Source of the DNA: Lactobacillus ultunensis DSM 16047
Lineage (GTDB): Bacteria; Bacillota; Bacilli; Lactobacillales; Lactobacillaceae
Assembly: GCF_001436305.1 (NCBI RefSeq)
Contig: NZ_AZFO01000007.1
Span: 1 to 64,000 of the forward strand
Length of the DNA: 64,000 bases
Direction: 5' to 3'
The translations under genes and the position numbers were made by a program. The notes under the pieces were generated by a model, which was given only the letters and a program-made list of their open reading frames with translations, was not told the DNA's origin and did no database searches. Positions 1 through 64,000 of this stretch are shown piece after piece; within the stretch, counting starts at the first letter, position 1; each line of letters opens with the position of its first letter.

Positions 1-58
1 CTACTTGACAGGGAATGTATCAATTTGGCTAGTCGCTTTTCTTATTTTCAAATATTTT

Positions 59-1033
59 TTACTTGTTCTTGTCAGCTTCGTATCTGGTATTGAACAATGG
101 GCTAAGTGCCCTATGGTTTTGAATACACTTAATAGCATCCCCCATAAGTGGGCCAACAGATACCAAAAGCATCTTGTCCAACTTCTTTTCAGCTGGTTGG
201 TTGATTGAATCAGTCAAAACCAAGTTCTTAATTGGTGAATCATTCAATCTCTTAATAGCTGGACCTGAAAGAACGGCATGAGTAGCACTTGCGTAAACTT
301 CAGTAGCACCAGCATTAATCAACGCTTGAGCAGCCAAAGTAATAGTACCAGCAGTATCAATCATATCATCGATAATGATTGCACGCTTGCCTTTAACGTC
401 ACCAATAATGTTCATAACTTCAGCAACGTTAGCCTTAGGACGACGCTTATCAACAATAGCAATAGGACAGCCTAAGAATTCAGCCAACTTTCTGGCACGG
501 TTAACACCACCGTGGTCAGGTGAAACAACAACTGCGCCTTCCTCAAGATGATTACATAAGAAGTAGTCAGCAAGAAGTGGAGCACCCATTAAGTTATCAA
601 CCGGAATATCAAAGAATCCTTGAATTTGTGGTGCGTGCAAGTCGAGTGAAAGGATACGGTTTGCACCTGCAGTTTGAAGCATATCAGCTACAAGCTTAGC
701 AGTGATTGGTTCACGTGCACGAGTCTTACGGTCTTGACGAGCATAACCATAGTAAGGCATCACAATATTAATTGTGCGAGCACTAGCACGACGTACAGCG
801 TCAATCATAATCAAGAGTTCCATTAAATTATCATTAACTGGAGCACTTGTTGATTGAATAAGGTATACGTCTTTACCACGTACAGTTTCATCAATATTAA
901 TTTGAATTTCGCCATCACTAAAACGCTCAACACTTGATTCTGAAAGCGGGATGCCCACGCGATCGGCAATCTTTTGTGCTAAAGGCACGTTTGAGTTAAG
1001 GGCAAAAATCATCATATCGTCTTTATAGGACAT
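59..1033 (-). CDS. prs: Ribose-phosphate pyrophosphokinase (PRPP synthase)
   Basis: This enzyme transfers pyrophosphate from ATP to ribose-5-phosphate to make PRPP for purine, pyrimidine, histidine and tryptophan synthesis; it is cytosolic. The 324-residue protein has the usual family length. The family signature beginning [12 protein letters not shown] lies at residues 131-148, and the PRPP-binding loop [12 protein letters not shown] at 220-231. The ATG is preceded by a clean GGAGG seven bases upstream, which fixes the start. It lies on the minus strand downstream of three SLAP genes. PurR and GlmU, whose pathways also use PRPP or nucleotides, are encoded a few kilobases upstream on the same strand. 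Identification is secure. Confidence 0.97.
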
Positions 1034-1220
1034 AATTTCCTCCGTAAAAAAATTTAACCAGCTCTATTTTAGCAAAAGTTGTTTCAAAAAGAACTACATA
1101 CTCTTTAATTATAACAAGATTTTTGCTTCAATAGTAAAAAACCAACAAAAGCACTAACTATCAAGTCTTAAAAAAGCTAAAATATACTTGTACTTTCTAG
1201 TACAACGAAAATATCCTAAA

Positions 1221-1260
1221 AAAATAAGACGTAGCATCTTCTGGGTGTACGTCTTATTTT
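1221..1260 (-). terminator. Intrinsic terminator after the first SLAP gene
   Basis: A 13-bp inverted repeat (arms AAAATAAGACGTA and its complement, loop of about 14 bases) lies just past the stop of the SLAP gene. On the minus strand it is followed by a T-rich run. Confidence 0.85.
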
Positions 1261-1277
1261 TGTTCAATAGTCAATTA

Positions 1278-2990
1278 TTAATTTTGTGCAGTTTGAATCG
1301 CGTAATCGTTAATGTTCAAAGCTTGAGTATAACCGTTAGTAACAATTGATAAAGTAGTATTGTTGTTAGTAAATTGAATAGCAGTTTCAGGAACATTATT
1401 TACTGAGGCAGCTAACTTAACAATTGCAGTAACTTCATCAGGAGTCAAGTTATTCAAGTTAGCCACAGCAACCTTCTTACCACCAAGTTTTGCCTTAGCA
1501 GTAGTAATAGCAGCTATAGCTTCATTAACTTGAGCCACAGTTGCAGTGGCATTATTATTAACAGTGTTAGCATTAGCAATTGTTCTATCATAAGCATTCT
1601 GAGCATCTTGTGAAGCAAGCTTGTACGTATCTGAATTCTTAACAGCTGCTGCGTCATTAATGCTTTGAGTCAGCTTCGCCTTGTCAACTGCAGTAGCTAC
1701 AGTAACATCAGCCTTAGCTTGTTCAATAGTATTCGAGATAAGCATTGTCTTACCACTATATTTAACATCAGAAGCCTTTAAGTATCCTCTACCATTCATT
1801 AATTTATAGAACAATTCTGGGGTACTGGTTGCAGAAGTAGCAATGTATCTTAATTCAGAAACTTGCTGTTTTTGGCCAATACCAAATGATCTAGTATTAT
1901 CTGCTCGACCCTTAATGTTATAAAGTGGCGCAATTTTAATAGTTGTTACGACAGATGATGCATTTGAATCTTCATTACCTGATAAGTTGTCTTCTACAGT
2001 TGCTGCACCATCTGGTTCGTTAACTGGATCAAGTTTAGCACCTGAAACCTTACCTACATTAGCTGCCTTAACGAATTGATCATCGCCAATCTTGTAGTAA
2101 AGCTTAGTGCCAATGTATCTAGTTTCAGAAGTAGTTACCTTCTTGCCCTTCTTGACAGTCTTCTTCTTAGTATCACCATTTTCATCATAAATGTAGGCAT
2201 TTTTCTTTAAAGTGATGGTGGCAGTGCGCTTCGCATCAACATTACCAGCCTTAACGAAGGCAGTACCATCTTCATCAAGTTGATAGTAATCCTTACCTTT
2301 AATAGTTTCAGTACCGTATGAATTTACAGTAGCACCCTTAGTAAGCTTTGCCTTACCCTTGTACTTCTTGATACGCTTGCCATTTTGATCATAGATATAT
2401 GCATTGTGAATTAACTTAACTTTTACTGCATCCATATCTGAATCTGATAAAGACGATGAGTTATCGGATGAAGATGCTTTCTTGTTAGTAGTTGCAGCTT
2501 TATCGTTTACATTAGCTGCCTTGATGAAGGCTACTTTACCACTAGATTTATCTTTACCAATATTGTAGTAAAGTACACCATTAATCTTTTGAATTTTATT
2601 ATAGTTAAGAGTTACACCCTTAGCAATCACAGCTAATCTGCCACCGCCTGCATAATTAGTAATACGCTTACCATTTTGATCATAAGCGTAAGCATTATGT
2701 GTCAAAGTAATGGTTTTAGCTGATGATTTCTTTGAAGTAGTAGTCTTTGATGAAGTTGACTTCTTAGTAGTTGTCTTCTTTGATGAGTTGTTTTTTGAAA
2801 CTGTCTTCTTAGTTGAAGTTGATTTCTTTGAAGTAGTTTTGCTAGTTGTAGTTTTCTTAGAAGCAGTAGTCTTGCTTGATGACTTAGTAGTTGCAGCTTG
2901 AACGGTAGCATTTTGAGCAGTACCTAAAAGTGGGCTAACACTCATTAATGCAGCTGCTGATACCATGATCAACTTATGATTTAATTTCAT
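1278..2990 (-). CDS. Secreted SLAP-domain cell-wall protein with FIVAR-like domain
   Basis: This is a predicted secreted protein held in the wall by SLAP (surface layer protein A, PF03217) repeats. The 570-residue product begins with a signal peptide (residues 1 to about 32, ending VQAA), then a Ser/Thr/Lys-rich linker to about residue 92. At least three SLAP units follow, each with the pattern HNAY.YDQNGKRI...YY.I...FIKAANV; a fourth, more divergent unit ends near residue 415. Residues about 420-500 look like a FIVAR/GA-type helical module (Y.LASQDAQNAYD), and the C-terminal 60 residues are unassigned. A GAGGT site precedes the ATG. It heads a cluster of three SLAP genes. The ligand is unknown; adhesion or wall display is inferred from the family. 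Confidence 0.85.
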   Translation of the reverse strand: MKLNHKLIMVSAAALMSVSPLLGTAQNATVQAATTKSSSKTTASKKTTTSKTTSKKSTSTKKTVSKNNSSKKTTTKKSTSSKTTTSKKSSAKTITLTHNAYAYDQNGKRITNYAGGGRLAVIAKGVTLNYNKIQKINGVLYYNIGKDKSSGKVAFIKAANVNDKAATTNKKASSSDNSSSLSDSDMDAVKVKLIHNAYIYDQNGKRIKKYKGKAKLTKGATVNSYGTETIKGKDYYQLDEDGTAFVKAGNVDAKRTATITLKKNAYIYDENGDTKKKTVKKGKKVTTSETRYIGTKLYYKIGDDQFVKAANVGKVSGAKLDPVNEPDGAATVEDNLSGNEDSNASSVVTTIKIAPLYNIKGRADNTRSFGIGQKQQVSELRYIATSATSTPELFYKLMNGRGYLKASDVKYSGKTMLISNTIEQAKADVTVATAVDKAKLTQSINDAAAVKNSDTYKLASQDAQNAYDRTIANANTVNNNATATVAQVNEAIAAITTAKAKLGGKKVAVANLNNLTPDEVTAIVKLAASVNNVPETAIQFTNNNTTLSIVTNGYTQALNINDYAIQTAQN

Positions 2991-3074
2991 CGATAATTTA
3001 CCTCACATCTAAAACTAAAATTTAATTCATTTATATATTGTAAATCGAAATTGCTGTTTTGCCAATTTTAGGAC

Positions 3075-3113
3075 AAAAAAAGACATCTTTTCTTAACGAA
3101 AAGGTATCTTTTT
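3075..3113 (-). terminator. Intrinsic terminator after second SLAP gene
   Basis: An imperfect hairpin of A/T-flanked arms (AAAAAGACATC.../...GGTATCTTTTT) lies 11 bases past the stop codon of the upstream minus-strand SLAP gene. Confidence 0.7.
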
Positions 3114-3123
3114 AAGTGAATTA

Positions 3124-3924
3124 TTACTTAACAGTTACATCTGAAGCTTTTACGTAATAATGATTTGGTTGCAAAGCATAATATTTAACACCTTTAATAG
3201 TCTTAGTACCTAAGCCTTTAACAGTTACGCCTTTACCAATGTATTTAGTGTTTAAGTAATTCTTTACGCGCTTACCGTTCTTGTCATAAACGTAAGCCTT
3301 ATTCTTCATGGTAATCTTAACTACCTTTATAGCCTTCTCAGAAGTGCTCTTCTTAGTAGTCTTATTTTCTTCTTTTTTAACTGACTTCTTAGAACTTGCT
3401 TTTTTAGTAGTTTTCTTGGCAGTTGACTTCTTTGAAATTTCCTTCTTAGCAGTTTCCTTTGAAGCAGTCTTCTTTAAAGTTGATTTCTTTGACACTGACT
3501 TCTTAGAAACACTCTTCTTGGTTGAAGTAGAAGTTACAACTTTCTTACCATTTGACTTAAGAGTGTAAGTAGTATTACCAGACTTGTAAGTTACTGTACC
3601 TTCAGTAGCTGCAGCTGGAATCCAGTACTTCAAATCAGTTTGAATACTGTAGTAAACTTGACCATTAATGTTCTTAACATTCCAAATGGTGTATTTACTA
3701 CCCTTAGTTGCAGTCTTTGAAGTCTTCTTGCCATATCTGTCAACAAACTTCATAGTCTTATTCAATGTAACACGACTATTTTTACCATAGGTGTTGTAAA
3801 CACCCTTTGCATGTGCAATTGGAGCAGCTTGAACAGAAGCGTTGCCTTCTGCCATACCTAAAACTGGGCTAACACCCATTAAAACAGCTACTGATACCAT
3901 AACTAACTTATGACTTAATTTCAT
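3124..3924 (-). CDS. Secreted SLAP-domain cell-wall protein
   Basis: A 266-residue secreted protein. It has an N-terminal signal peptide almost identical in its first residues to that of the neighbouring SLAP gene (MKLSHKLVMVSVAVLMGVSP), then a divergent wall-binding module (to about residue 125), a Lys/Ser/Thr-rich linker with repeated KKS/KKT units (about 130-195), and one C-terminal SLAP unit (NKAYVYDKNGKRV...YYALQ...YVKASDV). SLAP units bind the wall non-covalently, so this is probably a surface-displayed protein. It sits between two other SLAP genes in the same direction, each apparently with its own terminator, so they look like duplicated single-gene units. Exact function is unknown. 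Confidence 0.85.
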   Translation of the reverse strand: MKLSHKLVMVSVAVLMGVSPVLGMAEGNASVQAAPIAHAKGVYNTYGKNSRVTLNKTMKFVDRYGKKTSKTATKGSKYTIWNVKNINGQVYYSIQTDLKYWIPAAATEGTVTYKSGNTTYTLKSNGKKVVTSTSTKKSVSKKSVSKKSTLKKTASKETAKKEISKKSTAKKTTKKASSKKSVKKEENKTTKKSTSEKAIKVVKITMKNKAYVYDKNGKRVKNYLNTKYIGKGVTVKGLGTKTIKGVKYYALQPNHYYVKASDVTVK

Positions 3925-4014
3925 AATATCTTACCTCTTATTAAAAACCTTAAACTTAGAAATTAATATTACTTACTAACATAGTTAAATAACATAAAAT
4001 TATCATATAATCTT

Positions 4015-5138
4015 CTATTTATTGGTAATCTTTTCCACATCAGTAATATTGACATATGCACCATTACCAATATCGTAATACATTTTACCATTAATTTTCT
4101 TAGTACCGTAATAATTTAGTACTGTTCCTTTTTTAATACAATTAAAACCTAAATAATTACTAATTCTATTACCCTTAGAATTATAAGGATAGGCAATATT
4201 TCTTAAAGTAATGGTATTCTTTCCTCGTGGCATTGACAATGAAGCTTTTACAGATTTTTTACTTCCATCTAATTGTGTAATCTTTTTTCCTTGGCTAATG
4301 GAACCCACATTAGAGCCTTTAACATAAGCATCATTACCGACATATAGTATAACTTACCATTAATTTTCTTTTTATTATAAAAATTAATAGTCGCATTTTT
4401 CTTAATATAAGAATAACCTAAATAATTATAAATTCTATTGCCTTTTATGTTATACAAATATGTATTTCTTTTTAAAGTTAAATTGGGCTTATTAAAATCT
4501 GTCGACATAGATAATGATGTTGTAGCAAGAGGTCTAGGAGATGATTCAAAATTGACATTAGTAACGTTGCTGGTTTTTATATATTGATCGTTACCTAAAT
4601 TATAGTATTTCTTACCCTTAATAGTTCTTATACCATAAGAAAACAAAACAGTACCTTTCCTAATAAAATATTCGCCCACATTTTTATTAACGCGCTTCCC
4701 CTTTACATCATAAACATATGCGTTATGTACCAAAGTTATTTTTCGATTATTCGGTGTAGTAATATCATTTGATTTATTTTTATCATTAGTAATTGTATAG
4801 GTTAAATTATCTTTTTTATAAGATACTGTACCTTCTACATCAGAAGCAGGAAGCCAATATTTATTATGTTTTTGTACGCTTAAACATGTTATCCCATTAA
4901 TATTCTTAACAGCATAAACCATATACTTTCCCCCTTTTTCAGCAACTTCTATTTTTTTGGCTCCTTCTTCAGTAATAAAATTATCATTTTTAACAGCCTT
5001 AACTATATTTTTTCCAATAGGTTTATATATATTATTAGTTGCAGCATCAACCAATGAAGTGTTTGTAACTGTAGTAACCAAATTTATCTCCATGAGTGTA
5101 ATTATGGATATCATGATGACTTTAAAATTTATTTTCAT
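4015..5138 (-). pseudogene. SLAP-domain secreted protein gene, frameshifted
   Basis: This was a gene of about 374 codons: signal peptide (MKINFKVIMISIITLMEIN...), an N-terminal wall-binding module like that of the neighbouring SLAP gene, then three SLAP units. The first frame runs from 5138 and ends at 4269 with nonsense after KINGKLYY. A second frame (residues VGNDAYVKGSNVGSISQG...) resumes the SLAP pattern and ends at 4015. Comparison with sibling motifs (YYNIG, YYNLG) shows that one A is missing near 4341-4347: TACTATATGTC instead of an expected TACTATAATGTC. The product would lose its last SLAP unit and a half. The coding region is also more AT-rich than its siblings. A sequencing error cannot be excluded. 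Confidence 0.8.
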
Positions 5139-5403
5139 ATCTTTTTCCCTCGTTCTTAATTTTAAATATAACCATTAATGCATATTGTAAAGCTTCGTTT
5201 TATCGTTATCAACATTAATAGTTATTTAATTAAGATTATAAACAGAGTATTTTTTAGTTACCATATTAAATTATTATACCCAAACAGAATTATTTTTAAT
5301 ACTTATGTTATTTAATTAGATGATTTAAAATAACAGATGAAATTATAAGAACACACTAATCCTTCTATTTCAAGTTGCTTGCTATATACAAGCTATAACT
5401 AAA

Positions 5404-5450
5404 GATCAAAAAATAGCCTTAGTCAGAACGACTAAGGTTATTTTTTGATC
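5404..5450 (-). terminator. Strong terminator after glmU
   Basis: A 21-bp inverted repeat with a single G-T mismatch (arms GATCAAAAAATAGCCTTAGTC) starts directly next to the glmU stop codon. The A and T tracts inside the stem would let it act in both directions. Confidence 0.9.
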
Positions 5451-6836
5451 TTATTCCCACTCTTTATCTTTAGAAAGTGGAAGCTTATGCCAATAATCTG
5501 GTTTATTAACTTGTCGACCACGAGCGATTGCCATATCGTACTTACCAACATCTTTAGTAATTGTTGAATCAGCAGCGATAAATGAATGGTCAGCTACGTT
5601 AATTGGAGCAATCAGTGTTGAACCAGCACCAACGAATGAATGATCGCCGACATTCGTATGGAACTTCTTTACGCCATCGTAGTTAGAGAAGATAGTACCG
5701 CAGCCTACGTTAATATCCTTGCCTAAAGTAGCATCCCCAACATAAGTTAAGTGACCTACCTTAGTGTTTTCACCAATTTCAGCCTTCTTAATTTCAACAA
5801 AGTTACCAATGTGAGCACCCTTACGGATAACTGCCTTTGGACGCAAGTGTGAGTTTGGACCAATATCAGTATTGTCATCCATTTTAGCTTCTTGCAAAGT
5901 TGAAGAAGTAATAGTGACATTATTACCGATCTTAGAATCAACGATTCTTGAACCATTAGTAATGTAACAATCATTGCCGATTTCAGTATTGCCTTTGATA
6001 ACGACATTGCCTTCAATTACAGTATCATTACCAATTTTTACACCAGCATCAATATAAGCAGTATCGGGATCAACAAATGAAACACCATTACGCATATGCA
6101 TTTCATTGATTCTTCTTTGCATGGTCTTAGTAGCTTGAGCCAAAGCTACACGATCGTTAACGCCTAAACTTTCACTGAAGTCAGGCATCTTGTACGCATC
6201 AACGCGTTCACTGCTATTACGCAAAATTTCAAGAACATCAGTTAAGTAGTATTCGCCTTGAGCGTTATTGTTATCAACATGCTTCAAAGCTTCGAACAAC
6301 TTCTTGTTGTCAAAGCAGAAGACACCAGTGTTAATTTCCTTAACTTTCAATTCTTCTGGATTACCATCTTTTTGTTCAACGATTCTTAAAACGTTGCCTT
6401 GATCGTCACGAATAATTCTGCCATAGCCAAATGGGTTAGGAGCTTCTGCAGTTAAAACAGTAGCTGCATTGCCTTTCTTTGCGTGATATTTAAATAATTC
6501 ATTAAAAGTATCAGTTGTGAAAAGTGGGGTATCACCAGTAACTACTAAAGTAGCACCATCTTTATCGCCAAGAGCTTCCTTGGCCGTCATTACAGCATCA
6601 CCAGTACCCAGTTGCTTTTCTTGGAAAGCAAATTCAGACTTGTTTGCCAAAACCTTTTCCACTTCTCCAGCGCCCGTACCAACAACAGTAACAATTTTAG
6701 CTGGGTTAACGCCTCTAGCAGCGTCAACAACATGTTCAACCATAGTTTTACCACAAACTTTGTGCAAAACCTTGTACAACTTCGACTTCATTCTGGTACC
6801 CTTGCCCGCGGCAAGAACAACTACATATTTTTCCAT
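5451..6836 (-). CDS. glmU: Bifunctional GlmU: GlcN-1-P acetyltransferase / GlcNAc-1-P uridyltransferase
   Basis: This enzyme makes UDP-GlcNAc, the precursor for peptidoglycan and teichoic acids, by acetylating glucosamine-1-phosphate and then uridylating it. The 461-residue length is normal. The nucleotidyltransferase P-loop-like motif LAAGKGTRM is at residues 8-16; the second half is a left-handed beta-helix of hexapeptide repeats (from about 250), ending in the acetyltransferase active region ([27 protein letters not shown]). An AGAGGT site lies nine bases before the ATG. It follows purR by 48 bases on the same strand and is probably co-transcribed with it, as in other Firmicutes. Secure. 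Confidence 0.97.
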
Positions 6837-6884
6837 GAATGTTTAACCTCTTAATAATCAAAACTTGAGTCTAGTATACCATTT

Positions 6885-7715
6885 TTAGAAACGGTCAAAG
6901 TCAGTTTCACTTAAGAAGTTTCCAGGTTCTGCCAAAATAAGTTTCTTAGTAGTGTCAATTTTACTGATTTTTACAAGTGAAAGATAATTTTTGATCAATT
7001 TTTCTTTATCAAAATCAGCTTCACAAAGCACGCAGACACCAGCAATAGTACCTTTGAATTCCTTAACTAGTTCTTCCATCCCGGTTAAGGTGCCGCCGCC
7101 CTTCATAAAGTCATCGACAATTAAAACCTTGGCTCCCTTTTCAAGTGCGCGCGTTGGCAACTCCATTTTTGAAACGCGAGACAGAGATGAAGAAATATAG
7201 TTAACTGAAACAGTTGCGCCTTCAGTAACCTTGGATCTCTTTCTTGCAGTAACAAATGAAACATCTAAGTAACGTGCAACAGCTTGAGCTAAAGCAATTC
7301 CTTTAGTCTCTACAGTCATTACAGCATCAACATCTTTATAAGCATAATGAGTTGCAATCAGTTCACCGATTCTACGCAAATCTTGCGTATTACCCAAAAT
7401 GTCTGACAAATATACAAAACCACCAGCTAAAATTCTGCTTGAATCTTCAATTCTTGAAGACAAGTCAGACAAATAATTTTCAGCATGTTTTTTACCTAAA
7501 AATGGAATATAGCGTACGCCACCAGCTGCACCTGTTACAGTTTCTAAAATACCATCCTGATTGCTAGCAAGCGTATATTTCAAAATAGCTAAATCTTCCG
7601 AAATAGATGATTTAGCTGCACCATAACGCTTAGCAAAGAATGGTAGTGCAATTAATGTATGGGGACGCTCCATCAAATATTTGGTCATGTCCACCAATCT
7701 TTCTGAACGTTTCAT
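6885..7715 (-). CDS. purR: PurR-type PRPP-responsive purine regulator
   Basis: A DNA-binding regulator of purine genes of the Bacillus/Lactococcus type, unrelated to LacI-type PurR of E. coli. Its 276 residues comprise an N-terminal winged helix (about 1-75) and a phosphoribosyltransferase-like domain with a PRPP-binding loop (VLIVDDFMKGGGTL, 197-210), which senses PRPP rather than doing catalysis. The usual second domain residues (VETKGIALAQAVA) are present. The start is supported by GAAAGGAA upstream of the ATG. It sits between veg and glmU, the classical Firmicutes order. Confidence 0.95.
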   Translation of the reverse strand: MKRSERLVDMTKYLMERPHTLIALPFFAKRYGAAKSSISEDLAILKYTLASNQDGILETVTGAAGGVRYIPFLGKKHAENYLSDLSSRIEDSSRILAGGFVYLSDILGNTQDLRRIGELIATHYAYKDVDAVMTVETKGIALAQAVARYLDVSFVTARKRSKVTEGATVSVNYISSSLSRVSKMELPTRALEKGAKVLIVDDFMKGGGTLTGMEELVKEFKGTIAGVCVLCEADFDKEKLIKNYLSLVKISKIDTTKKLILAEPGNFLSETDFDRF

Positions 7716-7770
7716 GATATTTCCTTTCTAATGTTTGATTTTATACTTAATTAATATACTCTAAAGGGCA

Positions 7771-7806
7771 AAAAAAAGCACTAACATTTTAAAAATGCTA
7801 GTGATA
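7771..7806 (-). terminator. Probable terminator after veg
   Basis: An inverted repeat (CACTAACAT / ATGCTAGTG, one mismatch) lies next to an A7 run that becomes a T-run on the minus strand. It lies between the veg stop and purR. Confidence 0.65.
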
Positions 7807-7820
7807 TTTTCTAATTGTGT

Positions 7821-8069
7821 TTAGGTTTCAGCTTTATCATCAAATTTTAATGCAATATTCTTAGTTAACAAATCTGTATAACTATAAGAAACATGCTTAA
7901 AATTATTCTGGCGTTGGTCTAAATCGACCACAAACACTGCAGGGAATGTTTCTCTCAAAACTCCCCGTCTCTTAGTAACTTTCTTACGACCCGCTTGAGC
8001 TACTACTGTTAAGGTATCACCTAAGTGAGAATCCAACTTGTGCTTTATAGTAATAATTGATGTTGGCAC
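7821..8069 (-). CDS. veg: Veg family protein
   Basis: A small (82-residue) protein of the Veg family, which in Bacillus subtilis affects biofilm gene expression; its biochemical role is unclear. The conserved core (SIITIKHKLDSHLGDTL, then GRKK...RRGVL.ETFPAVFVV) is complete. The reading frame stays open upstream, but the best start is a GTG at 8067-8069, ten bases after AAAGGAG; the upstream extension has no ribosome binding site and is not family-like. Its place between rsmA and purR is the conserved Firmicutes arrangement. Confidence 0.92.
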   Translation of the reverse strand: MPTSIITIKHKLDSHLGDTLTVVAQAGRKKVTKRRGVLRETFPAVFVVDLDQRQNNFKHVSYSYTDLLTKNIALKFDDKAET

Positions 8070-8130
8070 TAAGCAACAACTCCTTTGGTGACATTTTATC
8101 ACAAATATATAATAAAATCAATATTATACA

Positions 8131-9015
8131 CTAATTGCTAGGAATATTTCTAGCAATTTCAATAAATTGTTCAATTGATAAATCTTCTGGTCTGATCCTT
8201 GGATCAACATCTAACTTTTTAATTAAGTCTGCTCGTTGATCTGTATCGGGAATTAAAGTTTTTAAGTTGTTGTTAAGTGTCTTTCTTCTTTGAGAAAAGC
8301 ACATTTTGACTACCCAAATAAAGTGTTTACGATTTTCAATTGCTGGCTTGTCTTTAAGCGGTGTTAAAACGACTACGCTGGAGTCAACTCTAGGCCGAGG
8401 CATAAATGAAGTATTTTTAACTTCCAAAGCCAATCTTACATTCATTTCAGTCTGCACCGAAATAGTTAGCGGACCATATTCTTTATTGCCTGGCTTAGCC
8501 TCAAGTCGTTCTGCAACTTCTTTTTGCATCATTAAGGTTAAACTTGTGAAATGCAAATCTGATTCAGCTAAGACAAAAATAATTGGGGTTGTAATATAAT
8601 ATGGCAAATTGGCTACAACTTTGATTGGCTTTCCCATGTCAAAAAAGCCAGTCAGATCTTTTTCAAAATTAGCTTTTAGCACATCCTTAAGCGTTAGCTT
8701 AAAACGTGCCTCCAGTGGCTCACCATCAATTTTCTTAGGCAATTCATTATGCAAAATTTCAGGTAAACTATCGTCAACTTCATAAGCAAATACCTTTGCT
8801 CCAGCTAAAAGGAGCTGCTCAGTCAAAGAACCAATACCTGGTCCAATTTCAATTACTTGATCACCAGATTGAATATTAGCTGCTTCAACAATACCCAAAA
8901 TTGCATTTTGATCAACTAAGAAATTTTGTCCTAAATTTTTCTTAGCTTTAACAAAATATCGATTAATGATTGCTCTAGTTCTAACTGGTGAACCAATTGG
9001 AATATTATTTGCCAT
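8131..9015 (-). CDS. rsmA: 16S rRNA (adenine1518/1519-N6) dimethyltransferase RsmA (KsgA)
   Basis: This enzyme dimethylates two adjacent adenines in helix 45 of 16S rRNA during late small-subunit assembly. The 294-residue protein has the SAM motif [10 protein letters not shown] (residues 56-65) and the catalytic NLPYYI motif (136-141), and the normal length. The frame is open for another 29 codons upstream, but the ATG at 9013-9015 has GGAGG eight bases before it and matches the family N terminus ([10 protein letters not shown]), so it is taken as the start. It overlaps the end of rnmV by 11 bases, which suggests translational coupling. Confidence 0.96.
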
Positions 9016-9571
9016 TTTTTGCCTCCTCAACCGCTCTTTTAAGTTCATTGAGTGAAATGCCAAAGGTATGCAAGCGGCTGTAGAACTGCTTGGAATTTCC
9101 ATAGCCTACGCTCAATTTAATGCCAACTTGCTCGCGTAATTTACGCGAACCACTACCGCCTGCTAACCCTAATTTATGATACTCCAGTTCAGTCAAATCA
9201 CTCTTTTGCGGAGCCACTTCGTGCAAATCGCTTAGCGCTCTTTCAAGTGCTTCTTTTGAAGCATGTTCTACACCAAGACTGCCCTTTTTGTGCGGCTCGC
9301 CTTCTTTGCGCGTGATAAAAGCTTGTTTTGCATTGGGCACTGCATTAGTAACAATTCGCCGAATACGCTCTCCATTAAAGTCCGGATCCGTAAAAACAAT
9401 AATTTGTCTTGTTTGACTTAGCTTCTTCAACTGTGCCAATACTTCATCTGACACAGCTGAGCCATTGGTTTCAACTGTCTCAATACCTGGGAAAAATTGT
9501 TTCAAACGGATAGTATCGTCTTTTCCCTCAACAACGATTACCGCATCAAAATTCTTTTTATTTAAGACCAT
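9005..9571 (-). CDS. rnmV: Ribonuclease M5
   Basis: RNase M5 trims the precursor of 5S rRNA. The 188-residue protein carries a TOPRIM domain with its acidic motifs VEGKDD (residues 14-19) and FTDPDFNGE (60-68), and a C-terminal region typical of the family. It overlaps tatD by 14 bases upstream and rsmA by 11 bases downstream. This is the same gene order as in Bacillus, where rnmV and ksgA are adjacent. Confidence 0.96.
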
Positions 9572-10325
9572 AAACTCTCACTGTATTTTTGTAGGTTGCA
9601 TCTGCCACTTCTTCAAGTGGAATATTCTTCAACTTCGCAATCGCTTCTGCGACATAGCGAACATAACCTGTTTCATTTTGATGACCACGATATGGTTTAG
9701 GTGTCAAATATGGTGCATCTGTTTCAACTAAAATACGATCAAGTGGAGCAGCTTTGGCACTTTCGTGAACTTCCGTTGCTTTAGTAAAAGAAACAACTCC
9801 AGAATATGAAAAGTAAACGTTTAAGTCCAGGAACTTATTCAACCAATCAACGCCGCCATTGAAGCTATGCAAAATTGCACCATACTCTAAATTGCTATTT
9901 TTCAAAATATTGTAGCAATCAGGAAATGCATCCCGTGTATGAATATCAACCGGCATCTTCAAGTCGTGTGCTACTTCAATCTGACGAGCAAAAACTTGAC
10001 GCTGCACATCACGCGGAGATTCATCCCAATAGTAATCCAGGCCGATTTCACCCATTGCGACAACTTTAGGCATTTTCAACTGCTTAACTAGCTCATCTTC
10101 TGCCTTTTGATCATAGTCTTTAGCTACATCGGGACAATAACCAACCATTGCATAAACATTATCAAACTTTTGTGCTAAATCCACTGCTCGCTTGTTAAAA
10201 TCAGGATCTTGACCAGCACAAATTACCTTGGTAACGCCTAACGCTTTAGCTCGTTCCAGGTAATATTGTTCCTTGCCACGAAAAGGCTCATCATTTAAAT
10301 GAGTATGGTTATCAATAATTTCCAT
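9558..10325 (-). CDS. tatD: TatD family metal-dependent hydrolase (deoxyribonuclease)
   Basis: A TIM-barrel metal-dependent hydrolase of the TatD/YabD family. Members show 3'-5' exonuclease activity on DNA and are linked to DNA repair. The metal ligands are visible: HTH at residues 7-9, Glu93 in GEIGLDYYW, His in VDIHTRD, His in LHSFNGG and Asp in VETDAPYL. The length (255) is typical. Its ATG overlaps the metG stop as TAATG, so translation is probably coupled to metG. The cellular substrate is not certain. Confidence 0.94.
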   Translation of the reverse strand: MEIIDNHTHLNDEPFRGKEQYYLERAKALGVTKVICAGQDPDFNKRAVDLAQKFDNVYAMVGYCPDVAKDYDQKAEDELVKQLKMPKVVAMGEIGLDYYWDESPRDVQRQVFARQIEVAHDLKMPVDIHTRDAFPDCYNILKNSNLEYGAILHSFNGGVDWLNKFLDLNVYFSYSGVVSFTKATEVHESAKAAPLDRILVETDAPYLTPKPYRGHQNETGYVRYVAEAIAKLKNIPLEEVADATYKNTVRVYGLK

Positions 10326-12301
10326 TAACCTAATTCAGCTCCAACTGCGTGTTCTTCGCCAACGATTGCTAACTTAACCTTGCCATCTTTTTCACTAGAC
10401 AAAAGCATACCTTCGCTTAAGTGACCCAACATCTTACGTGGCTTCAAGTTAGTAACTGCTAAAACTTTCTTATCAAGCAATTCACTAGCATCTGGATAGA
10501 ACTTGCGAATGCCACTTAAAATTTGACGTTCCTTGCCATCGCCGAAGTCTAATTTGAACATCAATAATTTCTTTGAGCCTTGAACAGGTTCAACTGACAA
10601 AATTTGACCAACTTGGATCTTTACCTTGTCAAAGTCATCAATGGTGATCTCATTGCTCTTCTTTTGTTCGCTTCTAGTAGTCTTCTTTGGCTTAGCTTTA
10701 GCCATTTCGTCTTTGATATATTTAACTTCTTCATCAGCTTTAAGTCTTGGGAAAATTGGCTTTGGCTTTTCAGTAACCTTTACATTCCATCCAAAGTCAC
10801 TAAAAGCAAGCTTTCTTGCAGCTTCATCGTCCCAGCTTAAACCGAGTTGTTCAAACATCTTAGGAGCAGTTTCTGTCATCACTGGTTCAATCATAATAGC
10901 AATCAAGCGTAAGCTTTCGGCTAAATTAGACATAACGTGTGATAATTCTTCCTTCTTGCCTTCTTTATTAAGCACCCAAGGAGTAGTTTCATCGATATAC
11001 TTATTTGCACGAGCAACCAGTTTCCAAATACTGTCCAAAGCTTGAGAGAAGTGCAATGAATCCATGTATTTTCTGTATTCAGAAATCACATTGACTGCAG
11101 TATCTTGCAAATCTTTACCAAATTCATCTTGACTAGCGGGAACAGCATCAACATGACCATCTTGGTATTGATTAATCATTGAAACAGTACGGTTAAGCAA
11201 GTTACCTAAGTCGTTAGCCAAATCATAGTTGATTCTTTCAACAAAATCTTCTGGCGTAAAGATACCATCAGCACCAAATGGCAATGCACGCATCAAGTAG
11301 TAACGCAATGGGTCAACGCCATAGCGACTAGTCAATGATTCTGGGTAAACGGCATTTCCTTTAGACTTAGACATCTTGCCGTTCTTCATCAATACCCAGC
11401 CGTGACCAATAATATGCTTAGGAAGTGGCAAACCTAAAGCCATTAACATAATTGGCCAATAAATAGTGTGGAAACGGACTATTTCCTTACCTACCAAATG
11501 CACATCAGCTGGCCAATATTTCTTAAATAATGAATCATCATCTGAACCATAACCAAGGGCAGTAATATAGTTAGAAAGAGCATCAATCCAAACATAAACT
11601 ACATGCTTAGGATCACTTGGGACAGGAATACCCCAGTCAACAGTGGTACGAGTAACTGAAAGATCTTCCAAACCTGGCTTAATGAAGTTATTGATCATTT
11701 CTTTTTCACGTGAATGAGGCAAGATGAAGTCTGGGTGTTCCTTGTAGTACTTAACTAAACGATCAGCGTATTTGCTCATCTTAAAGAAGTATGATGGTTC
11801 CTTAACTAAACGAACTTCATGACCACTTGGAGCCTTACCACCAATAACGTTGCCATTATCGTCCTTATAAACTTCGGCAAGTTGTGATTCAGTAAAGTAT
11901 TCTTCATCTTCTACTGAGTACCAACCAGTATATTCGCCTAAGTAAATATCGCCTTGCTTCAAAAGTTTTTCAAAGATCTTTTGAACTGCCTTAACGTGTT
12001 GTTCATCAGTAGTTCTAATAAATTTATCGTAAGAAATATCAAGGCTCTTCCATAATTTCTTGTAAGAAGCGGCCATCTTATCTACAAATTGTTGGGGCTT
12101 AATTCCTTGAGCCTCAGCCTTTTGTTCAATCTTCAAGCCGTGTTCATCAGTACCTGTTAAAAAGAAAGTGTCATAGCCTTGTGCACGCTTGTAACGAGCC
12201 ATTGTATCAGCTGCAATTGTTGTATAAGCATTACCAATAGTTAATCTACCGGATGGGTAGTAAATTGGGGTTGTAATGTAAAAAGTATCTTTATCAGCCA
12301 T
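10325..12301 (-). CDS. metG: Methionyl-tRNA synthetase
   Basis: This class I synthetase charges tRNA-Met. The 658-residue protein has the catalytic Rossmann domain, the KMSKSKGN loop (about residue 310), an anticodon-binding helical domain and a C-terminal tRNA-binding OB domain (about 560-658), which is the dimeric long form. The HIGH-type motif reads TIGN (YPSGRLTIGNAYT), a change from canonical HIGH. An AAAGGAG site lies about eleven bases upstream. No T-box leader is visible upstream. It heads the metG-tatD-rnmV-rsmA-veg operon. Confidence 0.97.
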   Translation of the reverse strand: MADKDTFYITTPIYYPSGRLTIGNAYTTIAADTMARYKRAQGYDTFFLTGTDEHGLKIEQKAEAQGIKPQQFVDKMAASYKKLWKSLDISYDKFIRTTDEQHVKAVQKIFEKLLKQGDIYLGEYTGWYSVEDEEYFTESQLAEVYKDDNGNVIGGKAPSGHEVRLVKEPSYFFKMSKYADRLVKYYKEHPDFILPHSREKEMINNFIKPGLEDLSVTRTTVDWGIPVPSDPKHVVYVWIDALSNYITALGYGSDDDSLFKKYWPADVHLVGKEIVRFHTIYWPIMLMALGLPLPKHIIGHGWVLMKNGKMSKSKGNAVYPESLTSRYGVDPLRYYLMRALPFGADGIFTPEDFVERINYDLANDLGNLLNRTVSMINQYQDGHVDAVPASQDEFGKDLQDTAVNVISEYRKYMDSLHFSQALDSIWKLVARANKYIDETTPWVLNKEGKKEELSHVMSNLAESLRLIAIMIEPVMTETAPKMFEQLGLSWDDEAARKLAFSDFGWNVKVTEKPKPIFPRLKADEEVKYIKDEMAKAKPKKTTRSEQKKSNEITIDDFDKVKIQVGQILSVEPVQGSKKLLMFKLDFGDGKERQILSGIRKFYPDASELLDKKVLAVTNLKPRKMLGHLSEGMLLSSEKDGKVKLAIVGEEHAVGAELG

Positions 12302-12362
12302 TAATTTTCATACTCCTTTATTGTCTAAAATATCTATTCTATATTACCATGAAATCAACGCT

Positions 12363-12400
12363 AAAAAAGGAATTGAGACAAAACTGCTCAATTCCTTTTT
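12363..12400 (-). terminator. Terminator after the Mg-type P-type ATPase
   Basis: A 14-15 bp inverted repeat (arm AAAAAAGGAATTGAG) immediately follows the ATPase stop on the minus strand. It separates it from metG. Confidence 0.88.
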
Positions 12401-12402
12401 AC

Positions 12403-15066
12403 TTAAAATCTTCCATCTTTCAAATATATTTTTTTGACAATTGTTGTTAACAAAACATAGATTAATTCTAAGCCAAAAATCACAAGCAAAAAGCTAAATG
12501 GTAAATCTATCATCCCTAAACTGGCAGCAATATTAGAAGATGGCAATGCTGTTCCCCAAATCGCTAAACCAAAGGTAACTAGAAAGACCACCGGTGTCGC
12601 ATGTTGCCCAAAGAATGGAAATCTTTCATCCCGCAAAGTATGGATCATCATTTCTCTAGTCCACAAAGATTCAACGAAAATCCCTGAGTAAAACAGTGAA
12701 ACAAAGACCCAATGATGATAATTTGGTCCAACTAAATGAGGACAAATCACGTAAAACATCAGTGCCATTGTAATGAAGTCAATAATAGCAGGAATAGGGC
12801 CAAACGCTATCACAAACTTAGGCCACTTGCGAATTGACCATTTTTGCGGCTTTTTAACGTAATTCTTGGACACGCTATCAAATGGAATAACTAGACAACT
12901 AATGCTATAAATTAAATCCAAGATCAATAATTGCAATGGTAACAGTGGCAAAAACGGCAAAACTAACGAAGCTATTACCATAGTAATGATGCTGCCAAAA
13001 TTGGTAACTAAGAATGTCTTGATATATTTCATCGTATTAGAGAAGACCTTACGCCCAGTAATGATCATCTCTTCTAACAACTGTAAATCCTTTTGCTCAA
13101 AAATAATATCCGCCGATTCTTTTGTAATATCGACCGAATTGTTAGAAGTAATTGTAACGTTAGCAACTTTCATTGCTAAAGCATCCTTGTTGCCGTCACC
13201 CATATAGCCAACAGTATGACCATTATTTTGCAAAGCTTTAATAATCTTAATTCTAAGCTCTGGAGTTAAATGAACAAAGATATCACATTTTTCAACAATA
13301 TCTGCTAATTCTTCTGGACTAGCCTTTTCAATTTGTTCACCATCGTAAACAGTATCGACATTTAATCCAACTTGCAAAGCAATAGCACGCGTAACGGCTT
13401 CATTATCGCCTGTAAAGATCTTAACGTCTACATTGTCATTTCTAAGCTCCTGTAGAGCTTCTTTCGTGCTTTCCTTTGGTGGATCAAGATATGCCAAGTA
13501 ACCGATAATAGTCAGATCATTTTCATCTTTAGCAGAAAATTCACCTACTGGAGCAGGATTTAGTTTGTATCCCACAAGAAGCACACGTAAACCATCATCA
13601 TTTAATTCATTAATTTGATTCAAAATCTTCTTGCGCCAATCATCAGTTAAAGGTTCAATTCTGCCATTGATTTCAACTTTGCTTGAAATATTAAGCATCC
13701 CTTCAGCCGCACCCTTGGTTACCAGCAAGTGCTGACCGTGATGTTCATCGTTATCAACCACAACGACGCTCATTCTTTTACGCGTATAATCAAATGGAAT
13801 TTCATCAATCTTATTGTAGTCACGTTGGATTTCATTAACGTCAAGCTCATCACCAGCAGCATCAATAACTGCCTTATCAATCAAATCTTTCATTCCGGTT
13901 TGATAGTAGGCATTTAAATATGAAAACTTTAAAATTCTTGGCGTCTCGTCCATATCCAAATCATAGTGCCGTTCTAGCACAACCTGATTTTGCGTTAAAG
14001 TTCCAGTCTTATCAATACAAAAGACATCGGTTGAACCCAGATTTTGAATGGCATTCATTTGCTTTACCACGGCACCTTGCTTGGACATTTCCAACGCACC
14101 TTTGGTTAAATTGCTATTAACAATAATCGGTAAAACTTCAGGTGTTAGGCTAACAGCAGCAGCTAAAGCAAAAATTAAGCTTTCGCCCCAATCTCCTTTA
14201 GTTACTCCATTAATCACAAATAAAAGTGGAATCAAAACAGCTGCAGTTATAATTAGAAGCTTAGCTAGCTGCTTCATTTCGCGATCAAATAAAGTTGTCT
14301 TTACTTTCTTACGAGAAATCTTCTGAACCTTTTTACCAAAAACGGTATGATTGCCAACTGCAAAAACTATCCCACTACCGGAACCAGAAACAATGGTTGT
14401 ACCTTCGTACAAGATATTAGGATAATTCAAATAATCTTGCATCTTTGGCTTCAAAGACACATTAGCCATCTTTTCTTCCGGTTCAGAATCACCGTCTAAA
14501 TAACTAGACGAACAAAAGAGGTCTTTACTCGTCAGCAGCTTCATATCAGCTGGAATCATATCACCAGCAGATAAGTTAATCACATCGCCAACTACTACTT
14601 CATCAGTTGGCAATTCTACATTCTTGCCATCTCGCCGAATGTTAGTAGTAACGGAAACCATATCCATTAGCTTCTCATTGACTTTAGCAATTCTAATTTT
14701 TTGAACAAAATTTACTAATACAGAAATGATCAGCATAATGACCATCACAATGACCGTTTCTAGATCACTGTTGCCTTGCGGTACCAGAATATAACTGGTG
14801 AACAAGGTCAAAATAGTCAAACTAATCAAAACAAGAGTAAATGGTGTAGCGATTGACTCCCACAGCAAACGCCACTTGGAAGCATTAGTATTTGTCCTAA
14901 TCTCATTCTTGCCATATTCTCTTCTATTTTCTTCAGCCTTATTTGTTGAAAGTCCTTCGGCACTTGCCTGCAATCGCGCTAGCGTCTCGCTGCGTGATTC
15001 ATGCGCAATTCGCTGAATCCTTTGAATGTCAACATTTGACTGCTTTTTGCCAGCTGATTTTAACAT
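12403..15066 (-). CDS. mgtA: P-type ATPase, magnesium-transport (MgtA, P3B) type
   Basis: A membrane ATPase predicted to import magnesium. The 887-residue protein from the ATG at 15064-15066 (GAGAGGA seven bases upstream) has an N-terminal cytosolic extension, about ten membrane segments, the phosphorylation motif CIDKTGTLT (Asp352) and the in-membrane SLTPEVLPI motif. The frame stays open for 30 codons upstream, but that stretch lies in the leader terminator. The M-box riboswitch upstream strongly supports a Mg2+ role. Two motifs are unusual: the actuator loop reads DGDSEPEE where TGES.PVE is expected, and the hinge reads GDGNKDA instead of GDGxNDA. Whether these changes alter turnover is unknown. 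Confidence 0.85.
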   Translation of the reverse strand: MLKSAGKKQSNVDIQRIQRIAHESRSETLARLQASAEGLSTNKAEENRREYGKNEIRTNTNASKWRLLWESIATPFTLVLISLTILTLFTSYILVPQGNSDLETVIVMVIMLIISVLVNFVQKIRIAKVNEKLMDMVSVTTNIRRDGKNVELPTDEVVVGDVINLSAGDMIPADMKLLTSKDLFCSSSYLDGDSEPEEKMANVSLKPKMQDYLNYPNILYEGTTIVSGSGSGIVFAVGNHTVFGKKVQKISRKKVKTTLFDREMKQLAKLLIITAAVLIPLLFVINGVTKGDWGESLIFALAAAVSLTPEVLPIIVNSNLTKGALEMSKQGAVVKQMNAIQNLGSTDVFCIDKTGTLTQNQVVLERHYDLDMDETPRILKFSYLNAYYQTGMKDLIDKAVIDAAGDELDVNEIQRDYNKIDEIPFDYTRKRMSVVVVDNDEHHGQHLLVTKGAAEGMLNISSKVEINGRIEPLTDDWRKKILNQINELNDDGLRVLLVGYKLNPAPVGEFSAKDENDLTIIGYLAYLDPPKESTKEALQELRNDNVDVKIFTGDNEAVTRAIALQVGLNVDTVYDGEQIEKASPEELADIVEKCDIFVHLTPELRIKIIKALQNNGHTVGYMGDGNKDALAMKVANVTITSNNSVDITKESADIIFEQKDLQLLEEMIITGRKVFSNTMKYIKTFLVTNFGSIITMVIASLVLPFLPLLPLQLLILDLIYSISCLVIPFDSVSKNYVKKPQKWSIRKWPKFVIAFGPIPAIIDFITMALMFYVICPHLVGPNYHHWVFVSLFYSGIFVESLWTREMMIHTLRDERFPFFGQHATPVVFLVTFGLAIWGTALPSSNIAASLGMIDLPFSFLLVIFGLELIYVLLTTIVKKIYLKDGRF

Positions 15067-15101
15067 CCTTTGCTTCCTCTCATTTCGATTGACAAGCAAA
15101 C

Positions 15102-15133
15102 AAAAAAGCCACCTGTATCTCTGCAGGTGACTT
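15102..15133 (-). terminator. Attenuator hairpin of the M-box leader
   Basis: A hairpin with arms AGCCACCTG / CAGGTGACT is followed on the minus strand by TTTTTTG. It lies between the M-box aptamer and the mgtA ribosome binding site. It is probably formed when Mg2+ is bound, stopping transcription. Confidence 0.88.
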
Positions 15134-15305
15134 ATCGCCAAACAAGGCTTCGTCATACTCGTCGTTCAGTTTTAACACTACGTGACGTAAGCACATGCTA
15201 GCTATCTGGATCTCGCCTTAAGTCGACGACACCTATTTAACCCGTTGGCATCTCTGGATGTTTCTGGGCGATAGCGTGTGTTCACGTAGGAGTCTCACCT
15301 AACAG
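15134..15305 (-). promoter_or_regulatory. M-box (ykoK) magnesium riboswitch
   Basis: Read on the minus strand, the leader contains the conserved M-box blocks in order: TTAGGTGAGACTCCTA, then ATCGCCCAGAAA, AGAGATGCCAA, GGGTTAAATAGGTGTCGTCGAC, and finally GTTAAAACTGAACGACGAGTA (only short pieces are needed to recognise it). The class binds Mg2+ and controls Mg transporters. It sits directly before an attenuator hairpin and the MgtA-type ATPase, the classical target. Confidence 0.93.
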
Positions 15306-15335
15306 TTCAATTTTTACTAACTATATTCTACAAAA

Positions 15336-15364
15336 AGTGTAAGGATTTAATGAGCATAAGTCAA
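15336..15364 (-). promoter_or_regulatory. Promoter for the M-box/mgtA transcript
   Basis: A -35 TTGACT (15359-15364) and -10 TACACT (15336-15341) are separated by 17 bases, placing the transcription start just before the conserved 5' end of the M-box. Confidence 0.55.
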
Positions 15365-15369
15365 GCCAA

Positions 15370-16038
15370 CTACTTGTGCAATTTAACATTATTGCGTTCA
15401 GATTTTTTAAGGAAATAAATGATCCCTGTAATCAAAAATGCTAATGCTAAAGCAATTGGCAAGGCTACACTGTGTGGGTGAGAAATTTTATTTTGTTCGC
15501 TAGGACTTAAATCATATTTATCAAGCGCATATTGATATTGTTGATCAACCTTGGTTGCGCATGCTCTAAAGACAAAGTGAATTCCTTTATTAAAAGTCGC
15601 ATTATTGTGACTACGCAACTGATTTACTTCAGCTCGTAAAATATTGGCTCGTGTATCAGCAGTAAATGCTCCATGTAAGTCTTTCGTTGAATAAATCTGT
15701 ACATTACGTTTTTTGCCTTTTTGCCCTACCACTATAAAAACTGTACGTTTAGAAAACTCTAAGGCTTTTGGCGTTAGCTTATTCAATTTCTTTACTGTAA
15801 TTACAGTAATTTGTGGTTGCTCTTTAGTTTGCAAATACCGGTTGTTTTTTTCATTAATGAGAGCTTTAGTTTCTTTATCCAAAATATGGGCATGATCTTC
15901 TATATTTGGTTGCACAAAACCAGTAGTTGTCAGAAAAACAGCTAACAGTCCCAGCAACCAAACTATATTAATTTTCGTCTTCTTCAAGTTTATGAGCCAA
16001 GCCTTCCACATATTTTCGATCGATTTTAATTTGCTCAT
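15370..16038 (-). CDS. TPM-domain membrane-anchored protein (YgcG-like)
   Basis: A membrane protein with a TPM (TLP18.3/Psb32/MOLO-1) domain outside the cytosolic membrane, seen in residues such as [18 protein letters not shown]...ITVITVKKL. One hydrophobic segment ([16 protein letters not shown]) precedes the domain, and a C-terminal transmembrane helix ([20 protein letters not shown]) ends in a basic tail. The function of such proteins in Firmicutes is unsettled. The start is uncertain: ATG at 16036-16038 has GGGG nearby, while ATG at 16009-16011 has no clear site. Both overlap the end of comEB, suggesting coupling. Confidence 0.75.
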
Positions 16039-16447
16039 ATGGTACCCCACAATCATGAAGCAATTTCATTGCCAGTGGATTATCACGATAGTCAAAATAA
16101 TAGTTTATCTTTTTTACACCAGCTTGAAGCAATGATTTGCAGCAATTATAACAAGGGAAGTGCGTAACATAAATTTCAGTATTCTCTGTTGAAACGCCAA
16201 ATTTGGCACACTGGATAATTGCATTCATCTCTGAATGTATTGTTCTCACACAGTGACCATCTACCATTTGGTGCCCCACATCATCACAGTGTGGCTGCCC
16301 TGATACGGAACCGTTATAACCAGTACCAATAATGCGGTGGTCTTTAACTAAAACACTACCTACTAATGCTCTATTACAAGTAGAACGCTGAGCAATCACT
16401 AGCGCCTGTATCATAAAATATTGCTTCCAAGGAATTCGATCGTGCAT
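15968..16447 (-). CDS. comEB: dCMP deaminase / late competence protein ComEB
   Basis: A zinc cytidine/deoxycytidylate deaminase of 159 residues. Zinc ligands are visible as His71 with the catalytic Glu73 (HSEMNAII), and Cys99 and Cys102 (PCYNC). The family converts dCMP to dUMP in pyrimidine salvage; ComEB is named for its position in the competence operon of Bacillus, but here no comEA or comEC is adjacent. It lies 25 bases after trpS and overlaps the following TPM gene. Confidence 0.92.
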
Positions 16448-16471
16448 GAATTTACCTCTTATTCGTCAATA

Positions 16472-17494
16472 TTATCTATTTTTGAAGTAGTTCAGACCAA
16501 TAGCATCGCGAACTTCTTGCAAAGTTTCGTTAGCTACCTTATTAGCTTTCTTTGAACCTTCTAAAAGCATCTCGTAAACTGCATCTTCATCTTGAATGAA
16601 TTTTTCACGACGTTCACGAATTGGTGCAAGTTCAGCTTCAAGCACTTTATTCAAATAGCGCTTGATCTTAACATCGCCTAAACCACCTTTTTGGTATTCT
16701 GCCTTAAGTTCAGCAACTTTGTCCTTATCTGGATCAAATACATCAAGGTAAGTAAATACAGTATTGCCTTCAACCTTACCTGGGTCTTCAACATGGACAT
16801 GGTTAGGGTCCGTATACATTGACATAACTTTCTTTTGAACTGTCTTAGCATCATCTGAAAGGTAAATGCAGTTTCCAAGTGACTTAGACATCTTTGCATT
16901 ACCATCAAGACCCGGAAGACGGCCTTGACCCTTAGGTGGAAAATAACCCTTAGGTTCAACCAAAACATCGGTATGGTAAACGCGATTGAAAGTTCTTACG
17001 ATTTCACGGGTTTGTTCCAGCATTGGTTCTTGGTCATCCCCTACAGGAACAATAGTTGCTTTAAAAGCAGTAATATCAGCAGCTTGAGAAACTGGGTAGT
17101 TTAAGAAACCAACTGGAATTGAATCTTTAAAGTTCTTTTGCTTAATTTCTGTTTTAACAGTTGGATTTCTTTCCAAACGAGCAACAGTTACTAAGTCCAT
17201 GTAATATGCAGTCAATTCAAACAAAGCTGGGATTTGTGATTGTACATAAATAGTAGATTTACTTGGATCGATACCAACAGCTAAGTAATCTAAGGCCACT
17301 TGAATCAAGCTGTTACGGATTTTTTCTGGGTTACGAGCATTATCTGTTAAAGCTTGAGTATCGGCAATCATAATATAAGGATCATACTTGCCTGAATTTT
17401 GCAACTTTACTCTGTTCTTTAAAGAACCGATATAGTGACCAATATGAAGTTTGCCAGTTGGGCGGTCACCTGTTAATAAAATCTCTTTTGTCAT
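16472..17494 (-). CDS. trpS: Tryptophanyl-tRNA synthetase
   Basis: This class I synthetase charges tRNA-Trp. The 340-residue protein has HIGH at KLHIGHYIG (residues 15-23) and KMSKS at 201-205 (KMSKSLGN). Length and motifs are those of bacterial TrpS. The 120 bases upstream show no T-box-like specifier or terminator, so regulation by a T-box is not supported. Likely co-transcribed with comEB and the TPM gene. Confidence 0.97.
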
Positions 17495-17617
17495 AATTCT
17501 TACTCTTTTCTATAGTTAATTTTTTATTTCTTATATTCATTAATTACCTAATTTTAACAAAATTTAAGCTATGATTAAACTTCTAGTATAAGCAAAATTC
17601 TATTACAATAGATACAG

Positions 17618-18226
17618 GTGATTAAAATGTGTAATCAATTTCGTTTGCCAAACTTGGCTCAAATTAAACAATATCTACGCGAAGAATTAAACTTGCCACT
17701 TGTTGATCCTTCCAGCGACTACAAGGCTAAAGACATCTTCCCTAATCAAACAGCTCCTGTTCTGCTTTATCAAAATAACCAATTACAATTAGTCAACAAA
17801 AACTGGGGCTACCCGAGTCCTGTCGATGCTAACAAGCCACTCTTCAATGCTAGAATTGAGCGCTTTTATGAACAAAAACCTTCTATGTGGGATGAATCTT
17901 TTGCTAAGCAACGCTGCATTATTCTGAGCAGCAAATTCTTTGAATATGCTAAAAAGACTTATCAGGCAGGAAATGGTAAAAGATATCATGAACGATACAG
18001 CTTCAAAGCCAATCATCCAATTACAATGATTGCAGGTATCTATGACAAAAATAATTTTGCCATGGTTACTACAAATCCTAATCGAGATATAGCACCTATT
18101 CACAATCGAATGCCGCTTGTCATCGAGCCTAGCGAATTGCGCCGCTGGCTATTTCAAAACTTTACTAGCTTAATCAACCGCGATAGCATTAATCTTTCGG
18201 TCACAAAACAGCCTAATAAAAAATAA
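17618..18226 (+). CDS. SRAP (HMCES/YedK) abasic-site crosslinking protein
   Basis: A protein of the SOS-response-associated peptidase family. Members form a covalent thiazolidine link through Cys2 with abasic sites in single-stranded DNA to shield them. All key residues are present at the expected spacing: Cys2 (MCNQF), Asn74 (FNARIE), Glu106 (FFEY) and His159 (HNRMP). Length 202 matches the family. The start is fixed because Cys2 must follow the initiator Met; AGGTG lies upstream. It is divergent from trpS and followed by tRNA-Gly. No LexA box was recognised upstream. Confidence 0.93.
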   Translation: MIKMCNQFRLPNLAQIKQYLREELNLPLVDPSSDYKAKDIFPNQTAPVLLYQNNQLQLVNKNWGYPSPVDANKPLFNARIERFYEQKPSMWDESFAKQRCIILSSKFFEYAKKTYQAGNGKRYHERYSFKANHPITMIAGIYDKNNFAMVTTNPNRDIAPIHNRMPLVIEPSELRRWLFQNFTSLINRDSINLSVTKQPNKK

Positions 18227-18267
18227 TTGTTTTATTAACCCAAAGCATGATAAAATAGGTTCGTATT

Positions 18268-18338
18268 GCGGGTATAGTTAAATGGTAGAACGACAGCTTC
18301 CCAAGCTGTAGATGCGGGTTCGATTCACGCTATCCGCT
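18268..18338 (+). tRNA. tRNA-Gly (CCC anticodon)
   Basis: A full cloverleaf: acceptor GCGGGTA pairing with TATCCGC (one G-U), a D arm, anticodon stem ACAGC/GCTGT with loop TTCCCAA giving anticodon CCC, and T arm with GGTTCGATTC. It is followed by a T7 run, so it probably ends at its own terminator. CCC reads GGG codons, which are rare in this AT-rich genome. Confidence 0.93.
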
Positions 18339-18350
18339 TTTTTTATACAC

Positions 18351-18390
18351 AAAAAACAGGGATGAGATTTTTCTCATCCCTGTTTATTTT
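18351..18390. terminator. Terminator between tRNA-Gly and CPBP gene
   Basis: A 13-bp stem (AACAGGGATGAGA with its complement) around a T-rich loop lies just past the CPBP gene stop on the minus strand and beyond the tRNA on the plus strand. It could serve both. Confidence 0.82.
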
Positions 18391-18393
18391 TTA

Positions 18394-19056
18394 TCAGACC
18401 ATTATCACTGTTAAAATACCACTTAAAACTGATAAATACATTGGTAACCAGAGCGTTTGTGAATACATATAGCTCCAAGCAAAGAGCATACCGTAGAGTG
18501 CTTCAATGATAAAGTTTAAAATTGAACTTTGATAATTTAATACGCTAAAAAGCAATCCTGAAACAATAATACCAATAATCGCTACCTGTTTAGTACTTCT
18601 CCGGAAAGCATAATTGAACAAAAAGCCTGTAGCCAAAAATTCTTGCAAGATCGGTAATACAATTCCCTGTACCAGAACTAAGAACCAAAACATATTTACC
18701 GACTGATTACGAAGATAGATCGTTTGAAAGTCATAATAACCGATCTTACCGTAAGACTGTAAATACGAAATTGAGATACGTGTAGCAGTAATTACCAGTG
18801 TCATTAGAACTACCGCGGAAAAATTCCCTAGCCATGGCAACTTAAAGTCACGAGCAAAGAAACGATTTTCACGAATATAACGATATCCATAAAATAATAA
18901 AACCATCGCTGCTGTAATCGCAAATAGAATTAAATCCCAAACATGCAATGGCGACTTTCTGGTAACCAGCTTCACTACAGCAAAGACCATGACATAACCG
19001 ATCAAATATACCGCGTAGCGAATGATGTTGCCCTCTCTTGATTCTGGCGTATTCAA
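18394..19056 (-). CDS. CPBP-family intramembrane protein lacking usual catalytic motifs
   Basis: A polytopic membrane protein of 220 residues with the overall pattern of CPBP (Abi/Rce1-like) proteins. The expected motifs are degenerate: the EExxxR motif appears as QEFLATG, the FxxxH motif as FSVLN, and the last histidine motif as LSVLSG, so protease activity is doubtful. About six to seven hydrophobic segments are visible. The start is a TTG at 19054-19056, nine bases after AGGAG; an overlapping GTG frame with no family match was rejected. Such proteins in lactic bacteria are sometimes linked to bacteriocin self-immunity, but nothing nearby supports that here. Confidence 0.7.
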   Translation of the reverse strand: MNTPESREGNIIRYAVYLIGYVMVFAVVKLVTRKSPLHVWDLILFAITAAMVLLFYGYRYIRENRFFARDFKLPWLGNFSAVVLMTLVITATRISISYLQSYGKIGYYDFQTIYLRNQSVNMFWFLVLVQGIVLPILQEFLATGFLFNYAFRRSTKQVAIIGIIVSGLLFSVLNYQSSILNFIIEALYGMLFAWSYMYSQTLWLPMYLSVLSGILTVIMV

Positions 19057-19134
19057 AACCTTTCACTCCTACTCTGGATTGTATCCTACAAAACCAATAT
19101 TATACCAAAAAAATACAGCTTATTGAAATAGAAG

Positions 19135-19596
19135 CTACTTTACTTCCACAATCGTTACCTTATATTCTCCAGCAGGTGCTTCAACTGCTACTGTAGTTCC
19201 AGCCTCTTTTTTCATAATCGCTTGTCCCAATGGTGAATCAAAAGAGATTTTTCCTGCCGCTAAATCGGCTTCCATTCGACCAACGATTTTATACTGCTCC
19301 GTATCATCGTCATCATCAAACTTCAAGACAACGCTCTTGCCTAAGTCGACCTTGCCATCATCTTTAGTTTTTACAATTTCCGCATATTTTAATTGCTTAC
19401 CTAAATAACGCAAACGACTTTGTAAATGGCCTAGATCACGTTTAGCTTCTGTATATTCAGTATTTTCGGAAAGGTCGCCCAATGCACGAGCAGCTTGCAA
19501 GATCTTAATTCTACGTGGCCGATCCTTCTTCAAACGTGCAATTTCATCTTCAATTTGTTTGTAGCCTTCTGGCGTCATCTTTTGAAAATATACCAT
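19135..19596 (-). CDS. greA: Transcription elongation factor GreA
   Basis: GreA binds the secondary channel of RNA polymerase and promotes cleavage of backtracked RNA. The 153-residue protein has the N-terminal coiled coil (with DLSENTEYTEAKR at the tip region, including the acidic residues that position Mg2+) and the C-terminal FKBP-like domain. The start has an AAAGGAG site. It sits alone between the CPBP gene and the heat-shock gene, divergent from the latter. Confidence 0.96.
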   Translation of the reverse strand: MVYFQKMTPEGYKQIEDEIARLKKDRPRRIKILQAARALGDLSENTEYTEAKRDLGHLQSRLRYLGKQLKYAEIVKTKDDGKVDLGKSVVLKFDDDDDTEQYKIVGRMEADLAAGKISFDSPLGQAIMKKEAGTTVAVEAPAGEYKVTIVEVK

Positions 19597-19677
19597 AGTG
19601 TACTCCTTTATTTTCTAATTATACAAAAGTTATCCACAAGTGTTAATCCTTGATTTGATCAACTTTTTTATTAATAA

Positions 19678-19704
19678 TTAGCACTATATACTTTTGAGTG
19701 CTAA
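19678..19704 (+). promoter_or_regulatory. CIRCE operator (HrcA site) upstream of the small heat-shock gene
   Basis: Left arm TTAGCACTA and right arm GAGTGCTAA are separated by exactly nine bases. The consensus arms are TTAGCACTC and GAGTGCTAA, so there is only one mismatch. HrcA represses through this site until heat stress. It lies about 107 bases before the Hsp20 start codon. Confidence 0.88.
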
Positions 19705-19811
19705 ATAGTTTAATTTTTATTGAAAGGTACTACAATAATCAGTGTAAGGAAAAAGAGAATGAGTCCTTACGAGATAAGAAAGCAAATAAAAATGAAAGGA
19801 AGTTTTAGTAT

Positions 19812-20237
19812 ATGGCAAACGATATGATGAATCGTCGTAATGATATGATGAATGCAATGAACGACTGGTTTGGTTTTCCAAGAAACTTCTTTGATGACAC
19901 TGAAATTGAAAACATTATGCAATCAGATGTTGCAGAAAATGACAAAGACTACATGGTTAAGATTGATATGCCTGGTATGAACAAAGACGACATTCAAATT
20001 AACTACAAGGATGGTATTTTAAGCGTAGCTGGTACTAGAAAGTCATTTAAGGACACCAGCGATAAAGATAGAAACATCATCCACAAAGAGAGAAGCGAAG
20101 GCAGTATCTCAAGAAGTTACAGATTACCAAATGTAGTTGCAAGTGACATTCATGCAAAGTATGATAATGGTGTATTGACCATCACCTTGCCAAAGCAAAC
20201 TGCTGGCGATGATGGCAATTCTATCAAAATTGATTAA
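19812..20237 (+). CDS. Hsp20/alpha-crystallin small heat-shock protein
   Basis: An ATP-independent holdase chaperone of 141 residues. The alpha-crystallin domain spans about 38-141 (DYMVKIDMPGMNKDDIQINY... and the GVLTITLPK strand), preceded by a short Met/Asn-rich N-terminal arm. GAAAGGAA lies upstream of the ATG. The CIRCE operator upstream implies HrcA control together with the dnaK and groE operons. It has a terminator just downstream, so it is monocistronic. Confidence 0.94.
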   Translation: MANDMMNRRNDMMNAMNDWFGFPRNFFDDTEIENIMQSDVAENDKDYMVKIDMPGMNKDDIQINYKDGILSVAGTRKSFKDTSDKDRNIIHKERSEGSISRSYRLPNVVASDIHAKYDNGVLTITLPKQTAGDDGNSIKID

Positions 20238-20291
20238 TTTATTAGATTAGTTGCAAGAAATCTAATAAGTTGCGGATAATATAATTCTCTA

Positions 20292-20325
20292 AAGCAGGTT
20301 CAGTGATTGAACCCGCTTTTATTTT
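20292..20325 (+). terminator. Terminator after Hsp20 gene
   Basis: Stem AAGCAGGTTCA / TGAACCCGCTT (one G-U) followed by TTATTTT on the plus strand. Confidence 0.82.
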
Positions 20326-20382
20326 GGCTTAAAATATAGTTAATTTAAGAAAAAATTAAAATGATAAAAGGAGATTTTTTTA

Positions 20383-21699
20383 ATGGCTCATGAATTAACT
20401 GTGCAAGAACTCGAAAAGTTTTCTGCCAATTTTAATAAGAATCCAGAAAACAAAGTTATTGCCCGTGCTGCTCAACGTAGCGGTGTACTTGAAGCATCTT
20501 ACAACGATCGCGTACAAGGCAAATTAACTCGGGTTTTCTCAACTGAATTAGATACTGACAATGTCACCAATCAAAAGCACTCAGGTCGTTGCTGGGAATT
20601 CGCAACTTTAAATGTTCTGCGTCACGCTTTTGGTGAAAAATACAAGGCTAAGAACTTTACTTTCTCTCAAGCTTACAACTTCTTCTGGGACAAGATTGAA
20701 CGTGCCAACATGTTCTACAACAGAATCATCGCTAGTGCCAACATGCCACTCGATTCACGTCAAGTAAAGACTGACTTAGACTTTGCTGGTACTGATGGTG
20801 GTCAATTCCAAATGGCAGCTGCCCTAGTTGAAAAGTACGGTGTCGTTCCTTCATATGCAATGCCTGAAACTTTTAACACTAATGACACTACTGGCTTTGC
20901 TACAGCTCTCGGCGACAAGTTGAAGAAAGATGCTTTGGTATTACGTGAACTCAAGCAATATGGCAAAGAGGACGAACTTGAAAAGACTCGTGAAAAGTTC
21001 TTGAGCGAAGTTTACCAAATGACTGCTATCGCTGTTGGTGAACCACCTAAGAAGTTTGACCTTGAATACCGCGATGACGACAAGAAGTATCACTTGGACA
21101 AAGATTTGACTCCACTTGAATTCTTGCACAAGTATTTAGGCGATGTTAACTTTGATGACTACATTGTTTTAACTAATGCACCTGATCATGAATACAACAA
21201 GTTATATGGTTTACCAGCTGAAGACAACGTTGCTGGTTCAATCAGAATCAAGCTTTTGAACGTACCAATGGAATACTTAACTTCTGCTGCAATCGCTCAA
21301 TTAAAGGACGGCGAAGCTGTTTGGTTCGGTAATGATGTTCTTCGTCAAATGGATCGTAAGACTGGTTATTTGGATACTAACCTTTACAAGTTAAACGATT
21401 TGTTTGGCGTTGACCTCAATATGTCAAAAGCTAACAGATTAAAGACTGGTGTTGGCGAAGTTTCTCACGCTATGACTTTAGTTGGTGTCGATGAAGACAA
21501 CGGTGAAGTTCGTCAATGGAAAGTTGAAAACTCATGGGGCGATAAGTCAGGTTCTAAAGGTTTCTTCGTAATGAACAACGATTGGTTCAATGATTACGTA
21601 TACGAAGTTGTTGTTCACAAGAAATACTTAACTGATAAGCAAAAAGAACTTGCAGAAGGTCCAATTACCGACTTGCCAGCATGGGATTCATTAGCTTAA
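20383..21699 (+). CDS. pepE: C1B cysteine peptidase (PepC/PepE family)
   Basis: A cytosolic papain-like peptidase of the bleomycin-hydrolase family that degrades imported peptides. The 438-residue protein has the active-site Cys70 (SGRCWEF), His362 (VSHAMTLVG) and Asn383 (VENSWG). The length and N terminus resemble the endopeptidase branch (PepE) of lactobacilli more than the 449-residue aminopeptidase PepC, but that choice is tentative. The residue after the catalytic Cys-Trp is Glu rather than the usual Leu. AAAGGAG precedes the ATG, and a terminator follows, so the gene is monocistronic. A paralogue lies at the other end of the window near 61 kb. Confidence 0.9.
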   Translation: MAHELTVQELEKFSANFNKNPENKVIARAAQRSGVLEASYNDRVQGKLTRVFSTELDTDNVTNQKHSGRCWEFATLNVLRHAFGEKYKAKNFTFSQAYNFFWDKIERANMFYNRIIASANMPLDSRQVKTDLDFAGTDGGQFQMAAALVEKYGVVPSYAMPETFNTNDTTGFATALGDKLKKDALVLRELKQYGKEDELEKTREKFLSEVYQMTAIAVGEPPKKFDLEYRDDDKKYHLDKDLTPLEFLHKYLGDVNFDDYIVLTNAPDHEYNKLYGLPAEDNVAGSIRIKLLNVPMEYLTSAAIAQLKDGEAVWFGNDVLRQMDRKTGYLDTNLYKLNDLFGVDLNMSKANRLKTGVGEVSHAMTLVGVDEDNGEVRQWKVENSWGDKSGSKGFFVMNNDWFNDYVYEVVVHKKYLTDKQKELAEGPITDLPAWDSLA

Positions 21700-21787
21700 T
21701 GTAAATATTAATCCTCGCCCCTCTTTGGGTGTATGTTTTCGTATCCGGAGCTACATTTGTAATTATTTATAAGATAGGTAATATTCC

Positions 21788-21824
21788 AGCGGATTGTCCA
21801 GTATTAGTCGATCCGCTTTTTTTA
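21788..21824 (+). terminator. Terminator after C1B peptidase gene
   Basis: Arms AGCGGAT and ATCCGCT with a 16-base loop, then a T7 run on the plus strand, about 90 bases past the stop codon. Confidence 0.8.
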
Positions 21825-21889
21825 TCCCTGATACTTTAAAACAAGCAAAAAGTTAACGACATGTTCAGTACTATGTTTATATCAACCTA

Positions 21890-22445
21890 AATGTGTATTA
21901 GCTACTTTATGAATATCTTTATCGCCAAAGTTACATTTTCTAATAAAGATATTACAGTTATCGGCGAGCGTAGCGTACAAAATGTAAGTCTCTTTGCTCC
22001 AGTTACTTGTCCATTTTATCTAAGTAAATATTGGACAGTATTGGGGAAAGTGGTCCGCCTTGGTACACCCTTAACTAAATCCTCTTCCATAATCCTGGCT
22101 TTAAGAAAAGCGCGGATTAAATGGAGAATAGTTTTGTCATTTACTCTTTTTCTGACTATTGAAATTATTTGTCGTGATTTACTGTATCAAAATACTTCTC
22201 AATATTGAGATCATTCACCCATTGAAAACTATCGTTCAAGTATACCAGAACCTACTTGATAGTGGCATGGGCAATGTAGGTCTAAATGGATCATAGCTCT
22301 TCATTAGCATTTGAGTGATTGATTGCTGAATTACTTGGTCAACGACCAATGGTATTCCTACTTAAAGGTTGCTTTTTGCCGTTGACTTTCGGTATGTAGA
22401 CTTTCCTCACAGCTTGCAAACGATATTTCATCTTCATGATTGCAT
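21890..22445 (-). pseudogene. Group II intron reverse transcriptase/maturase remnant
   Basis: On the minus strand, pieces of a group II intron-encoded reverse transcriptase can be read in order but across frames and stops: KVYIPKVNGKKQPL, then INHSNANEEL, WVNDLNIEKYFDTVNHDK, QGGPLSPILSNIYLDKW, then DNCNIFIRK. These match the family's fingers and palm blocks. The catalytic YADD box is destroyed (YATLADNCN). There are multiple internal stops, so it cannot encode a working enzyme. The plus-strand open frame across the same bases has no ribosome binding site and is treated as a shadow. No intact intron RNA domain V/VI was recognised. The bases between 22445 and 22690 show no clear gene. Confidence 0.8.
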
Positions 22446-22694
22446 CCTTGAGATTGTTTTAATTTAAAATCTGACCAATTAATTCCATTTCCACTGGTAA
22501 ATTTATTCATAATCGTCCCGCTTGCTTTCGCCATAAAAGAGTTACGTTCTCTTTGTACTGGGCTATCCTCTTATTTGAATTATCTGACGGGATATACTCT
22601 TACAAACATTAGATCAGCTTTATTGCCAACCTTCATCTCTACTATGACCTCAATTGACTTATCATATATTAGATGAGTGCTATGCTTGAGTCAT

Positions 22695-22724
22695 AAAAAA
22701 GCTTTCCTCACGGAAAGCTTTTTT
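22695..22724 (-). terminator. Terminator of the BceAB-like operon
   Basis: Perfect stem AAAAAAGCTTTCC / GGAAAGCTTTTTT with a four-base loop, nine bases past the permease stop codon. Confidence 0.9.
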
Positions 22725-22732
22725 CATATCTA

Positions 22733-24535
22733 TTATTTTTTCAAAACAATATTTTCATACAATTTTACCGTTACTGCATAGTAGATGAAGTAAAGTACGA
22801 TGAAAATCAGGAACGGTAACCAGATACCCATGTATGGTTTAGGCAACAGAGCTTTGAATAAGCGTAACCCGAATAGAACATCAATAATCCCAAGTACGCC
22901 AGGAAGAAGGAACAACACGCCAATTTCATTTCTAATTGATTGTTTTAATACCTTTCTTCTCGTGCCAATCTTATAGAGCATTTCGTAACGCATCTTGTCG
23001 CTGGCGGCGCCGCTCAAAACCTTGAACATGAGTGTTGATGCGAGCATGGTGAGGAATGCAATTCCGAGGAAGAATCCCATGAATTCGAATCCGCTGATAA
23101 AACCCAACATCATTTGATACTGAAATGGTTTAGTATTCATTAATACATTGGCCATCATTGGAACTGCTGCAATTTGGGCTTTTTCAATCTTCATCAAAGT
23201 TGGATAGTCCTTGGCAAAGTTTTTTACCGTTAACAAAGTAATATATTTCTTTTGCCCTTTAACTGCGTTGAGTTTGTTGGCAGAAACTAATTTAATCTTC
23301 TTTTTACCTGCACCCACTAATAATCCAAAATGCATATTAGCATACTTCTCAGGATTGCTTAAATCCTCAGTCTTCAAAACAAATGGCTTATATGTTGGAA
23401 AATTGTTGCCATGAGGGATAAATTTAATATCTTTTATTGAATGTTTTTCTAATTCTGTTTGATTAAAGTAAAGGTCATTTTTAGTTTCTACATAATGATA
23501 AGTAGTTTTGGTCTTAATATCGATTTTAGCGATATTTTTCTTAACAGCCGGATTGTTTTCAACGATTGTGGCATCGTAATATGTGCTTTTAACTGCTTGA
23601 TCTTTTAATGAATTGAAGTTAAGACCAACAGTAATTGCACCAAGCGCTAATGCGAAAAGTAGTGAGATGACTGAGAGAATACGCGTGTAATCACGAATTC
23701 TGAATTTTAATTGGCCCAGTGTGAAAACGCGGATGCCATGGTAAACATAGCCTTTTCTCTTAAGCAAGAAGTTGATGATGAGCGTGAATAATGAATCAAA
23801 TGTGAAGTATGAACCAGCTACGATAGTAACTAAGGCTACAGGGATGATCATGAAAATGTTGCTGGCTGGCAAACCCATGACATAGTAGCCAACTGCTAAC
23901 AATGCCAAGCCTAAGATGGCTTCAATAACTCTCCAAAAGCTCTTATGACCCAACTTAATTGGCTTTTGACTTTCATGAAGCAAGTCAATTACCTTACTAC
24001 GGACAAGTTTATGCACGTTTCTCAATGCAGCCAAGAAGAAAATAGCTACAAAGAAGATCAGTGTCCACAAGATGGCGTTAGGTAAAATAATCTGGAAATG
24101 CGTAATATGTAAGCCTAAACTGCTAATCAAAAGTTTAGAAACAAGAGCGGTTAAGCCAAAACCAATCACAATTCCTAATATTGTCGCCACAATACCAGTG
24201 AGTAGGGTTTCACAGAAGATCAATAAACCAATCCGTGAACTCTTCGCCCCCAGCATCATGAACATGCCGTAATCGTGCTGCCGCATGCTTAGCAGGAATG
24301 AATTGGCGTAAACCAAATACACAAACGTGATAATTGCCAACAAAACAATACCGAAGCCAAAGATAAAGCTTAAATATTGTCCAGGTGCGTTAACATCCTT
24401 ACTCATAAAACCTGGGTTAACGGCTAAAGACAAGAACATGTAAAAAATCATGCTTGCTACAACTAATCCTGAAAACAGAACCGTGTAGTCTTTCAGCCGG
24501 CTTTTAACCCCGGTTAAAGATAATTTCCAAATCAT
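22733..24535 (-). CDS. BceB-like ABC transporter permease (FtsX family)
   Basis: The permease subunit of an ABC transporter of the peptide-antibiotic detoxification type (BceB/YxdM/VraG). The 600-residue protein has four N-terminal and further central membrane segments with FtsX-like domains (about 60-180 and 480-590) and one large extracellular segment (about 310-440) that in relatives recognises lipid-linked or peptide ligands. The extracytosolic loop is somewhat shorter than in Bacillus BceB. It follows its ATPase by 12 bases. No BceRS-like two-component system is next to it, so regulation is unclear. Resistance to bacitracin or similar agents is only inferred from the family. Confidence 0.88.
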   Translation of the reverse strand: MIWKLSLTGVKSRLKDYTVLFSGLVVASMIFYMFLSLAVNPGFMSKDVNAPGQYLSFIFGFGIVLLAIITFVYLVYANSFLLSMRQHDYGMFMMLGAKSSRIGLLIFCETLLTGIVATILGIVIGFGLTALVSKLLISSLGLHITHFQIILPNAILWTLIFFVAIFFLAALRNVHKLVRSKVIDLLHESQKPIKLGHKSFWRVIEAILGLALLAVGYYVMGLPASNIFMIIPVALVTIVAGSYFTFDSLFTLIINFLLKRKGYVYHGIRVFTLGQLKFRIRDYTRILSVISLLFALALGAITVGLNFNSLKDQAVKSTYYDATIVENNPAVKKNIAKIDIKTKTTYHYVETKNDLYFNQTELEKHSIKDIKFIPHGNNFPTYKPFVLKTEDLSNPEKYANMHFGLLVGAGKKKIKLVSANKLNAVKGQKKYITLLTVKNFAKDYPTLMKIEKAQIAAVPMMANVLMNTKPFQYQMMLGFISGFEFMGFFLGIAFLTMLASTLMFKVLSGAASDKMRYEMLYKIGTRRKVLKQSIRNEIGVLFLLPGVLGIIDVLFGLRLFKALLPKPYMGIWLPFLIFIVLYFIYYAVTVKLYENIVLKK

Positions 24536-24547
24536 GATTTTCTCCCC

Positions 24548-25297
24548 CTATTCTTCAGTACCTAAGTGAGCAATCAATTCATGGTAGAAGTCAGTCCGTG
24601 ACTTGTCTCCTTTAATCATTTGTTCACCGATTTTACCATCCTTGATAAACAAGATCCGGTTCGCAAAACTAGCAGAAAATGGGTCGTGCGTAACCATTAA
24701 AGTAGTAACACCGTCTTGTTTATTCAAAGTTTCCATCGTGTTTAGCAACTCGCGAGCACTCTTAGAATCAAGTGCTCCAGTAGGTTCATCTGCTAGTAAA
24801 ATTGCTGGTTCGTGAACCAAGGCACGGGCTGAAGCCACACGTTGCTTTTGCCCACCAGAGATTTCTGCAGGATACTTTTCCAAAATACCTGAGATACTCA
24901 ACTTAGCTGCAATCTTATCCACAAGTGGATTAATTCGATGAGCTGAGATGCCACGTAAACTCAATGGCAAAGCAATATTTTCACGGTTAGTCAAATTTTC
25001 CAATAAATTAAAGTCTTGGAAGATAAAACCAATTTCTTTGCTTCGGAAATCAGCCATTTGGTTAGCATTCAAATTGCTGATGTCTTTATTATTGATAAAA
25101 ACTTGCCCTGTCGTTGGCTTATCCAGCGTAGAAAGAATATTCAATAAAGTAGTCTTACCAGAACCTGAAGCACCCATGATAGCTACAAATTTACCCGATT
25201 GTATCTTAAAATTGACACCTTTCAATGCTTGATATTGTTTTTCGCCCTTTTTACCGTAAGTTTTGGTGATATTGTCCACCACAAGAATTTCGTTCAT
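24548..25297 (-). CDS. BceA-like ABC transporter ATPase
   Basis: The ATP-binding subunit paired with the FtsX-type permease downstream. Walker A is GASGSGKTT (residues 42-50), the signature is ISGGQKQR, and Walker B is [12 protein letters not shown], with the MacB/LolD-type D-loop. Length (249) is normal for the family. An AGAGGAAC site precedes the ATG. The pair forms a two-gene operon ended by a strong terminator. Confidence 0.93.
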   Translation of the reverse strand: MNEILVVDNITKTYGKKGEKQYQALKGVNFKIQSGKFVAIMGASGSGKTTLLNILSTLDKPTTGQVFINNKDISNLNANQMADFRSKEIGFIFQDFNLLENLTNRENIALPLSLRGISAHRINPLVDKIAAKLSISGILEKYPAEISGGQKQRVASARALVHEPAILLADEPTGALDSKSARELLNTMETLNKQDGVTTLMVTHDPFSASFANRILFIKDGKIGEQMIKGDKSRTDFYHELIAHLGTEE

Positions 25298-25392
25298 TTT
25301 AAGTTCCTCTTTCTCCGCTTAATATGTTTTACTGTCTTGTTTACTTAATACACTAATATGATATTAAAGCTTTGTCAATCTGTTTTTAAAAT

Positions 25393-25434
25393 AAAAAAGG
25401 CCTTTCCACTTTTAAACAGGTGGAAAAGCCTTTT
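25393..25434 (-). terminator. Terminator after the TcaA-like gene
   Basis: Imperfect stem AAAAGGC(C)TTTCCAC / GTGGAAAAGCCTTTT directly after the stop codon of the minus-strand gene. Confidence 0.82.
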
Positions 25435-25444
25435 AAATCAAGCT

Positions 25445-26716
25445 TTAGTTACTAGTTTTAGTTTTTATTAATTTACATTTTCCGAGCGTTTGAATTTCTT
25501 GTTTACCATCTACCGCATGGAAAATAGCGTTTTGATAAGACAGTTTTTCTTTCTTTTTACTCTTATCTTGATATTTTCTAATAAAAGTTACTTCATAATC
25601 AACGTTACTGTAATTGCGTTTACCTGGAAAAACAGATACTACTTTAACCTCAACGCTGTATTTCTTTAAATCTTTTTTCTTTTTCCATGTCTTAACTTGC
25701 TTAGCAATCTTCTGATAGTCAGCATTATCTTTGCCATTTTCAAAATCGTCTGCATCCGGTTGCTTGAAATTATCATAAAGCAGCTTAGCTGCATCCCCTA
25801 CCTGAACCAGACCTGGCCAGATTGGGTTAACGATATAATCACCTTCCGCATCCTGATAGACATCTTTTTCATTATTGCCTTGATAATTGGCCGTACTGTC
25901 GTAATCAGTTACATCATCTTCACTATCGCTAAATTCAGAACTAATCGATTGCGACAGATCAGTAACTTTTTCTGATTTAATCGTTTGACCATCGGCCTTA
26001 CTCTTAATGTAGATTTCCATTCTTTTAGCAATTGGATAATCCTTAAAAGTATAATTGCCATACTTATTCAGCTTGGCTACTTTACGGTCGTTAACATAAA
26101 TAATACCATTAGGCACGCTACGTACCTGGAAAGTAGCTGTCTTGATATTCATATCGACAGTCTTGTTTGACCAAATATTAACAATTGAGTCCGCATCTAG
26201 CTTACGACCATTTACCTTGGACTTTACCAAAACATGGTAACGGCCTGGGAATACTAATCCCATATCCTGATAATAATTCTGATCGCCACCGTCCATCTCG
26301 CCGTAATTTCTCTTATTAATCATTAAAGTTGAACCAGCATGGTTGGTTTTAATCTGTGGCCGATAACATTGCACACGCAGCTTGTATTTGGTAAAAATCA
26401 AGAAGTAACGACCTGATTCAACCAGTTGAATTTCCTGACTATCGCGATTATGCCGCAAGTTATAATCTAATCGTTCAGTTGCAGCCTTGTGTTCCTTGAA
26501 ATAATTCTGCAGTGGCTTTAAACTGGCGTCAGTTACGTTCATGTCCGGCGTTGAAGCTACAACGTATTTGGACATATCTGTATGCGGATCACGTAGATTA
26601 GTCACGATCCGGCTGATTTGCCGATCTTTTGTATAATAAAAATTACCTAAAGTGATTAAGGCGCCGAGTACAACGATAATGATCCCCAGCGTCCAGATTT
26701 TCTTATGTTTTTTCAT
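25445..26716 (-). CDS. TcaA/YvbJ-like membrane-anchored protein
   Basis: A single-pass membrane protein of 423 residues with an extracellular C-terminal part. A hydrophobic helix (WTLGIIIVVLGALITLGNF) lies near the N terminus, followed by TcaA-like beta domains (PNGIIYVNDRKVAKLNKYGNYTFKDYP is typical of the repeated domain) and a C-terminal NTF2-like module. TcaA in Staphylococcus affects glycopeptide resistance and wall stress. The N-terminal zinc ribbon common in the family is absent here. The ATG at 26714-26716 is preferred over a GTG two codons upstream because of spacing to TAGGG. It has its own terminator. Confidence 0.75.
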   Translation of the reverse strand: MKKHKKIWTLGIIIVVLGALITLGNFYYTKDRQISRIVTNLRDPHTDMSKYVVASTPDMNVTDASLKPLQNYFKEHKAATERLDYNLRHNRDSQEIQLVESGRYFLIFTKYKLRVQCYRPQIKTNHAGSTLMINKRNYGEMDGGDQNYYQDMGLVFPGRYHVLVKSKVNGRKLDADSIVNIWSNKTVDMNIKTATFQVRSVPNGIIYVNDRKVAKLNKYGNYTFKDYPIAKRMEIYIKSKADGQTIKSEKVTDLSQSISSEFSDSEDDVTDYDSTANYQGNNEKDVYQDAEGDYIVNPIWPGLVQVGDAAKLLYDNFKQPDADDFENGKDNADYQKIAKQVKTWKKKKDLKKYSVEVKVVSVFPGKRNYSNVDYEVTFIRKYQDKSKKKEKLSYQNAIFHAVDGKQEIQTLGKCKLIKTKTSN

Positions 26717-26802
26717 GTTCACACCCTACTCATGAATGTCTTTTCTATTAGATTAACAAGTTAAGCCAAAATAGCAACTATTCTTTTTTATTGAGGCTAA
26801 TT

Positions 26803-27492
26803 ATGGAAATTAATTTCGATTTTTTAAAAAATAGCAAATTTTTTAACGAACAATATCCAGCTGCAGACAAGATTCACAAGTTATACACAATTGATGATTA
26901 TCGCGATGTTATCAGTAATTCTCGTCTTTTACTAGAGACTATTACTAAAAAGATTTTTAAATTAGAAAATATAAATCAATATTATCCGCTTCACGATGGC
27001 GAATACCGTAATCTGCGCAATGATACTCATTATCTACGCTCTGAAGTAAATTATCCGCTTAGCATCATGGATCTATTCGATGAAGTCCGCCGAATGGGCA
27101 ATGCTGCCATTCATGACAGCCAAATTGAACCGGACAAAAAACAAGCATGGCGCTGTATTTGCGATCTCCATGATATTTTAGTTTTCTTAATTAACAGCTA
27201 CGAAGGTCAAGATCTTTATTACATTAGACCAGATATCTCAATGGAAGCGCAGACTGATTCCCAGCATTATTTTAAAAGACAAAACCAAGCTAAAAACACC
27301 ACTCACATAAAACTGCGTGATTATCGGACTGTTAAGAATGGTGATCATTCTCATGCGCAACATAATCTGAAAAAAACGAAGCATTTTTCTTCTTCAAGCC
27401 CAAAACCAACTACGGCTTCTGCTCCTGTCCATAAAGCCGCAGAAAAGAAAAATTTCTTCACTAAAATCAAACAACTTTTCCACAGAAATTAA
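26803..27492 (+). CDS. DUF4145-like cytosolic protein
   Basis: A 229-residue soluble protein. Residues about 20-130 look like the DUF4145 helical domain (SRLLLETITKKIF..., then MGNAAIHDS). DUF4145 proteins occur alone or fused to restriction or kinase domains; no function is established. The C-terminal third is basic, low complexity and Ser/Pro/Lys-rich. The ATG at 26803 follows TTGAGG by seven bases; the open frame starts slightly earlier with TTG. It precedes the P-type ATPase but that gene has its own promoter and leader. Confidence 0.65.
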   Translation: MEINFDFLKNSKFFNEQYPAADKIHKLYTIDDYRDVISNSRLLLETITKKIFKLENINQYYPLHDGEYRNLRNDTHYLRSEVNYPLSIMDLFDEVRRMGNAAIHDSQIEPDKKQAWRCICDLHDILVFLINSYEGQDLYYIRPDISMEAQTDSQHYFKRQNQAKNTTHIKLRDYRTVKNGDHSHAQHNLKKTKHFSSSSPKPTTASAPVHKAAEKKNFFTKIKQLFHRN

Positions 27493-27514
27493 CTCTTTCT
27501 TAATATCTGTTTTA

Positions 27515-27542
27515 TTGACACTGTGTCACTATATGATAAACT
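27515..27542 (+). promoter_or_regulatory. Promoter with TGACA-N3-TGTCA palindrome over the -35 box
   Basis: A -35 TTGACA (27515-27520) and -10 TAAACT (27537-27542) have a 16-base spacer. The palindrome TGACACTGTGTCA (27516-27528) overlaps the -35, the position expected for a repressor site. The same layout (TGACATAGTGTCA with TAAACT) precedes the gene at the right end of the window. Confidence 0.55.
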
Positions 27543-27554
27543 ATATTATAAGAT

Positions 27555-27660
27555 TTACATATTGAGAAGCGCCTCCGACGCTGCCAATACGCAAATGAAA
27601 ACTGAACAAGTTTCTCAAATGGGGAATGGCTTACGTTAGGCCATTCTCTATTTTTTTATG
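27555..27660 (+). promoter_or_regulatory. Structured leader with attenuator upstream of the Ca/Mn-type ATPase
   Basis: An untranslated leader of about 110 bases. TTGAGAA (27562) can pair with TTCTCAA (27612) to close a domain, with an inner hairpin AGCG-CCTCCGA-CGCT. This is followed by a strong hairpin GGGAATGGC / GCCATTCTC and a T7 run (27620-27657), which is a classic terminator before the coding region. The 5' arm GAGAA could also pair with the terminator's 3' arm TTCTC, giving a possible switch. It does not contain the GGGGAGUAG core of the Mn riboswitch, and I could not match it to another known class. Confidence 0.55.
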
Positions 27661-27680
27661 AAAGGAGTGATATATCCTTC

Positions 27681-30323
27681 ATGGATAATCACAGGCAAAA
27701 ACCTTGGACTAACAATCAGGCCCAAGTGCTTAAACAAACTAAAACTGAAGAAACAGGCTTAACAGAAGACGAAGTTCGAATACGCCAACAAGCAGGTTTT
27801 AACGAACTGGCAGCTAAGCCACCTAAAACTATTTTACAAATGCTGAAAGAGCAACTGATCGATCCAATGATCATGATTTTGCTCGGAGCAGCCCTCTTCT
27901 CCGCCATTTTAGGCGAATATACTGAAGCGATCATTATCTTTTCAATCGTAGTTCTCAATACTATTATCGGCATTGTTCAAGAGAAAAAAGCCCAATCATC
28001 TTTGGCTGCCCTGCGAGACATGAGTGCACCAATGGCTCATGTAGTTCGTAACGGTAAAGAACAATTGATCCCAGCTAAAGAATTGGTCGTAGGCGATATC
28101 GTCAACTTGCATGACGGCGATATGGTGCCAGCTGACATGCGTCTTTTGGAAGCAGCTAACTTAAAAATTCAGGAAGCATCCTTAACCGGTGAATCCGTTC
28201 CTGTAGAAAAAGATGCACAAACAATTTTGAAAAACGACTGCAGCTTGGGTGACCGGATTAACATGGCTTTTAGTTCATCGATCGTAACTTACGATCGAGG
28301 CCGCGGCGTAGTAACTGCTATCGGAATGAATACCGAGATGGGTGCTATCGCGAGCATGCTAGAAGATCAAACCGAGATTGAAACGCCACTTAAGCGCAAA
28401 CTTGCTCGTGTTGGTAAAATACTTACAATTATTGGTATCATTATCTGTATTCTAGTTTTTGCAATTGGGGCTCTTTACCAAAGACCACTCTTACCGCAAT
28501 TCTTGGTAGCAATTTCATTAGCTATTTCAATTATTCCAGAAGGTTTACCAGCAACAGCCACTATCGTAATGGCTCTTGGCGTAAAACGAATGGTCAAGCG
28601 CAATGCGTTAATTAAAAAATTGCCAGCAGTAGAAACATTGGGTAGTGCTACCGTAATTTGTTCTGACAAAACAGGTACTTTAACTCTGAACAAGATGACG
28701 GTTACCCAAGCCGCTACTAGTGATTTCCGTAAAACAGTCGCTGTAGAAAACATTCCGCGCAATCAGGCATACCAAGCTTTAGCTTATGCAGGTGCTCTTT
28801 GTAACGATGCTCACCTAGATCAAGAAAAGGCCATTGGTGATCCTACCGAAGTTGCACTGATCCCCTTTGCTCAAAAATTAGGCATCGATCAAGCAAAATT
28901 AAAGAAGACCTACCCTCGCATACTTGAACAACCTTTTGATTCAGATAGAAAACGCATGACCACCGTCCACCAAATTGATGGTCAATATATTGCCTTCACT
29001 AAAGGTGCGGTTGACGAAATGTTGCCGTTATGTACGCGCATCATGACTGCAGACGGTGTTCGTCAAATTACCGCTGAAGATAAGCAACAAATCCTGAGTT
29101 TGACTCATAAAATGTCTAGCGATGCTTTACGCGTATTGGGATTTGCTACAAAGAAAATCAACAGCATCCCTCAAGAAAATGCAGATTTAGAAAACGAGCT
29201 GATTTTCATTGGCTTAAACGGAATGATCGACCCACCACGTGAAGAAGTAGCGGAATCTGTACAAACCTGTCGCGAAGCTGGCATCCGGACAATTATGATT
29301 ACGGGAGATCATAAGATCACGGCTTTAGCAATTGCTAAGAAATTAAAAATCTATCAAGATGGTGACTTAGCTATTTCAGGCAATGAATTAGATCAAATGT
29401 CCGATGCAGAACTTGATCAAGTTGTTAAAAACGCTACTGTTTTTGCTCGTGTTTCACCAGCCGATAAATTGCGCATTATTCAAAGTTTGAAGCGTAACGG
29501 CGAAGTAACGTCTATGACAGGCGATGGCGTTAACGATTCACCTGCATTAAAAGCTGCCGACATTGGTGTAGCTATGGGTGTTACAGGTACTGATGTAGCC
29601 AAAGATGTAGCTGACATGATCTTGCTTGATGACAGCTTTACTACGATTGCGGATGCGATCAAAGAAGGACGTCGCGTTTACCGCAATATTCAAAAGGTAA
29701 TTCAATTCTTACTAGTCGGAAATATTGCTGAAATTACTACATTGTTTGTAGCCACACTCTTCAATTGGGATGCTCCATTGCTGGCCGTTCACATTTTATG
29801 GGTAAACTTGGCTACCGCTACTTTACCTGCCTTAGCATTAGGCGTGGATCCAGCAAGCAAAAACATCATGAAGCATCGACCAGTTAAAACAGGTACGCTT
29901 TTTGAAAAAGAATTGGTTAATCGAGTAATCAGCCAAGGTATCTTTGTAGCAATGTTGACTTTAACTGCCTACTTCATTGGAGCTGCTACTGGCAATCAGA
30001 TAGCAGGACAAACTATGGCATTCAGCGTGCTAGCTTTATCACAGATGTTGCGTGCATTTAATCAACATTCTAATACTGACCCAATTTGGAAAAGAGCAAC
30101 CGGCATGAATATCTGGTTAGTAGTTTCATTCCTCGTTTCTGCCCTCTTCATGGGTGTTATTCTCTTTGTCCCAGCTATTCAAAAGATATTCTACTTAACT
30201 AGTTTGTCAGCTGGACAATGGATCGTAGTTATTGCTTTAGCAATGCTTTCAATTGCTCAAGTTGAGGTAATTAAATACTTCAAAAAACTACACAGACCAA
30301 CTGCTAATCTAATCAAAGAATAA
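27681..30323 (+). CDS. P-type ATPase, calcium/manganese (P2A, PacL/YloB-like) type
   Basis: A cation-pumping P2A ATPase of 880 residues. The N-terminal cation-ATPase domain is followed by the actuator motif TGES (169-172), the ion-site motif PEGLP (286-290), the phosphorylation motif CSDKTGTLT (Asp329) and the hinge MTGDGVNDSPAL. These motifs are canonical, unlike those of the other P-type ATPase in the window. The family exports Ca2+ or handles Mn2+; which one cannot be told from the sequence. AAAGGAGTG lies about twelve bases before the ATG. It is preceded by a structured leader with a terminator, so expression is probably controlled by attenuation, and it ends at a bidirectional terminator. 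Confidence 0.9.
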   Translation: MDNHRQKPWTNNQAQVLKQTKTEETGLTEDEVRIRQQAGFNELAAKPPKTILQMLKEQLIDPMIMILLGAALFSAILGEYTEAIIIFSIVVLNTIIGIVQEKKAQSSLAALRDMSAPMAHVVRNGKEQLIPAKELVVGDIVNLHDGDMVPADMRLLEAANLKIQEASLTGESVPVEKDAQTILKNDCSLGDRINMAFSSSIVTYDRGRGVVTAIGMNTEMGAIASMLEDQTEIETPLKRKLARVGKILTIIGIIICILVFAIGALYQRPLLPQFLVAISLAISIIPEGLPATATIVMALGVKRMVKRNALIKKLPAVETLGSATVICSDKTGTLTLNKMTVTQAATSDFRKTVAVENIPRNQAYQALAYAGALCNDAHLDQEKAIGDPTEVALIPFAQKLGIDQAKLKKTYPRILEQPFDSDRKRMTTVHQIDGQYIAFTKGAVDEMLPLCTRIMTADGVRQITAEDKQQILSLTHKMSSDALRVLGFATKKINSIPQENADLENELIFIGLNGMIDPPREEVAESVQTCREAGIRTIMITGDHKITALAIAKKLKIYQDGDLAISGNELDQMSDAELDQVVKNATVFARVSPADKLRIIQSLKRNGEVTSMTGDGVNDSPALKAADIGVAMGVTGTDVAKDVADMILLDDSFTTIADAIKEGRRVYRNIQKVIQFLLVGNIAEITTLFVATLFNWDAPLLAVHILWVNLATATLPALALGVDPASKNIMKHRPVKTGTLFEKELVNRVISQGIFVAMLTLTAYFIGAATGNQIAGQTMAFSVLALSQMLRAFNQHSNTDPIWKRATGMNIWLVVSFLVSALFMGVILFVPAIQKIFYLTSLSAGQWIVVIALAMLSIAQVEVIKYFKKLHRPTANLIKE

Positions 30324-30330
30324 TCAAGAC

Positions 30331-30366
30331 AAAAAAGGACGATAGAGCGTTCTCTATCGTCTTTTT
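30331..30366. terminator. Bidirectional terminator between ATPase and EIIA genes
   Basis: Stem AAAAAAGGACGATAGAG with its complement around a three- to four-base loop, between convergent genes, with A and T tracts on either side. Confidence 0.9.
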
Positions 30367-30373
30367 CTATGTT

Positions 30374-30766
30374 CTAAGCTAATTGCATCTTGTCAACATC
30401 AATCTCACGTCTACCAATGTCCAATGCTTTTTTGGCTGATTCATCGAGATTAGCACTAATTAGTTTATGGCTTAATTCCAAAACCATAGGCAAGTTAACG
30501 CCACTAACTACTCGTACGCTAGCTGGATGAGCTTCTTCATATTCTTCAGCAACCAAATGCGGTGTGCCATTCTTTAAATCAGTTAAAATCAAAACTTGGT
30601 CATTTTGATATCTTTCCATCAATTTAGCAAAACGAGCACGGAAATCTCTAATGCCAGTATCCGTCAATTCAATCGTCATAATTTGGTCATTTTTCCCAGC
30701 CAACATATCATGTGCTGAAACAAGGCCTGAAGCTAGACCTTCATGAGTCGCAATTACAAGTTCCAT
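30374..30766 (-). CDS. PTS EIIA component, mannose/fructose (PTS-EIIA-4) family
   Basis: A stand-alone EIIA-Man-like protein of 130 residues. The phospho-accepting histidine is His8 in IATHEGLASGL, and the fold signature VLILTDLKNGTP is present. In full transporters EIIA passes phosphate from HPr to EIIB. No EIIB, EIIC or EIID gene is near, so it either serves a transporter elsewhere or has a regulatory role (dihydroxyacetone-kinase-type DhaM domains are related). AGGTAA lies upstream of the ATG. Confidence 0.88.
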   Translation of the reverse strand: MELVIATHEGLASGLVSAHDMLAGKNDQIMTIELTDTGIRDFRARFAKLMERYQNDQVLILTDLKNGTPHLVAEEYEEAHPASVRVVSGVNLPMVLELSHKLISANLDESAKKALDIGRREIDVDKMQLA

Positions 30767-30839
30767 AAGTTATTTACCTCTTTTTGCATTATAAATGTAA
30801 GCGATTTCTACAGAACTAATTTTAACATATTGGGCAAAC

Positions 30840-30864
30840 AAAAACAGCCATCAAAGATGGCTGC
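30840..30864 (-). terminator. Terminator after the 45-residue peptide gene
   Basis: Perfect 8-bp stem CAGCCATC / GATGGCTG with a three-base loop, and a T-run on the minus strand. Confidence 0.78.
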
Positions 30865-30869
30865 TCAAA

Positions 30870-31007
30870 TCACTTTCGAATAATGGCACTTGAAAAATTC
30901 TCGGCATTAGATTCAATCAGTTTATTTGAATTATTAATGAAAAGGGAAATTCCGATGCCTAATGCTGCTAGTGTAATCCAAATCTTTTCTAAAATTTTAG
31001 TTTTCAT
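30870..31007 (-). CDS. Small membrane peptide (45 residues)
   Basis: A short gene with strong signals: AGGAG eight bases before the ATG at 31005-31007, a TATAAT box about 15 bases further upstream, and an intrinsic terminator directly downstream. The product has a Lys-rich N terminus (MKTKILEKIW), one hydrophobic segment (ITLAALGIGISLFI) and a polar C terminus. No known family was recognised. It could be a small membrane-regulatory or stress peptide, or a type I toxin-like peptide; the sequence alone does not decide. The open frame extends 15 codons upstream, but without a ribosome binding site. Confidence 0.6.
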   Translation of the reverse strand: MKTKILEKIWITLAALGIGISLFINNSNKLIESNAENFSSAIIRK

Positions 31008-31102
31008 TTGGTCCACTCCTTTTATAAAAACATTATACAAGAGGTCTGTCACTGCAGCGATGATTACGCTTACAATTAACCAAATTGTAACATTTTTTAA
31101 GC

Positions 31103-32095
31103 TTATTTAAGAGTTACTTCGCCTGCAACATTAGTATCAAAGAACTTAGCTACTTCATTAATGTCCATTCCTTGACCAAGTGCCCACATTAACTTGGTAA
31201 TTGCACTCTCTGAAGTCATGTCACGAGCACTAATCGCACCTTCTAGCAGCGCCTCGCGTCCTACTTCATACTTAGTCAGGTCACTACGCTCATACAAACA
31301 TTGGCTGCTGGCTACTACAGGGATGCCCTGTCTAATCAATTTACCAATTGCTGCCACCATGTTGCGCCGAATAAAGTTCATCCCACCCAAGCCATAAGCT
31401 TCAATAACGATACCACGACAACCACTATCTACCATCGCAAATAGCAAATTAGGATCAAAACCAGGAAATAGCTTAACCAGCGATACATGAGAATTCATCT
31501 TAGTGTTCAAAGTAGGCGCACCATCATGCTTTTTCTGAAAATTCTCATCATTAAAGACCAAGCCATCTGAAGAAACAGTGGCAACTGGGGGCACGTTCAC
31601 GCTCTCAAAGGCATCAAAGTTAGTGGTTCTGACCTTCACTGAACGGCAACCCAACATTACTTTATTATGGAAAGCCAAGTAAATATCAGGCGGACAAGTT
31701 GCAGCGGCAGCAAAAGCCAAACGTAGATTATCATGAGCATCACTTAGAACCACGTTGATTGGCACCTGACTACCAGTTAAAACCACTGGAATATTAATAT
31801 TTCTCAACATAAAGGAAAGCATAGAAGCCGTATAAGCCATCGTATCCGTACCGTGCGAAACTACAATGCCATCATAATCATTGCGGTATTTATAAATATT
31901 CTGGGCAATAAATTTCCATTCTTCTGGTTGAATATTTGATGAATCCAGCTGCAAAATATCGCGGACTTTGATGTCATAGGGTAATTTCCCCAGCATCTTA
32001 ATCAACTCTTCGCCCGTTTCCTTAGGTACTAGACCAGCATTAGACGCAACAGAAGCAATCGTGCCCCCTGTCGATAGCAATAGTAATTTTTTCAT
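31103..32095 (-). CDS. ansA: Type I (cytosolic) L-asparaginase
   Basis: Hydrolyses asparagine to aspartate and ammonia. The 330-residue protein has both catalytic threonine motifs: STGGTIAS (Thr12) near the N terminus and SHGTDTMAYTAS near residue 85. No signal peptide is present, so it is the cytosolic type. The ATG at 32093-32095 is chosen because AGAGGA is seven bases upstream; another ATG two codons earlier sits on top of that site. It follows the RpiR regulator gene by about 15 bases, so the two are probably co-transcribed. Confidence 0.93.
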   Translation of the reverse strand: MKKLLLLSTGGTIASVASNAGLVPKETGEELIKMLGKLPYDIKVRDILQLDSSNIQPEEWKFIAQNIYKYRNDYDGIVVSHGTDTMAYTASMLSFMLRNINIPVVLTGSQVPINVVLSDAHDNLRLAFAAAATCPPDIYLAFHNKVMLGCRSVKVRTTNFDAFESVNVPPVATVSSDGLVFNDENFQKKHDGAPTLNTKMNSHVSLVKLFPGFDPNLLFAMVDSGCRGIVIEAYGLGGMNFIRRNMVAAIGKLIRQGIPVVASSQCLYERSDLTKYEVGREALLEGAISARDMTSESAITKLMWALGQGMDINEVAKFFDTNVAGEVTLK

Positions 32096-32110
32096 TTTCA
32101 TGTCCTCTTT

Positions 32111-32881
32111 TTACAATCCGCAATGCTTGCCATATTCATTCATCAATAAATCAATCAAAACATAAACCGAACTAAAAGTAACTGCGTTTTGATTGCTGAT
32201 TTGAAATGGCGTTGTTTTGAAGAAAAAGCTGTAATCGCTTAGTGAAGCAATTTTTCCTGGCTGCCAGCTGGTGAGTGAAACAAATTTAAGCTTGCCGTTC
32301 ATTGTATCAATTTTCTTGAGCTCATCAATAATCGTTTTATTAAAACCACCAAAAGAAATAATGAAGAGTAGATCATTAGCTGCAACTGACTGTGCTAGCA
32401 TGGAAACTTCATCACGCGCACTTGGTAAAATAATTGCTTTTTTACCAATTAAGAAAAAGGAATGGGCCAAATATTCAGCAATAATCTGTTGCTGCCAACC
32501 GGTGGAATAAATGTAAATCGTATCGGCATTGTCCAAATCATTAAACAAATTTGTCAGATTCAAGCCTTTAAAATACTTAAAAGTGTCATCTATCACCTTT
32601 TGCAAGTTGGCATCAAAATCCAATTCTTGCGCATACTTTTCCTGTTGCTTCTTTTTCATGGTTAATTCCGACAACTCAAACTTTAGCTCACTAAAGCCAC
32701 TAAGCCCTAGCTTTTTGCTTAAACGAAAAATAGCTGACTTAGAAACATACAGTTTCTGAGCTAGTTCCATTAAACTCAACTTGCTGGCTGCTTCAGGATA
32801 TTGCAGCAAATAGCTAACAATCGCTTTATCAGTATCATTGAAGCTCTCTTTTTTCTTCATGACTGCTGTTTCTAAATCCAT
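32111..32881 (-). CDS. RpiR/MurR-family transcription regulator
   Basis: A 256-residue regulator with an N-terminal HTH_6 domain (about 1-77: MELAQKLYVSKSAIFRLSKKLG) and a C-terminal SIS domain (about 105-240) that binds phosphosugars. AAAGGG precedes the ATG. It lies between the GH4 6-phospho-glucosidase gene upstream and asparaginase downstream, all on the minus strand, but a strong terminator separates it from the GH4 gene. Regulation of the GH4 gene by phosphosugar sensing is a reasonable inference. Confidence 0.9.
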   Translation of the reverse strand: MDLETAVMKKKESFNDTDKAIVSYLLQYPEAASKLSLMELAQKLYVSKSAIFRLSKKLGLSGFSELKFELSELTMKKKQQEKYAQELDFDANLQKVIDDTFKYFKGLNLTNLFNDLDNADTIYIYSTGWQQQIIAEYLAHSFFLIGKKAIILPSARDEVSMLAQSVAANDLLFIISFGGFNKTIIDELKKIDTMNGKLKFVSLTSWQPGKIASLSDYSFFFKTTPFQISNQNAVTFSSVYVLIDLLMNEYGKHCGL

Positions 32882-32940
32882 CTTTTCCCTTTCTATTCAC
32901 AAGTTTTTACTACTAAAGAAAGAATAGCATGTTACACGCA

Positions 32941-32978
32941 AAAAGGATAGCTATCACGTATATGATAGTTATCCTTTT
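32941..32978 (-). terminator. Terminator after GH4 gene
   Basis: A 16-bp stem (AAAAGGATAGCTATCA with its near-perfect complement, one G-U) lies 33 bases past the GH4 stop codon. Confidence 0.88.
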
Positions 32979-33010
32979 CTAGAGGTTTTCATAGGGTTAA
33001 GTTATGAGGT

Positions 33011-34348
33011 TTATTTTAATTCTGGCCAATATGGAGCATTGACTGGAATCATGTCGTCCAAGATCTTCTTAGCAACTGAAGCATCTGGAACGGTCTTGTT
33101 CAAAGCAAAGGCTTGGAGCATCTTTTGGTATGAATGTTGTTCATAAGCATCAACTACCAATTTTTCACAGGTTTGTTGTTCCATCATCAAACCTCTTTGG
33201 AAGCGACCGGCCTTGCCTGTAGCCATTGGTTGGATACCATCTGCACCAAACAATGCAGGAACTTCAACGATTGAATCTGGATCCATGTTTGAAATAGCAC
33301 CATTGTTAGGGCAGTTTGCCAAGAACTTTTCATGGGTGTTGTAAGCAATGGCGTGAATAATATCTACGATATATTCTGAGTGTAAACCTGAAATGTCCCA
33401 AATGTTGTTCTTAGCAGTACCAGCCTTAACGATTCTTTCACATTCGCCGAAGACAATCTTTTGACGGTGTTCACGAATTTCATCAGTACGGGTGTGTTTT
33501 GGATCAGCATTAGCTACTTCATATTGTGGGAAGTAGTAATACTGCATGTAGTTGTTTGGCAAAGTTTCTGGATCCATCTTGTAGTCGTCAGCAACTTTTC
33601 TAAAGGTTGCTTCCCATGAAGGTTCAGTATCCTTGTCATAGTCGCCGCCTACCCAGTAACCGTGATCCTTGACGTATTCCTTAAGCTTAGGCATCAAGTC
33701 TTCACCGGTCTTCTTGTTTCTAACTTCTTTCCACCAGCCAAAGTGGTTCAAGCCGTAGTAATTGAAATCAATGTCATGCCAGCTGTCTAAGCCACAGATA
33801 GCAGCCATTCTGTCCATATCGTCAATTGGCATATCACAAATGTTAATTACTTTAGCATTTGGACGAAGACGACGACAAGCTTCAGCAACAATCGCAATTG
33901 TGTTGGAGTAGTTAATCATCCAAGCATTTGGTGAATATTCTTGCATCCAGTCAATAATTTGAATGATTGCAGGAATTGAACGAAGACCGTAAGCCATACC
34001 TCCGGGTCCTGTAGTTTCCTGACCATTTACACCATATTTCAATGGAATCTTTTCATCCAAACTTCTCATGTGATACTTACCAACACGAATTGAACCCATT
34101 ACAAAGTCAACATCAGTAAAGGCTTCTTTTGGATCAGTAGTATAGGAGAACTTAATTTGTGGGGCTCTCTCCTTCATGATGATCTTAACAGCTTCACCAA
34201 TCTTTCTTTGACGTTCTTCATCGTTATCGTAGAACTTTAATTGTCTCATTGGGAATTTGTCTTGACTCTTAATCAAATCGAGTACAAAACCTGGTGTAAA
34301 AGTACTACCACCACCGGCAATAACTACTGAATATTTTTTACCGTTCAT
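33011..34348 (-). CDS. malH: GH4 6-phospho-alpha-glucosidase (MalH/GlvA-like)
   Basis: An NAD+- and metal-dependent glycosidase of family GH4 that cleaves PTS-phosphorylated alpha-glucosides such as maltose-6-phosphate. The 445-residue protein has the nucleotide-binding motif VVIAGGGSTFTPG (residues 8-20), the CDMP motif (171-174) typical of the alpha-specific branch (beta-specific members have CNVP), and a metal-ligand histidine in GLNHFGW. AAGGAG lies upstream of the ATG. The usual PTS transporter partner (GlvC/MalB-like EIICB) is not adjacent; the upstream 880 bases carry no gene. Confidence 0.92.
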   Translation of the reverse strand: MNGKKYSVVIAGGGSTFTPGFVLDLIKSQDKFPMRQLKFYDNDEERQRKIGEAVKIIMKERAPQIKFSYTTDPKEAFTDVDFVMGSIRVGKYHMRSLDEKIPLKYGVNGQETTGPGGMAYGLRSIPAIIQIIDWMQEYSPNAWMINYSNTIAIVAEACRRLRPNAKVINICDMPIDDMDRMAAICGLDSWHDIDFNYYGLNHFGWWKEVRNKKTGEDLMPKLKEYVKDHGYWVGGDYDKDTEPSWEATFRKVADDYKMDPETLPNNYMQYYYFPQYEVANADPKHTRTDEIREHRQKIVFGECERIVKAGTAKNNIWDISGLHSEYIVDIIHAIAYNTHEKFLANCPNNGAISNMDPDSIVEVPALFGADGIQPMATGKAGRFQRGLMMEQQTCEKLVVDAYEQHSYQKMLQAFALNKTVPDASVAKKILDDMIPVNAPYWPELK

Positions 34349-35228
34349 ATTAACTCTCCTTCTAAGTTTTTATCTCTTAAGTTCGTTTCATTTACCTTAC
34401 AGTTCTATTTATAGCATGAATTTCTAAAAATGTATTCGTTTTCGGACGTTTTAAACTTTGTTTCAAGGCTTGGAACGCATTTCAGTTACTGAAATATTTT
34501 TTGAGTTATTAAAAGACAATCTACACAAACAGGCAGAAATAATTGAACCTTTAAATATAGTAGGAAAAAAGATTGTTTATTTCGTCTAAATTATTTTTAT
34601 ACAAATATCCAAGTCTATACTATGTACTATTTTTGATTTTACTCCTGTTATCATTTGCAACGCAATATTATTCAAATCAAATATAGTTTATTCAAAACAA
34701 ATGGGTATATTCCATATTGTGTATAGTATTTTCTCAATATTTAGGCAAAAGAGAGTGCTTTCTCATATATTGTGGGGTTATTTTGAATTTTTAGGATAAT
34801 ACTAATTATTAGCTATTCATGAATAGTAAATCTACTAAAAGTAGATTAATTTCCTATAATCATGGGATTCCCTTGATTTAATTTCTCAAGATTTTTATAT
34901 AACTTACGTTATATTTATTTATTTTAATATATATTTGTACTTTTTACAAATAAATTTAAAATTATTTATTATATGTATAGGATTAAAAATATTGGAGTAA
35001 AAATCGCATAATAACAGTATTTTGAACGTAAACGTGTATACTTTATTTTTATTAAGCGCGTTATTAAATCTCTACGCATATAGACTTTCATTTTTATCCT
35101 GTTAATCTTATTCATCGAAGAGACTTATAGCGGACTTGAGAAATTGACTATTTCTTAAGGAATGAGCTTAAATATTAGGAACTTTTATATAGAATAATTA
35201 GATTTTCAATTTATAGGGAATTAAGAAA
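34349..35228. other. AT-rich intergenic stretch of 880 bases
   Basis: No supportable gene, tRNA or intact mobile element was recognised on either strand; all frames are broken by frequent stops. Short self-complementary sequences occur (for example CTATTCATGAATAG and AATCTAC...GTAGATT near 34815-34850), and direct and inverted AT-rich blocks. It separates the divergent GH4 gene and the SEC10-like gene and must hold both promoters. It may be the remnant of lost genes, such as a PTS transporter for the GH4 pathway, but this is speculation. Confidence 0.5.
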
Positions 35229-36068
35229 ATGAAAAGGACTGTTAAACTTTTATCAATTATCAGTACTACTGCTATTTTAGTAAGTGGGGTAATTACTACA
35301 TTAAACAATAATGAAACTCCCTCAACTGCTCAAGCTGCATCAATTACATTACCAGCTGGTTATACAAAGAACGCTGTTATTAAATGGAATCAAACTAGGA
35401 GAGTAAGTAAAACTTTAATTAATGCCTCAAAAAAAGGTATGAAAGAAAATAATTACAGCGATGCTGGTTCAGATAACACTTTGGTTAACGTAACTAAGCT
35501 AAGCCATAGTCAAAAAGTTGAATTAAGCAGATATGCTTTAAGTTTAATCAATTCTGCTCGCCATCAACTCGGCAAGAAATCTTGGACTTACAAGAGTGGT
35601 GCATTACACTTTGCTGATCGTGTAGCTAACCAATACTACTCACACAATAAATCTTGCTGGGATGCAGATCACTACGTTCCCGGTATTGAACGTGCGGCAA
35701 AGGCTTCTGGACTTAACTCAAGGATAGGTCAAGTTTACGAAGATGAAGCAGGCTTACCTATTTCTTCAGAATATCACACCAACATGCGTACCATGTCAGC
35801 ATTGAAGAATCAAATTTACTTCAACATTAAGCAAATGCTTTTCGGTGGTTTCTCTGGTTCAGATAGTCAAATGAATGACTCATCAAGATATACTGAATGG
35901 GAACACGCTGGTGACTTACTTGGCTGCCGCACTAGAAGTTACGATGCTAAGACTAAGTATTTCGGTATTAGCTTCAGTGGTTTAAAGAGTGACCAAAGTA
36001 AAATTAGTGTTCATATGATGGGCGTTGCAAAGCGTTACATTCAAAACTATAAGAAATTTAGCCATTAA
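35229..36068 (+). CDS. Secreted SEC10/PgrA-like surface exclusion-type protein
   Basis: A secreted protein of 279 residues. The signal peptide (MKRTVKLLSIISTTAILVSG..., ending about residue 37 at TAQAA) is followed by a domain like the SEC10/PgrA surface-exclusion family, a CAP-related fold (LSRYALSLINSARHQLG, and HAGDLLG near the end). The name comes from enterococcal plasmid proteins; in lactobacilli such proteins are chromosomal and of unknown function. There is no LPXTG anchor or SLAP unit, so it is probably released or weakly bound. The start is supported by AGGGA nine bases upstream. Two tandem terminators follow. Confidence 0.75.
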   Translation: MKRTVKLLSIISTTAILVSGVITTLNNNETPSTAQAASITLPAGYTKNAVIKWNQTRRVSKTLINASKKGMKENNYSDAGSDNTLVNVTKLSHSQKVELSRYALSLINSARHQLGKKSWTYKSGALHFADRVANQYYSHNKSCWDADHYVPGIERAAKASGLNSRIGQVYEDEAGLPISSEYHTNMRTMSALKNQIYFNIKQMLFGGFSGSDSQMNDSSRYTEWEHAGDLLGCRTRSYDAKTKYFGISFSGLKSDQSKISVHMMGVAKRYIQNYKKFSH

Positions 36069-36112
36069 TTTCATGACTTTGTAGTTTAAAATTTAATACT
36101 GTTTCCTAATCC

Positions 36113-36152
36113 AAAAGCTCAAATGGTTCAGTCAATCATTTGAGCTCTTTTA
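36113..36152 (+). terminator. First terminator after SEC10-like gene
   Basis: Stem AAAAGCTCAAATG / CATTTGAGCTCTTTT with an 11-base loop. Confidence 0.82.
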
Positions 36153-36173
36153 ATTTTGCTAAAAAACTCATAC

Positions 36174-36219
36174 AAAAAGGTCAGATTGTCCTACTCTTTC
36201 AGACAATTTGGCCTTTTTG
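36174..36219 (+). terminator. Second, tandem terminator after SEC10-like gene
   Basis: Stem AAAAAGGTC(A)GATTGTC / GACAATTTGGCCTTTTT lies 20 bases after the first hairpin. Tandem terminators imply strong expression of the upstream gene or a leftover from a removed gene. The following 340 bases to the TetR-like gene hold no other feature I can support. Confidence 0.8.
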
Positions 36220-36564
36220 TATCTATTATTAGATAAAAATAATCATTGATATCTTTTTTATGTAAGTTATATATGTATCCCACTTAATATAGATATAAGC
36301 ATGACTATCTTTCGAATGCTTTTCCAAAAATCTTCGGTAGCTGTTTTTTAATCAATAAAATAAATTTTTGTTATATTAAAATGCGTTAAATCTCAATATT
36401 CATGCTTACATGCAGCTATATAGCAATTATTATTGAAAAAATATATTGCTATATTTTGTAGTACTTGATATATTTTTTAAAGATAATTTTTACTTAATAA
36501 CAATCTTAATTATTAAAAGGTGTTATTAAAAATATATATTTATTTTCATAGGGAGGATAAGATA

Positions 36565-37059
36565 ATGCAAATGAGACTTCATAATGTTTTACGAAAGGAA
36601 TTAGCACATAAATTACTTAACAACTACTCTGTTACCAAATTTTGTAAGGCCGCAGGCATAGGAAGAGGATCTTTTTATAATTTATATGCAGGACTGGGTG
36701 ATTTATATTTCAATTCTATTGAACAAGACTTAAAATTGCACTTTAGAGAATATCGTGCTTCTAATTTAAAACAATTGGTTTATGCCTTTTTACGAGAAAT
36801 CGGCAATAATCGTGTCTACTATACAAACCTTTACCACTTGAGCAAAAAGGATGAAGACAAACATATCTGCGAAAAAATACGTCAAACTTTGTTCAAAGAA
36901 ATGCAGAATCATCTAATCGAGAGTAACTTTTCTAATAAACATATTCGGAGCATGTCTTATGTGATATTCTCTCATGTGTCTAATTGGCTTGCACATAAGT
37001 GTTCACAGCACGTTAATGATATTTACAATGAAATAGTAATTGTTTTACCCGAAAATTAA
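36565..37059 (+). CDS. TetR-like transcription regulator
   Basis: A 164-residue protein whose N-terminal 60 residues look like a TetR-type helix-turn-helix (YSVTKFCKAAGIGRGSFYNLYAGLGDLYF). The helical C-terminal part is unassigned. The ATG at 36565 has GGGAGG eleven bases upstream; an earlier ATG at 36520 has no site. The divergent and convergent neighbours (SEC10-like genes and a GNAT gene) do not reveal its target. It ends at a bidirectional terminator. Confidence 0.75.
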   Translation: MQMRLHNVLRKELAHKLLNNYSVTKFCKAAGIGRGSFYNLYAGLGDLYFNSIEQDLKLHFREYRASNLKQLVYAFLREIGNNRVYYTNLYHLSKKDEDKHICEKIRQTLFKEMQNHLIESNFSNKHIRSMSYVIFSHVSNWLAHKCSQHVNDIYNEIVIVLPEN

Positions 37060-37060
37060 C

Positions 37061-37090
37061 AAAAGGGATGCTGTCAAAAGCATCCCTTTT
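37061..37090. terminator. Bidirectional terminator between TetR-like and GNAT genes
   Basis: Perfect stem AAAAGGGATGCT.. / ..AGCATCCCTTTT between convergent genes. Confidence 0.85.
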
Positions 37091-37107
37091 CTGCTACTTA
37101 TTTTCTA

Positions 37108-37671
37108 TTAAATATGCTTAATCATATGGCCATAAGTACGATCACCAATTGTCATTGTCTTCTCCGCTTGATAACCTTTATGTTCATATAAGGTTTGAGC
37201 GCGCGGATTCTCTTTATCTACGTTCAGACTAATGATCTTGTAACGATGCTTTTTAGCAACTTCTTCTGCCTTATCCATTAAATGACTGGCAATCCCTTCA
37301 CCCCAATGATCGGGATGAACAGCTAACGCATCAATATACCATTCATGGGGCCAGGCCTCCTGATCATCAAAGATTACAGTTGAAATGGGTAAACCTGACT
37401 TAGCATAGGCATGACGCAATACAATATCAATAATCTTTTGATCTTTATATGGATACATATCAAGGATGCCAACAACCTTGCCATGCTTTTCAGCAACCCA
37501 GATACGGCGGTAAGAATAACGGTAATCCTCTGAGATAAAGCCTAATTTCATCAGACTATAAAATTGATCTTCAGGTAGAGACTCGATTGATTTCATCTGC
37601 ATTTCGTCAAAAATTTGTTTCAAAATTGGATATACAAATGGAAAATCTGTTTTTCTTGCTTGTCTAATCAT
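37108..37671 (-). CDS. GNAT-family N-acetyltransferase
   Basis: An acetyl-CoA-dependent acetyltransferase of 187 residues. The acetyl-CoA-binding motif A is seen as VHPDHWGEGIASHLM with the preceding beta strand IDALAV. The substrate is unknown. Its ATG overlaps the stop of the upstream secreted-protein gene (TAATG), and its AGGAG site is made from that gene's last codons, so translation is coupled. Why a secreted SEC10-like protein and a cytosolic acetyltransferase are coupled is unclear. Confidence 0.88.
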   Translation of the reverse strand: MIRQARKTDFPFVYPILKQIFDEMQMKSIESLPEDQFYSLMKLGFISEDYRYSYRRIWVAEKHGKVVGILDMYPYKDQKIIDIVLRHAYAKSGLPISTVIFDDQEAWPHEWYIDALAVHPDHWGEGIASHLMDKAEEVAKKHRYKIISLNVDKENPRAQTLYEHKGYQAEKTMTIGDRTYGHMIKHI

Positions 37672-38741
37672 TAATTTCTCCTATTTCTATTATGACGGCG
37701 TACGCGTCTGTAATGCTTTTTAGCTTTAGCTCTTCTGGACTTAGCTTTTTTACTTTGTTTAATAGCACTTTGCAAACTCTTTTTAGCAGCCTTCACTTTG
37801 GCTTTAGCAGCTTTAACTTGATCTGGCTTTTCAATTTCATTGTAGTAATCAGTTACAGCTGTCTTATATTCAGCAATTGAGTAACTTGCATTTGCATAAT
37901 CAGCATCAAAAGCTTCAGTATCATCATATTGATTCTTTTGAGTATTCAAAGCATAACCAATGCTTTCCATCTTAGGGGCAATCAAATTCAAATAGTGACC
38001 AACCTTTTCATAATAACTAGCATCGGCCTGCATCATACCATAAGGATCATGCTTGTATTGTGCAAGTGATGGATTCTTGGCAACAGCTTTGTTCCAAATT
38101 GACTCTTCTGACATCCAAGCACTGTTAGGATCTTCAGGACTATTCCAAGCTAAGTTTTCACTACCGTCAAAATGACGTGCATGATCCATCACATGACTAC
38201 TATAATCAGCGTCAAGCATAGCTGCAGCAATAGTTGACAAAGATACATTTGGTACACTTAGACCATTTTTTTGACGCAATTTGATAAATTGATCATAATA
38301 TGGCAATGCTTTGTAAAGATTTTGTACGCTAGTTGCATCAGTACTTTGTCCTAAACGTACATACTTGCCATACCAATTAGGGGTATCTTCTGCTTGTCCT
38401 GTTAATAAGTTGTAAGCATAGCCAGCATCTTGTTTCTTAGCATCATCGCTAGAACTTTCTGCAATTCTTCTAAAAAAACCACTCGCACCACCAGTAGCTA
38501 ATTCTTGACCCTTAATCTTAGCTTGTAGTTCACTTAAAGCATTTTCCGCATTTATTAATGCCTTGCGCTTCGCATTAACTTTGGCACTTTGCTTAGGATT
38601 TCTTACAAAAACCTTTTTATTAACCGTTACAGTATTTTCCGCAGTCATGCCCGCTGGCAAATTATCAGCTTGCACAACACCAGCTAAATTACAAGCTACT
38701 AGCATTGCAGCAGCTGCACTAATCATCCACTTTTTATTCAA
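37671..38741 (-). CDS. Secreted SEC10/PgrA-like protein with basic C-terminal tail
   Basis: A secreted protein of 356 residues. The start is a TTG at 38739-38741, nine bases after GGAGG; an upstream ATG in frame has no site and would spoil the signal peptide. A signal peptide (MNKKWMISAAAAMLVACNLAGVVQA) is followed by a helical segment and a CAP/SEC10-like domain (about 130-290; HAIRHFDGSENLAW-like region DHARHFDGSENLAWN is visible). The C terminus is a coiled, strongly basic tail rich in Lys and Arg (KSRRAKAKKH), likely to bind wall polymers by charge. It resembles the protein at 35.2 kb in general type. The GNAT gene is coupled downstream. Confidence 0.72.
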   Translation of the reverse strand: MNKKWMISAAAAMLVACNLAGVVQADNLPAGMTAENTVTVNKKVFVRNPKQSAKVNAKRKALINAENALSELQAKIKGQELATGGASGFFRRIAESSSDDAKKQDAGYAYNLLTGQAEDTPNWYGKYVRLGQSTDATSVQNLYKALPYYDQFIKLRQKNGLSVPNVSLSTIAAAMLDADYSSHVMDHARHFDGSENLAWNSPEDPNSAWMSEESIWNKAVAKNPSLAQYKHDPYGMMQADASYYEKVGHYLNLIAPKMESIGYALNTQKNQYDDTEAFDADYANASYSIAEYKTAVTDYYNEIEKPDQVKAAKAKVKAAKKSLQSAIKQSKKAKSRRAKAKKHYRRVRRHNRNRRN

Positions 38742-38867
38742 AATCTTCAACCTCCACAATTTTAATATTTCAATTTCATTGTGTAACAAATCAAAATAAA
38801 GTCAATTGCTTTTTAGGATTCGAAATACTATAAAAGTTACATCTTATATGATATATTATAGGTAGAC

Positions 38868-38885
38868 AAAGTAAGCGCTTACTTT
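38868..38885. promoter_or_regulatory. Perfect 18-bp palindrome resembling a cre/LacI-family operator
   Basis: AAAGTAAGCGCTTACTTT is a perfect palindrome. Its core GTAAGCGCTTAC is that of the ideal catabolite-responsive element (TGTAAGCGCTTACA). It lies about 33 bases before a short reading frame with a good ribosome binding site. Either CcpA or a specific LacI-family repressor could bind. Confidence 0.6.
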
Positions 38886-38917
38886 AAAATGATAGTTGTT
38901 AGAAATGAGGTGTTGTT

Positions 38918-39013
38918 GTGATATTAACTATTGAAAATACTAAGCTTTCTTTCAATGAAAATATAAAAAATACCACATCCCGAGACACCTATCAAGTAAG
39001 GAGTCACGCGTAA
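38918..39013 (+). CDS. Possible 31-residue peptide (micro-ORF)
   Basis: A GTG start seven bases after GAGG (ATGAGGTGTTGTTGTG) opens a frame of 31 codons whose product begins MILTIENTKLSFNENIKN, ends SHA and shows no hydrophobic segment. It lies between a cre-like palindrome and an intrinsic terminator, so it is a complete small transcription unit. It matches no family I recognise. It may be the truncated 5' end of a lost sugar-regulated gene or a leader peptide; the second half contains an inverted repeat (ATCAAG...CTTGAT) that could fold as RNA. Confidence 0.4.
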   Translation: MILTIENTKLSFNENIKNTTSRDTYQVRSHA

Positions 39014-39046
39014 AGGCGCTTGATTCGTGTTTCTAGATATGAAAGA

Positions 39047-39077
39047 CGAGGATTACAATAGTAATCCTCGTTTTTTT
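39047..39077 (+). terminator. Terminator of the micro-ORF transcript
   Basis: Perfect 10-bp stem CGAGGATTAC / GTAATCCTCG with an AATA loop and a T7 run on the plus strand. Confidence 0.88.
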
Positions 39078-39097
39078 ATTATGTTTGAAAAACAACC

Positions 39098-40120
39098 TCA
39101 CTTACCAAACAAATCCGCATAAATGCCATCGGCCGCATTGCTTAAATCACCATAGCGACTGCTATCCATACTTTGCAAAATAACGGCAACCTTTCCATCC
39201 TTAGAAATACGTAAAAAGTTGCAATATCCACAACCATTACCGTTAGATTCATAGTAATCGCCTTTAGTATAAAGACCGCCACGATAGTGAGAAGGATTAT
39301 TACCAGGTGCATAAATAATCGCTTTATTCTGTGCGGACAGCAACTTTCCATTCAGCAAGTCCGCACTCACTTTATACAAATCATCGTTCGACATCGCAAC
39401 ACTGCCCGCACCCAATAAACTGTGAATCGCATTCATGTCAATATTCTGTCCACTAGGGAGAAAATTTATTTCTTTCAGCTTTTGCTGATCCGCCCACACA
39501 AAGTCAGTATGCTTCAATTTCAGCGGATAAACATACATGTTGTCAAACAGCGTTTCATAACTTTGACCGCTGACCTTTTCCAAAATATGACTAAGCAAAA
39601 TATAATCGAGATCTTGATAATCCCACTTGCCAAAATTCTGCTCATTATAATGCGTATCCTGAATCATCTTCTGAGCATTTGCATCGTCATTATTGTAAGG
39701 TGCATCCCCCATCGGACCAGCCGGATCCAGCCCACTAGTCATCTCCAGCAAATTCAACACACTAATATTCTGTGCATTTGGGACATTCGGATAAAACTTA
39801 TTTATCTTATCATTCAAACTGAGCTTACCCCGACTTACCGCTTGCATAACCAAGCCACCCGTAAGCTCCTTCTGGACAGAATTAATTAAATAGGAAGAAT
39901 TAGCATCGCCTACTGTCGAATATTGCCATATTCGCTGCCCATTTTTATATATTGTCAGGTTGCCTTTCAAGCCAGCATTGCCCAATAATTTTTGATATTT
40001 CTGTACCTTCTCTGATTGCAGTGAAGGCTGCTTGGGTGTGATGTATTTATTTTTGATAAAAAGAAAGCCGCAAAACAAAATATATGCCAGAAATAAGCCA
40101 ATTGTGATCTTCTTTTTCAT
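39098..40120 (-). CDS. Membrane-anchored serine beta-lactamase-fold protein
   Basis: A class C beta-lactamase/penicillin-binding-like serine hydrolase of 340 residues, anchored outside by an N-terminal helix (ITIGLFLAYILFCGFLFI). The SxxK motif is SVQK (Ser81, Lys84) and the second motif appears as YQD where YxN is usual. Family members act as carboxypeptidases, esterases or have unknown roles; true beta-lactamase activity is not implied. The ATG at 40118-40120 has GGAG eight bases upstream. It is monocistronic on the minus strand. Confidence 0.82.
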   Translation of the reverse strand: MKKKITIGLFLAYILFCGFLFIKNKYITPKQPSLQSEKVQKYQKLLGNAGLKGNLTIYKNGQRIWQYSTVGDANSSYLINSVQKELTGGLVMQAVSRGKLSLNDKINKFYPNVPNAQNISVLNLLEMTSGLDPAGPMGDAPYNNDDANAQKMIQDTHYNEQNFGKWDYQDLDYILLSHILEKVSGQSYETLFDNMYVYPLKLKHTDFVWADQQKLKEINFLPSGQNIDMNAIHSLLGAGSVAMSNDDLYKVSADLLNGKLLSAQNKAIIYAPGNNPSHYRGGLYTKGDYYESNGNGCGYCNFLRISKDGKVAVILQSMDSSRYGDLSNAADGIYADLFGK

Positions 40121-40186
40121 CCTTATCACTCCAAAATTATGCCACATACATTTACAACCAGTTTAATAGAAAAACGAAGTTAATAC

Positions 40187-40219
40187 AAAAGACCAGCGCC
40201 AAACTTACGCTGGTCTTAA
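40187..40219 (-). terminator. Terminator after galU pseudogene A
   Basis: Perfect stem AAGACCAGCG / CGCTGGTCTT 32 bases past the galU stop on the minus strand, with a short T-run. Confidence 0.78.
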
Positions 40220-40250
40220 TAATATTTTGATCAATTCCCTAATAGTTAGA

Positions 40251-41126
40251 TTATTTTGCTAACTTTTTACCTAATTCAATAATGTACTTCCGCAAAGCAT
40301 CACGCGTTTCAGGGTGCTGCAAGCCATATTGAATAGAAGTCTCAAGATAGCCTTCCTTGTTACCAACATCGAAACGTTCGCCCTTGAATACATGAGCGAA
40401 AACGCGTTGAGTTTCATTCATCTTGCCAATGGCATCAGTCAATTGAATTTCGCCACCACGACCTGGCTTTTGATGTTCAAGAATATCAAAAATTTCAGGT
40501 GTTAACAAGTAACGACCAATAATAGCCAAATCACTTGGAGCCTTATCTACTGCAGGCTTTTCTACAAAATTCTTAACATTGTACAAATCGTCTGCAATTT
40601 TGCCATCAGGCGCAATCACACCATACTTTGAAACTTCCTTGTGTGGCACCTTCATTACTGCCAAGGCAGGTGCATGAGTCTTGTCGTATTCATTGATTAA
40701 TTGCTTGGTCAAAGGAATCTTGTCCTTCATCAAATCATCGCCAAGCATAATCACGAATGGCTCATTGCTCACGAAACTACGGGCACGGTAAACGGCATCC
40801 CTCAACCCAGCCAGGTGTGGTTGACGAGTGTAATACAAGTTGATTCCTAAATTGATAATATCTTGAGTCAACTTCAATAATTGTGTCTTACCAGTCTTAG
40901 CCAAATCTTGTTCCAATTCTGGGTTAGAATCAAAGTGGTTTTCAATCGCGCGCTTGTTCTTTCCAGTAACGATTAAAATATCTTCGATACCAGAAGCCTT
41001 AGCCTCTTCCACAATAAATTGAATCGTTAGCTTATCAAAATATTTCCTTAGGCATTACCTTGGTTGCAGGTAAAAAAAACGCGTACCCAAGCCTGTTGCG
41101 GGAATCACGGCCTTTCTAACTTTCAT
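40251..41126 (-). pseudogene. galU: galU (UDP-glucose pyrophosphorylase), copy A, broken N terminus
   Basis: The original gene made UDP-glucose from UTP and glucose-1-phosphate. The ATG at 41124-41126 with a GGGAGAG-type site starts correctly ([17 protein letters not shown]), but an over-long T8 tract shifts the frame and leads to a stop. A second lesion about 50 bases later removes roughly ten bases where KE(I/M)LPIVDK is expected. From [23 protein letters not shown] onward the frame is intact to the end (253 codons). The loss covers the nucleotide-binding G-G-x-G-T-R region, so any internal start product would be inactive. A second damaged copy lies 4 kb away. Confidence 0.88.
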
Positions 41127-41271
41127 TTTTTCTCTCCCATCAACTAGTAATATAAATATATTTTACTATGTTTACGTATATTTAGCCTTGCTTCCTTCAT
41201 ATTTGCAACTAATTATTTTCATAAAATAATTGGGTTGATTTACATATCAATCCTTTATTAAATCCAACTTT

Positions 41272-41979
41272 TTATCTAGCTACTAAATTCATCTGCACGA
41301 TATTTTCATTAGCTGAAAGCTGGTCTAGCATCTGATCGTACGTTAATGTTTTAGGCAATTTAAGCGTATAAACAGTAGTATAAATCCGCTCGTCGCCATC
41401 CATGTCTGATTTGTTAATATGAAAACTATAGTGCTCGATCTTGATATGATTTTGATGGAAATATTTTCTCAAAAGTTTGGTCGTCTGTTGGCGATGATAA
41501 TATTTAATCTCTACCTGATGGATCCGTTTAATTTTTAGCAAACGATTGAGCAAGATAACGACGATAATTACAATGATTGATCCGGGAATGGCAATCTCGT
41601 AATAACCCATACCGATGACGATGCCTAAGGCGGCGGTGACCCAGAGGGATGCTGCAGTTGTTAGTCCAGTTACAAAATGCTTGGTTACTACAATCGTGCC
41701 GGCGCCGAGGAAGCCAATGCCACTAACTACTTGGGCGATTAGCCGTGCTGGATTGGCTGTGATTACCCGTGTTAAAAAGGGATGCAGCTGCGATATTTTT
41801 AAAGCTTGCAAACAAATGGCGATCTGACATAAGGCTAAAATACATGAACCAATACAAACCAAGATGTGCGTTCTAATCCCTGCAGGGTGATTACGCTGTT
41901 CACGGTCCCAGCCAATTATCCCAGAAACCAGCGTTGCAAAAAGCAAACGGAAAAATACATCATTTAAAGTAAGACTCAT
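41272..41979 (-). CDS. MgtC/SapB-family membrane protein
   Basis: A membrane protein of 235 residues with four to five N-terminal helices (LLFATLVSGIIGWDREQR and GIGFLGAGTIV are the family landmarks) and a C-terminal cytosolic ACT-like domain (about 145-235). MgtC proteins affect Mg2+ homeostasis and ATP synthase in pathogens; in Firmicutes the role is open. GAGAG is eleven bases upstream of the ATG. No riboswitch is apparent. It sits in the 4-kb block between the two galU pseudogenes. Confidence 0.88.
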   Translation of the reverse strand: MSLTLNDVFFRLLFATLVSGIIGWDREQRNHPAGIRTHILVCIGSCILALCQIAICLQALKISQLHPFLTRVITANPARLIAQVVSGIGFLGAGTIVVTKHFVTGLTTAASLWVTAALGIVIGMGYYEIAIPGSIIVIIVVILLNRLLKIKRIHQVEIKYYHRQQTTKLLRKYFHQNHIKIEHYSFHINKSDMDGDERIYTTVYTLKLPKTLTYDQMLDQLSANENIVQMNLVAR

Positions 41980-42130
41980 TTTTACACACTCTCTTCTTAC
42001 ACTCTATCTCAAATGGTAGATTGTTCGGAAGGAGGTTGCAATTAAATGCATTCTTCAATCTTATTTTAAGTAATGCTAATTGGTCAATACCTTCTTGATC
42101 TAGATTCTTGCTTCTAATAGATGTCAAAAT

Positions 42131-42177
42131 AAAAAACAATCCTCTTATAGTCAAAACTACAAGAAGATTGCTTTTAC
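42131..42177 (-). terminator. Terminator after the LKxKYG membrane protein gene
   Basis: A 15-bp stem with two wobble pairs (CAATCCTCTTATAGT / ACTACAAGAAGATTG) and a T-run on the minus strand. Its 3' half recurs near 48539 next to the PRiA4_ORF3-type gene. Confidence 0.82.
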
Positions 42178-42194
42178 AATTAACTTAACGTTCC

Positions 42195-43022
42195 TTACTT
42201 TCTTACTTGTCCAAACGTTGCTTTAACATCAGATCTCATTTTGTAAGGGCCAATGAGGAATGCCAAAGGCCAGAAGATCATAAAGTTAAACATAAAATTA
42301 AATACTGGAAACATAATCATACGGACGAATAGTACTTCCAATGCACCAGCTATCTGGTTGGTCTTTAAACGCAACTTGAATTCCAGATAACTTTCTTGAT
42401 AGTACTTTTTCGTAAGAAAATACGTTGTACGAGGTCTTTGTACGGTAGGCCGCTTTGCGTAAACATCGTATTGATCACCGTATTTTCTCTTAATGTCTCC
42501 TCTAGTTTGATCAAAAACATCTGCTGGAGTGGCATTAGAATTACCGTTATTCCGATAAATATCATAATTACTACCATATTTTGCTTTCAATTGTTGACGA
42601 ACGCTGTATGGTACATCAGTTGGTACGTCTTCTGGCACATTCTCCATCTTAGTTTCTGAAGAAATATCATAGGTAGAATACTGACGTGGACCTTCATTCA
42701 AAGTGTCCTCGTATTCTTGTCTAGCACCATCTTTCATGTCTTCAATAATTGACATATTCTTGTGAGGATTCAAGTTCACCTTAGCCCACGGGAAAAATCT
42801 AATATCAGCGTAAGCCAAAATACAAATAATTGGAACAATAATTATCAGTTCTATTATATTTTCTATTATTCCACCCAGTGACATACCAGCGAAACCAGTA
42901 AATATTGAGTCAAGGATAGCGAAAGCTAATAATAATACCCAAGCAATTGAAACTAATCTAAAATACTGATACTTCTCCAAAGTGCCAGTAACTTTCCACG
43001 CTTTTTTATAATAATCGATCAT
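42195..43022 (-). CDS. Uncharacterised membrane protein with two KYG repeats
   Basis: A protein of 275 residues that I do not recognise. Two N-terminal hydrophobic helices (about 20-80) and two C-terminal ones (about 220-260) flank a polar central region. That region holds two copies of a motif: VRQQLKAKYGSNYDIYRNN and RGDIKRKYGDQYDVYAKR. The ATG at 43020-43022 follows AGAGGG by seven bases; two codons upstream another ATG overlaps that site. It may be a small integral membrane scaffold. It lies in the 4-kb block between the galU pseudogenes, next to an MgtC gene. Confidence 0.65.
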   Translation of the reverse strand: MIDYYKKAWKVTGTLEKYQYFRLVSIAWVLLLAFAILDSIFTGFAGMSLGGIIENIIELIIIVPIICILAYADIRFFPWAKVNLNPHKNMSIIEDMKDGARQEYEDTLNEGPRQYSTYDISSETKMENVPEDVPTDVPYSVRQQLKAKYGSNYDIYRNNGNSNATPADVFDQTRGDIKRKYGDQYDVYAKRPTVQRPRTTYFLTKKYYQESYLEFKLRLKTNQIAGALEVLFVRMIMFPVFNFMFNFMIFWPLAFLIGPYKMRSDVKATFGQVRK

Positions 43023-43146
43023 TTTCATCCCTCTATACCTAATCACTATTATTTCATGCTTAAGAATAACATAAGGAATGGATTTTACTCCACTTTCTGC
43101 AAAATTGCAGGAAAAAACAATTGATTCTAATTATGGCTTAACCAAA

Positions 43147-43172
43147 AACGCCTTAGCAAAAGCTAAGACGTC
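43147..43172 (-). terminator. Terminator after the second SLAP locus
   Basis: Stem CGCCTTAGC / GCTAAGACG with an AAAA loop, about 75 bases past the SLAP stop on the minus strand. Confidence 0.7.
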
Positions 43173-43245
43173 ATTTATTATCAATTTTTTTCTAAGCAGC
43201 TCTAGTACCTTCTAGACCGTAATTACTTAATAATCAGTTTGCTGG

Positions 43246-44893
43246 CTAGAATCCACCAATTCTTACCTGATAACTTGTAGTAGTCTTGCCTTTGATACCA
43301 CGTTTAGCAGTAAATTTGTAACTTTTCTTGCCATAAACAAAGTGTCTAGTACGCTTCCCTGTTGAAGTATAAGTACGTACTTTAGCATTCTTTCTTCCCT
43401 TGACAACTACTCTTACATTAACCTTTTGAGATGATGTAATTACGTTAACTGCCTTAACGAATTGATTCTTGCCAATTTGATAAAAGGCTTTACCATGGAT
43501 TTTCACTACTTTTGCATTATTCAAAACTTTACGAGTGGTAGACTTCTTTAACACAACTCGTTTGCCATTCTTCTTAGCTAATTTACCATTTTTAGTGTAA
43601 ACATATGACTTCTTAATTAATTTAATTGTGGCTTTAGCTTTTGATTCAGGTGCTGGAGTTGGCTTGTCTGGTTCTTGATCTGACTTATTTGGTGTTTGCG
43701 TACCCTCACCTGATACTTTTTTAGGTGTGACACTATCACTTGATGAGTTTCCTTTATTAGCATCTGAAGTAACAATTGAAGCATCATTACCAGTACTACT
43801 TTGATCTCCCTGATCACTTGACTTTTTACCATTATTGTCTGACTTATTATCATTTTTTTGTGAACAGGGTCTTGGCTATCTGGCTTGGTTGCTTGATCTT
43901 TATTATCGCCAAGATAACCCTTGCCATCTTTACCAATGGTAAATCTAATTGCATTACCTAAAGAGTATTTTCCAGATTCATAACCCTTTGCATCAAGAAG
44001 ATTACTAAGTCTATCATGTTTATAAAGATAACCATCTTCATCTGTTTTTAGTATTTCTTGTTTCCCAGCCGCATCAGTATACTTATACCAAGTATTTGGT
44101 GTTAATTGTGCAAGAAGTGGTCTAGAAAGTTCATATGTCCGTCCTACACCTAAACTATTATCCGTTGTAGGCAATTTACTATTTTCGGCTGCACTTACAT
44201 CTACCAAACATGTACCACCAGAGAAATCATTAAATCGTGATCCGTTTTTAGTAAGTCTTTGACCATCAGCAATTATATACATATTTTTATCAAATTGGTC
44301 AGGATATGAAAGTCCAATATCACCTGCATGCAACTAGAAGCATCTAATCCCCAGGTTAAATTAATGGCTGTCTCCTTAGTGTTAGTACCGCCGTTAGGTA
44401 GACTTGGATCAACATGGTCTTTTTCACTACCTGCAATAAAAGTGTAGTTGATTGGAATTAAAAAGTCATAGCTATTGCTAGGAGTCTTGATAAGATGATC
44501 TAGCCCTGATGCATCTCTAATTTCATACCATGTTTTCGCAGCTAATTTACAACCAACTTTCCGTAAAGTTACCTTAGTTCCTTTAACGACAGTCGGAGCA
44601 CTATGTTCCTCTATTATTTGTTGAGGATCAATAGAAAGTTCTTTTCCATCTTGATAAATATGCAAATAACTATTTATACTGAATGTTATGCCATTCATAG
44701 CCGCTTTATTGAATTTGGCTTTATCAATCTTAATGGTCAGCTTAATTGGGTTGTCTTCTGATGATCCTGCTTTAGTGTCCGCCTTTACTGTAGTTGTTAA
44801 CCCATTAGCTGTAGCAAATGTTGCGACTGGTGAAACAGCCAACAATGCCACAACAATAGCGCTACTATGCTTAATAAATTTACCTTTCTTCAT
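43246..44893 (-). pseudogene. Large SLAP-domain secreted protein gene with two frameshifts
   Basis: Joined across frames this would be a protein of about 549 residues: a signal peptide (MKKGKFIKHSSAIVVALLAVSP..., GGAG seven bases before the ATG at 44891-44893), two novel beta-type wall modules (TIKIDKAKFN...; TYELSRPLLAQLTPNTWYKYTDAAGK), an Asp/Ser/Asn-rich linker, and C-terminal SLAP units (KKSYVYTKNGKLAKKNGK..., QFVKAVNV...). The first frame is lost near 44325 (after DASSCMQ). The second is lost at an A7 tract near 43855, where eight As would restore the linker frame NDNKSDNNGKKSS. Sequencing or assembly errors in homopolymers cannot be excluded, and A7 could be a phase-variable tract. Confidence 0.75.
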
Positions 44894-45050
44894 CTCTGTA
44901 CTCCTTATCACTCTTTGAGAAATTATATATACATGTATAATACTACCAAGACTCTTAAAAAAAGGCATTTCTAAATATTTGCAGGAGATTTTAGCAAAAT
45001 TAATTTAAAACTCATTTATTATGCAAAGATTCGTTACTCTCCCTGTCTAA

Positions 45051-45083
45051 AAAAGCTGCTTCAGCTAAAACTGAAACAGCTTA
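45051..45083 (-). terminator. Terminator after galU pseudogene B
   Basis: Stem AAGCTG(C)TTCAG / CTGAAACAGCTT with A and T tracts, about 40 bases past the last recognisable galU sequence. Confidence 0.7.
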
Positions 45084-45124
45084 TAAAATCATTTATAACA
45101 CTTCTATTTTTCGCCGCTGTGGCT

Positions 45125-45534
45125 ATGCTTTTTGCGCAATCATATTAATTCTTTGTGTGGCACTTTCTCATTAAGTCATCGTCCCATCTAACGTCCATGG
45201 TAAATCGTATTCCCTCGTAGTTAACGCATGTAGTACAAGTTAATGCCAAGATTAGCGATCCCTTCTTAGGTCAACTTAAGCAACTCTGACCTACCGGTCT
45301 TTTGTAAATCTTGTTCCAACCCAGAGTTTGAGTCAAAATGGCTTTCAATCGCACGTTTATTCTTACCCGTAATGATCAAAATATCTTTAATACCTGAAGC
45401 CTTAGCCTTTTCCACGATAAATTGAATCATCGGCTTGTCCACAATTGGTAGCATTTCCTTAGGTAATGCCTTAGTTGCTGGCAAAAAACGCATACCCAAA
45501 CCGGTTGCAGAATAACCGCTTTTCTTACTTTCAT
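45125..45534 (-). pseudogene. galU: galU, copy B, truncated and frameshifted
   Basis: A second galU start region: the ATG at 45532-45534 (site GGAGAG) opens MKVRKAVI, then one C is missing (ATTCTGCA instead of ATTCCTGCA) and the frame shifts. The correct frame then runs from [19 protein letters not shown] to [11 protein letters not shown], followed by a stop. Beyond it LGINLYYMR and DDDLM and KVPHKE can still be read as scraps with a large internal deletion. It is thus a 5' fragment, whereas copy A is damaged at its own 5' end. Neither can make a functional enzyme. Confidence 0.85.
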
Positions 45535-45717
45535 ATTATTCTCTCCTCATATCAATCAATTTGACGATTATGTTTTACAATGGTTAAAAGCATCGAATCT
45601 TGTTTTCTTCAAAATCGTATGTTGTGGAAGTTGTAAAATAATCTGATGGGTTACAATCGAGGATGAGTTATGTAGCTTTATTATTTTACGCTCTCAATTA
45701 CTACACGTAATCATCAG

Positions 45718-47223
45718 CTACTCTGCTTTTAATTTCTTATCTTTAGCCGTATTTTCTTGCAATAAACCTAAATCAGTATCTTCAAAAATTTTATTCTTTA
45801 TTTCAATTTTTTTCTTTCCTTTTAATTTGTAATCATAAATTGAAGCTATGATGATTTGATTATCCTCAAAATACTTATTTAAGATATCAATGACTTTTTT
45901 TATATTAGATTGTGTAACTTCCCTACCACTAGGTGAATCTAAAACAACTGGAAGTTTAACATTAGTATACTTTTCAATAACTTTAATATATGCCATTTTG
46001 AATGAAAACACTACTTTATAATATTGAGTACCACTAATTGATTTTATATCATGTGTTAGTAAATAATTAGTATGTGATTTTATTACGTCTTCTACTCCTA
46101 AAATCTTCGCAAATCTTTTTATCCAGTTTTCTGTTTCTTCAATTATTTCCTTATTTTTATTAAACTCTGTATTAATATCTTTATTTAAAGACTCTAATTC
46201 ATATTCAATATTTTCCTGTTTTTTTTCAATAAGATCTCTATTAATCTTAATTTGTCCTAGTGCATTTAATGAACTTTCAACTACGTCCTCTGTGGAAAAA
46301 AGAGTATTAACATCTTGATCTAATTTTTTATTGAGCTGCGCCTCTTTTTTTTCAACTTCATTCAAATCTAATTGCAAGCTTATTAATTCTGTTCTTAAGA
46401 AATCTATCGTATCCTTAAAATTTATTAAGTTATTTTGTTTTTTACTTACTACAATTGGATGATCTTCATTTTCTGGATTTTTCACGAGTAAATTCAAACT
46501 ATATATATAATTTTCTAAATTATCTGTACGTTTTATATATTTTTTTAACCTACTAATTTTGTTTTGTAAGAACTGCTTTCTTACCTTTATATTTTTATAT
46601 TCTTTAAGATCTTCCTCATTCACCTTTGAATCTGAATCATTTGTTCTATTTGAATCTCGTGTAAATTCTTCTAATTTAAGAATTGCTTTTGTCTCATCAT
46701 GGATTTTTCTTAAATTATTTTGTTCATCTATCATACTAATTAAATCTTTATTTTCACTAGATAAACCAATTAGTAAGTCTCTAACATTAAAACTAATATT
46801 TCCTATTACTTTTCCTCTATTTAACAAAGTCCATCCTTTATCTTGCTCTAAATAAATAGCACCTATCAAATTCTCTAAAGTTGCTAATGAATCTATTCCC
46901 CATATTAAGGAATACCATTCAGTCAAATTAGCTGCAACAGGATCAGTGTAAAATATTTCTCCATCCTTTTTTAATTCTAAATAGTCAGAATAACGATATG
47001 CCTCATAAGTGTTTCCATCACGCTCAAAAGTTATCCAAATTTTTAAATTTTTGAATTTTAACTTATACGTACTGGGAATCGGATATCCTAAACCATAAAA
47101 TAATATTCTCAAAATAGTACTTTTCCCTACTGAATTTTTTTTACTATTTATTATTGTCTTTAACGAAAAGGATAAAACTCTAATTCCTTCAGATGATACT
47201 ATCTTTAACTTCTTGATAATCAT
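45718..47223 (-). CDS. ABC/SMC-like ATPase of a Lamassu/ABC-three-component-type system
   Basis: A 501-residue coiled-coil ABC ATPase. Residues 1-45 hold the P-loop (KKNSVGKST, 28-36, whose first Gly is Lys), a Q-loop-like IYLEQDKGW is near 122-130, long coiled coils span about 165-370, the ABC signature variant is SISGTQ...FSFKMAYI (395-412), and Walker B is LPVVLDSPSGRE (424-435). The family known from SMC-type defence ATPases (LmuB of Lamassu; the ATPase of ABC-three-component systems) has these same blocks. Its start codon overlaps the upstream nuclease-like gene as TAATG, so the two proteins are made together. The region is more AT-rich than its neighbours, suggesting transfer. Defence is inferred, not shown. 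Confidence 0.75.
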   Translation of the reverse strand: MIIKKLKIVSSEGIRVLSFSLKTIINSKKNSVGKSTILRILFYGLGYPIPSTYKLKFKNLKIWITFERDGNTYEAYRYSDYLELKKDGEIFYTDPVAANLTEWYSLIWGIDSLATLENLIGAIYLEQDKGWTLLNRGKVIGNISFNVRDLLIGLSSENKDLISMIDEQNNLRKIHDETKAILKLEEFTRDSNRTNDSDSKVNEEDLKEYKNIKVRKQFLQNKISRLKKYIKRTDNLENYIYSLNLLVKNPENEDHPIVVSKKQNNLINFKDTIDFLRTELISLQLDLNEVEKKEAQLNKKLDQDVNTLFSTEDVVESSLNALGQIKINRDLIEKKQENIEYELESLNKDINTEFNKNKEIIEETENWIKRFAKILGVEDVIKSHTNYLLTHDIKSISGTQYYKVVFSFKMAYIKVIEKYTNVKLPVVLDSPSGREVTQSNIKKVIDILNKYFEDNQIIIASIYDYKLKGKKKIEIKNKIFEDTDLGLLQENTAKDKKLKAE

Positions 47224-48371
47224 TATATACTGAATTCCTCCCGCGTATTTTTGATAACACGTTGCTTATACAAAATTTTATATGTAAGGTACTTTAAACA
47301 ACCTTTTTGTATCTCTTCATCTTTTTCATCCATTGGAAAATAAGATTTTAATTGTTTATCTTCACCTTCTTGATCAATAAAGGCATTTAATTTTTCATCT
47401 TCATTATTATATTTTGACGCATCAAATTCATAAAAATCTGCCAATATTTTATTTATTACTTCAATATTTTGTGACTGTTCATCAATAAATCCTTTAGCAT
47501 ATGTCTCTACATCTGCTTGTTCAAATATAGGAATATTTTTTTCTAAATATGTTTCAGGTGCTCCCTGTACAATCTTATAAATAAATAAACTACAAATTTC
47601 ATTCTTTTTTATCGTTAACTTAAAATTAGTAGCATTGTTTCCGTATCTTCGATATAACTCTGCTTCAATATTATCTCTTAATACATTAGTATCTCTTTCT
47701 AAAATCTCATCTACCAATTTATTCAAGGCTGCACATTCTTTGATATTATCTTCAAGATTTTCCTCATTTTTTCTCGAAAAGATTAAAGTAGCAACCGAAA
47801 CCTTATTCCAATCAAAATAATAATCAGTACTCAAATATCCACCTTTTTTTAATTGATTTTTTGCTTCATCTGCCCGCTCATTTAAATAATCTTTTCCCTC
47901 TTTAGGAATATCATTAGCATAATTTTGTACTAATAATTCATCTTTATTTGGTTTCCACAAAGCTCGCCAAACTTCGTCTGTTAGCTTTAACGGATTAAGA
48001 AAGTTACTAATATATATTAATTGTGAATAATTATTCTTTTTAATATTACTAGTATTTATTAACGTATTTAAAGCAGCTGTACAATGTTGTGTAGCATTAG
48101 AAGTATCTTCAATAGATTTACCAGTAGATTTAGCCTGAACATAAATTGGTTTTTTATTTTTGAAATATAACTCAATATCTTCCGTTTTCCCTTCTACTTT
48201 TATTTCTGTTAAATTTTTTCTATATTTTAATCCCATCACTATTGCAGCAGTAATTTGAAATAACCATCCCCATGCCGAATAACTGGCCTGTGTATTTTTC
48301 TCTTTGTCTTCAGGCTTTAATTCTTTAGAATCTAGATCATCAGTCGAAAATAAGCTTAACTGTTTTTCCAT
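47223..48371 (-). CDS. Restriction-endonuclease-fold protein (DUF4297/LmuA-like) coupled to SMC ATPase
   Basis: A 382-residue protein. Its N-terminal region resembles DUF4297-type nucleases: a helix with GWLFQITAAIVMGL, then acidic residues in VEGKTEDIELYF and the QxK motif in YVQAKS (Asp65, Glu67, Gln79, Lys81), the layout of a PD-(D/E)xK nuclease core. The rest is helical and charged and may contact the partner ATPase; it resembles no catalytic domain I recognise. The ATG at 48369-48371 is chosen over one three codons upstream. In Lamassu and related systems such an effector is paired with an SMC ATPase, exactly as here. No third (LmuC-like) gene is seen. The nuclease assignment is moderate. 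Confidence 0.65.
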   Translation of the reverse strand: MEKQLSLFSTDDLDSKELKPEDKEKNTQASYSAWGWLFQITAAIVMGLKYRKNLTEIKVEGKTEDIELYFKNKKPIYVQAKSTGKSIEDTSNATQHCTAALNTLINTSNIKKNNYSQLIYISNFLNPLKLTDEVWRALWKPNKDELLVQNYANDIPKEGKDYLNERADEAKNQLKKGGYLSTDYYFDWNKVSVATLIFSRKNEENLEDNIKECAALNKLVDEILERDTNVLRDNIEAELYRRYGNNATNFKLTIKKNEICSLFIYKIVQGAPETYLEKNIPIFEQADVETYAKGFIDEQSQNIEVINKILADFYEFDASKYNNEDEKLNAFIDQEGEDKQLKSYFPMDEKDEEIQKGCLKYLTYKILYKQRVIKNTREEFSI

Positions 48372-48466
48372 TTTTATCATCTTCTATAATTTACGTTTAT
48401 ACTTTCTTTATTAATGATATCAAAAAATCTCGGACTTTTAGACACTTGATATGGTAGAAAAAGAAA

Positions 48467-48507
48467 CAAAATAACCGTCTCAGTATAACAGCAACTGGGA
48501 CGATTTT
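48467..48507 (-). terminator. Terminator after the PRiA4_ORF3-type gene
   Basis: Stem CGTCTCAGT / AACTGGGACG with T-rich flanks lies about 60 bases past the stop of the minus-strand gene and just upstream of the nuclease gene, so the pair probably has its own promoter. Confidence 0.65.
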
Positions 48508-48566
48508 TAAGTACACTATTTTATTTGACGCTTACATTAAAACTACAAGAAGATTGCTTTCCATAT

Positions 48567-50360
48567 TTAAAACGAAGCATAAAGATAAGGTGGCTGCTCA
48601 AGCGCCTTATTTAGACCATCTTTATCAAACTCATCAAGATCTATGTCACCAATCCAATCAAGCAGGTCGGGATCCAATTGTGCTTTAGGCGTATCATAGT
48701 AGTCCTGTAAGCTCCAGACTCCTCCAATGTCTTCAATAATACCTAATCCTTTACCTGAAATACCTAATCCTTTACCTGAAATAATTTGCGGATACTTAAG
48801 CTGTACATTTTTATAAGAAATCTTCTTAACATTAACTTCGATTTCCCAATTATCCCCATAATCATATGTGAGCAACAGCTTATCGCCTTCATTTAAAGTA
48901 GATACTTTTACATCTTCAGAATTTACAGCATCCTCAGTCCGCCATTCACTCATCATCTCGATATTTTGCTGATTTTCATACCGAGTATCAGTTTTAGGAT
49001 TATAAAGATCATACATATGACCTCCTGCTGCATTAAACATTAGTAAAAGTGCCTGTGATAAAGTTTCTAGACTACTATTACCATTGATAACAAACCTGCG
49101 CCAAATTAATGGCTTGAATCCTTTTAGCTTTGCTCGAATTTCATACATGGCAGCGTTTCGTTTTTTATTTTCTTTTATTTCACCTTTATTTTGAGTAAGT
49201 TTTGCCTTTTCACCAAATTTCATTAACTTCATGACAATATCAGCTAATTCTGCATCAGTTTTCTTATCATCAGGTTTTTCATTAAATTGCTTTATATCTG
49301 TTAAGAGGTCTTCAGTCATCTGCTTAACATTGCCATTTGTGTTTTCATCCGCATATTCATCTTCAGTAAAGGTTACAAACTGCTGTTGACAGATATCATT
49401 AACTCTATTTGAATCCGCTTGAGTAACTAACCCTACTCGGCTTAAGAAAATATAAAAATCATTAAACATCATTAAAAGACCAGCAATTATGGTCTTGAAG
49501 TGTTCATCAGAATGACCAAAGTCTGGCTTAATTCCATAAAAAATACACAGCCAGATATAGTAACTCACATCTCCTAAATTACTATTTACAAAGCGCAACC
49601 TTCTCGAAAGCAAAAAATTATTTGTAAAGTCTCTTAATTGATCTCTAGGATTTCCAGTAAAGACAGCAGAATCCATCTGTGCATTTTTCAAATATTGATC
49701 AATAATCTTTTCATTGTTTTTCTTGATTTCAGCAGTGATCTCATCATTTTTAGAAATATCTTTATTTAAATATTCTTCCCAATGAATTGGATCAATAAAT
49801 TTCGGACTTAAATCGTAATACTTAACATTTGCTCGAGGACGTTTAGTCTTGATAGGAAAGACCTGATTAACTTGGAAAGCTATTGTTTCAATTAAACGTG
49901 ACATATAATCTTGTGACAGGTTCATCAAAAGCAGTGACAAAACTAACGCTTTATCCTCAACAACCATATTTTTATTCTTAAAATTAAATTTTTGGTTTAA
50001 ATCTTGTGAGTTATTCTGAATATAATTCATCAGATCCTTAGTTATTGAGCTATCAATTGAAGAGCTATAAACTAAATTAAATCCATCTTCTGAATTTGCA
50101 TTAAAAATAGAATCTCTTTGCTGCAGAGTAATATATTCAAAACTATCTATGACGATAGCTAAATTATCTTGAAATTCATCTTTATCAATTTTCTCAGTAA
50201 CTACCGTTATTCCTGAATCAATCTCTACAAATAAATAATACTTTTCTTTGTTAAAAGTAAACTTAGTTAATTGCCAATTATTAAAGGGCGTAATTTTCTT
50301 TCTTGAAGTATGTCTACCAATTTCATGATAGATATCTTGACCATATTGAATCATTGACAT
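48567..50360 (-). CDS. Uncharacterised protein with C-terminal PRiA4_ORF3 (IS1096 TnpR-like) domain, copy A
   Basis: A 597-residue protein. Its C-terminal part (about 405-590) matches the plasmid pRiA4b ORF-3-like fold (AKLKGFKPLIWRRFVINGNSSLETL, DYGDNWEIEV, DIGGVWSLQDYYD). Residues 1 to about 150 look like a DUF6933-type module (IQYGQDI..., YYLFVEIDSG), and the middle is helical with an acidic linker. A six-residue tandem repeat (SGKGLGI twice) sits in the C-terminal domain. Paralogue at 62.1-63.7 kb shares all three parts. Function is unknown; PRiA4_ORF3 domains are often found near mobile elements. It lies directly upstream of the nuclease/ATPase pair. The start has GAGGG upstream. Confidence 0.6.
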   Translation of the reverse strand: MSMIQYGQDIYHEIGRHTSRKKITPFNNWQLTKFTFNKEKYYLFVEIDSGITVVTEKIDKDEFQDNLAIVIDSFEYITLQQRDSIFNANSEDGFNLVYSSSIDSSITKDLMNYIQNNSQDLNQKFNFKNKNMVVEDKALVLSLLLMNLSQDYMSRLIETIAFQVNQVFPIKTKRPRANVKYYDLSPKFIDPIHWEEYLNKDISKNDEITAEIKKNNEKIIDQYLKNAQMDSAVFTGNPRDQLRDFTNNFLLSRRLRFVNSNLGDVSYYIWLCIFYGIKPDFGHSDEHFKTIIAGLLMMFNDFYIFLSRVGLVTQADSNRVNDICQQQFVTFTEDEYADENTNGNVKQMTEDLLTDIKQFNEKPDDKKTDAELADIVMKLMKFGEKAKLTQNKGEIKENKKRNAAMYEIRAKLKGFKPLIWRRFVINGNSSLETLSQALLLMFNAAGGHMYDLYNPKTDTRYENQQNIEMMSEWRTEDAVNSEDVKVSTLNEGDKLLLTYDYGDNWEIEVNVKKISYKNVQLKYPQIISGKGLGISGKGLGIIEDIGGVWSLQDYYDTPKAQLDPDLLDWIGDIDLDEFDKDGLNKALEQPPYLYASF

Positions 50361-50479
50361 AATTTTCCCTCACTCGTATTTAAATGTAAATCTATTTTAT
50401 CAAGCTTCAAATACTTTTGCGATCATAGAATTAGTAATAAATTTTTAATTTTCAAATTTAAAATAACTAAAAATAATAA

Positions 50480-50715
50480 TCGAGCCAGAAGCTTAATAGA
50501 GGTTCAAGGCGGCTAGAGATTACAGTTTCAAACCATAATATCAAAAACTCGTAATTAGGCACGCTCTAGCCTTCCAAGAGATTGTTGTGCATTGCCTTTC
50601 CATGAAAATGGTAAAGCCACAAACAACATATCTAATATAGACAAATTAAATTCTTCACCTACATACTTAGTTGTAGACAAAATCACCCACGGATTTTCTA
50701 AGTATACGTTTTATT
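50480..50715 (-). pseudogene. Remnant of an SSL2-type superfamily II helicase C terminus
   Basis: Read on the minus strand this gives LENPWVILSTTKYVGEEFNLS followed by LDMLFVALPFSWKGN and QQSLGRLERA, then a stop, then RVFDIMV. These match the C-terminal helicase block (ATGKYIGEGFD, then LDTLF..PISWKG, then GRLHR, then VYDYVD) of SSL2/COG1061-like enzymes. Only this fragment is readable; flanking frames are closed. The rest of the 630-base gap (50361-50924) shows a hairpin at 50714-50736 and nothing else I can support. Such helicases are common in defence islands. Confidence 0.65.
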
Positions 50716-50924
50716 GGAATAACCTTACCTATTCCAATATATCAAAGATAAAGATATTTATATAACAGTACATTGTCTGCCATTATCTTTTTATCCTAGC
50801 ATACAATGGGCCTTAACGTAGATACATAATCTCTTGAAATTCATCTTTCCTTTCAGGAGCTATACATTACTAAATTAATAATTAATTATAACAGGTTGTA
50901 CAACAATGTAGCTTTCTTTTTACA

Positions 50925-50961
50925 CCAAAATAAGCCTCAGAATTTCTGAGGCTTATTTTGG
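50925..50961 (-). terminator. Terminator after oppF
   Basis: Perfect 16-bp stem CCAAAATAAGCCTCAG / CTGAGGCTTATTTTGG with a five-base loop after the oppF stop codon. Confidence 0.9.
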
Positions 50962-50990
50962 TACTTATTTAGAGAGTTTTGATTAAGAGA

Positions 50991-51830
50991 TTAGTCTTCG
51001 TAACTAGCCGCTACTTGTTCATAGTGCTTAACTTCATCGTCGCTGCAGCGAACAAAGTGACCAGGACGAATTTCATGCATGCTGCGTTCCTTACCATCCA
51101 TTTCTTCTTTTTGAGCATCGTAAGGAATACGAGTACGACTACGTTCAATTTCTGGGTCAGGGATTGGTACAGCAGAAATCAAACTCTTGGTGTAGTCATG
51201 CAATGGACGATCATATACATCGTCTGCAGGACCAACTTCAAGCAATTTACCGTAGTGCATAACCCCGATACGGTCAGAAATAAACTTAACCATTGATAAA
51301 TCGTGTGCAATAAAGAGATAGGTCAACCCGCGTTTTTTCTGTAATTCAATCATCAAGTTAACAACTTGAGCTTGAATTGACACATCCAAAGCTGAAATAG
51401 GTTCGTCAGCCACAATGAATTTGGGTTCTACCGCTAAAGCACGAGCAATCCCGATTCTTTGACGCTGACCACCTGAGAATTCATGTGGGAAACGACTGGC
51501 ATGACTTTCGTTCAAACCTACAGTTTCAAGCAGATCTTCTACTCGCTTGCTTCTTTCCTCTTTGTTTTTTACCAAATGGTGAATATCAAGCCCTTCAGCA
51601 ATGATATCTTCAACAGTCATTCTTGGATTAAGCGAAGCATAAGGATCCTGAAAAATCATTTGAGCATCCCTAGTAAAAGCTAATTTATCAGCTCTACTCT
51701 TCAGATTTTCAACATTCTCACCTTCATAAATGTCAAAACTTACATCATCAACAGCTTTGGTGACATTACGGCCATTTTTAAAGTATTGTTTTAGATGTTT
51801 TACTTCCAAAATTTTCTTTTTTTCTGGCAT
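50991..51830 (-). CDS. oppF: OppF-like oligopeptide ABC ATPase lacking the Walker A region
   Basis: The second ATPase subunit of the oligopeptide transporter, but the protein is 279 residues instead of about 315. After AVDDVSFDIYEGE the sequence jumps to NVENLKSRADKL, so the segment that should hold GESGSGKTT is missing, in frame. The Q-loop (MIFQDPYASLNP), signature (EFSGGQRQR), Walker B (FIVADEPISALD) and H-loop (FIAHDL) remain. ATP binding at its own site must be lost, though the partner OppD has an intact P-loop. It is the last gene of oppBCDF. Function is likely impaired; it may be a pseudogene in effect. The site GAGAATTTT/AAAGGAG precedes the ATG. Confidence 0.85.
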   Translation of the reverse strand: MPEKKKILEVKHLKQYFKNGRNVTKAVDDVSFDIYEGENVENLKSRADKLAFTRDAQMIFQDPYASLNPRMTVEDIIAEGLDIHHLVKNKEERSKRVEDLLETVGLNESHASRFPHEFSGGQRQRIGIARALAVEPKFIVADEPISALDVSIQAQVVNLMIELQKKRGLTYLFIAHDLSMVKFISDRIGVMHYGKLLEVGPADDVYDRPLHDYTKSLISAVPIPDPEIERSRTRIPYDAQKEEMDGKERSMHEIRPGHFVRCSDDEVKHYEQVAASYED

Positions 51831-51850
51831 AAAATTCTCCTTTGCTGCGA

Positions 51851-52909
51851 CTACTTAACTCCTGGTAGTTTGTTTTCTTGTTTCATTAAATCATATTTCT
51901 TCCAGCGTCTTTGGATTTCTGCTGGTGGTTCCACCTTTGGTGCACCTGGTGCAAGCAACCAAGTTGCTGCATAGTGCGTATCTGATACTTTAAAGAATGG
52001 TGGCTTCTTTTCTACATCAATTTTCATTGCATATTTGTTTCTTGGGGCAAATGGATCACCCTTTGGTGGATCCAATAAGTTAGGTGGAGTACCCGGAATT
52101 GATTCCAAAGTATCACTTTCAAGTGTTGGCATTGAATTAATTAAGCCCCAAGTATATGGATGTTGTGGATCATAAAAGATTTCATCGACACCGCCGAATT
52201 CAAGGAATTCACCGGCATACATTACGGCTACACGATCAGCCATTCCTGCAACAACACCTAAGTCGTGTGTAATGAAAATAATTGAAGTTTTTACTCTCTT
52301 TTGTAAATCTTTCATTAAGTCCAAAATTTCAGCTTGAACAGTTACGTCAAGCGCAGTAGTTGGTTCATCGGCCAACAAAATTTCAGGTTCACAAATCAGA
52401 GCAATAGCAATAACAATTCTCTGTCTCATACCACCTGAGAATTGGTGTGGATATTGATTGATTCTTTCTTCAGCATGAGGAATTCCAACAGCCTTCATCA
52501 TCTCCAGTGCCTTGGCCCAAGCTTCTTTTTTAGAAACACCTTTATGTTTAATCAAAGGTTCCGCAATTTGCTGACCAATCTTCATCGTAGGATCAAGTGA
52601 AGTCATTGGATCCTGGAAAATCATTGAAATTTCATTACCACGAATCTTCTGCATTTCTTTTTCAGGCAAGTCCAATAAGTTTTTACCATGGAAATCAATC
52701 TCGCCACCCTCGATTTTGGCATTACGTGCCAATAAACCGATAATACTACGAGTAGTAACAGACTTACCTGAACCAGATTCGCCTACGATTGCTAAAGTTT
52801 CACCCTTATTCAAGTGAAAGGACACATTGCGGATAGCTTTAACCTCACCAGCATAAGTGTGGAAATCAATTTTTAAATTTTTAACATCTAAAACTCTTTC
52901 TTCTGGCAT
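51851..52909 (-). CDS. oppD: Oligopeptide ABC transporter ATPase OppD
   Basis: One of two ATPase subunits powering peptide import by the Opp system. The 352-residue protein has Walker A (GESGSGKS, residues 42-49), signature QFSGGMRQR, Walker [13 protein letters not shown] and the H-loop FITHDLG. The C-terminal extension is the oligopeptide/dipeptide domain with its typical proline-rich stretch. It follows oppC and precedes oppF by 20 bases. The AAAGGACT site is upstream. Confidence 0.96.
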
Positions 52910-52924
52910 TTAGGTTAGTCCTTT

Positions 52925-53956
52925 CTATCTTTGTCCTCTTGGATCGAAGGCATCACGCAAACCATCACCAAGCAAGTTGAAAGCAATCATTAAGATACAT
53001 AAAACAATTGCTGGGTACCACATTTGATATGGCAAGAATTGGAAGTTCTTTTGACCTTCATTAAGCAATACACCAAGTGATGTTTCTGGAGCAGAAATAC
53101 CGATACCGATGAAACTTAAGAAAGCTTCGAAGAAAATAGCAGTTGGAATAGTGTACATTGTTTGAATGATGATAATACTTGAAAGGTTTGGTACTAAGTG
53201 TTTCCAAGCAATCTTCCATGATGATTCACCCAATGAACGGGCTGCTAAAACATATTCTTCGTTCTTCAAACTCAGCGTTTCAGCTCTGACCTGCCGCGCC
53301 ATTGTCGTCCAACTAGAAATGGCGATGGCTAAAATAATTGAGGTAATACCTGGCTTTAAAACAACCAACATTAAAACAACGATAATCAAGTTAGGTACGG
53401 AAGAGATGATTTCGATAATTCGCTGCATCACGTTATCGACTCCTCCGCCTTTCCATCCGGACACTATTCCGTACGCGACACCAATAGTTAAGTCAAAGAA
53501 GGCGGCAACTAAGGCAACAATTAAAGAAATCTTTGTACCATAAATAATTCTTTGACCAAGTGAACGACCTAAGTAATCTGTTCCGGCAATAAAGTATTTA
53601 TCTTTTGGCACATTGTTTTCAGCATATGCATCAACCCACTTGCCATTTTGCTTGATCTTGCCGTTCAAGCCGTTAACTGCACTCATGCCAGGAACCTTAG
53701 CAGGTAAGTTGGCATATTGCGGATGTGATTTAACCAAGGTTGATTTATTAATAAATGGCGTTGAACCAAAGGAAACAACAATCATAATAATAACGATAAT
53801 TGCTGAAATCACAGCTGCTTTTCTTTGTTTAAAACGAATCCAAACGTTTTGGGCAAAGGACAATGATGGACCAGCAATATTTTCATTATCTTGCGCTTCA
53901 TCTTTTGGTAAAGGTTCAAAGGCATCTGCAGGAAGGTTTAATTTTTCTTCAACCAT
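52925..53956 (-). CDS. oppC: Oligopeptide ABC transporter permease OppC
   Basis: One of the two integral membrane subunits of the Opp importer. The 343-residue protein has an N-terminal cytosolic segment (about 1-45), the first membrane helix (VISAIIVIIMIVVSF), an extracytosolic domain, and the BPD_transp_1 domain with five helices and the EAA motif (EYVLAARSLGESSWKIAWKHLVPN). Starts eight bases after oppB ends. Confidence 0.95.
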   Translation of the reverse strand: MVEEKLNLPADAFEPLPKDEAQDNENIAGPSLSFAQNVWIRFKQRKAAVISAIIVIIMIVVSFGSTPFINKSTLVKSHPQYANLPAKVPGMSAVNGLNGKIKQNGKWVDAYAENNVPKDKYFIAGTDYLGRSLGQRIIYGTKISLIVALVAAFFDLTIGVAYGIVSGWKGGGVDNVMQRIIEIISSVPNLIIVVLMLVVLKPGITSIILAIAISSWTTMARQVRAETLSLKNEEYVLAARSLGESSWKIAWKHLVPNLSSIIIIQTMYTIPTAIFFEAFLSFIGIGISAPETSLGVLLNEGQKNFQFLPYQMWYPAIVLCILMIAFNLLGDGLRDAFDPRGQR

Positions 53957-53964
53957 ATTGTCTT

Positions 53965-54894
53965 CTAAGCCTCGCTTTCATCTAATCTAATTCTTGGATC
54001 AATCAATCCGTAGATAATATCAGTAATCAACAAAATTACCACAAGTCCGATACAGTAGACCATTGTGATTCCCATGATTGTTGGGTAGTCATTAGTCAAA
54101 ATTGACTTAACGAACTGTTCACCAATACCAGGAATATTGAAGATATTCTCGATAACCATTGAACCGGTCATCAAAGCAACTGCATAAGGACCAATTAAGG
54201 TAACCAATGGAATCATTGAGTTACGCATTGCGTGCTTTCTAATAACTTCCATTCGGCTCAAACCTTTAGCCTTACCTAATTCAATGTAATCACTACTTAA
54301 GGTATCAACCATGCTAGTTCTAATGAACCGTGCCGTCTCGGCGAATGGTCCTACCGCTAGAGCAATTGTTGGCATGATCGTTTGAGAGAATTGACCCCAA
54401 CCAGCTAATGGGAAAAGACCTAGCTTTAAACCGATGTAGTATTGTAAAAGTACTGCTAAAACAAAGTTAGGAACTGATTTACCGATAATGGAAATTACAG
54501 TTGCGGTTGAATCTACCCAAGTCCCTTGCTTCACAGCAGCAATAGCACCGACGATTACGCCAAGCACAACACCCAAGATCAAAGCCTGAATTCCCAATTG
54601 CATTGAAGCTCCTAAACGAGCACCAATCAATGAAGATACAGGTTGGTTACTGTATTGGAAGGATGTTCCAAAATCTCCATGAAGCATCCCAGCAATATAG
54701 ATCAAATATTGTTGCCAAACTGGCTTATTCAATCCATATTGTTCATTCATAATATGTTGCTGGGTTAGTGTCATCTTCGCTTCGTTAGCGTAAGGTGAAC
54801 CTGGCATCATCTTCATTAAGAAGAACGTTACCGTGGCTACGATAAACAAAGTGAGGATCATATAAAAAATACGTTTTAATAGGTATCTAGCCAT
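53965..54894 (-). CDS. oppB: Oligopeptide ABC transporter permease OppB
   Basis: The first gene of the oppBCDF operon. The 309-residue protein has an N-terminal helix (MARYLLKRIFYMILTLFIVATVTFFLMKMMPG is the family N terminus), five more helices and the EAA loop (DYIELGKAKGLSRMEVIRKHAMRN). GGGAGCAAT precedes the ATG. The substrate-binding OppA genes are located upstream beyond guaB, not in the same operon. Confidence 0.95.
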   Translation of the reverse strand: MARYLLKRIFYMILTLFIVATVTFFLMKMMPGSPYANEAKMTLTQQHIMNEQYGLNKPVWQQYLIYIAGMLHGDFGTSFQYSNQPVSSLIGARLGASMQLGIQALILGVVLGVIVGAIAAVKQGTWVDSTATVISIIGKSVPNFVLAVLLQYYIGLKLGLFPLAGWGQFSQTIMPTIALAVGPFAETARFIRTSMVDTLSSDYIELGKAKGLSRMEVIRKHAMRNSMIPLVTLIGPYAVALMTGSMVIENIFNIPGIGEQFVKSILTNDYPTIMGITMVYCIGLVVILLITDIIYGLIDPRIRLDESEA

Positions 54895-55001
54895 ATTAAT
54901 TGCTCCCTCATTTTTCTTTTTATTTTATATTTTGTTTTTAATGTTGTTTTAATTATACCAAATGATTCAAAAATATCTAGGTAAATACTAAATAAAATTA
55001 A

Positions 55002-55039
55002 AAAAATAAGAGAAAAGCTTATACTTTTCTCTTATTTTT
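55002..55039 (-). terminator. Terminator after guaB
   Basis: Stem AAAAATAAGAGAAAAG / CTTTTCTCTTATTTTT with an ATA-type loop, 29 bases past the guaB stop on the minus strand; it separates guaB from oppBCDF. Confidence 0.88.
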
Positions 55040-55067
55040 AATTTATTGAAGAAACTTTACTATGATT

Positions 55068-56210
<1,143 letters not shown>

Positions 56211-56287
56211 TTATGCTCTCCTTTTCTCATTCAAAAAAATTATTAGCTATACTTTACTAGCAGATTTACCATTTTTCAAGAAAAAAT

Positions 56288-56322
56288 TAAAAAGCAGACT
56301 GAATTTTTTTCAGCCTGCTTTT
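56288..56322 (-). terminator. Terminator after first oppA
   Basis: Stem AAAGCAGACTGA / TCAGCCTGCTTT around a T-rich loop, with A/T tracts, about 45 bases past the stop codon. Confidence 0.82.
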
Positions 56323-56367
56323 AACTTAAGAGAGGAGTTTTTATTGTTTGGTTATTGTTGTTTATAG

Positions 56368-57999
56368 TTAGTTGGCAACATATGCACCTTTGAAGTTATA
56401 AGGAGCACCTGCACCATTGTAGATTACGTTTTTGACAGTTGGACGAACCATCCAAGCTTCTTCTGGGTGGTACAAAGGCGTTACGCCTTGAGTGGAAATG
56501 ATTCTTTGTTCAGCCTTAACTAAATCATCCCAACGTTTGGTTTCACTAGGAGTTACTTTAGAATCAGCAACCAGCTTGTCGTAGGTTGGATCTGAGTACT
56601 TTTCCCAGTTTTGAGAGTTCTTAGATGTGTTCAAGTCTAAGAATGAAATTGGATCTGAGAAGTCTGCAGTCCAGCCCATTAAGAAGACATCGTAGTTGCC
56701 GCTTCCTGCATGGTTCAAGGCTGTCTTCTTAGGAATACTTTGTACTCTGACGTTTACACCCTTCAAGGTTGATTCAATAGTACTTTGCAAGTATTCACCA
56801 GCCTTCTTAGAAGCATCATCATCATAAGTCAAGATAGCAAAGTTGACACTCTTCTTGCCCAATTCCTGTTGAGCTTTCTTCCAGAATGCTTGAGCTTTAC
56901 TCTTGTTAAAAGTATTGAACTGCTTGGTTGCTTCGCCTCTTACTAAGTCAGTGTAATCTTTGCCATTGACTTCAGTCATATTTTCAGGTGAAAGCGTGTC
57001 TGCTGGTTCTGCAGCACCACCAACTGAGTTAGCCAATTCTTTTCTATCGATAGCTAAAGAAATAGCTTTTCTGAAGTTCTCGTTGGTAAATGGTTTCTTC
57101 TTCATATTCATTTCTAAGTAGATAGTTGAAGAAGTCTTTCTAAGCGTGTAGCCCTTTTGATTCTTCAATTGCTTAGAAGCTTGTGGGCCAAGCAAAGCTG
57201 CATCTAGCTTGCCTGATTGATACAAATTGTAGTCAGTTGATGGGGTCTTTTGAACGCTGAAGTTGATAGTATCCAACTTAACGTTCTTCTTGTCCCAGTA
57301 ATTCTTATTCTTAACAAGTTTCCAAGAAAGGTTTGAGCCCGTCCAACCTTTTTGGACGAATGGACCATTGTAAACCGTTGTCTTGGATGAGGTACCATAG
57401 CTCTTACCATATTGTTCAACCGCTTTTTGATTTTGTGGGAAGAATAATGGGAAGCCCATGAGCAACTTGAAGTAAGGAATACGTTTATCCAAAGTAACTA
57501 CCAACTTATCCTTGCCTTCAGCTTTAACACCCAAAGTGTTAGGTTTCTTCTTTCCTGCTACAATTGCATCTGCATTCTTCATACCAGAGAACAAGTATGA
57601 ATATTGCGAACCTGTGCTTGGGTCAACGGTTCTACGCCAAGAATATACAAAGTCTTGTGCAGTTACAGGATCACCGTTAGACCACTTATCATTATTGCGT
57701 AAGGTAAAAGTCCAAGTCTTACCATCCTTGCTAGTAGTCGTCTTAGTAGCTAAGCCAGGTTCAACTTTAGAATTTTTACCCAGGCGGTAGAGTCCTTCCA
57801 TGGTATTGTTCAATTGGGTAAAACTTGTAGCATCAGTAACCTTAGATAAGTCCATGCCTTCAATTTCTGTTTTATCCATCCAATTTAAAGTCTTTTTAGT
57901 ACCACTAGATGAATTGCTACTATTATTGCCACAGGCAGCGAGTGCTGCACCAGCTAAAGTAACAACCCCTGCAGCCATCATTTTTTTAAATACTCGCAT
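56368..57999 (-). CDS. oppA: Oligopeptide-binding lipoprotein OppA (copy 1)
   Basis: A substrate-binding lipoprotein of the SBP_bac_5 family that captures peptides for an Opp-type importer. The 543-residue protein starts at the ATG 57997-57999 (GGAGG nine bases upstream; the in-frame ATG eight codons earlier lies before that site). A lipoprotein signal with lipobox LAAC is at residues 13-25. The domain YSWRRTVDPSTGSQYSYLFSG is a family block. It is about 60% similar by eye to the next gene. Each of the two has its own terminator. Confidence 0.93.
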   Translation of the reverse strand: MRVFKKMMAAGVVTLAGAALAACGNNSSNSSSGTKKTLNWMDKTEIEGMDLSKVTDATSFTQLNNTMEGLYRLGKNSKVEPGLATKTTTSKDGKTWTFTLRNNDKWSNGDPVTAQDFVYSWRRTVDPSTGSQYSYLFSGMKNADAIVAGKKKPNTLGVKAEGKDKLVVTLDKRIPYFKLLMGFPLFFPQNQKAVEQYGKSYGTSSKTTVYNGPFVQKGWTGSNLSWKLVKNKNYWDKKNVKLDTINFSVQKTPSTDYNLYQSGKLDAALLGPQASKQLKNQKGYTLRKTSSTIYLEMNMKKKPFTNENFRKAISLAIDRKELANSVGGAAEPADTLSPENMTEVNGKDYTDLVRGEATKQFNTFNKSKAQAFWKKAQQELGKKSVNFAILTYDDDASKKAGEYLQSTIESTLKGVNVRVQSIPKKTALNHAGSGNYDVFLMGWTADFSDPISFLDLNTSKNSQNWEKYSDPTYDKLVADSKVTPSETKRWDDLVKAEQRIISTQGVTPLYHPEEAWMVRPTVKNVIYNGAGAPYNFKGAYVAN

Positions 58000-58021
58000 A
58001 ACTTTTAACCTCCAAAGGTGC

Positions 58022-58055
58022 AAAAAAGAGTAGCTATAAATTAGCTACTCTTTTC
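58022..58055 (-). terminator. Terminator between the two oppA genes
   Basis: Perfect 13-bp stem AAAAGAGTAGCTA / TAGCTACTCTTTT with a five-base loop, after the upstream oppA. Confidence 0.9.
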
Positions 58056-58074
58056 TTGTCAATGTGCTATTGAA

Positions 58075-59697
58075 TTAATTGCCAGATACGTAAGCTTCCT
58101 TGAAGTTGTAGTTCAAACCAGCACCGTTGTAAACGATACCCTTGATGTCTGGACGTACAAGCCAAGCTTCAGTCTTGTAGTAAAGTGGTGCGATACCTTC
58201 TTCACTAAGCAAGATCTTTTCTGCCTTTTCAAGATCATTCCAACGTTTAGTATTATCAGCAGTAGTCTTAGAATCAGCGATCAACTTATCGTATTGAGCG
58301 TTGCTCCACTTACCGTTGTTGTTAGCGTTCTTGCTGGTGAACAAGTCAACGAATGAAATTGGGTCGGCAAAGTCAGCTGACCAACCTGATACTACGATAT
58401 CAAAGTTACCATTAGTTGAACGGTTCAAACGAGTCTTGAATGGAACGTTAGCTACTGAAACCTTCATGCCCTTCAAGTTTTCTTCTAATTGACTTTGAAG
58501 AGTTTCGGTAGTCTTTTGACCAGCGTCAGTATCATCTGAAAGGATGGTGAATGAAACGGTCTTAACGCCTAATTCCTTCAAAGCTTTTTGGTAAAGCTTC
58601 TTGGCATCAGCTGGGTTGTAAGAAGCACTTTCCTTATCGCCAACTACTGAAGCCCAATCCTTGCCATCGTGGTTAACAACGCCCTTAGCAGTCAAACTGT
58701 CAGCTGGAGTGTTGGCACCACCTAAAGCATTACCTAAAGCCTTTCTATTGATTGACATTGAGATAGCTTTACGCAAGTTTGCGTTTTGGAAAATCTTTCT
58801 CTTTTGGTTGAATTGAAGGTAGAATGTTGCAGCTGTGTCACGCAATGTGTAGCCTGCATTGTGCTTCAAGTTCTTAGTTTGTTGTGCATCTAAGACAGTT
58901 GCATCAAGCTTCTTTGATTGGTACAAATTGTAAGCAGTTGAAGGTGTCTTTTGAACGCTGTAATTAATTGCATCAAGCTTAACATTCTTCTTGTCCCAGT
59001 AATTCTTGTTCTTAACAAGCTTCCAAGAAAGGTTTGAACCTGTCCAACCCTTTTGTACGAATGGTCCGTTGAAAGCAGTAGTCTTGGATGAAGTACCATA
59101 CTTAGAACCATTTGCTTCAACAACCTTTTGGTTTTGTGGGAAGAATAATGGGAAGCCCATTAACAACTTGAAGTAAGGAATACGTTTATCCAAAGTTACG
59201 ACTAACTTGTCATCGCCTTCAGCCTTAATACCCAAGCTGTTAACTGGTGCCTTACCAGCAGAAATCTTAGTTGCGTTGTGAATACCTTCAAACAAGTAAG
59301 CATATTGTGAAGCAGTCTTTGGATTTACAGTTCTACGCCAAGAATATACGAAGTCCTTAGCAGTTAACTTATCACCGTTGGACCACTTAGAAGGACGTAA
59401 TGTGAAAGTCCAAGTCTTACCATCTTTAGAAACCTTAGTACTGGTTGCCAAAGCATCTTCGACTTTGTTCTTATTGCCTAAACGATAAAGTCCTTCTTCA
59501 ACGTTACCTAATTGGTTAAAACTAGTAACGTCAGTGGCTTTAGAAATATCCATAGTTGGAATTTCAGCTGAGTCCATCCAGTTGATGGTCTTCTTAGATG
59601 AACCTGACGAACTATTACTATTGCCACCGCATGCTGCTAGAGTGGAGCCAGCGATAAGTACTGTTGCTCCTGCGGCAAATAATTTTGTAAACTTCAT
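58075..59697 (-). CDS. oppA: Oligopeptide-binding lipoprotein OppA (copy 2)
   Basis: The tandem paralogue of the downstream oppA, 540 residues, with a lipobox (LAAC, around Cys23) and the same SBP_bac_5 blocks (KTINWMDSAEIPTMDISK..., YSWRRTVNPKTASQYAYLFEG, FPQNQKVVEANGSKYGTSS). Tandem copies with different ligand pockets would widen the range of peptides taken up. GAGAGGGG lies upstream of the ATG. It lies on the same strand as guaB and oppBCDF but is a separate unit. Confidence 0.93.
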   Translation of the reverse strand: MKFTKLFAAGATVLIAGSTLAACGGNSNSSSGSSKKTINWMDSAEIPTMDISKATDVTSFNQLGNVEEGLYRLGNKNKVEDALATSTKVSKDGKTWTFTLRPSKWSNGDKLTAKDFVYSWRRTVNPKTASQYAYLFEGIHNATKISAGKAPVNSLGIKAEGDDKLVVTLDKRIPYFKLLMGFPLFFPQNQKVVEANGSKYGTSSKTTAFNGPFVQKGWTGSNLSWKLVKNKNYWDKKNVKLDAINYSVQKTPSTAYNLYQSKKLDATVLDAQQTKNLKHNAGYTLRDTAATFYLQFNQKRKIFQNANLRKAISMSINRKALGNALGGANTPADSLTAKGVVNHDGKDWASVVGDKESASYNPADAKKLYQKALKELGVKTVSFTILSDDTDAGQKTTETLQSQLEENLKGMKVSVANVPFKTRLNRSTNGNFDIVVSGWSADFADPISFVDLFTSKNANNNGKWSNAQYDKLIADSKTTADNTKRWNDLEKAEKILLSEEGIAPLYYKTEAWLVRPDIKGIVYNGAGLNYNFKEAYVSGN

Positions 59698-59812
59698 ATT
59701 ATTGCCCCTCTCATTTATGAGAAAATTAATAAATTTCTTAAGTTGCTTATAAGCATATCCGGTCCTTATTAATTTTGCAAGCTTTTTCTAATAATAATTT
59801 TAATTTAGAGCA

Positions 59813-59848
59813 AAAAAACAAGCCTCAATGCTGTTACATCAAGGCTTA
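59813..59848 (-). terminator. Terminator after HD hydrolase gene
   Basis: Stem AAGCCTCAATG / CATCAAGGCTT (one wobble and one mismatch), 18 bases past the stop of the minus-strand gene, followed by a T-run. Confidence 0.78.
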
Positions 59849-59865
59849 TCAAATATTAAATTATC

Positions 59866-60519
59866 TTAAACATTCCATTCATCCATGAATTCTTTTACAA
59901 AAGCATGCATGTATTCTGTTCGCCGTTGAGCTTCTTTCTTAGCAGCAGGAGTATTCATTAAATTCGTTAAATGAAAAAGTTTCTCATAAAAGTGATTAAT
60001 TGTTGTCTCTACATGATCACGATATTGATCATGGCTAACTAACCTTACTGGTTTTATTTCAGGATCATAGATCTTATTGCCATGTTTGCCACCATAAGTA
60101 AAAGCACGAGCAATTCCAATTGCCCCTAAGCTTTCCAAACGATCAGCATCCTGCACGTATTGTCCTGACAAAGGCAGATGGTAATGATGCTCGATATTAG
60201 CTGAAAAAGACATATGTTGGATAGTAAATAAAATGTCCCATACTTCTAAGTCATTAAAGCCAACTTGAGGCAATAATTCTTTAATCTCTTCTACTACCTT
60301 TTCAGGGTTAGCACAGATTTTTTCATCAATTGTGTCATGTAAATAACCTGCACTTTTAATAATCGCTACCACGCGACTATCTTCATGTGCTGACTCATGA
60401 TCAGCTAGATACATCTTGCTGGCTAAATGAGCTACGCGTTCACCATGATAAAAATCATGGCCTGTTTTTTCATCTTTCAGGTGTTCTTTAGTAAATCGAA
60501 TAACTGCTGCAATATCCAT
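59866..60519 (-). CDS. HD-domain phosphohydrolase (YpgQ-like)
   Basis: A 217-residue metal-dependent phosphohydrolase of the HD superfamily. The metal ligands include HGERVAHLA (first His), the HD pair in GYLHDTID, and the final Asp in QDADRLES. Relatives act on nucleotides, but the substrate here is unknown. The ATG at 60517-60519 overlaps the stop of the upstream peptidase as TAATG, so the two are translationally coupled; an ATG six codons earlier would overlap more and has no site. Confidence 0.86.
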   Translation of the reverse strand: MDIAAVIRFTKEHLKDEKTGHDFYHGERVAHLASKMYLADHESAHEDSRVVAIIKSAGYLHDTIDEKICANPEKVVEEIKELLPQVGFNDLEVWDILFTIQHMSFSANIEHHYHLPLSGQYVQDADRLESLGAIGIARAFTYGGKHGNKIYDPEIKPVRLVSHDQYRDHVETTINHFYEKLFHLTNLMNTPAAKKEAQRRTEYMHAFVKEFMDEWNV

Positions 60520-61832
60520 TATGCCATTGAGTCCCATGCTTCAACTGGGGTTGCTTCGCCTTCCCAGATTTTAACTAATTTATCTGGAACATATTGCTTC
60601 TTAACTACTACCTTGAAGAGATATTCGTTGAACCAGTCATCATCCATGACAAAGTAGCCTTTTTCACCAACTTTGCTACCCCATGAGTTTTCAATCTTCC
60701 ATTGACGTGGCTTGCCATCAACTACATCAACACCAACTAAAGTCATCGCATGAGTTGAACCAGACGCACCAGTTTGCAGGCGTTCCTTCTTGTTTAATTT
60801 GGTTTCAATATTAAAAATTGTATCAGTTTGGTAAAGACCCTTAGATAAGAGACCCCTTTGACGATCGCTTTCTTTGCCTACATCACAGCCAAACCAGATA
60901 GTTTCACCAGCTTTAAGTTGTTTGATAGCAGCTTCCTTTAAGTTTTCAATCTTAGTGTTTAAGAAATGAACTGGCGTACCACCTTCCACATTATCTTCAA
61001 ATGGCAAAGCATATAATTTATCAAACTCGTGATCTGGAGCATTAAACAGAACCACATAATCATCTAAATCATCAGTAAAGTAGTTGTGGAAGAAATCGAG
61101 TGGAGTAATATCTCCATCAAAATAATATTTGCCATCATCATCTTTAAATTCAAGATCAAATTTTTGTACTGGCTCACCAAAAGCAATAACTGCCATGCGG
61201 TATACTTCGCTCAAGAATTCTTGACGCTTCTTTTCAATCTCATCAGTTTTATTTTCTTGAGCAAGCTTACGCAAAAACAGACCATCTTCACGCAATTTCA
61301 TATTTAAAGCACTATTAAAAGCGGAAGTATTATTGGCAGTAAAACTTTCATCTTGAGCATAAGTTGGTACTAAACCATATTTTCTAATCAAAGAAATAGC
61401 CATTGCCCATTGACCACCATCAGTGTCTGGGCCTTGCATATAAGTATGCACGGTACGGTCATCAAGGGGACGATCAGCTGTATTTAAGATATTATCAAAG
61501 AAAATATTAGCCCGTTCAACTCTATCCCAGAAGAAAAGATAGTTTTGAGAAAAGGTGAAGTTCTTGGCATTGTACTTTTTAGCAAAACCATGACGCAAGG
61601 TGTTCAACGCAGCGAATAACCAGCAACGACCAGATTGCTTTTGATCAGTTACATTATCTGTAGGGATTTCAATTGAAAAGGTCCGGTTTAATTTTCTAAC
61701 GCCTTCATTGTTGAAACTAGCCTTTTGTACGCCGTTATTTACGACTGCGAGTTCCGCAACACGATTTTGAGGTTCTTTTTCATATTCTTGTTGGAATTTG
61801 GCAATTTCTGCCATTGTAAGTTCGTGTTTCAT
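60519..61832 (-). CDS. C1B cysteine peptidase (PepC/PepG/PepE family), second copy
   Basis: A 437-residue bleomycin-hydrolase-like peptidase. Catalytic Cys70 is in SGRCWLF, His in STHAMTLVG, Asn in IENSWGS. The start ATG at 61830-61832 has AAAGGA nine bases upstream, and the N terminus (MKHELTMAEIAKFQ) resembles the endopeptidase-like branch of the family; an ATG 15 codons upstream has no site. About 50% identical by eye to the paralogue at 20.4 kb. It heads a two-gene unit with the HD hydrolase. Confidence 0.92.
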   Translation of the reverse strand: MKHELTMAEIAKFQQEYEKEPQNRVAELAVVNNGVQKASFNNEGVRKLNRTFSIEIPTDNVTDQKQSGRCWLFAALNTLRHGFAKKYNAKNFTFSQNYLFFWDRVERANIFFDNILNTADRPLDDRTVHTYMQGPDTDGGQWAMAISLIRKYGLVPTYAQDESFTANNTSAFNSALNMKLREDGLFLRKLAQENKTDEIEKKRQEFLSEVYRMAVIAFGEPVQKFDLEFKDDDGKYYFDGDITPLDFFHNYFTDDLDDYVVLFNAPDHEFDKLYALPFEDNVEGGTPVHFLNTKIENLKEAAIKQLKAGETIWFGCDVGKESDRQRGLLSKGLYQTDTIFNIETKLNKKERLQTGASGSTHAMTLVGVDVVDGKPRQWKIENSWGSKVGEKGYFVMDDDWFNEYLFKVVVKKQYVPDKLVKIWEGEATPVEAWDSMA

Positions 61833-61929
61833 AGATTTTCCTTTCTCGATAAAATCATTCAATTCAGTTGCCATCATTTTAGCATTATTTTAGCTATGAA
61901 AAAAAGGACTTGTTTAGCCCTTCAATCAA

Positions 61930-62002
61930 AGCCGCTTCCCAGGTTTGAACTGGGGACCTCCTCCTTACCACGGCGGTGCTCTACCTATTGAGCTAAAGCG
62001 GC
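61930..62002 (-). tRNA. tRNA-Thr (GGT anticodon)
   Basis: Read on the minus strand: acceptor GCCGCTT pairs with AAGCGGC, D arm GCTC/GAGC, anticodon arm CCGCC/GGAGG with loop GTGGTAA giving anticodon GGT, T arm CCCAG/CTGGG with loop TTCAAAC. The 73 bases include the discriminator T but not an encoded CCA. The third pair of the anticodon stem is G-A, a mismatch worth noting. It stands alone, about 100 bases from the peptidase gene. Confidence 0.9.
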
Positions 62003-62122
62003 ATCCATTCATCTCAACCTTACTAAAAATATCTTAATTTTACAATCGGCCATTATTTTTTGTCCACAAGATTAACTATTCTTTACTCTTCATCTTTTCA
62101 GACTGTATTATATTTCATATAA

Positions 62123-63664
62123 TTATTTAGCTAAACCCATATTTAAATTATCTATATCAAACTTATCCAAATCAATTCTTTCTCCTAACCAATCTAAAAG
62201 GTCGGGATCCAATTTACTCTTAGGCGTATCATAATACTCTTGCAATTCATATACACCACCAATATCATCAATGATGCCATAGCCTTTTCCAGCAATAATT
62301 TGTGGATGTAACAAAGGTTGTTTAGATTGATAAACTTTTTCAATTTTAACATCAAATTGCCAATTATCCCCATAATCATAAACTAATAATAAGTTAGTAT
62401 TTTGAGTAAAAAATGATACTTTAGCTTTTTCAGGATCAAGTGATTCATCATCAAAAGTCGAAATGCCAAAACGTTGATGACATTTTAAATTATATAGATC
62501 GTACATGTGTCCGAATTCTGCATTAAATATGTATAAAACCGTTTGCTCCAATTCAGCTACTGTACTATTACCACTAATAATAAATTGACGCCACATAACA
62601 GGTTTAAAATCACGTAGTTGGGCTTTAATTTCATAAGTCATATTATTTCTTGACTTATTTTCTAGTTTTAATTCAGCCAACGAATTTTCCTTAAATATAT
62701 AATTATTATTCTTTTGCAATTCAACATGTAAATAATGGAGGTTTTCTGCTACTAGATTAGCATCTTTCTCAGTAATCAAACCTACCTCAGCCAAAAAACG
62801 ATAAAATTCAATAAAGATCTTAATGAAATCCGTTAAAAGGTCACCATAATATTGTTCTTTTACGGTTTTCAACCAAATATAAGAAGTAGCTTCTGCTAAA
62901 TTACTAGTAGGAAATAATATCTTCTTTTGCAATAAATAGTAATTTAAAAAGTCAGCTAAAAGTCCTGGTTCAATAGTATATGGATCTAATTTATCTTGTT
63001 GCATAAAATTCCAACATATTTTCAGATTATTTTTTCTAACTTCTTTTACTATTTTAGCATTACCTCTTTTTGCTTTTCCTTCGTATTGTTTCCATTTTAA
63101 AAGATCTTCAAATTCTGTTGTAGCAATAAAATGGCCTCGTGATGCTGGAATAGGAAAAGTTTCATTTACATTAAGTATTAGCTTAGTAAACATATTATTT
63201 CCAACTTCAAAGTTCAGCGTAGGAATAGCAGCAGAAGCAGTTACTAATTTTTTAACTTGTGAAGTCTTGGAATCAGCTAGATCTGTCAATTGCAAAAATA
63301 CATTTATATTATTTTCTAACATGTCTTTAATACTTTTAAAGGCTTTAACATTAGTTGAACGATTATTATAAACAAAATTAATTTTATCAGTTTTAAAAAT
63401 TTCAATTAGTTTATTTTGCTGTGTAGGTGTAATAAAAATAAAGTCTTTAACAACTCCTTGTATCACATCATGAAACTGCTTAATTTCTAAGTTAGTCAAC
63501 AAAAGTGGCATTCCTGTTGCTTTCTCAACTAATAAATAATATTTTTTACCCTTAATATCAATTGTATCTACAGTCCACAACTGAAATAAACCATTAATTT
63601 TACTTTTAGGCTTGTTATCCTTTATTTCCTTTGTTAAGGATCGCCCATATTGAATTTGAAGCAT
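62123..63664 (-). CDS. Uncharacterised protein with C-terminal PRiA4_ORF3 (IS1096 TnpR-like) domain, copy B
   Basis: A 513-residue paralogue of the 48.6-kb protein. The C-terminal region (about 341-505) has the PRiA4_ORF3 blocks (AQLRDFKPVMWRQFIISGNSTVAEL, DYGDNWQFDV, DIGGVYELQEYYDTP). The N-terminal module (IQYGRSLTKEIK..., YYLLVEKATG) is DUF6933-like, and the middle is helical. It lacks the long acidic linker and the six-residue duplication of the other copy, so it is shorter. It ends 120 bases before tRNA-Thr, a common kind of insertion site. Function is unknown. The ATG has a weak GAGG site upstream. Confidence 0.6.
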   Translation of the reverse strand: MLQIQYGRSLTKEIKDNKPKSKINGLFQLWTVDTIDIKGKKYYLLVEKATGMPLLLTNLEIKQFHDVIQGVVKDFIFITPTQQNKLIEIFKTDKINFVYNNRSTNVKAFKSIKDMLENNINVFLQLTDLADSKTSQVKKLVTASAAIPTLNFEVGNNMFTKLILNVNETFPIPASRGHFIATTEFEDLLKWKQYEGKAKRGNAKIVKEVRKNNLKICWNFMQQDKLDPYTIEPGLLADFLNYYLLQKKILFPTSNLAEATSYIWLKTVKEQYYGDLLTDFIKIFIEFYRFLAEVGLITEKDANLVAENLHYLHVELQKNNNYIFKENSLAELKLENKSRNNMTYEIKAQLRDFKPVMWRQFIISGNSTVAELEQTVLYIFNAEFGHMYDLYNLKCHQRFGISTFDDESLDPEKAKVSFFTQNTNLLLVYDYGDNWQFDVKIEKVYQSKQPLLHPQIIAGKGYGIIDDIGGVYELQEYYDTPKSKLDPDLLDWLGERIDLDKFDIDNLNMGLAK

Positions 63665-63970
63665 AATCTTTATCCTCGTTAAACTATTACTTTATTTTTG
63701 ACTTCATTTAATCAGATATATATCAATAATGCAAAACCTCCATTTTCAAATTAACACCAAAATTATAGTAATTAAACTACTAAAAATTTTCCTTATTAAT
63801 TGATCTCTATGCAACTAAAAATATGTCAGAATAGCTATCAAAGTATAAAAGAGGATATTTTCTAAAGAATCGCTTAAGAAATATTATTTTTATAGGAAAT
63901 TAGTGACATAGTGTCATCTAATATGTAAACTTATAAGCATAATAATTAAATAAAGAAAGGAGGAAATCCA
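63665..63970. other. AT-rich intergenic region before the right-end gene
   Basis: No gene is supportable in about 300 bases. The left part must hold the promoter of the minus-strand PRiA4_ORF3-type gene; the right part holds the promoter of the truncated plus-strand gene. Confidence 0.6.
63903..63931 (+). promoter_or_regulatory. Promoter with TGACA-N3-TGTCA palindrome over the -35 box
   Basis: GTGACA (63903-63908) and TAAACT (63926-63931) are 17 bases apart. The palindrome TGACATAGTGTCA (63904-63916) covers the -35. The arrangement closely matches that upstream of the P2A ATPase at 27.5 kb, suggesting a shared regulator. Confidence 0.5.
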
Positions 63971-64000
63971 ATGGTTAAGGATAAGCATGGCTTAAAAGAT
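63971..64000 (+). CDS. 5' end of a gene running out of the window
   Basis: An ATG with a strong AAAGGAGG site seven bases upstream opens a frame (MVKDKHGLKD) that continues past the window end. Ten codons are too few to assign a family. The promoter resembles that of the P2A ATPase, so a cation-related product is possible but unproven. Confidence 0.6.
   Translation, partial: MVKDKHGLKD

Follow-up and report, generated by a model that had tools for sequence, protein, structure and literature searches.

The two adjacent genes described here, A and B, probably make up a compact defence system with a mode of action resembling that of Lamassu type I, in which B would sense abnormal DNA and thereby unleash A; this reading is founded on homology and on the analogy to published systems, and we hold it with considerable confidence. 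Both genes lie on the minus strand of the window, i.e. the whole analysed stretch of 64,000 nucleotides from contig NZ_AZFO01000007.1 of Lactobacillus ultunensis DSM 16047. In the passages of PMC10586767 and PMC12409362 that deal with their mechanism, Lamassu systems are described as consisting of an SMC-like sensor and an effector nuclease that is freed on activation and becomes a homotetramer, with an abortive outcome. Because of the homology of A and B to LmuA and LmuB, respectively, A is assigned the role of the effector and B that of the sensor. Several features point to such a system: B is homologous to LmuB and A, more weakly, to LmuA; motifs are conserved; the two genes are strictly paired and were apparently transferred as a unit; and their neighbours are of the defence type. 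The family is already known: PADLOC lists both proteins as PDC-M46A and PDC-M46B, a candidate defence system, and the first-pass annotation, which had called the system under-described, was therefore correct only in part. The passages of PMC11811056 that concern PDC-M46 call it unpublished and mention one case that was assigned to PDC-M46 by PADLOC and to Lamassu by DefenseFinder. The adjacent, overlapping genes of the window match both PADLOC profiles, and our comparison found no feature that would distinguish them from PDC-M46.

Gene A (47223..48380, minus strand) codes for a predicted LmuA-like effector of 385 residues when read from its first ATG, and gene B (45718..47223, minus strand) for a predicted LmuB-like ABC/SMC-type ATPase of 501 residues. 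Both open reading frames and their overlap are present as initially claimed, with the TAA of A and the ATG of B having one base in common in the sequence TAATG (47221..47225, minus strand). Only the span of gene A needed a correction, as the earlier end at 48371 is a second ATG three codons inside the frame, and the first ATG extends the gene to 48380. The AT-rich base use ascribed to the pair is also real: the G+C content is 25.2% in gene B and 27.5% in gene A, versus 35.9% in the whole window. In comparison with the pair of locus L011, which is about 89-90% identical, dN/dS is 0.13 for A and 0.09 for B, and in comparison with the pair of L012 (67% identical) it is 0.16 and 0.12. These values of 0.09-0.16 indicate that A and B are real, selected genes; they are under purifying selection and are more than chance reading frames.

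A scan of genome contigs gave 58 loci (L011-L068), and 52 of these (L011-L062) contain a B frame of this family. The alignments of 45 rows comprise the window protein and those of 44 of the 52 loci, leaving out L026, L029, L032, L033, L037, L043, L044 and L049; in these, A was short, split or truncated, or the locus was judged by eye to be a near-duplicate of one already included. Seven classical LmuA/LmuB pairs served as controls, namely L065-L068 and, found with an LmuB profile, L069-L071. PADLOC detects LmuA and LmuB in each of L065, L067 and L068, and L065-L068 are two-gene Lamassu systems of the classical kind.

On the level of sequence, B is related to the Lamassu ATPase LmuB over almost its whole length. 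In PADLOC, it matches PDC-M46B with an E-value of 1.7e-133 and LmuB with 5.5e-18; in Pfam, nothing is found for gene B at E 0.1. When the B family is aligned by hhalign with the LmuB controls, the probability is 99.7% (E 2.3e-26) over 465 columns, and a plain profile search with the B profile of the family recovers five of the seven LmuB controls at E 1e-3. A ten-row B profile that was compared with the PDB has the solved LmuB structure 9ux7 as its best match (E 1.2e-15). The P-loop, the SISGTQ signature and the DSPSG Walker B that had been claimed for gene B are all present. The Walker A motif (47119..47145, minus strand; residues 27-35) follows the pattern S-x-x-N-x-x-G-K-S/T in 45/45 rows; in gene B it reads SKKNSVGKST, with a serine in place of the first glycine, and among 22 further members the pattern S-x-x-N-x-x-G-K is found in 19, the other three having one extra residue. 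The signature SISGTQ (46024..46041, minus strand) covers residues 395-400, with G398 kept in all 45 rows and S397 in 41. The Walker B motif DSPSGRE (45919..45939, minus strand; residues 429-435) has the form DSPxxxE in all rows of the alignment and the form DxPxxxE in all 22 further members, two of which have DNP. ABC ATPases usually have their catalytic glutamate where the Walker B of gene B has a serine. In the printed alignment, the Walker A serine and the DS of Walker B also occur in 9ux7, together with a CxxC motif, and the altered Walker motifs are thus not private to the B family but are shared with Lamassu type I.

The least expected feature of B is that it is a short, hook-less LmuB. 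The CxxC zinc hook is present in all seven LmuB controls, in contrast to 0/45 rows of the B alignment and none of the 22 further members, and its site in classical LmuB is occupied in B by a conserved apex segment at about residues 233-262 (46438..46527, minus strand). The B proteins are also shorter, with 473-501 residues versus 558-566 in classical LmuB, and about 50 residues are missing between the Walker motifs, which are 386-394 residues apart in the B family and 437-447 in the LmuB controls. A quick tree of 63 rows splits the seven LmuB proteins from the other 56 with an SH-aLRT support of 100; in this tree, long branches were flagged, and the support is SH-aLRT without bootstrap. According to the part of PMC10586767 that treats these motifs, the zinc hook (CPxC) is common in LmuB but not universal, and LmuB generally has a Glu-to-Gln exchange at the Walker B position. 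One may tentatively go further and regard the pair as a distinct hook-less branch of Lamassu, in which a conserved protein hinge of near-constant length replaces the zinc hook, and in which the ATPase, lacking the catalytic glutamate that is usual elsewhere, acts as a one-way switch, but we consider this extension somewhat doubtful. If it were true, an SMC-type sensor of foreign DNA would need neither a zinc-mediated dimerisation nor a third subunit.

In case of gene A, the relationship is more distant. Gene A matches the PADLOC profile PDC-M46A with E 3.4e-62, and so do all 45 A relatives. The predicted nuclease core (47991..48287, minus strand) spans residues 32-130 and contains Q42, E63, D68, Q82-x-K84, N126 and P130, all of which are kept in 45/45 rows, except for E63, which is kept in 44; in gene A itself, D68 and Q82-A-K84 are present. 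In the hhalign alignment of the A family with the LmuA controls (probability 95.0%, E 3.9e-8, residues 25-236), D68 and Q82-x-K84 fall on the D and the QxK of LmuA, whereas crossed controls reached probabilities of only 0.1% and 0.3%. Cap4_nuclease is matched by all seven LmuA controls and by six of the 45 A sequences (best E 1.6e-9), with no match in the other 39, and one LmuA profile is likewise matched by six of 45 (best E 2.6e-14). Three plasmid-borne relatives of A are annotated as "dsDNA nuclease domain-containing protein", and an A remnant in L103 passes the Pfam cut-off for Cap4_nuclease (31.7 versus 26.2 bits). The A protein of the window has no Pfam match at E 0.1 and no match to an LmuA profile in PADLOC, and the A profile of the family finds none of the seven LmuA controls at E 1e-3 in a plain profile search, which is why we regard the link between A and LmuA as distant. 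NCBIfam gave weak matches alone for A and B, far under its cut-offs. No solved LmuA was found in a PDB search with the LmuA controls. A ten-row A profile matched an N-terminal stretch of 64 positions in 8zue (E 9.4e-6), the anti-bacteriophage protein A (AbpA), whose partner is not known to be an SMC-like ATPase, but as this match disappeared with the 45-row profile, it carries little weight. Taken together, the A family carries motifs of the Cap4/DUF4297 type, and this evidence favours a nuclease, in agreement with what had been read from the sequence at first; the comparison with Lamassu made at the same time holds near end to end for B and at a distance for A.

The two genes form a constant pair. 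In 51 of the 52 loci, A is the gene immediately upstream of B, being split in L043, and the single exception is L049, where B is located at a contig end. The frames of A and B overlap in 72 of 76 loci that hold both genes, a set which includes some genomes under two identifiers. Pairwise distances of A and B proteins are correlated (Spearman 0.80), with 0 of 2000 permutations reaching a value as high. By blastn, the window and L011 have a stretch in common (45727..48427) that is 89% identical and consists of the two genes plus 47 bases upstream, but none of the flanks, although the L011 sequence continues for about 555 bases on the upstream side and for 6.2 kb on the downstream side, which suggests a transfer as a two-gene unit. 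Of flanking repeats that might be an insertion scar, there are only short, imperfect ones, and none frames the pair convincingly. In L006, L043, L079 and L083, A is in pieces and B is open (shortened in L083), for which sequencing errors are possible.

A recurrent third gene was not found: when the neighbours at 59 loci were clustered, B occurred in 59 loci, A in 58 and the next cluster in just eight, as had been anticipated when the pair was first described as lacking a third component. This absence is not unusual, since the original Lamassu type I has a two-gene layout, as PMC12409362 states. With this type, the pair shares the order with the predicted nuclease gene first and the D and QxK of the nuclease, and it differs in the shorter, hook-less B and in the name given by PADLOC, which is PDC-M46 and not Lamassu. 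Lamassu type II, ABC-3C and DdmABC likewise combine a nuclease effector with an SMC-like ATPase that has an altered Walker B, judging from the relevant portions of PMC10586767 and PMC12409362, but their middle component is missing here, and A and B overlap. Moreover, DdmC is described as having a Glu-to-Gln exchange where gene B has a serine. Lamassu type II and ABC-3C were rejected as assignments, as there is no gap between A and B and no recurrent third gene, and Wadjet (JetABC plus JetD) was rejected because no Jet profile was found by PADLOC in A, B or the next gene upstream.

The distribution of the pair is patchy. Own genome counted, it occurs in 5 of 75 genomes of the genus, in 9 of 397 of the family and in 2 of 398 of the phylum sample, and judging from record titles, relatives exist in Bacillota, Bacteroidota, Spirochaetota, Verrucomicrobiota, Lentisphaerota and one alphaproteobacterial MAG. 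B could in principle serve a housekeeping DNA repair similar to that of Rad50, as its N-terminal lobe has weak matches to Rad50 chains (best E 0.015), but the patchy occurrence, the transfer as a two-gene unit and the partnership with a predicted Cap4-type nuclease make such a role very improbable. Gene A is found in 12 of the 397 family genomes, nine times with B and three times as a partial match without a B match; these three are the loci L103, L104 and L105 of Lactobacillaceae. In L103 and L104, the gene that precedes the A fragment encodes a restriction endonuclease domain, as tested in L103.

The carriers include eight plasmid records, with A intact in six and split in L006 and L083, one phage record, and nine viral contigs with A adjacent to B in all of them; in the scan of viral contigs, the B sequence alone gave no relative, and the nine loci were obtained with the alignment. 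Such carriers, toxin-antitoxin genes nearby on some of the plasmids, and the four loci with a split A and an open or nearly open B, which would be expected if A is costly, are what one would predict if the pair served the maintenance of its plasmids, prophages or islands, either by acting as an addiction module or by keeping out rival plasmids and phages. The homology, however, is to Lamassu and not to toxin-antitoxin families, many copies reside on long chromosomal contigs, and relics of A remain without B in L103-L105, and we thus regard element maintenance as improbable in comparison with a Lamassu-like defence. In L007, L008, L053, L082 and L084, which are lactic acid bacterial plasmids and Fructobacillus, the pair has a small site-specific recombinase (about 196 residues) nearby, which is perhaps a device that shuffles defence genes.

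With regard to the neighbourhood, 129 of 145 flanking proteins were scanned, namely the 108 nearest ones (one per side) and 21 of the 37 next ones, which were picked by hand. Pfam families therein include ResIII and DEAD (7 each), phage integrase (6), N6_Mtase and SWI2/SNF2 (4 each) as well as YhcG nuclease, HSDR_N and Methylase_S (3 each). As a control, 20 other genomes, of which 15 belong to the same genus, were sampled at one fixed position, which gave 120 proteins; G044 and G255 among these genomes have a pair or a Lamassu elsewhere, and the hosts differ between the sets. The 129 flanking proteins matched 345 different PADLOC families versus 41 families for the 120 control proteins, and none of the 25 Pfam families listed for the control, which had 196 further ones, belongs to restriction-modification or integrases. 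Because the neighbour set was partly hand-picked, this contrast is not a measured enrichment, but the recurrence of restriction-modification and integrase families beside the pair supports the defence neighbourhood that had been postulated.

The restriction-modification neighbours, together with the nuclease motifs of A, would also fit a direct restriction, in which A cuts only the foreign DNA that B has recognised and the host is spared, which would place the pair nearer to Wadjet or to a restriction enzyme. We consider this unlikely: where PMC10586767 and PMC12409362 describe the mode of action of relatives, it is abortive, and a methylase or immunity gene was not found as a constant partner among the 59 clustered loci. 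In addition, relatives reside on plasmids of 7.6, 8.7, 9.0 and 9.9 kb. A system that cuts plasmids according to size should eliminate these, and their existence suggests that the pair does not attack small circles indiscriminately.

For the favoured Lamassu-like mechanism, we infer the sensing, the release and assembly of A and the abortive outcome from the published Lamassu work. B is an SMC/Rad50-like ATPase that probably forms dimers, binds ATP and scans DNA, and it would keep A inactive until A is set free. Abnormal DNA, such as ends, hairpins or replication intermediates of phages or plasmids, would alter the shape of B, and the freed A would assemble and cut double-stranded DNA, so that the cell would be killed or stalled before the invader spreads. 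As the Walker B glutamate is missing, ATP hydrolysis by B may well be slow or absent, although the invariant E435, six residues on, could act in place of the missing glutamate.

Lamassu systems, which are widespread in bacteria, act as alarms against phages and plasmids, and a short, two-gene, hook-less relative would be a handy minimal model of how SMC-like proteins sense foreign DNA. In lactic acid bacteria, whose phages spoil fermentations and in which small plasmids are common, the pair may shape phage resistance and plasmid content. The comparison also ties the catalogue entry PDC-M46 to a known, testable mechanism.

Some further observations concern the rest of the window. The "helicase relic" that had been noted near the pair was not confirmed: a scrap of 51 residues (50558-50710) resembles the end of a helicase by eye but has no Pfam match. 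A galU gene at 40251-41136 has an apparent frameshift close to the N-terminal end, and immediately downstream of the pair there is another galU remnant (45217-45545), with 75% identity over 332 bases. Two genes, at 48567-50360 and 62123-63664, each encode a PRiA4_ORF3 domain and have a weak DUF6933 match, and the former contains an exact 21-base tandem repeat at 48738-48779.
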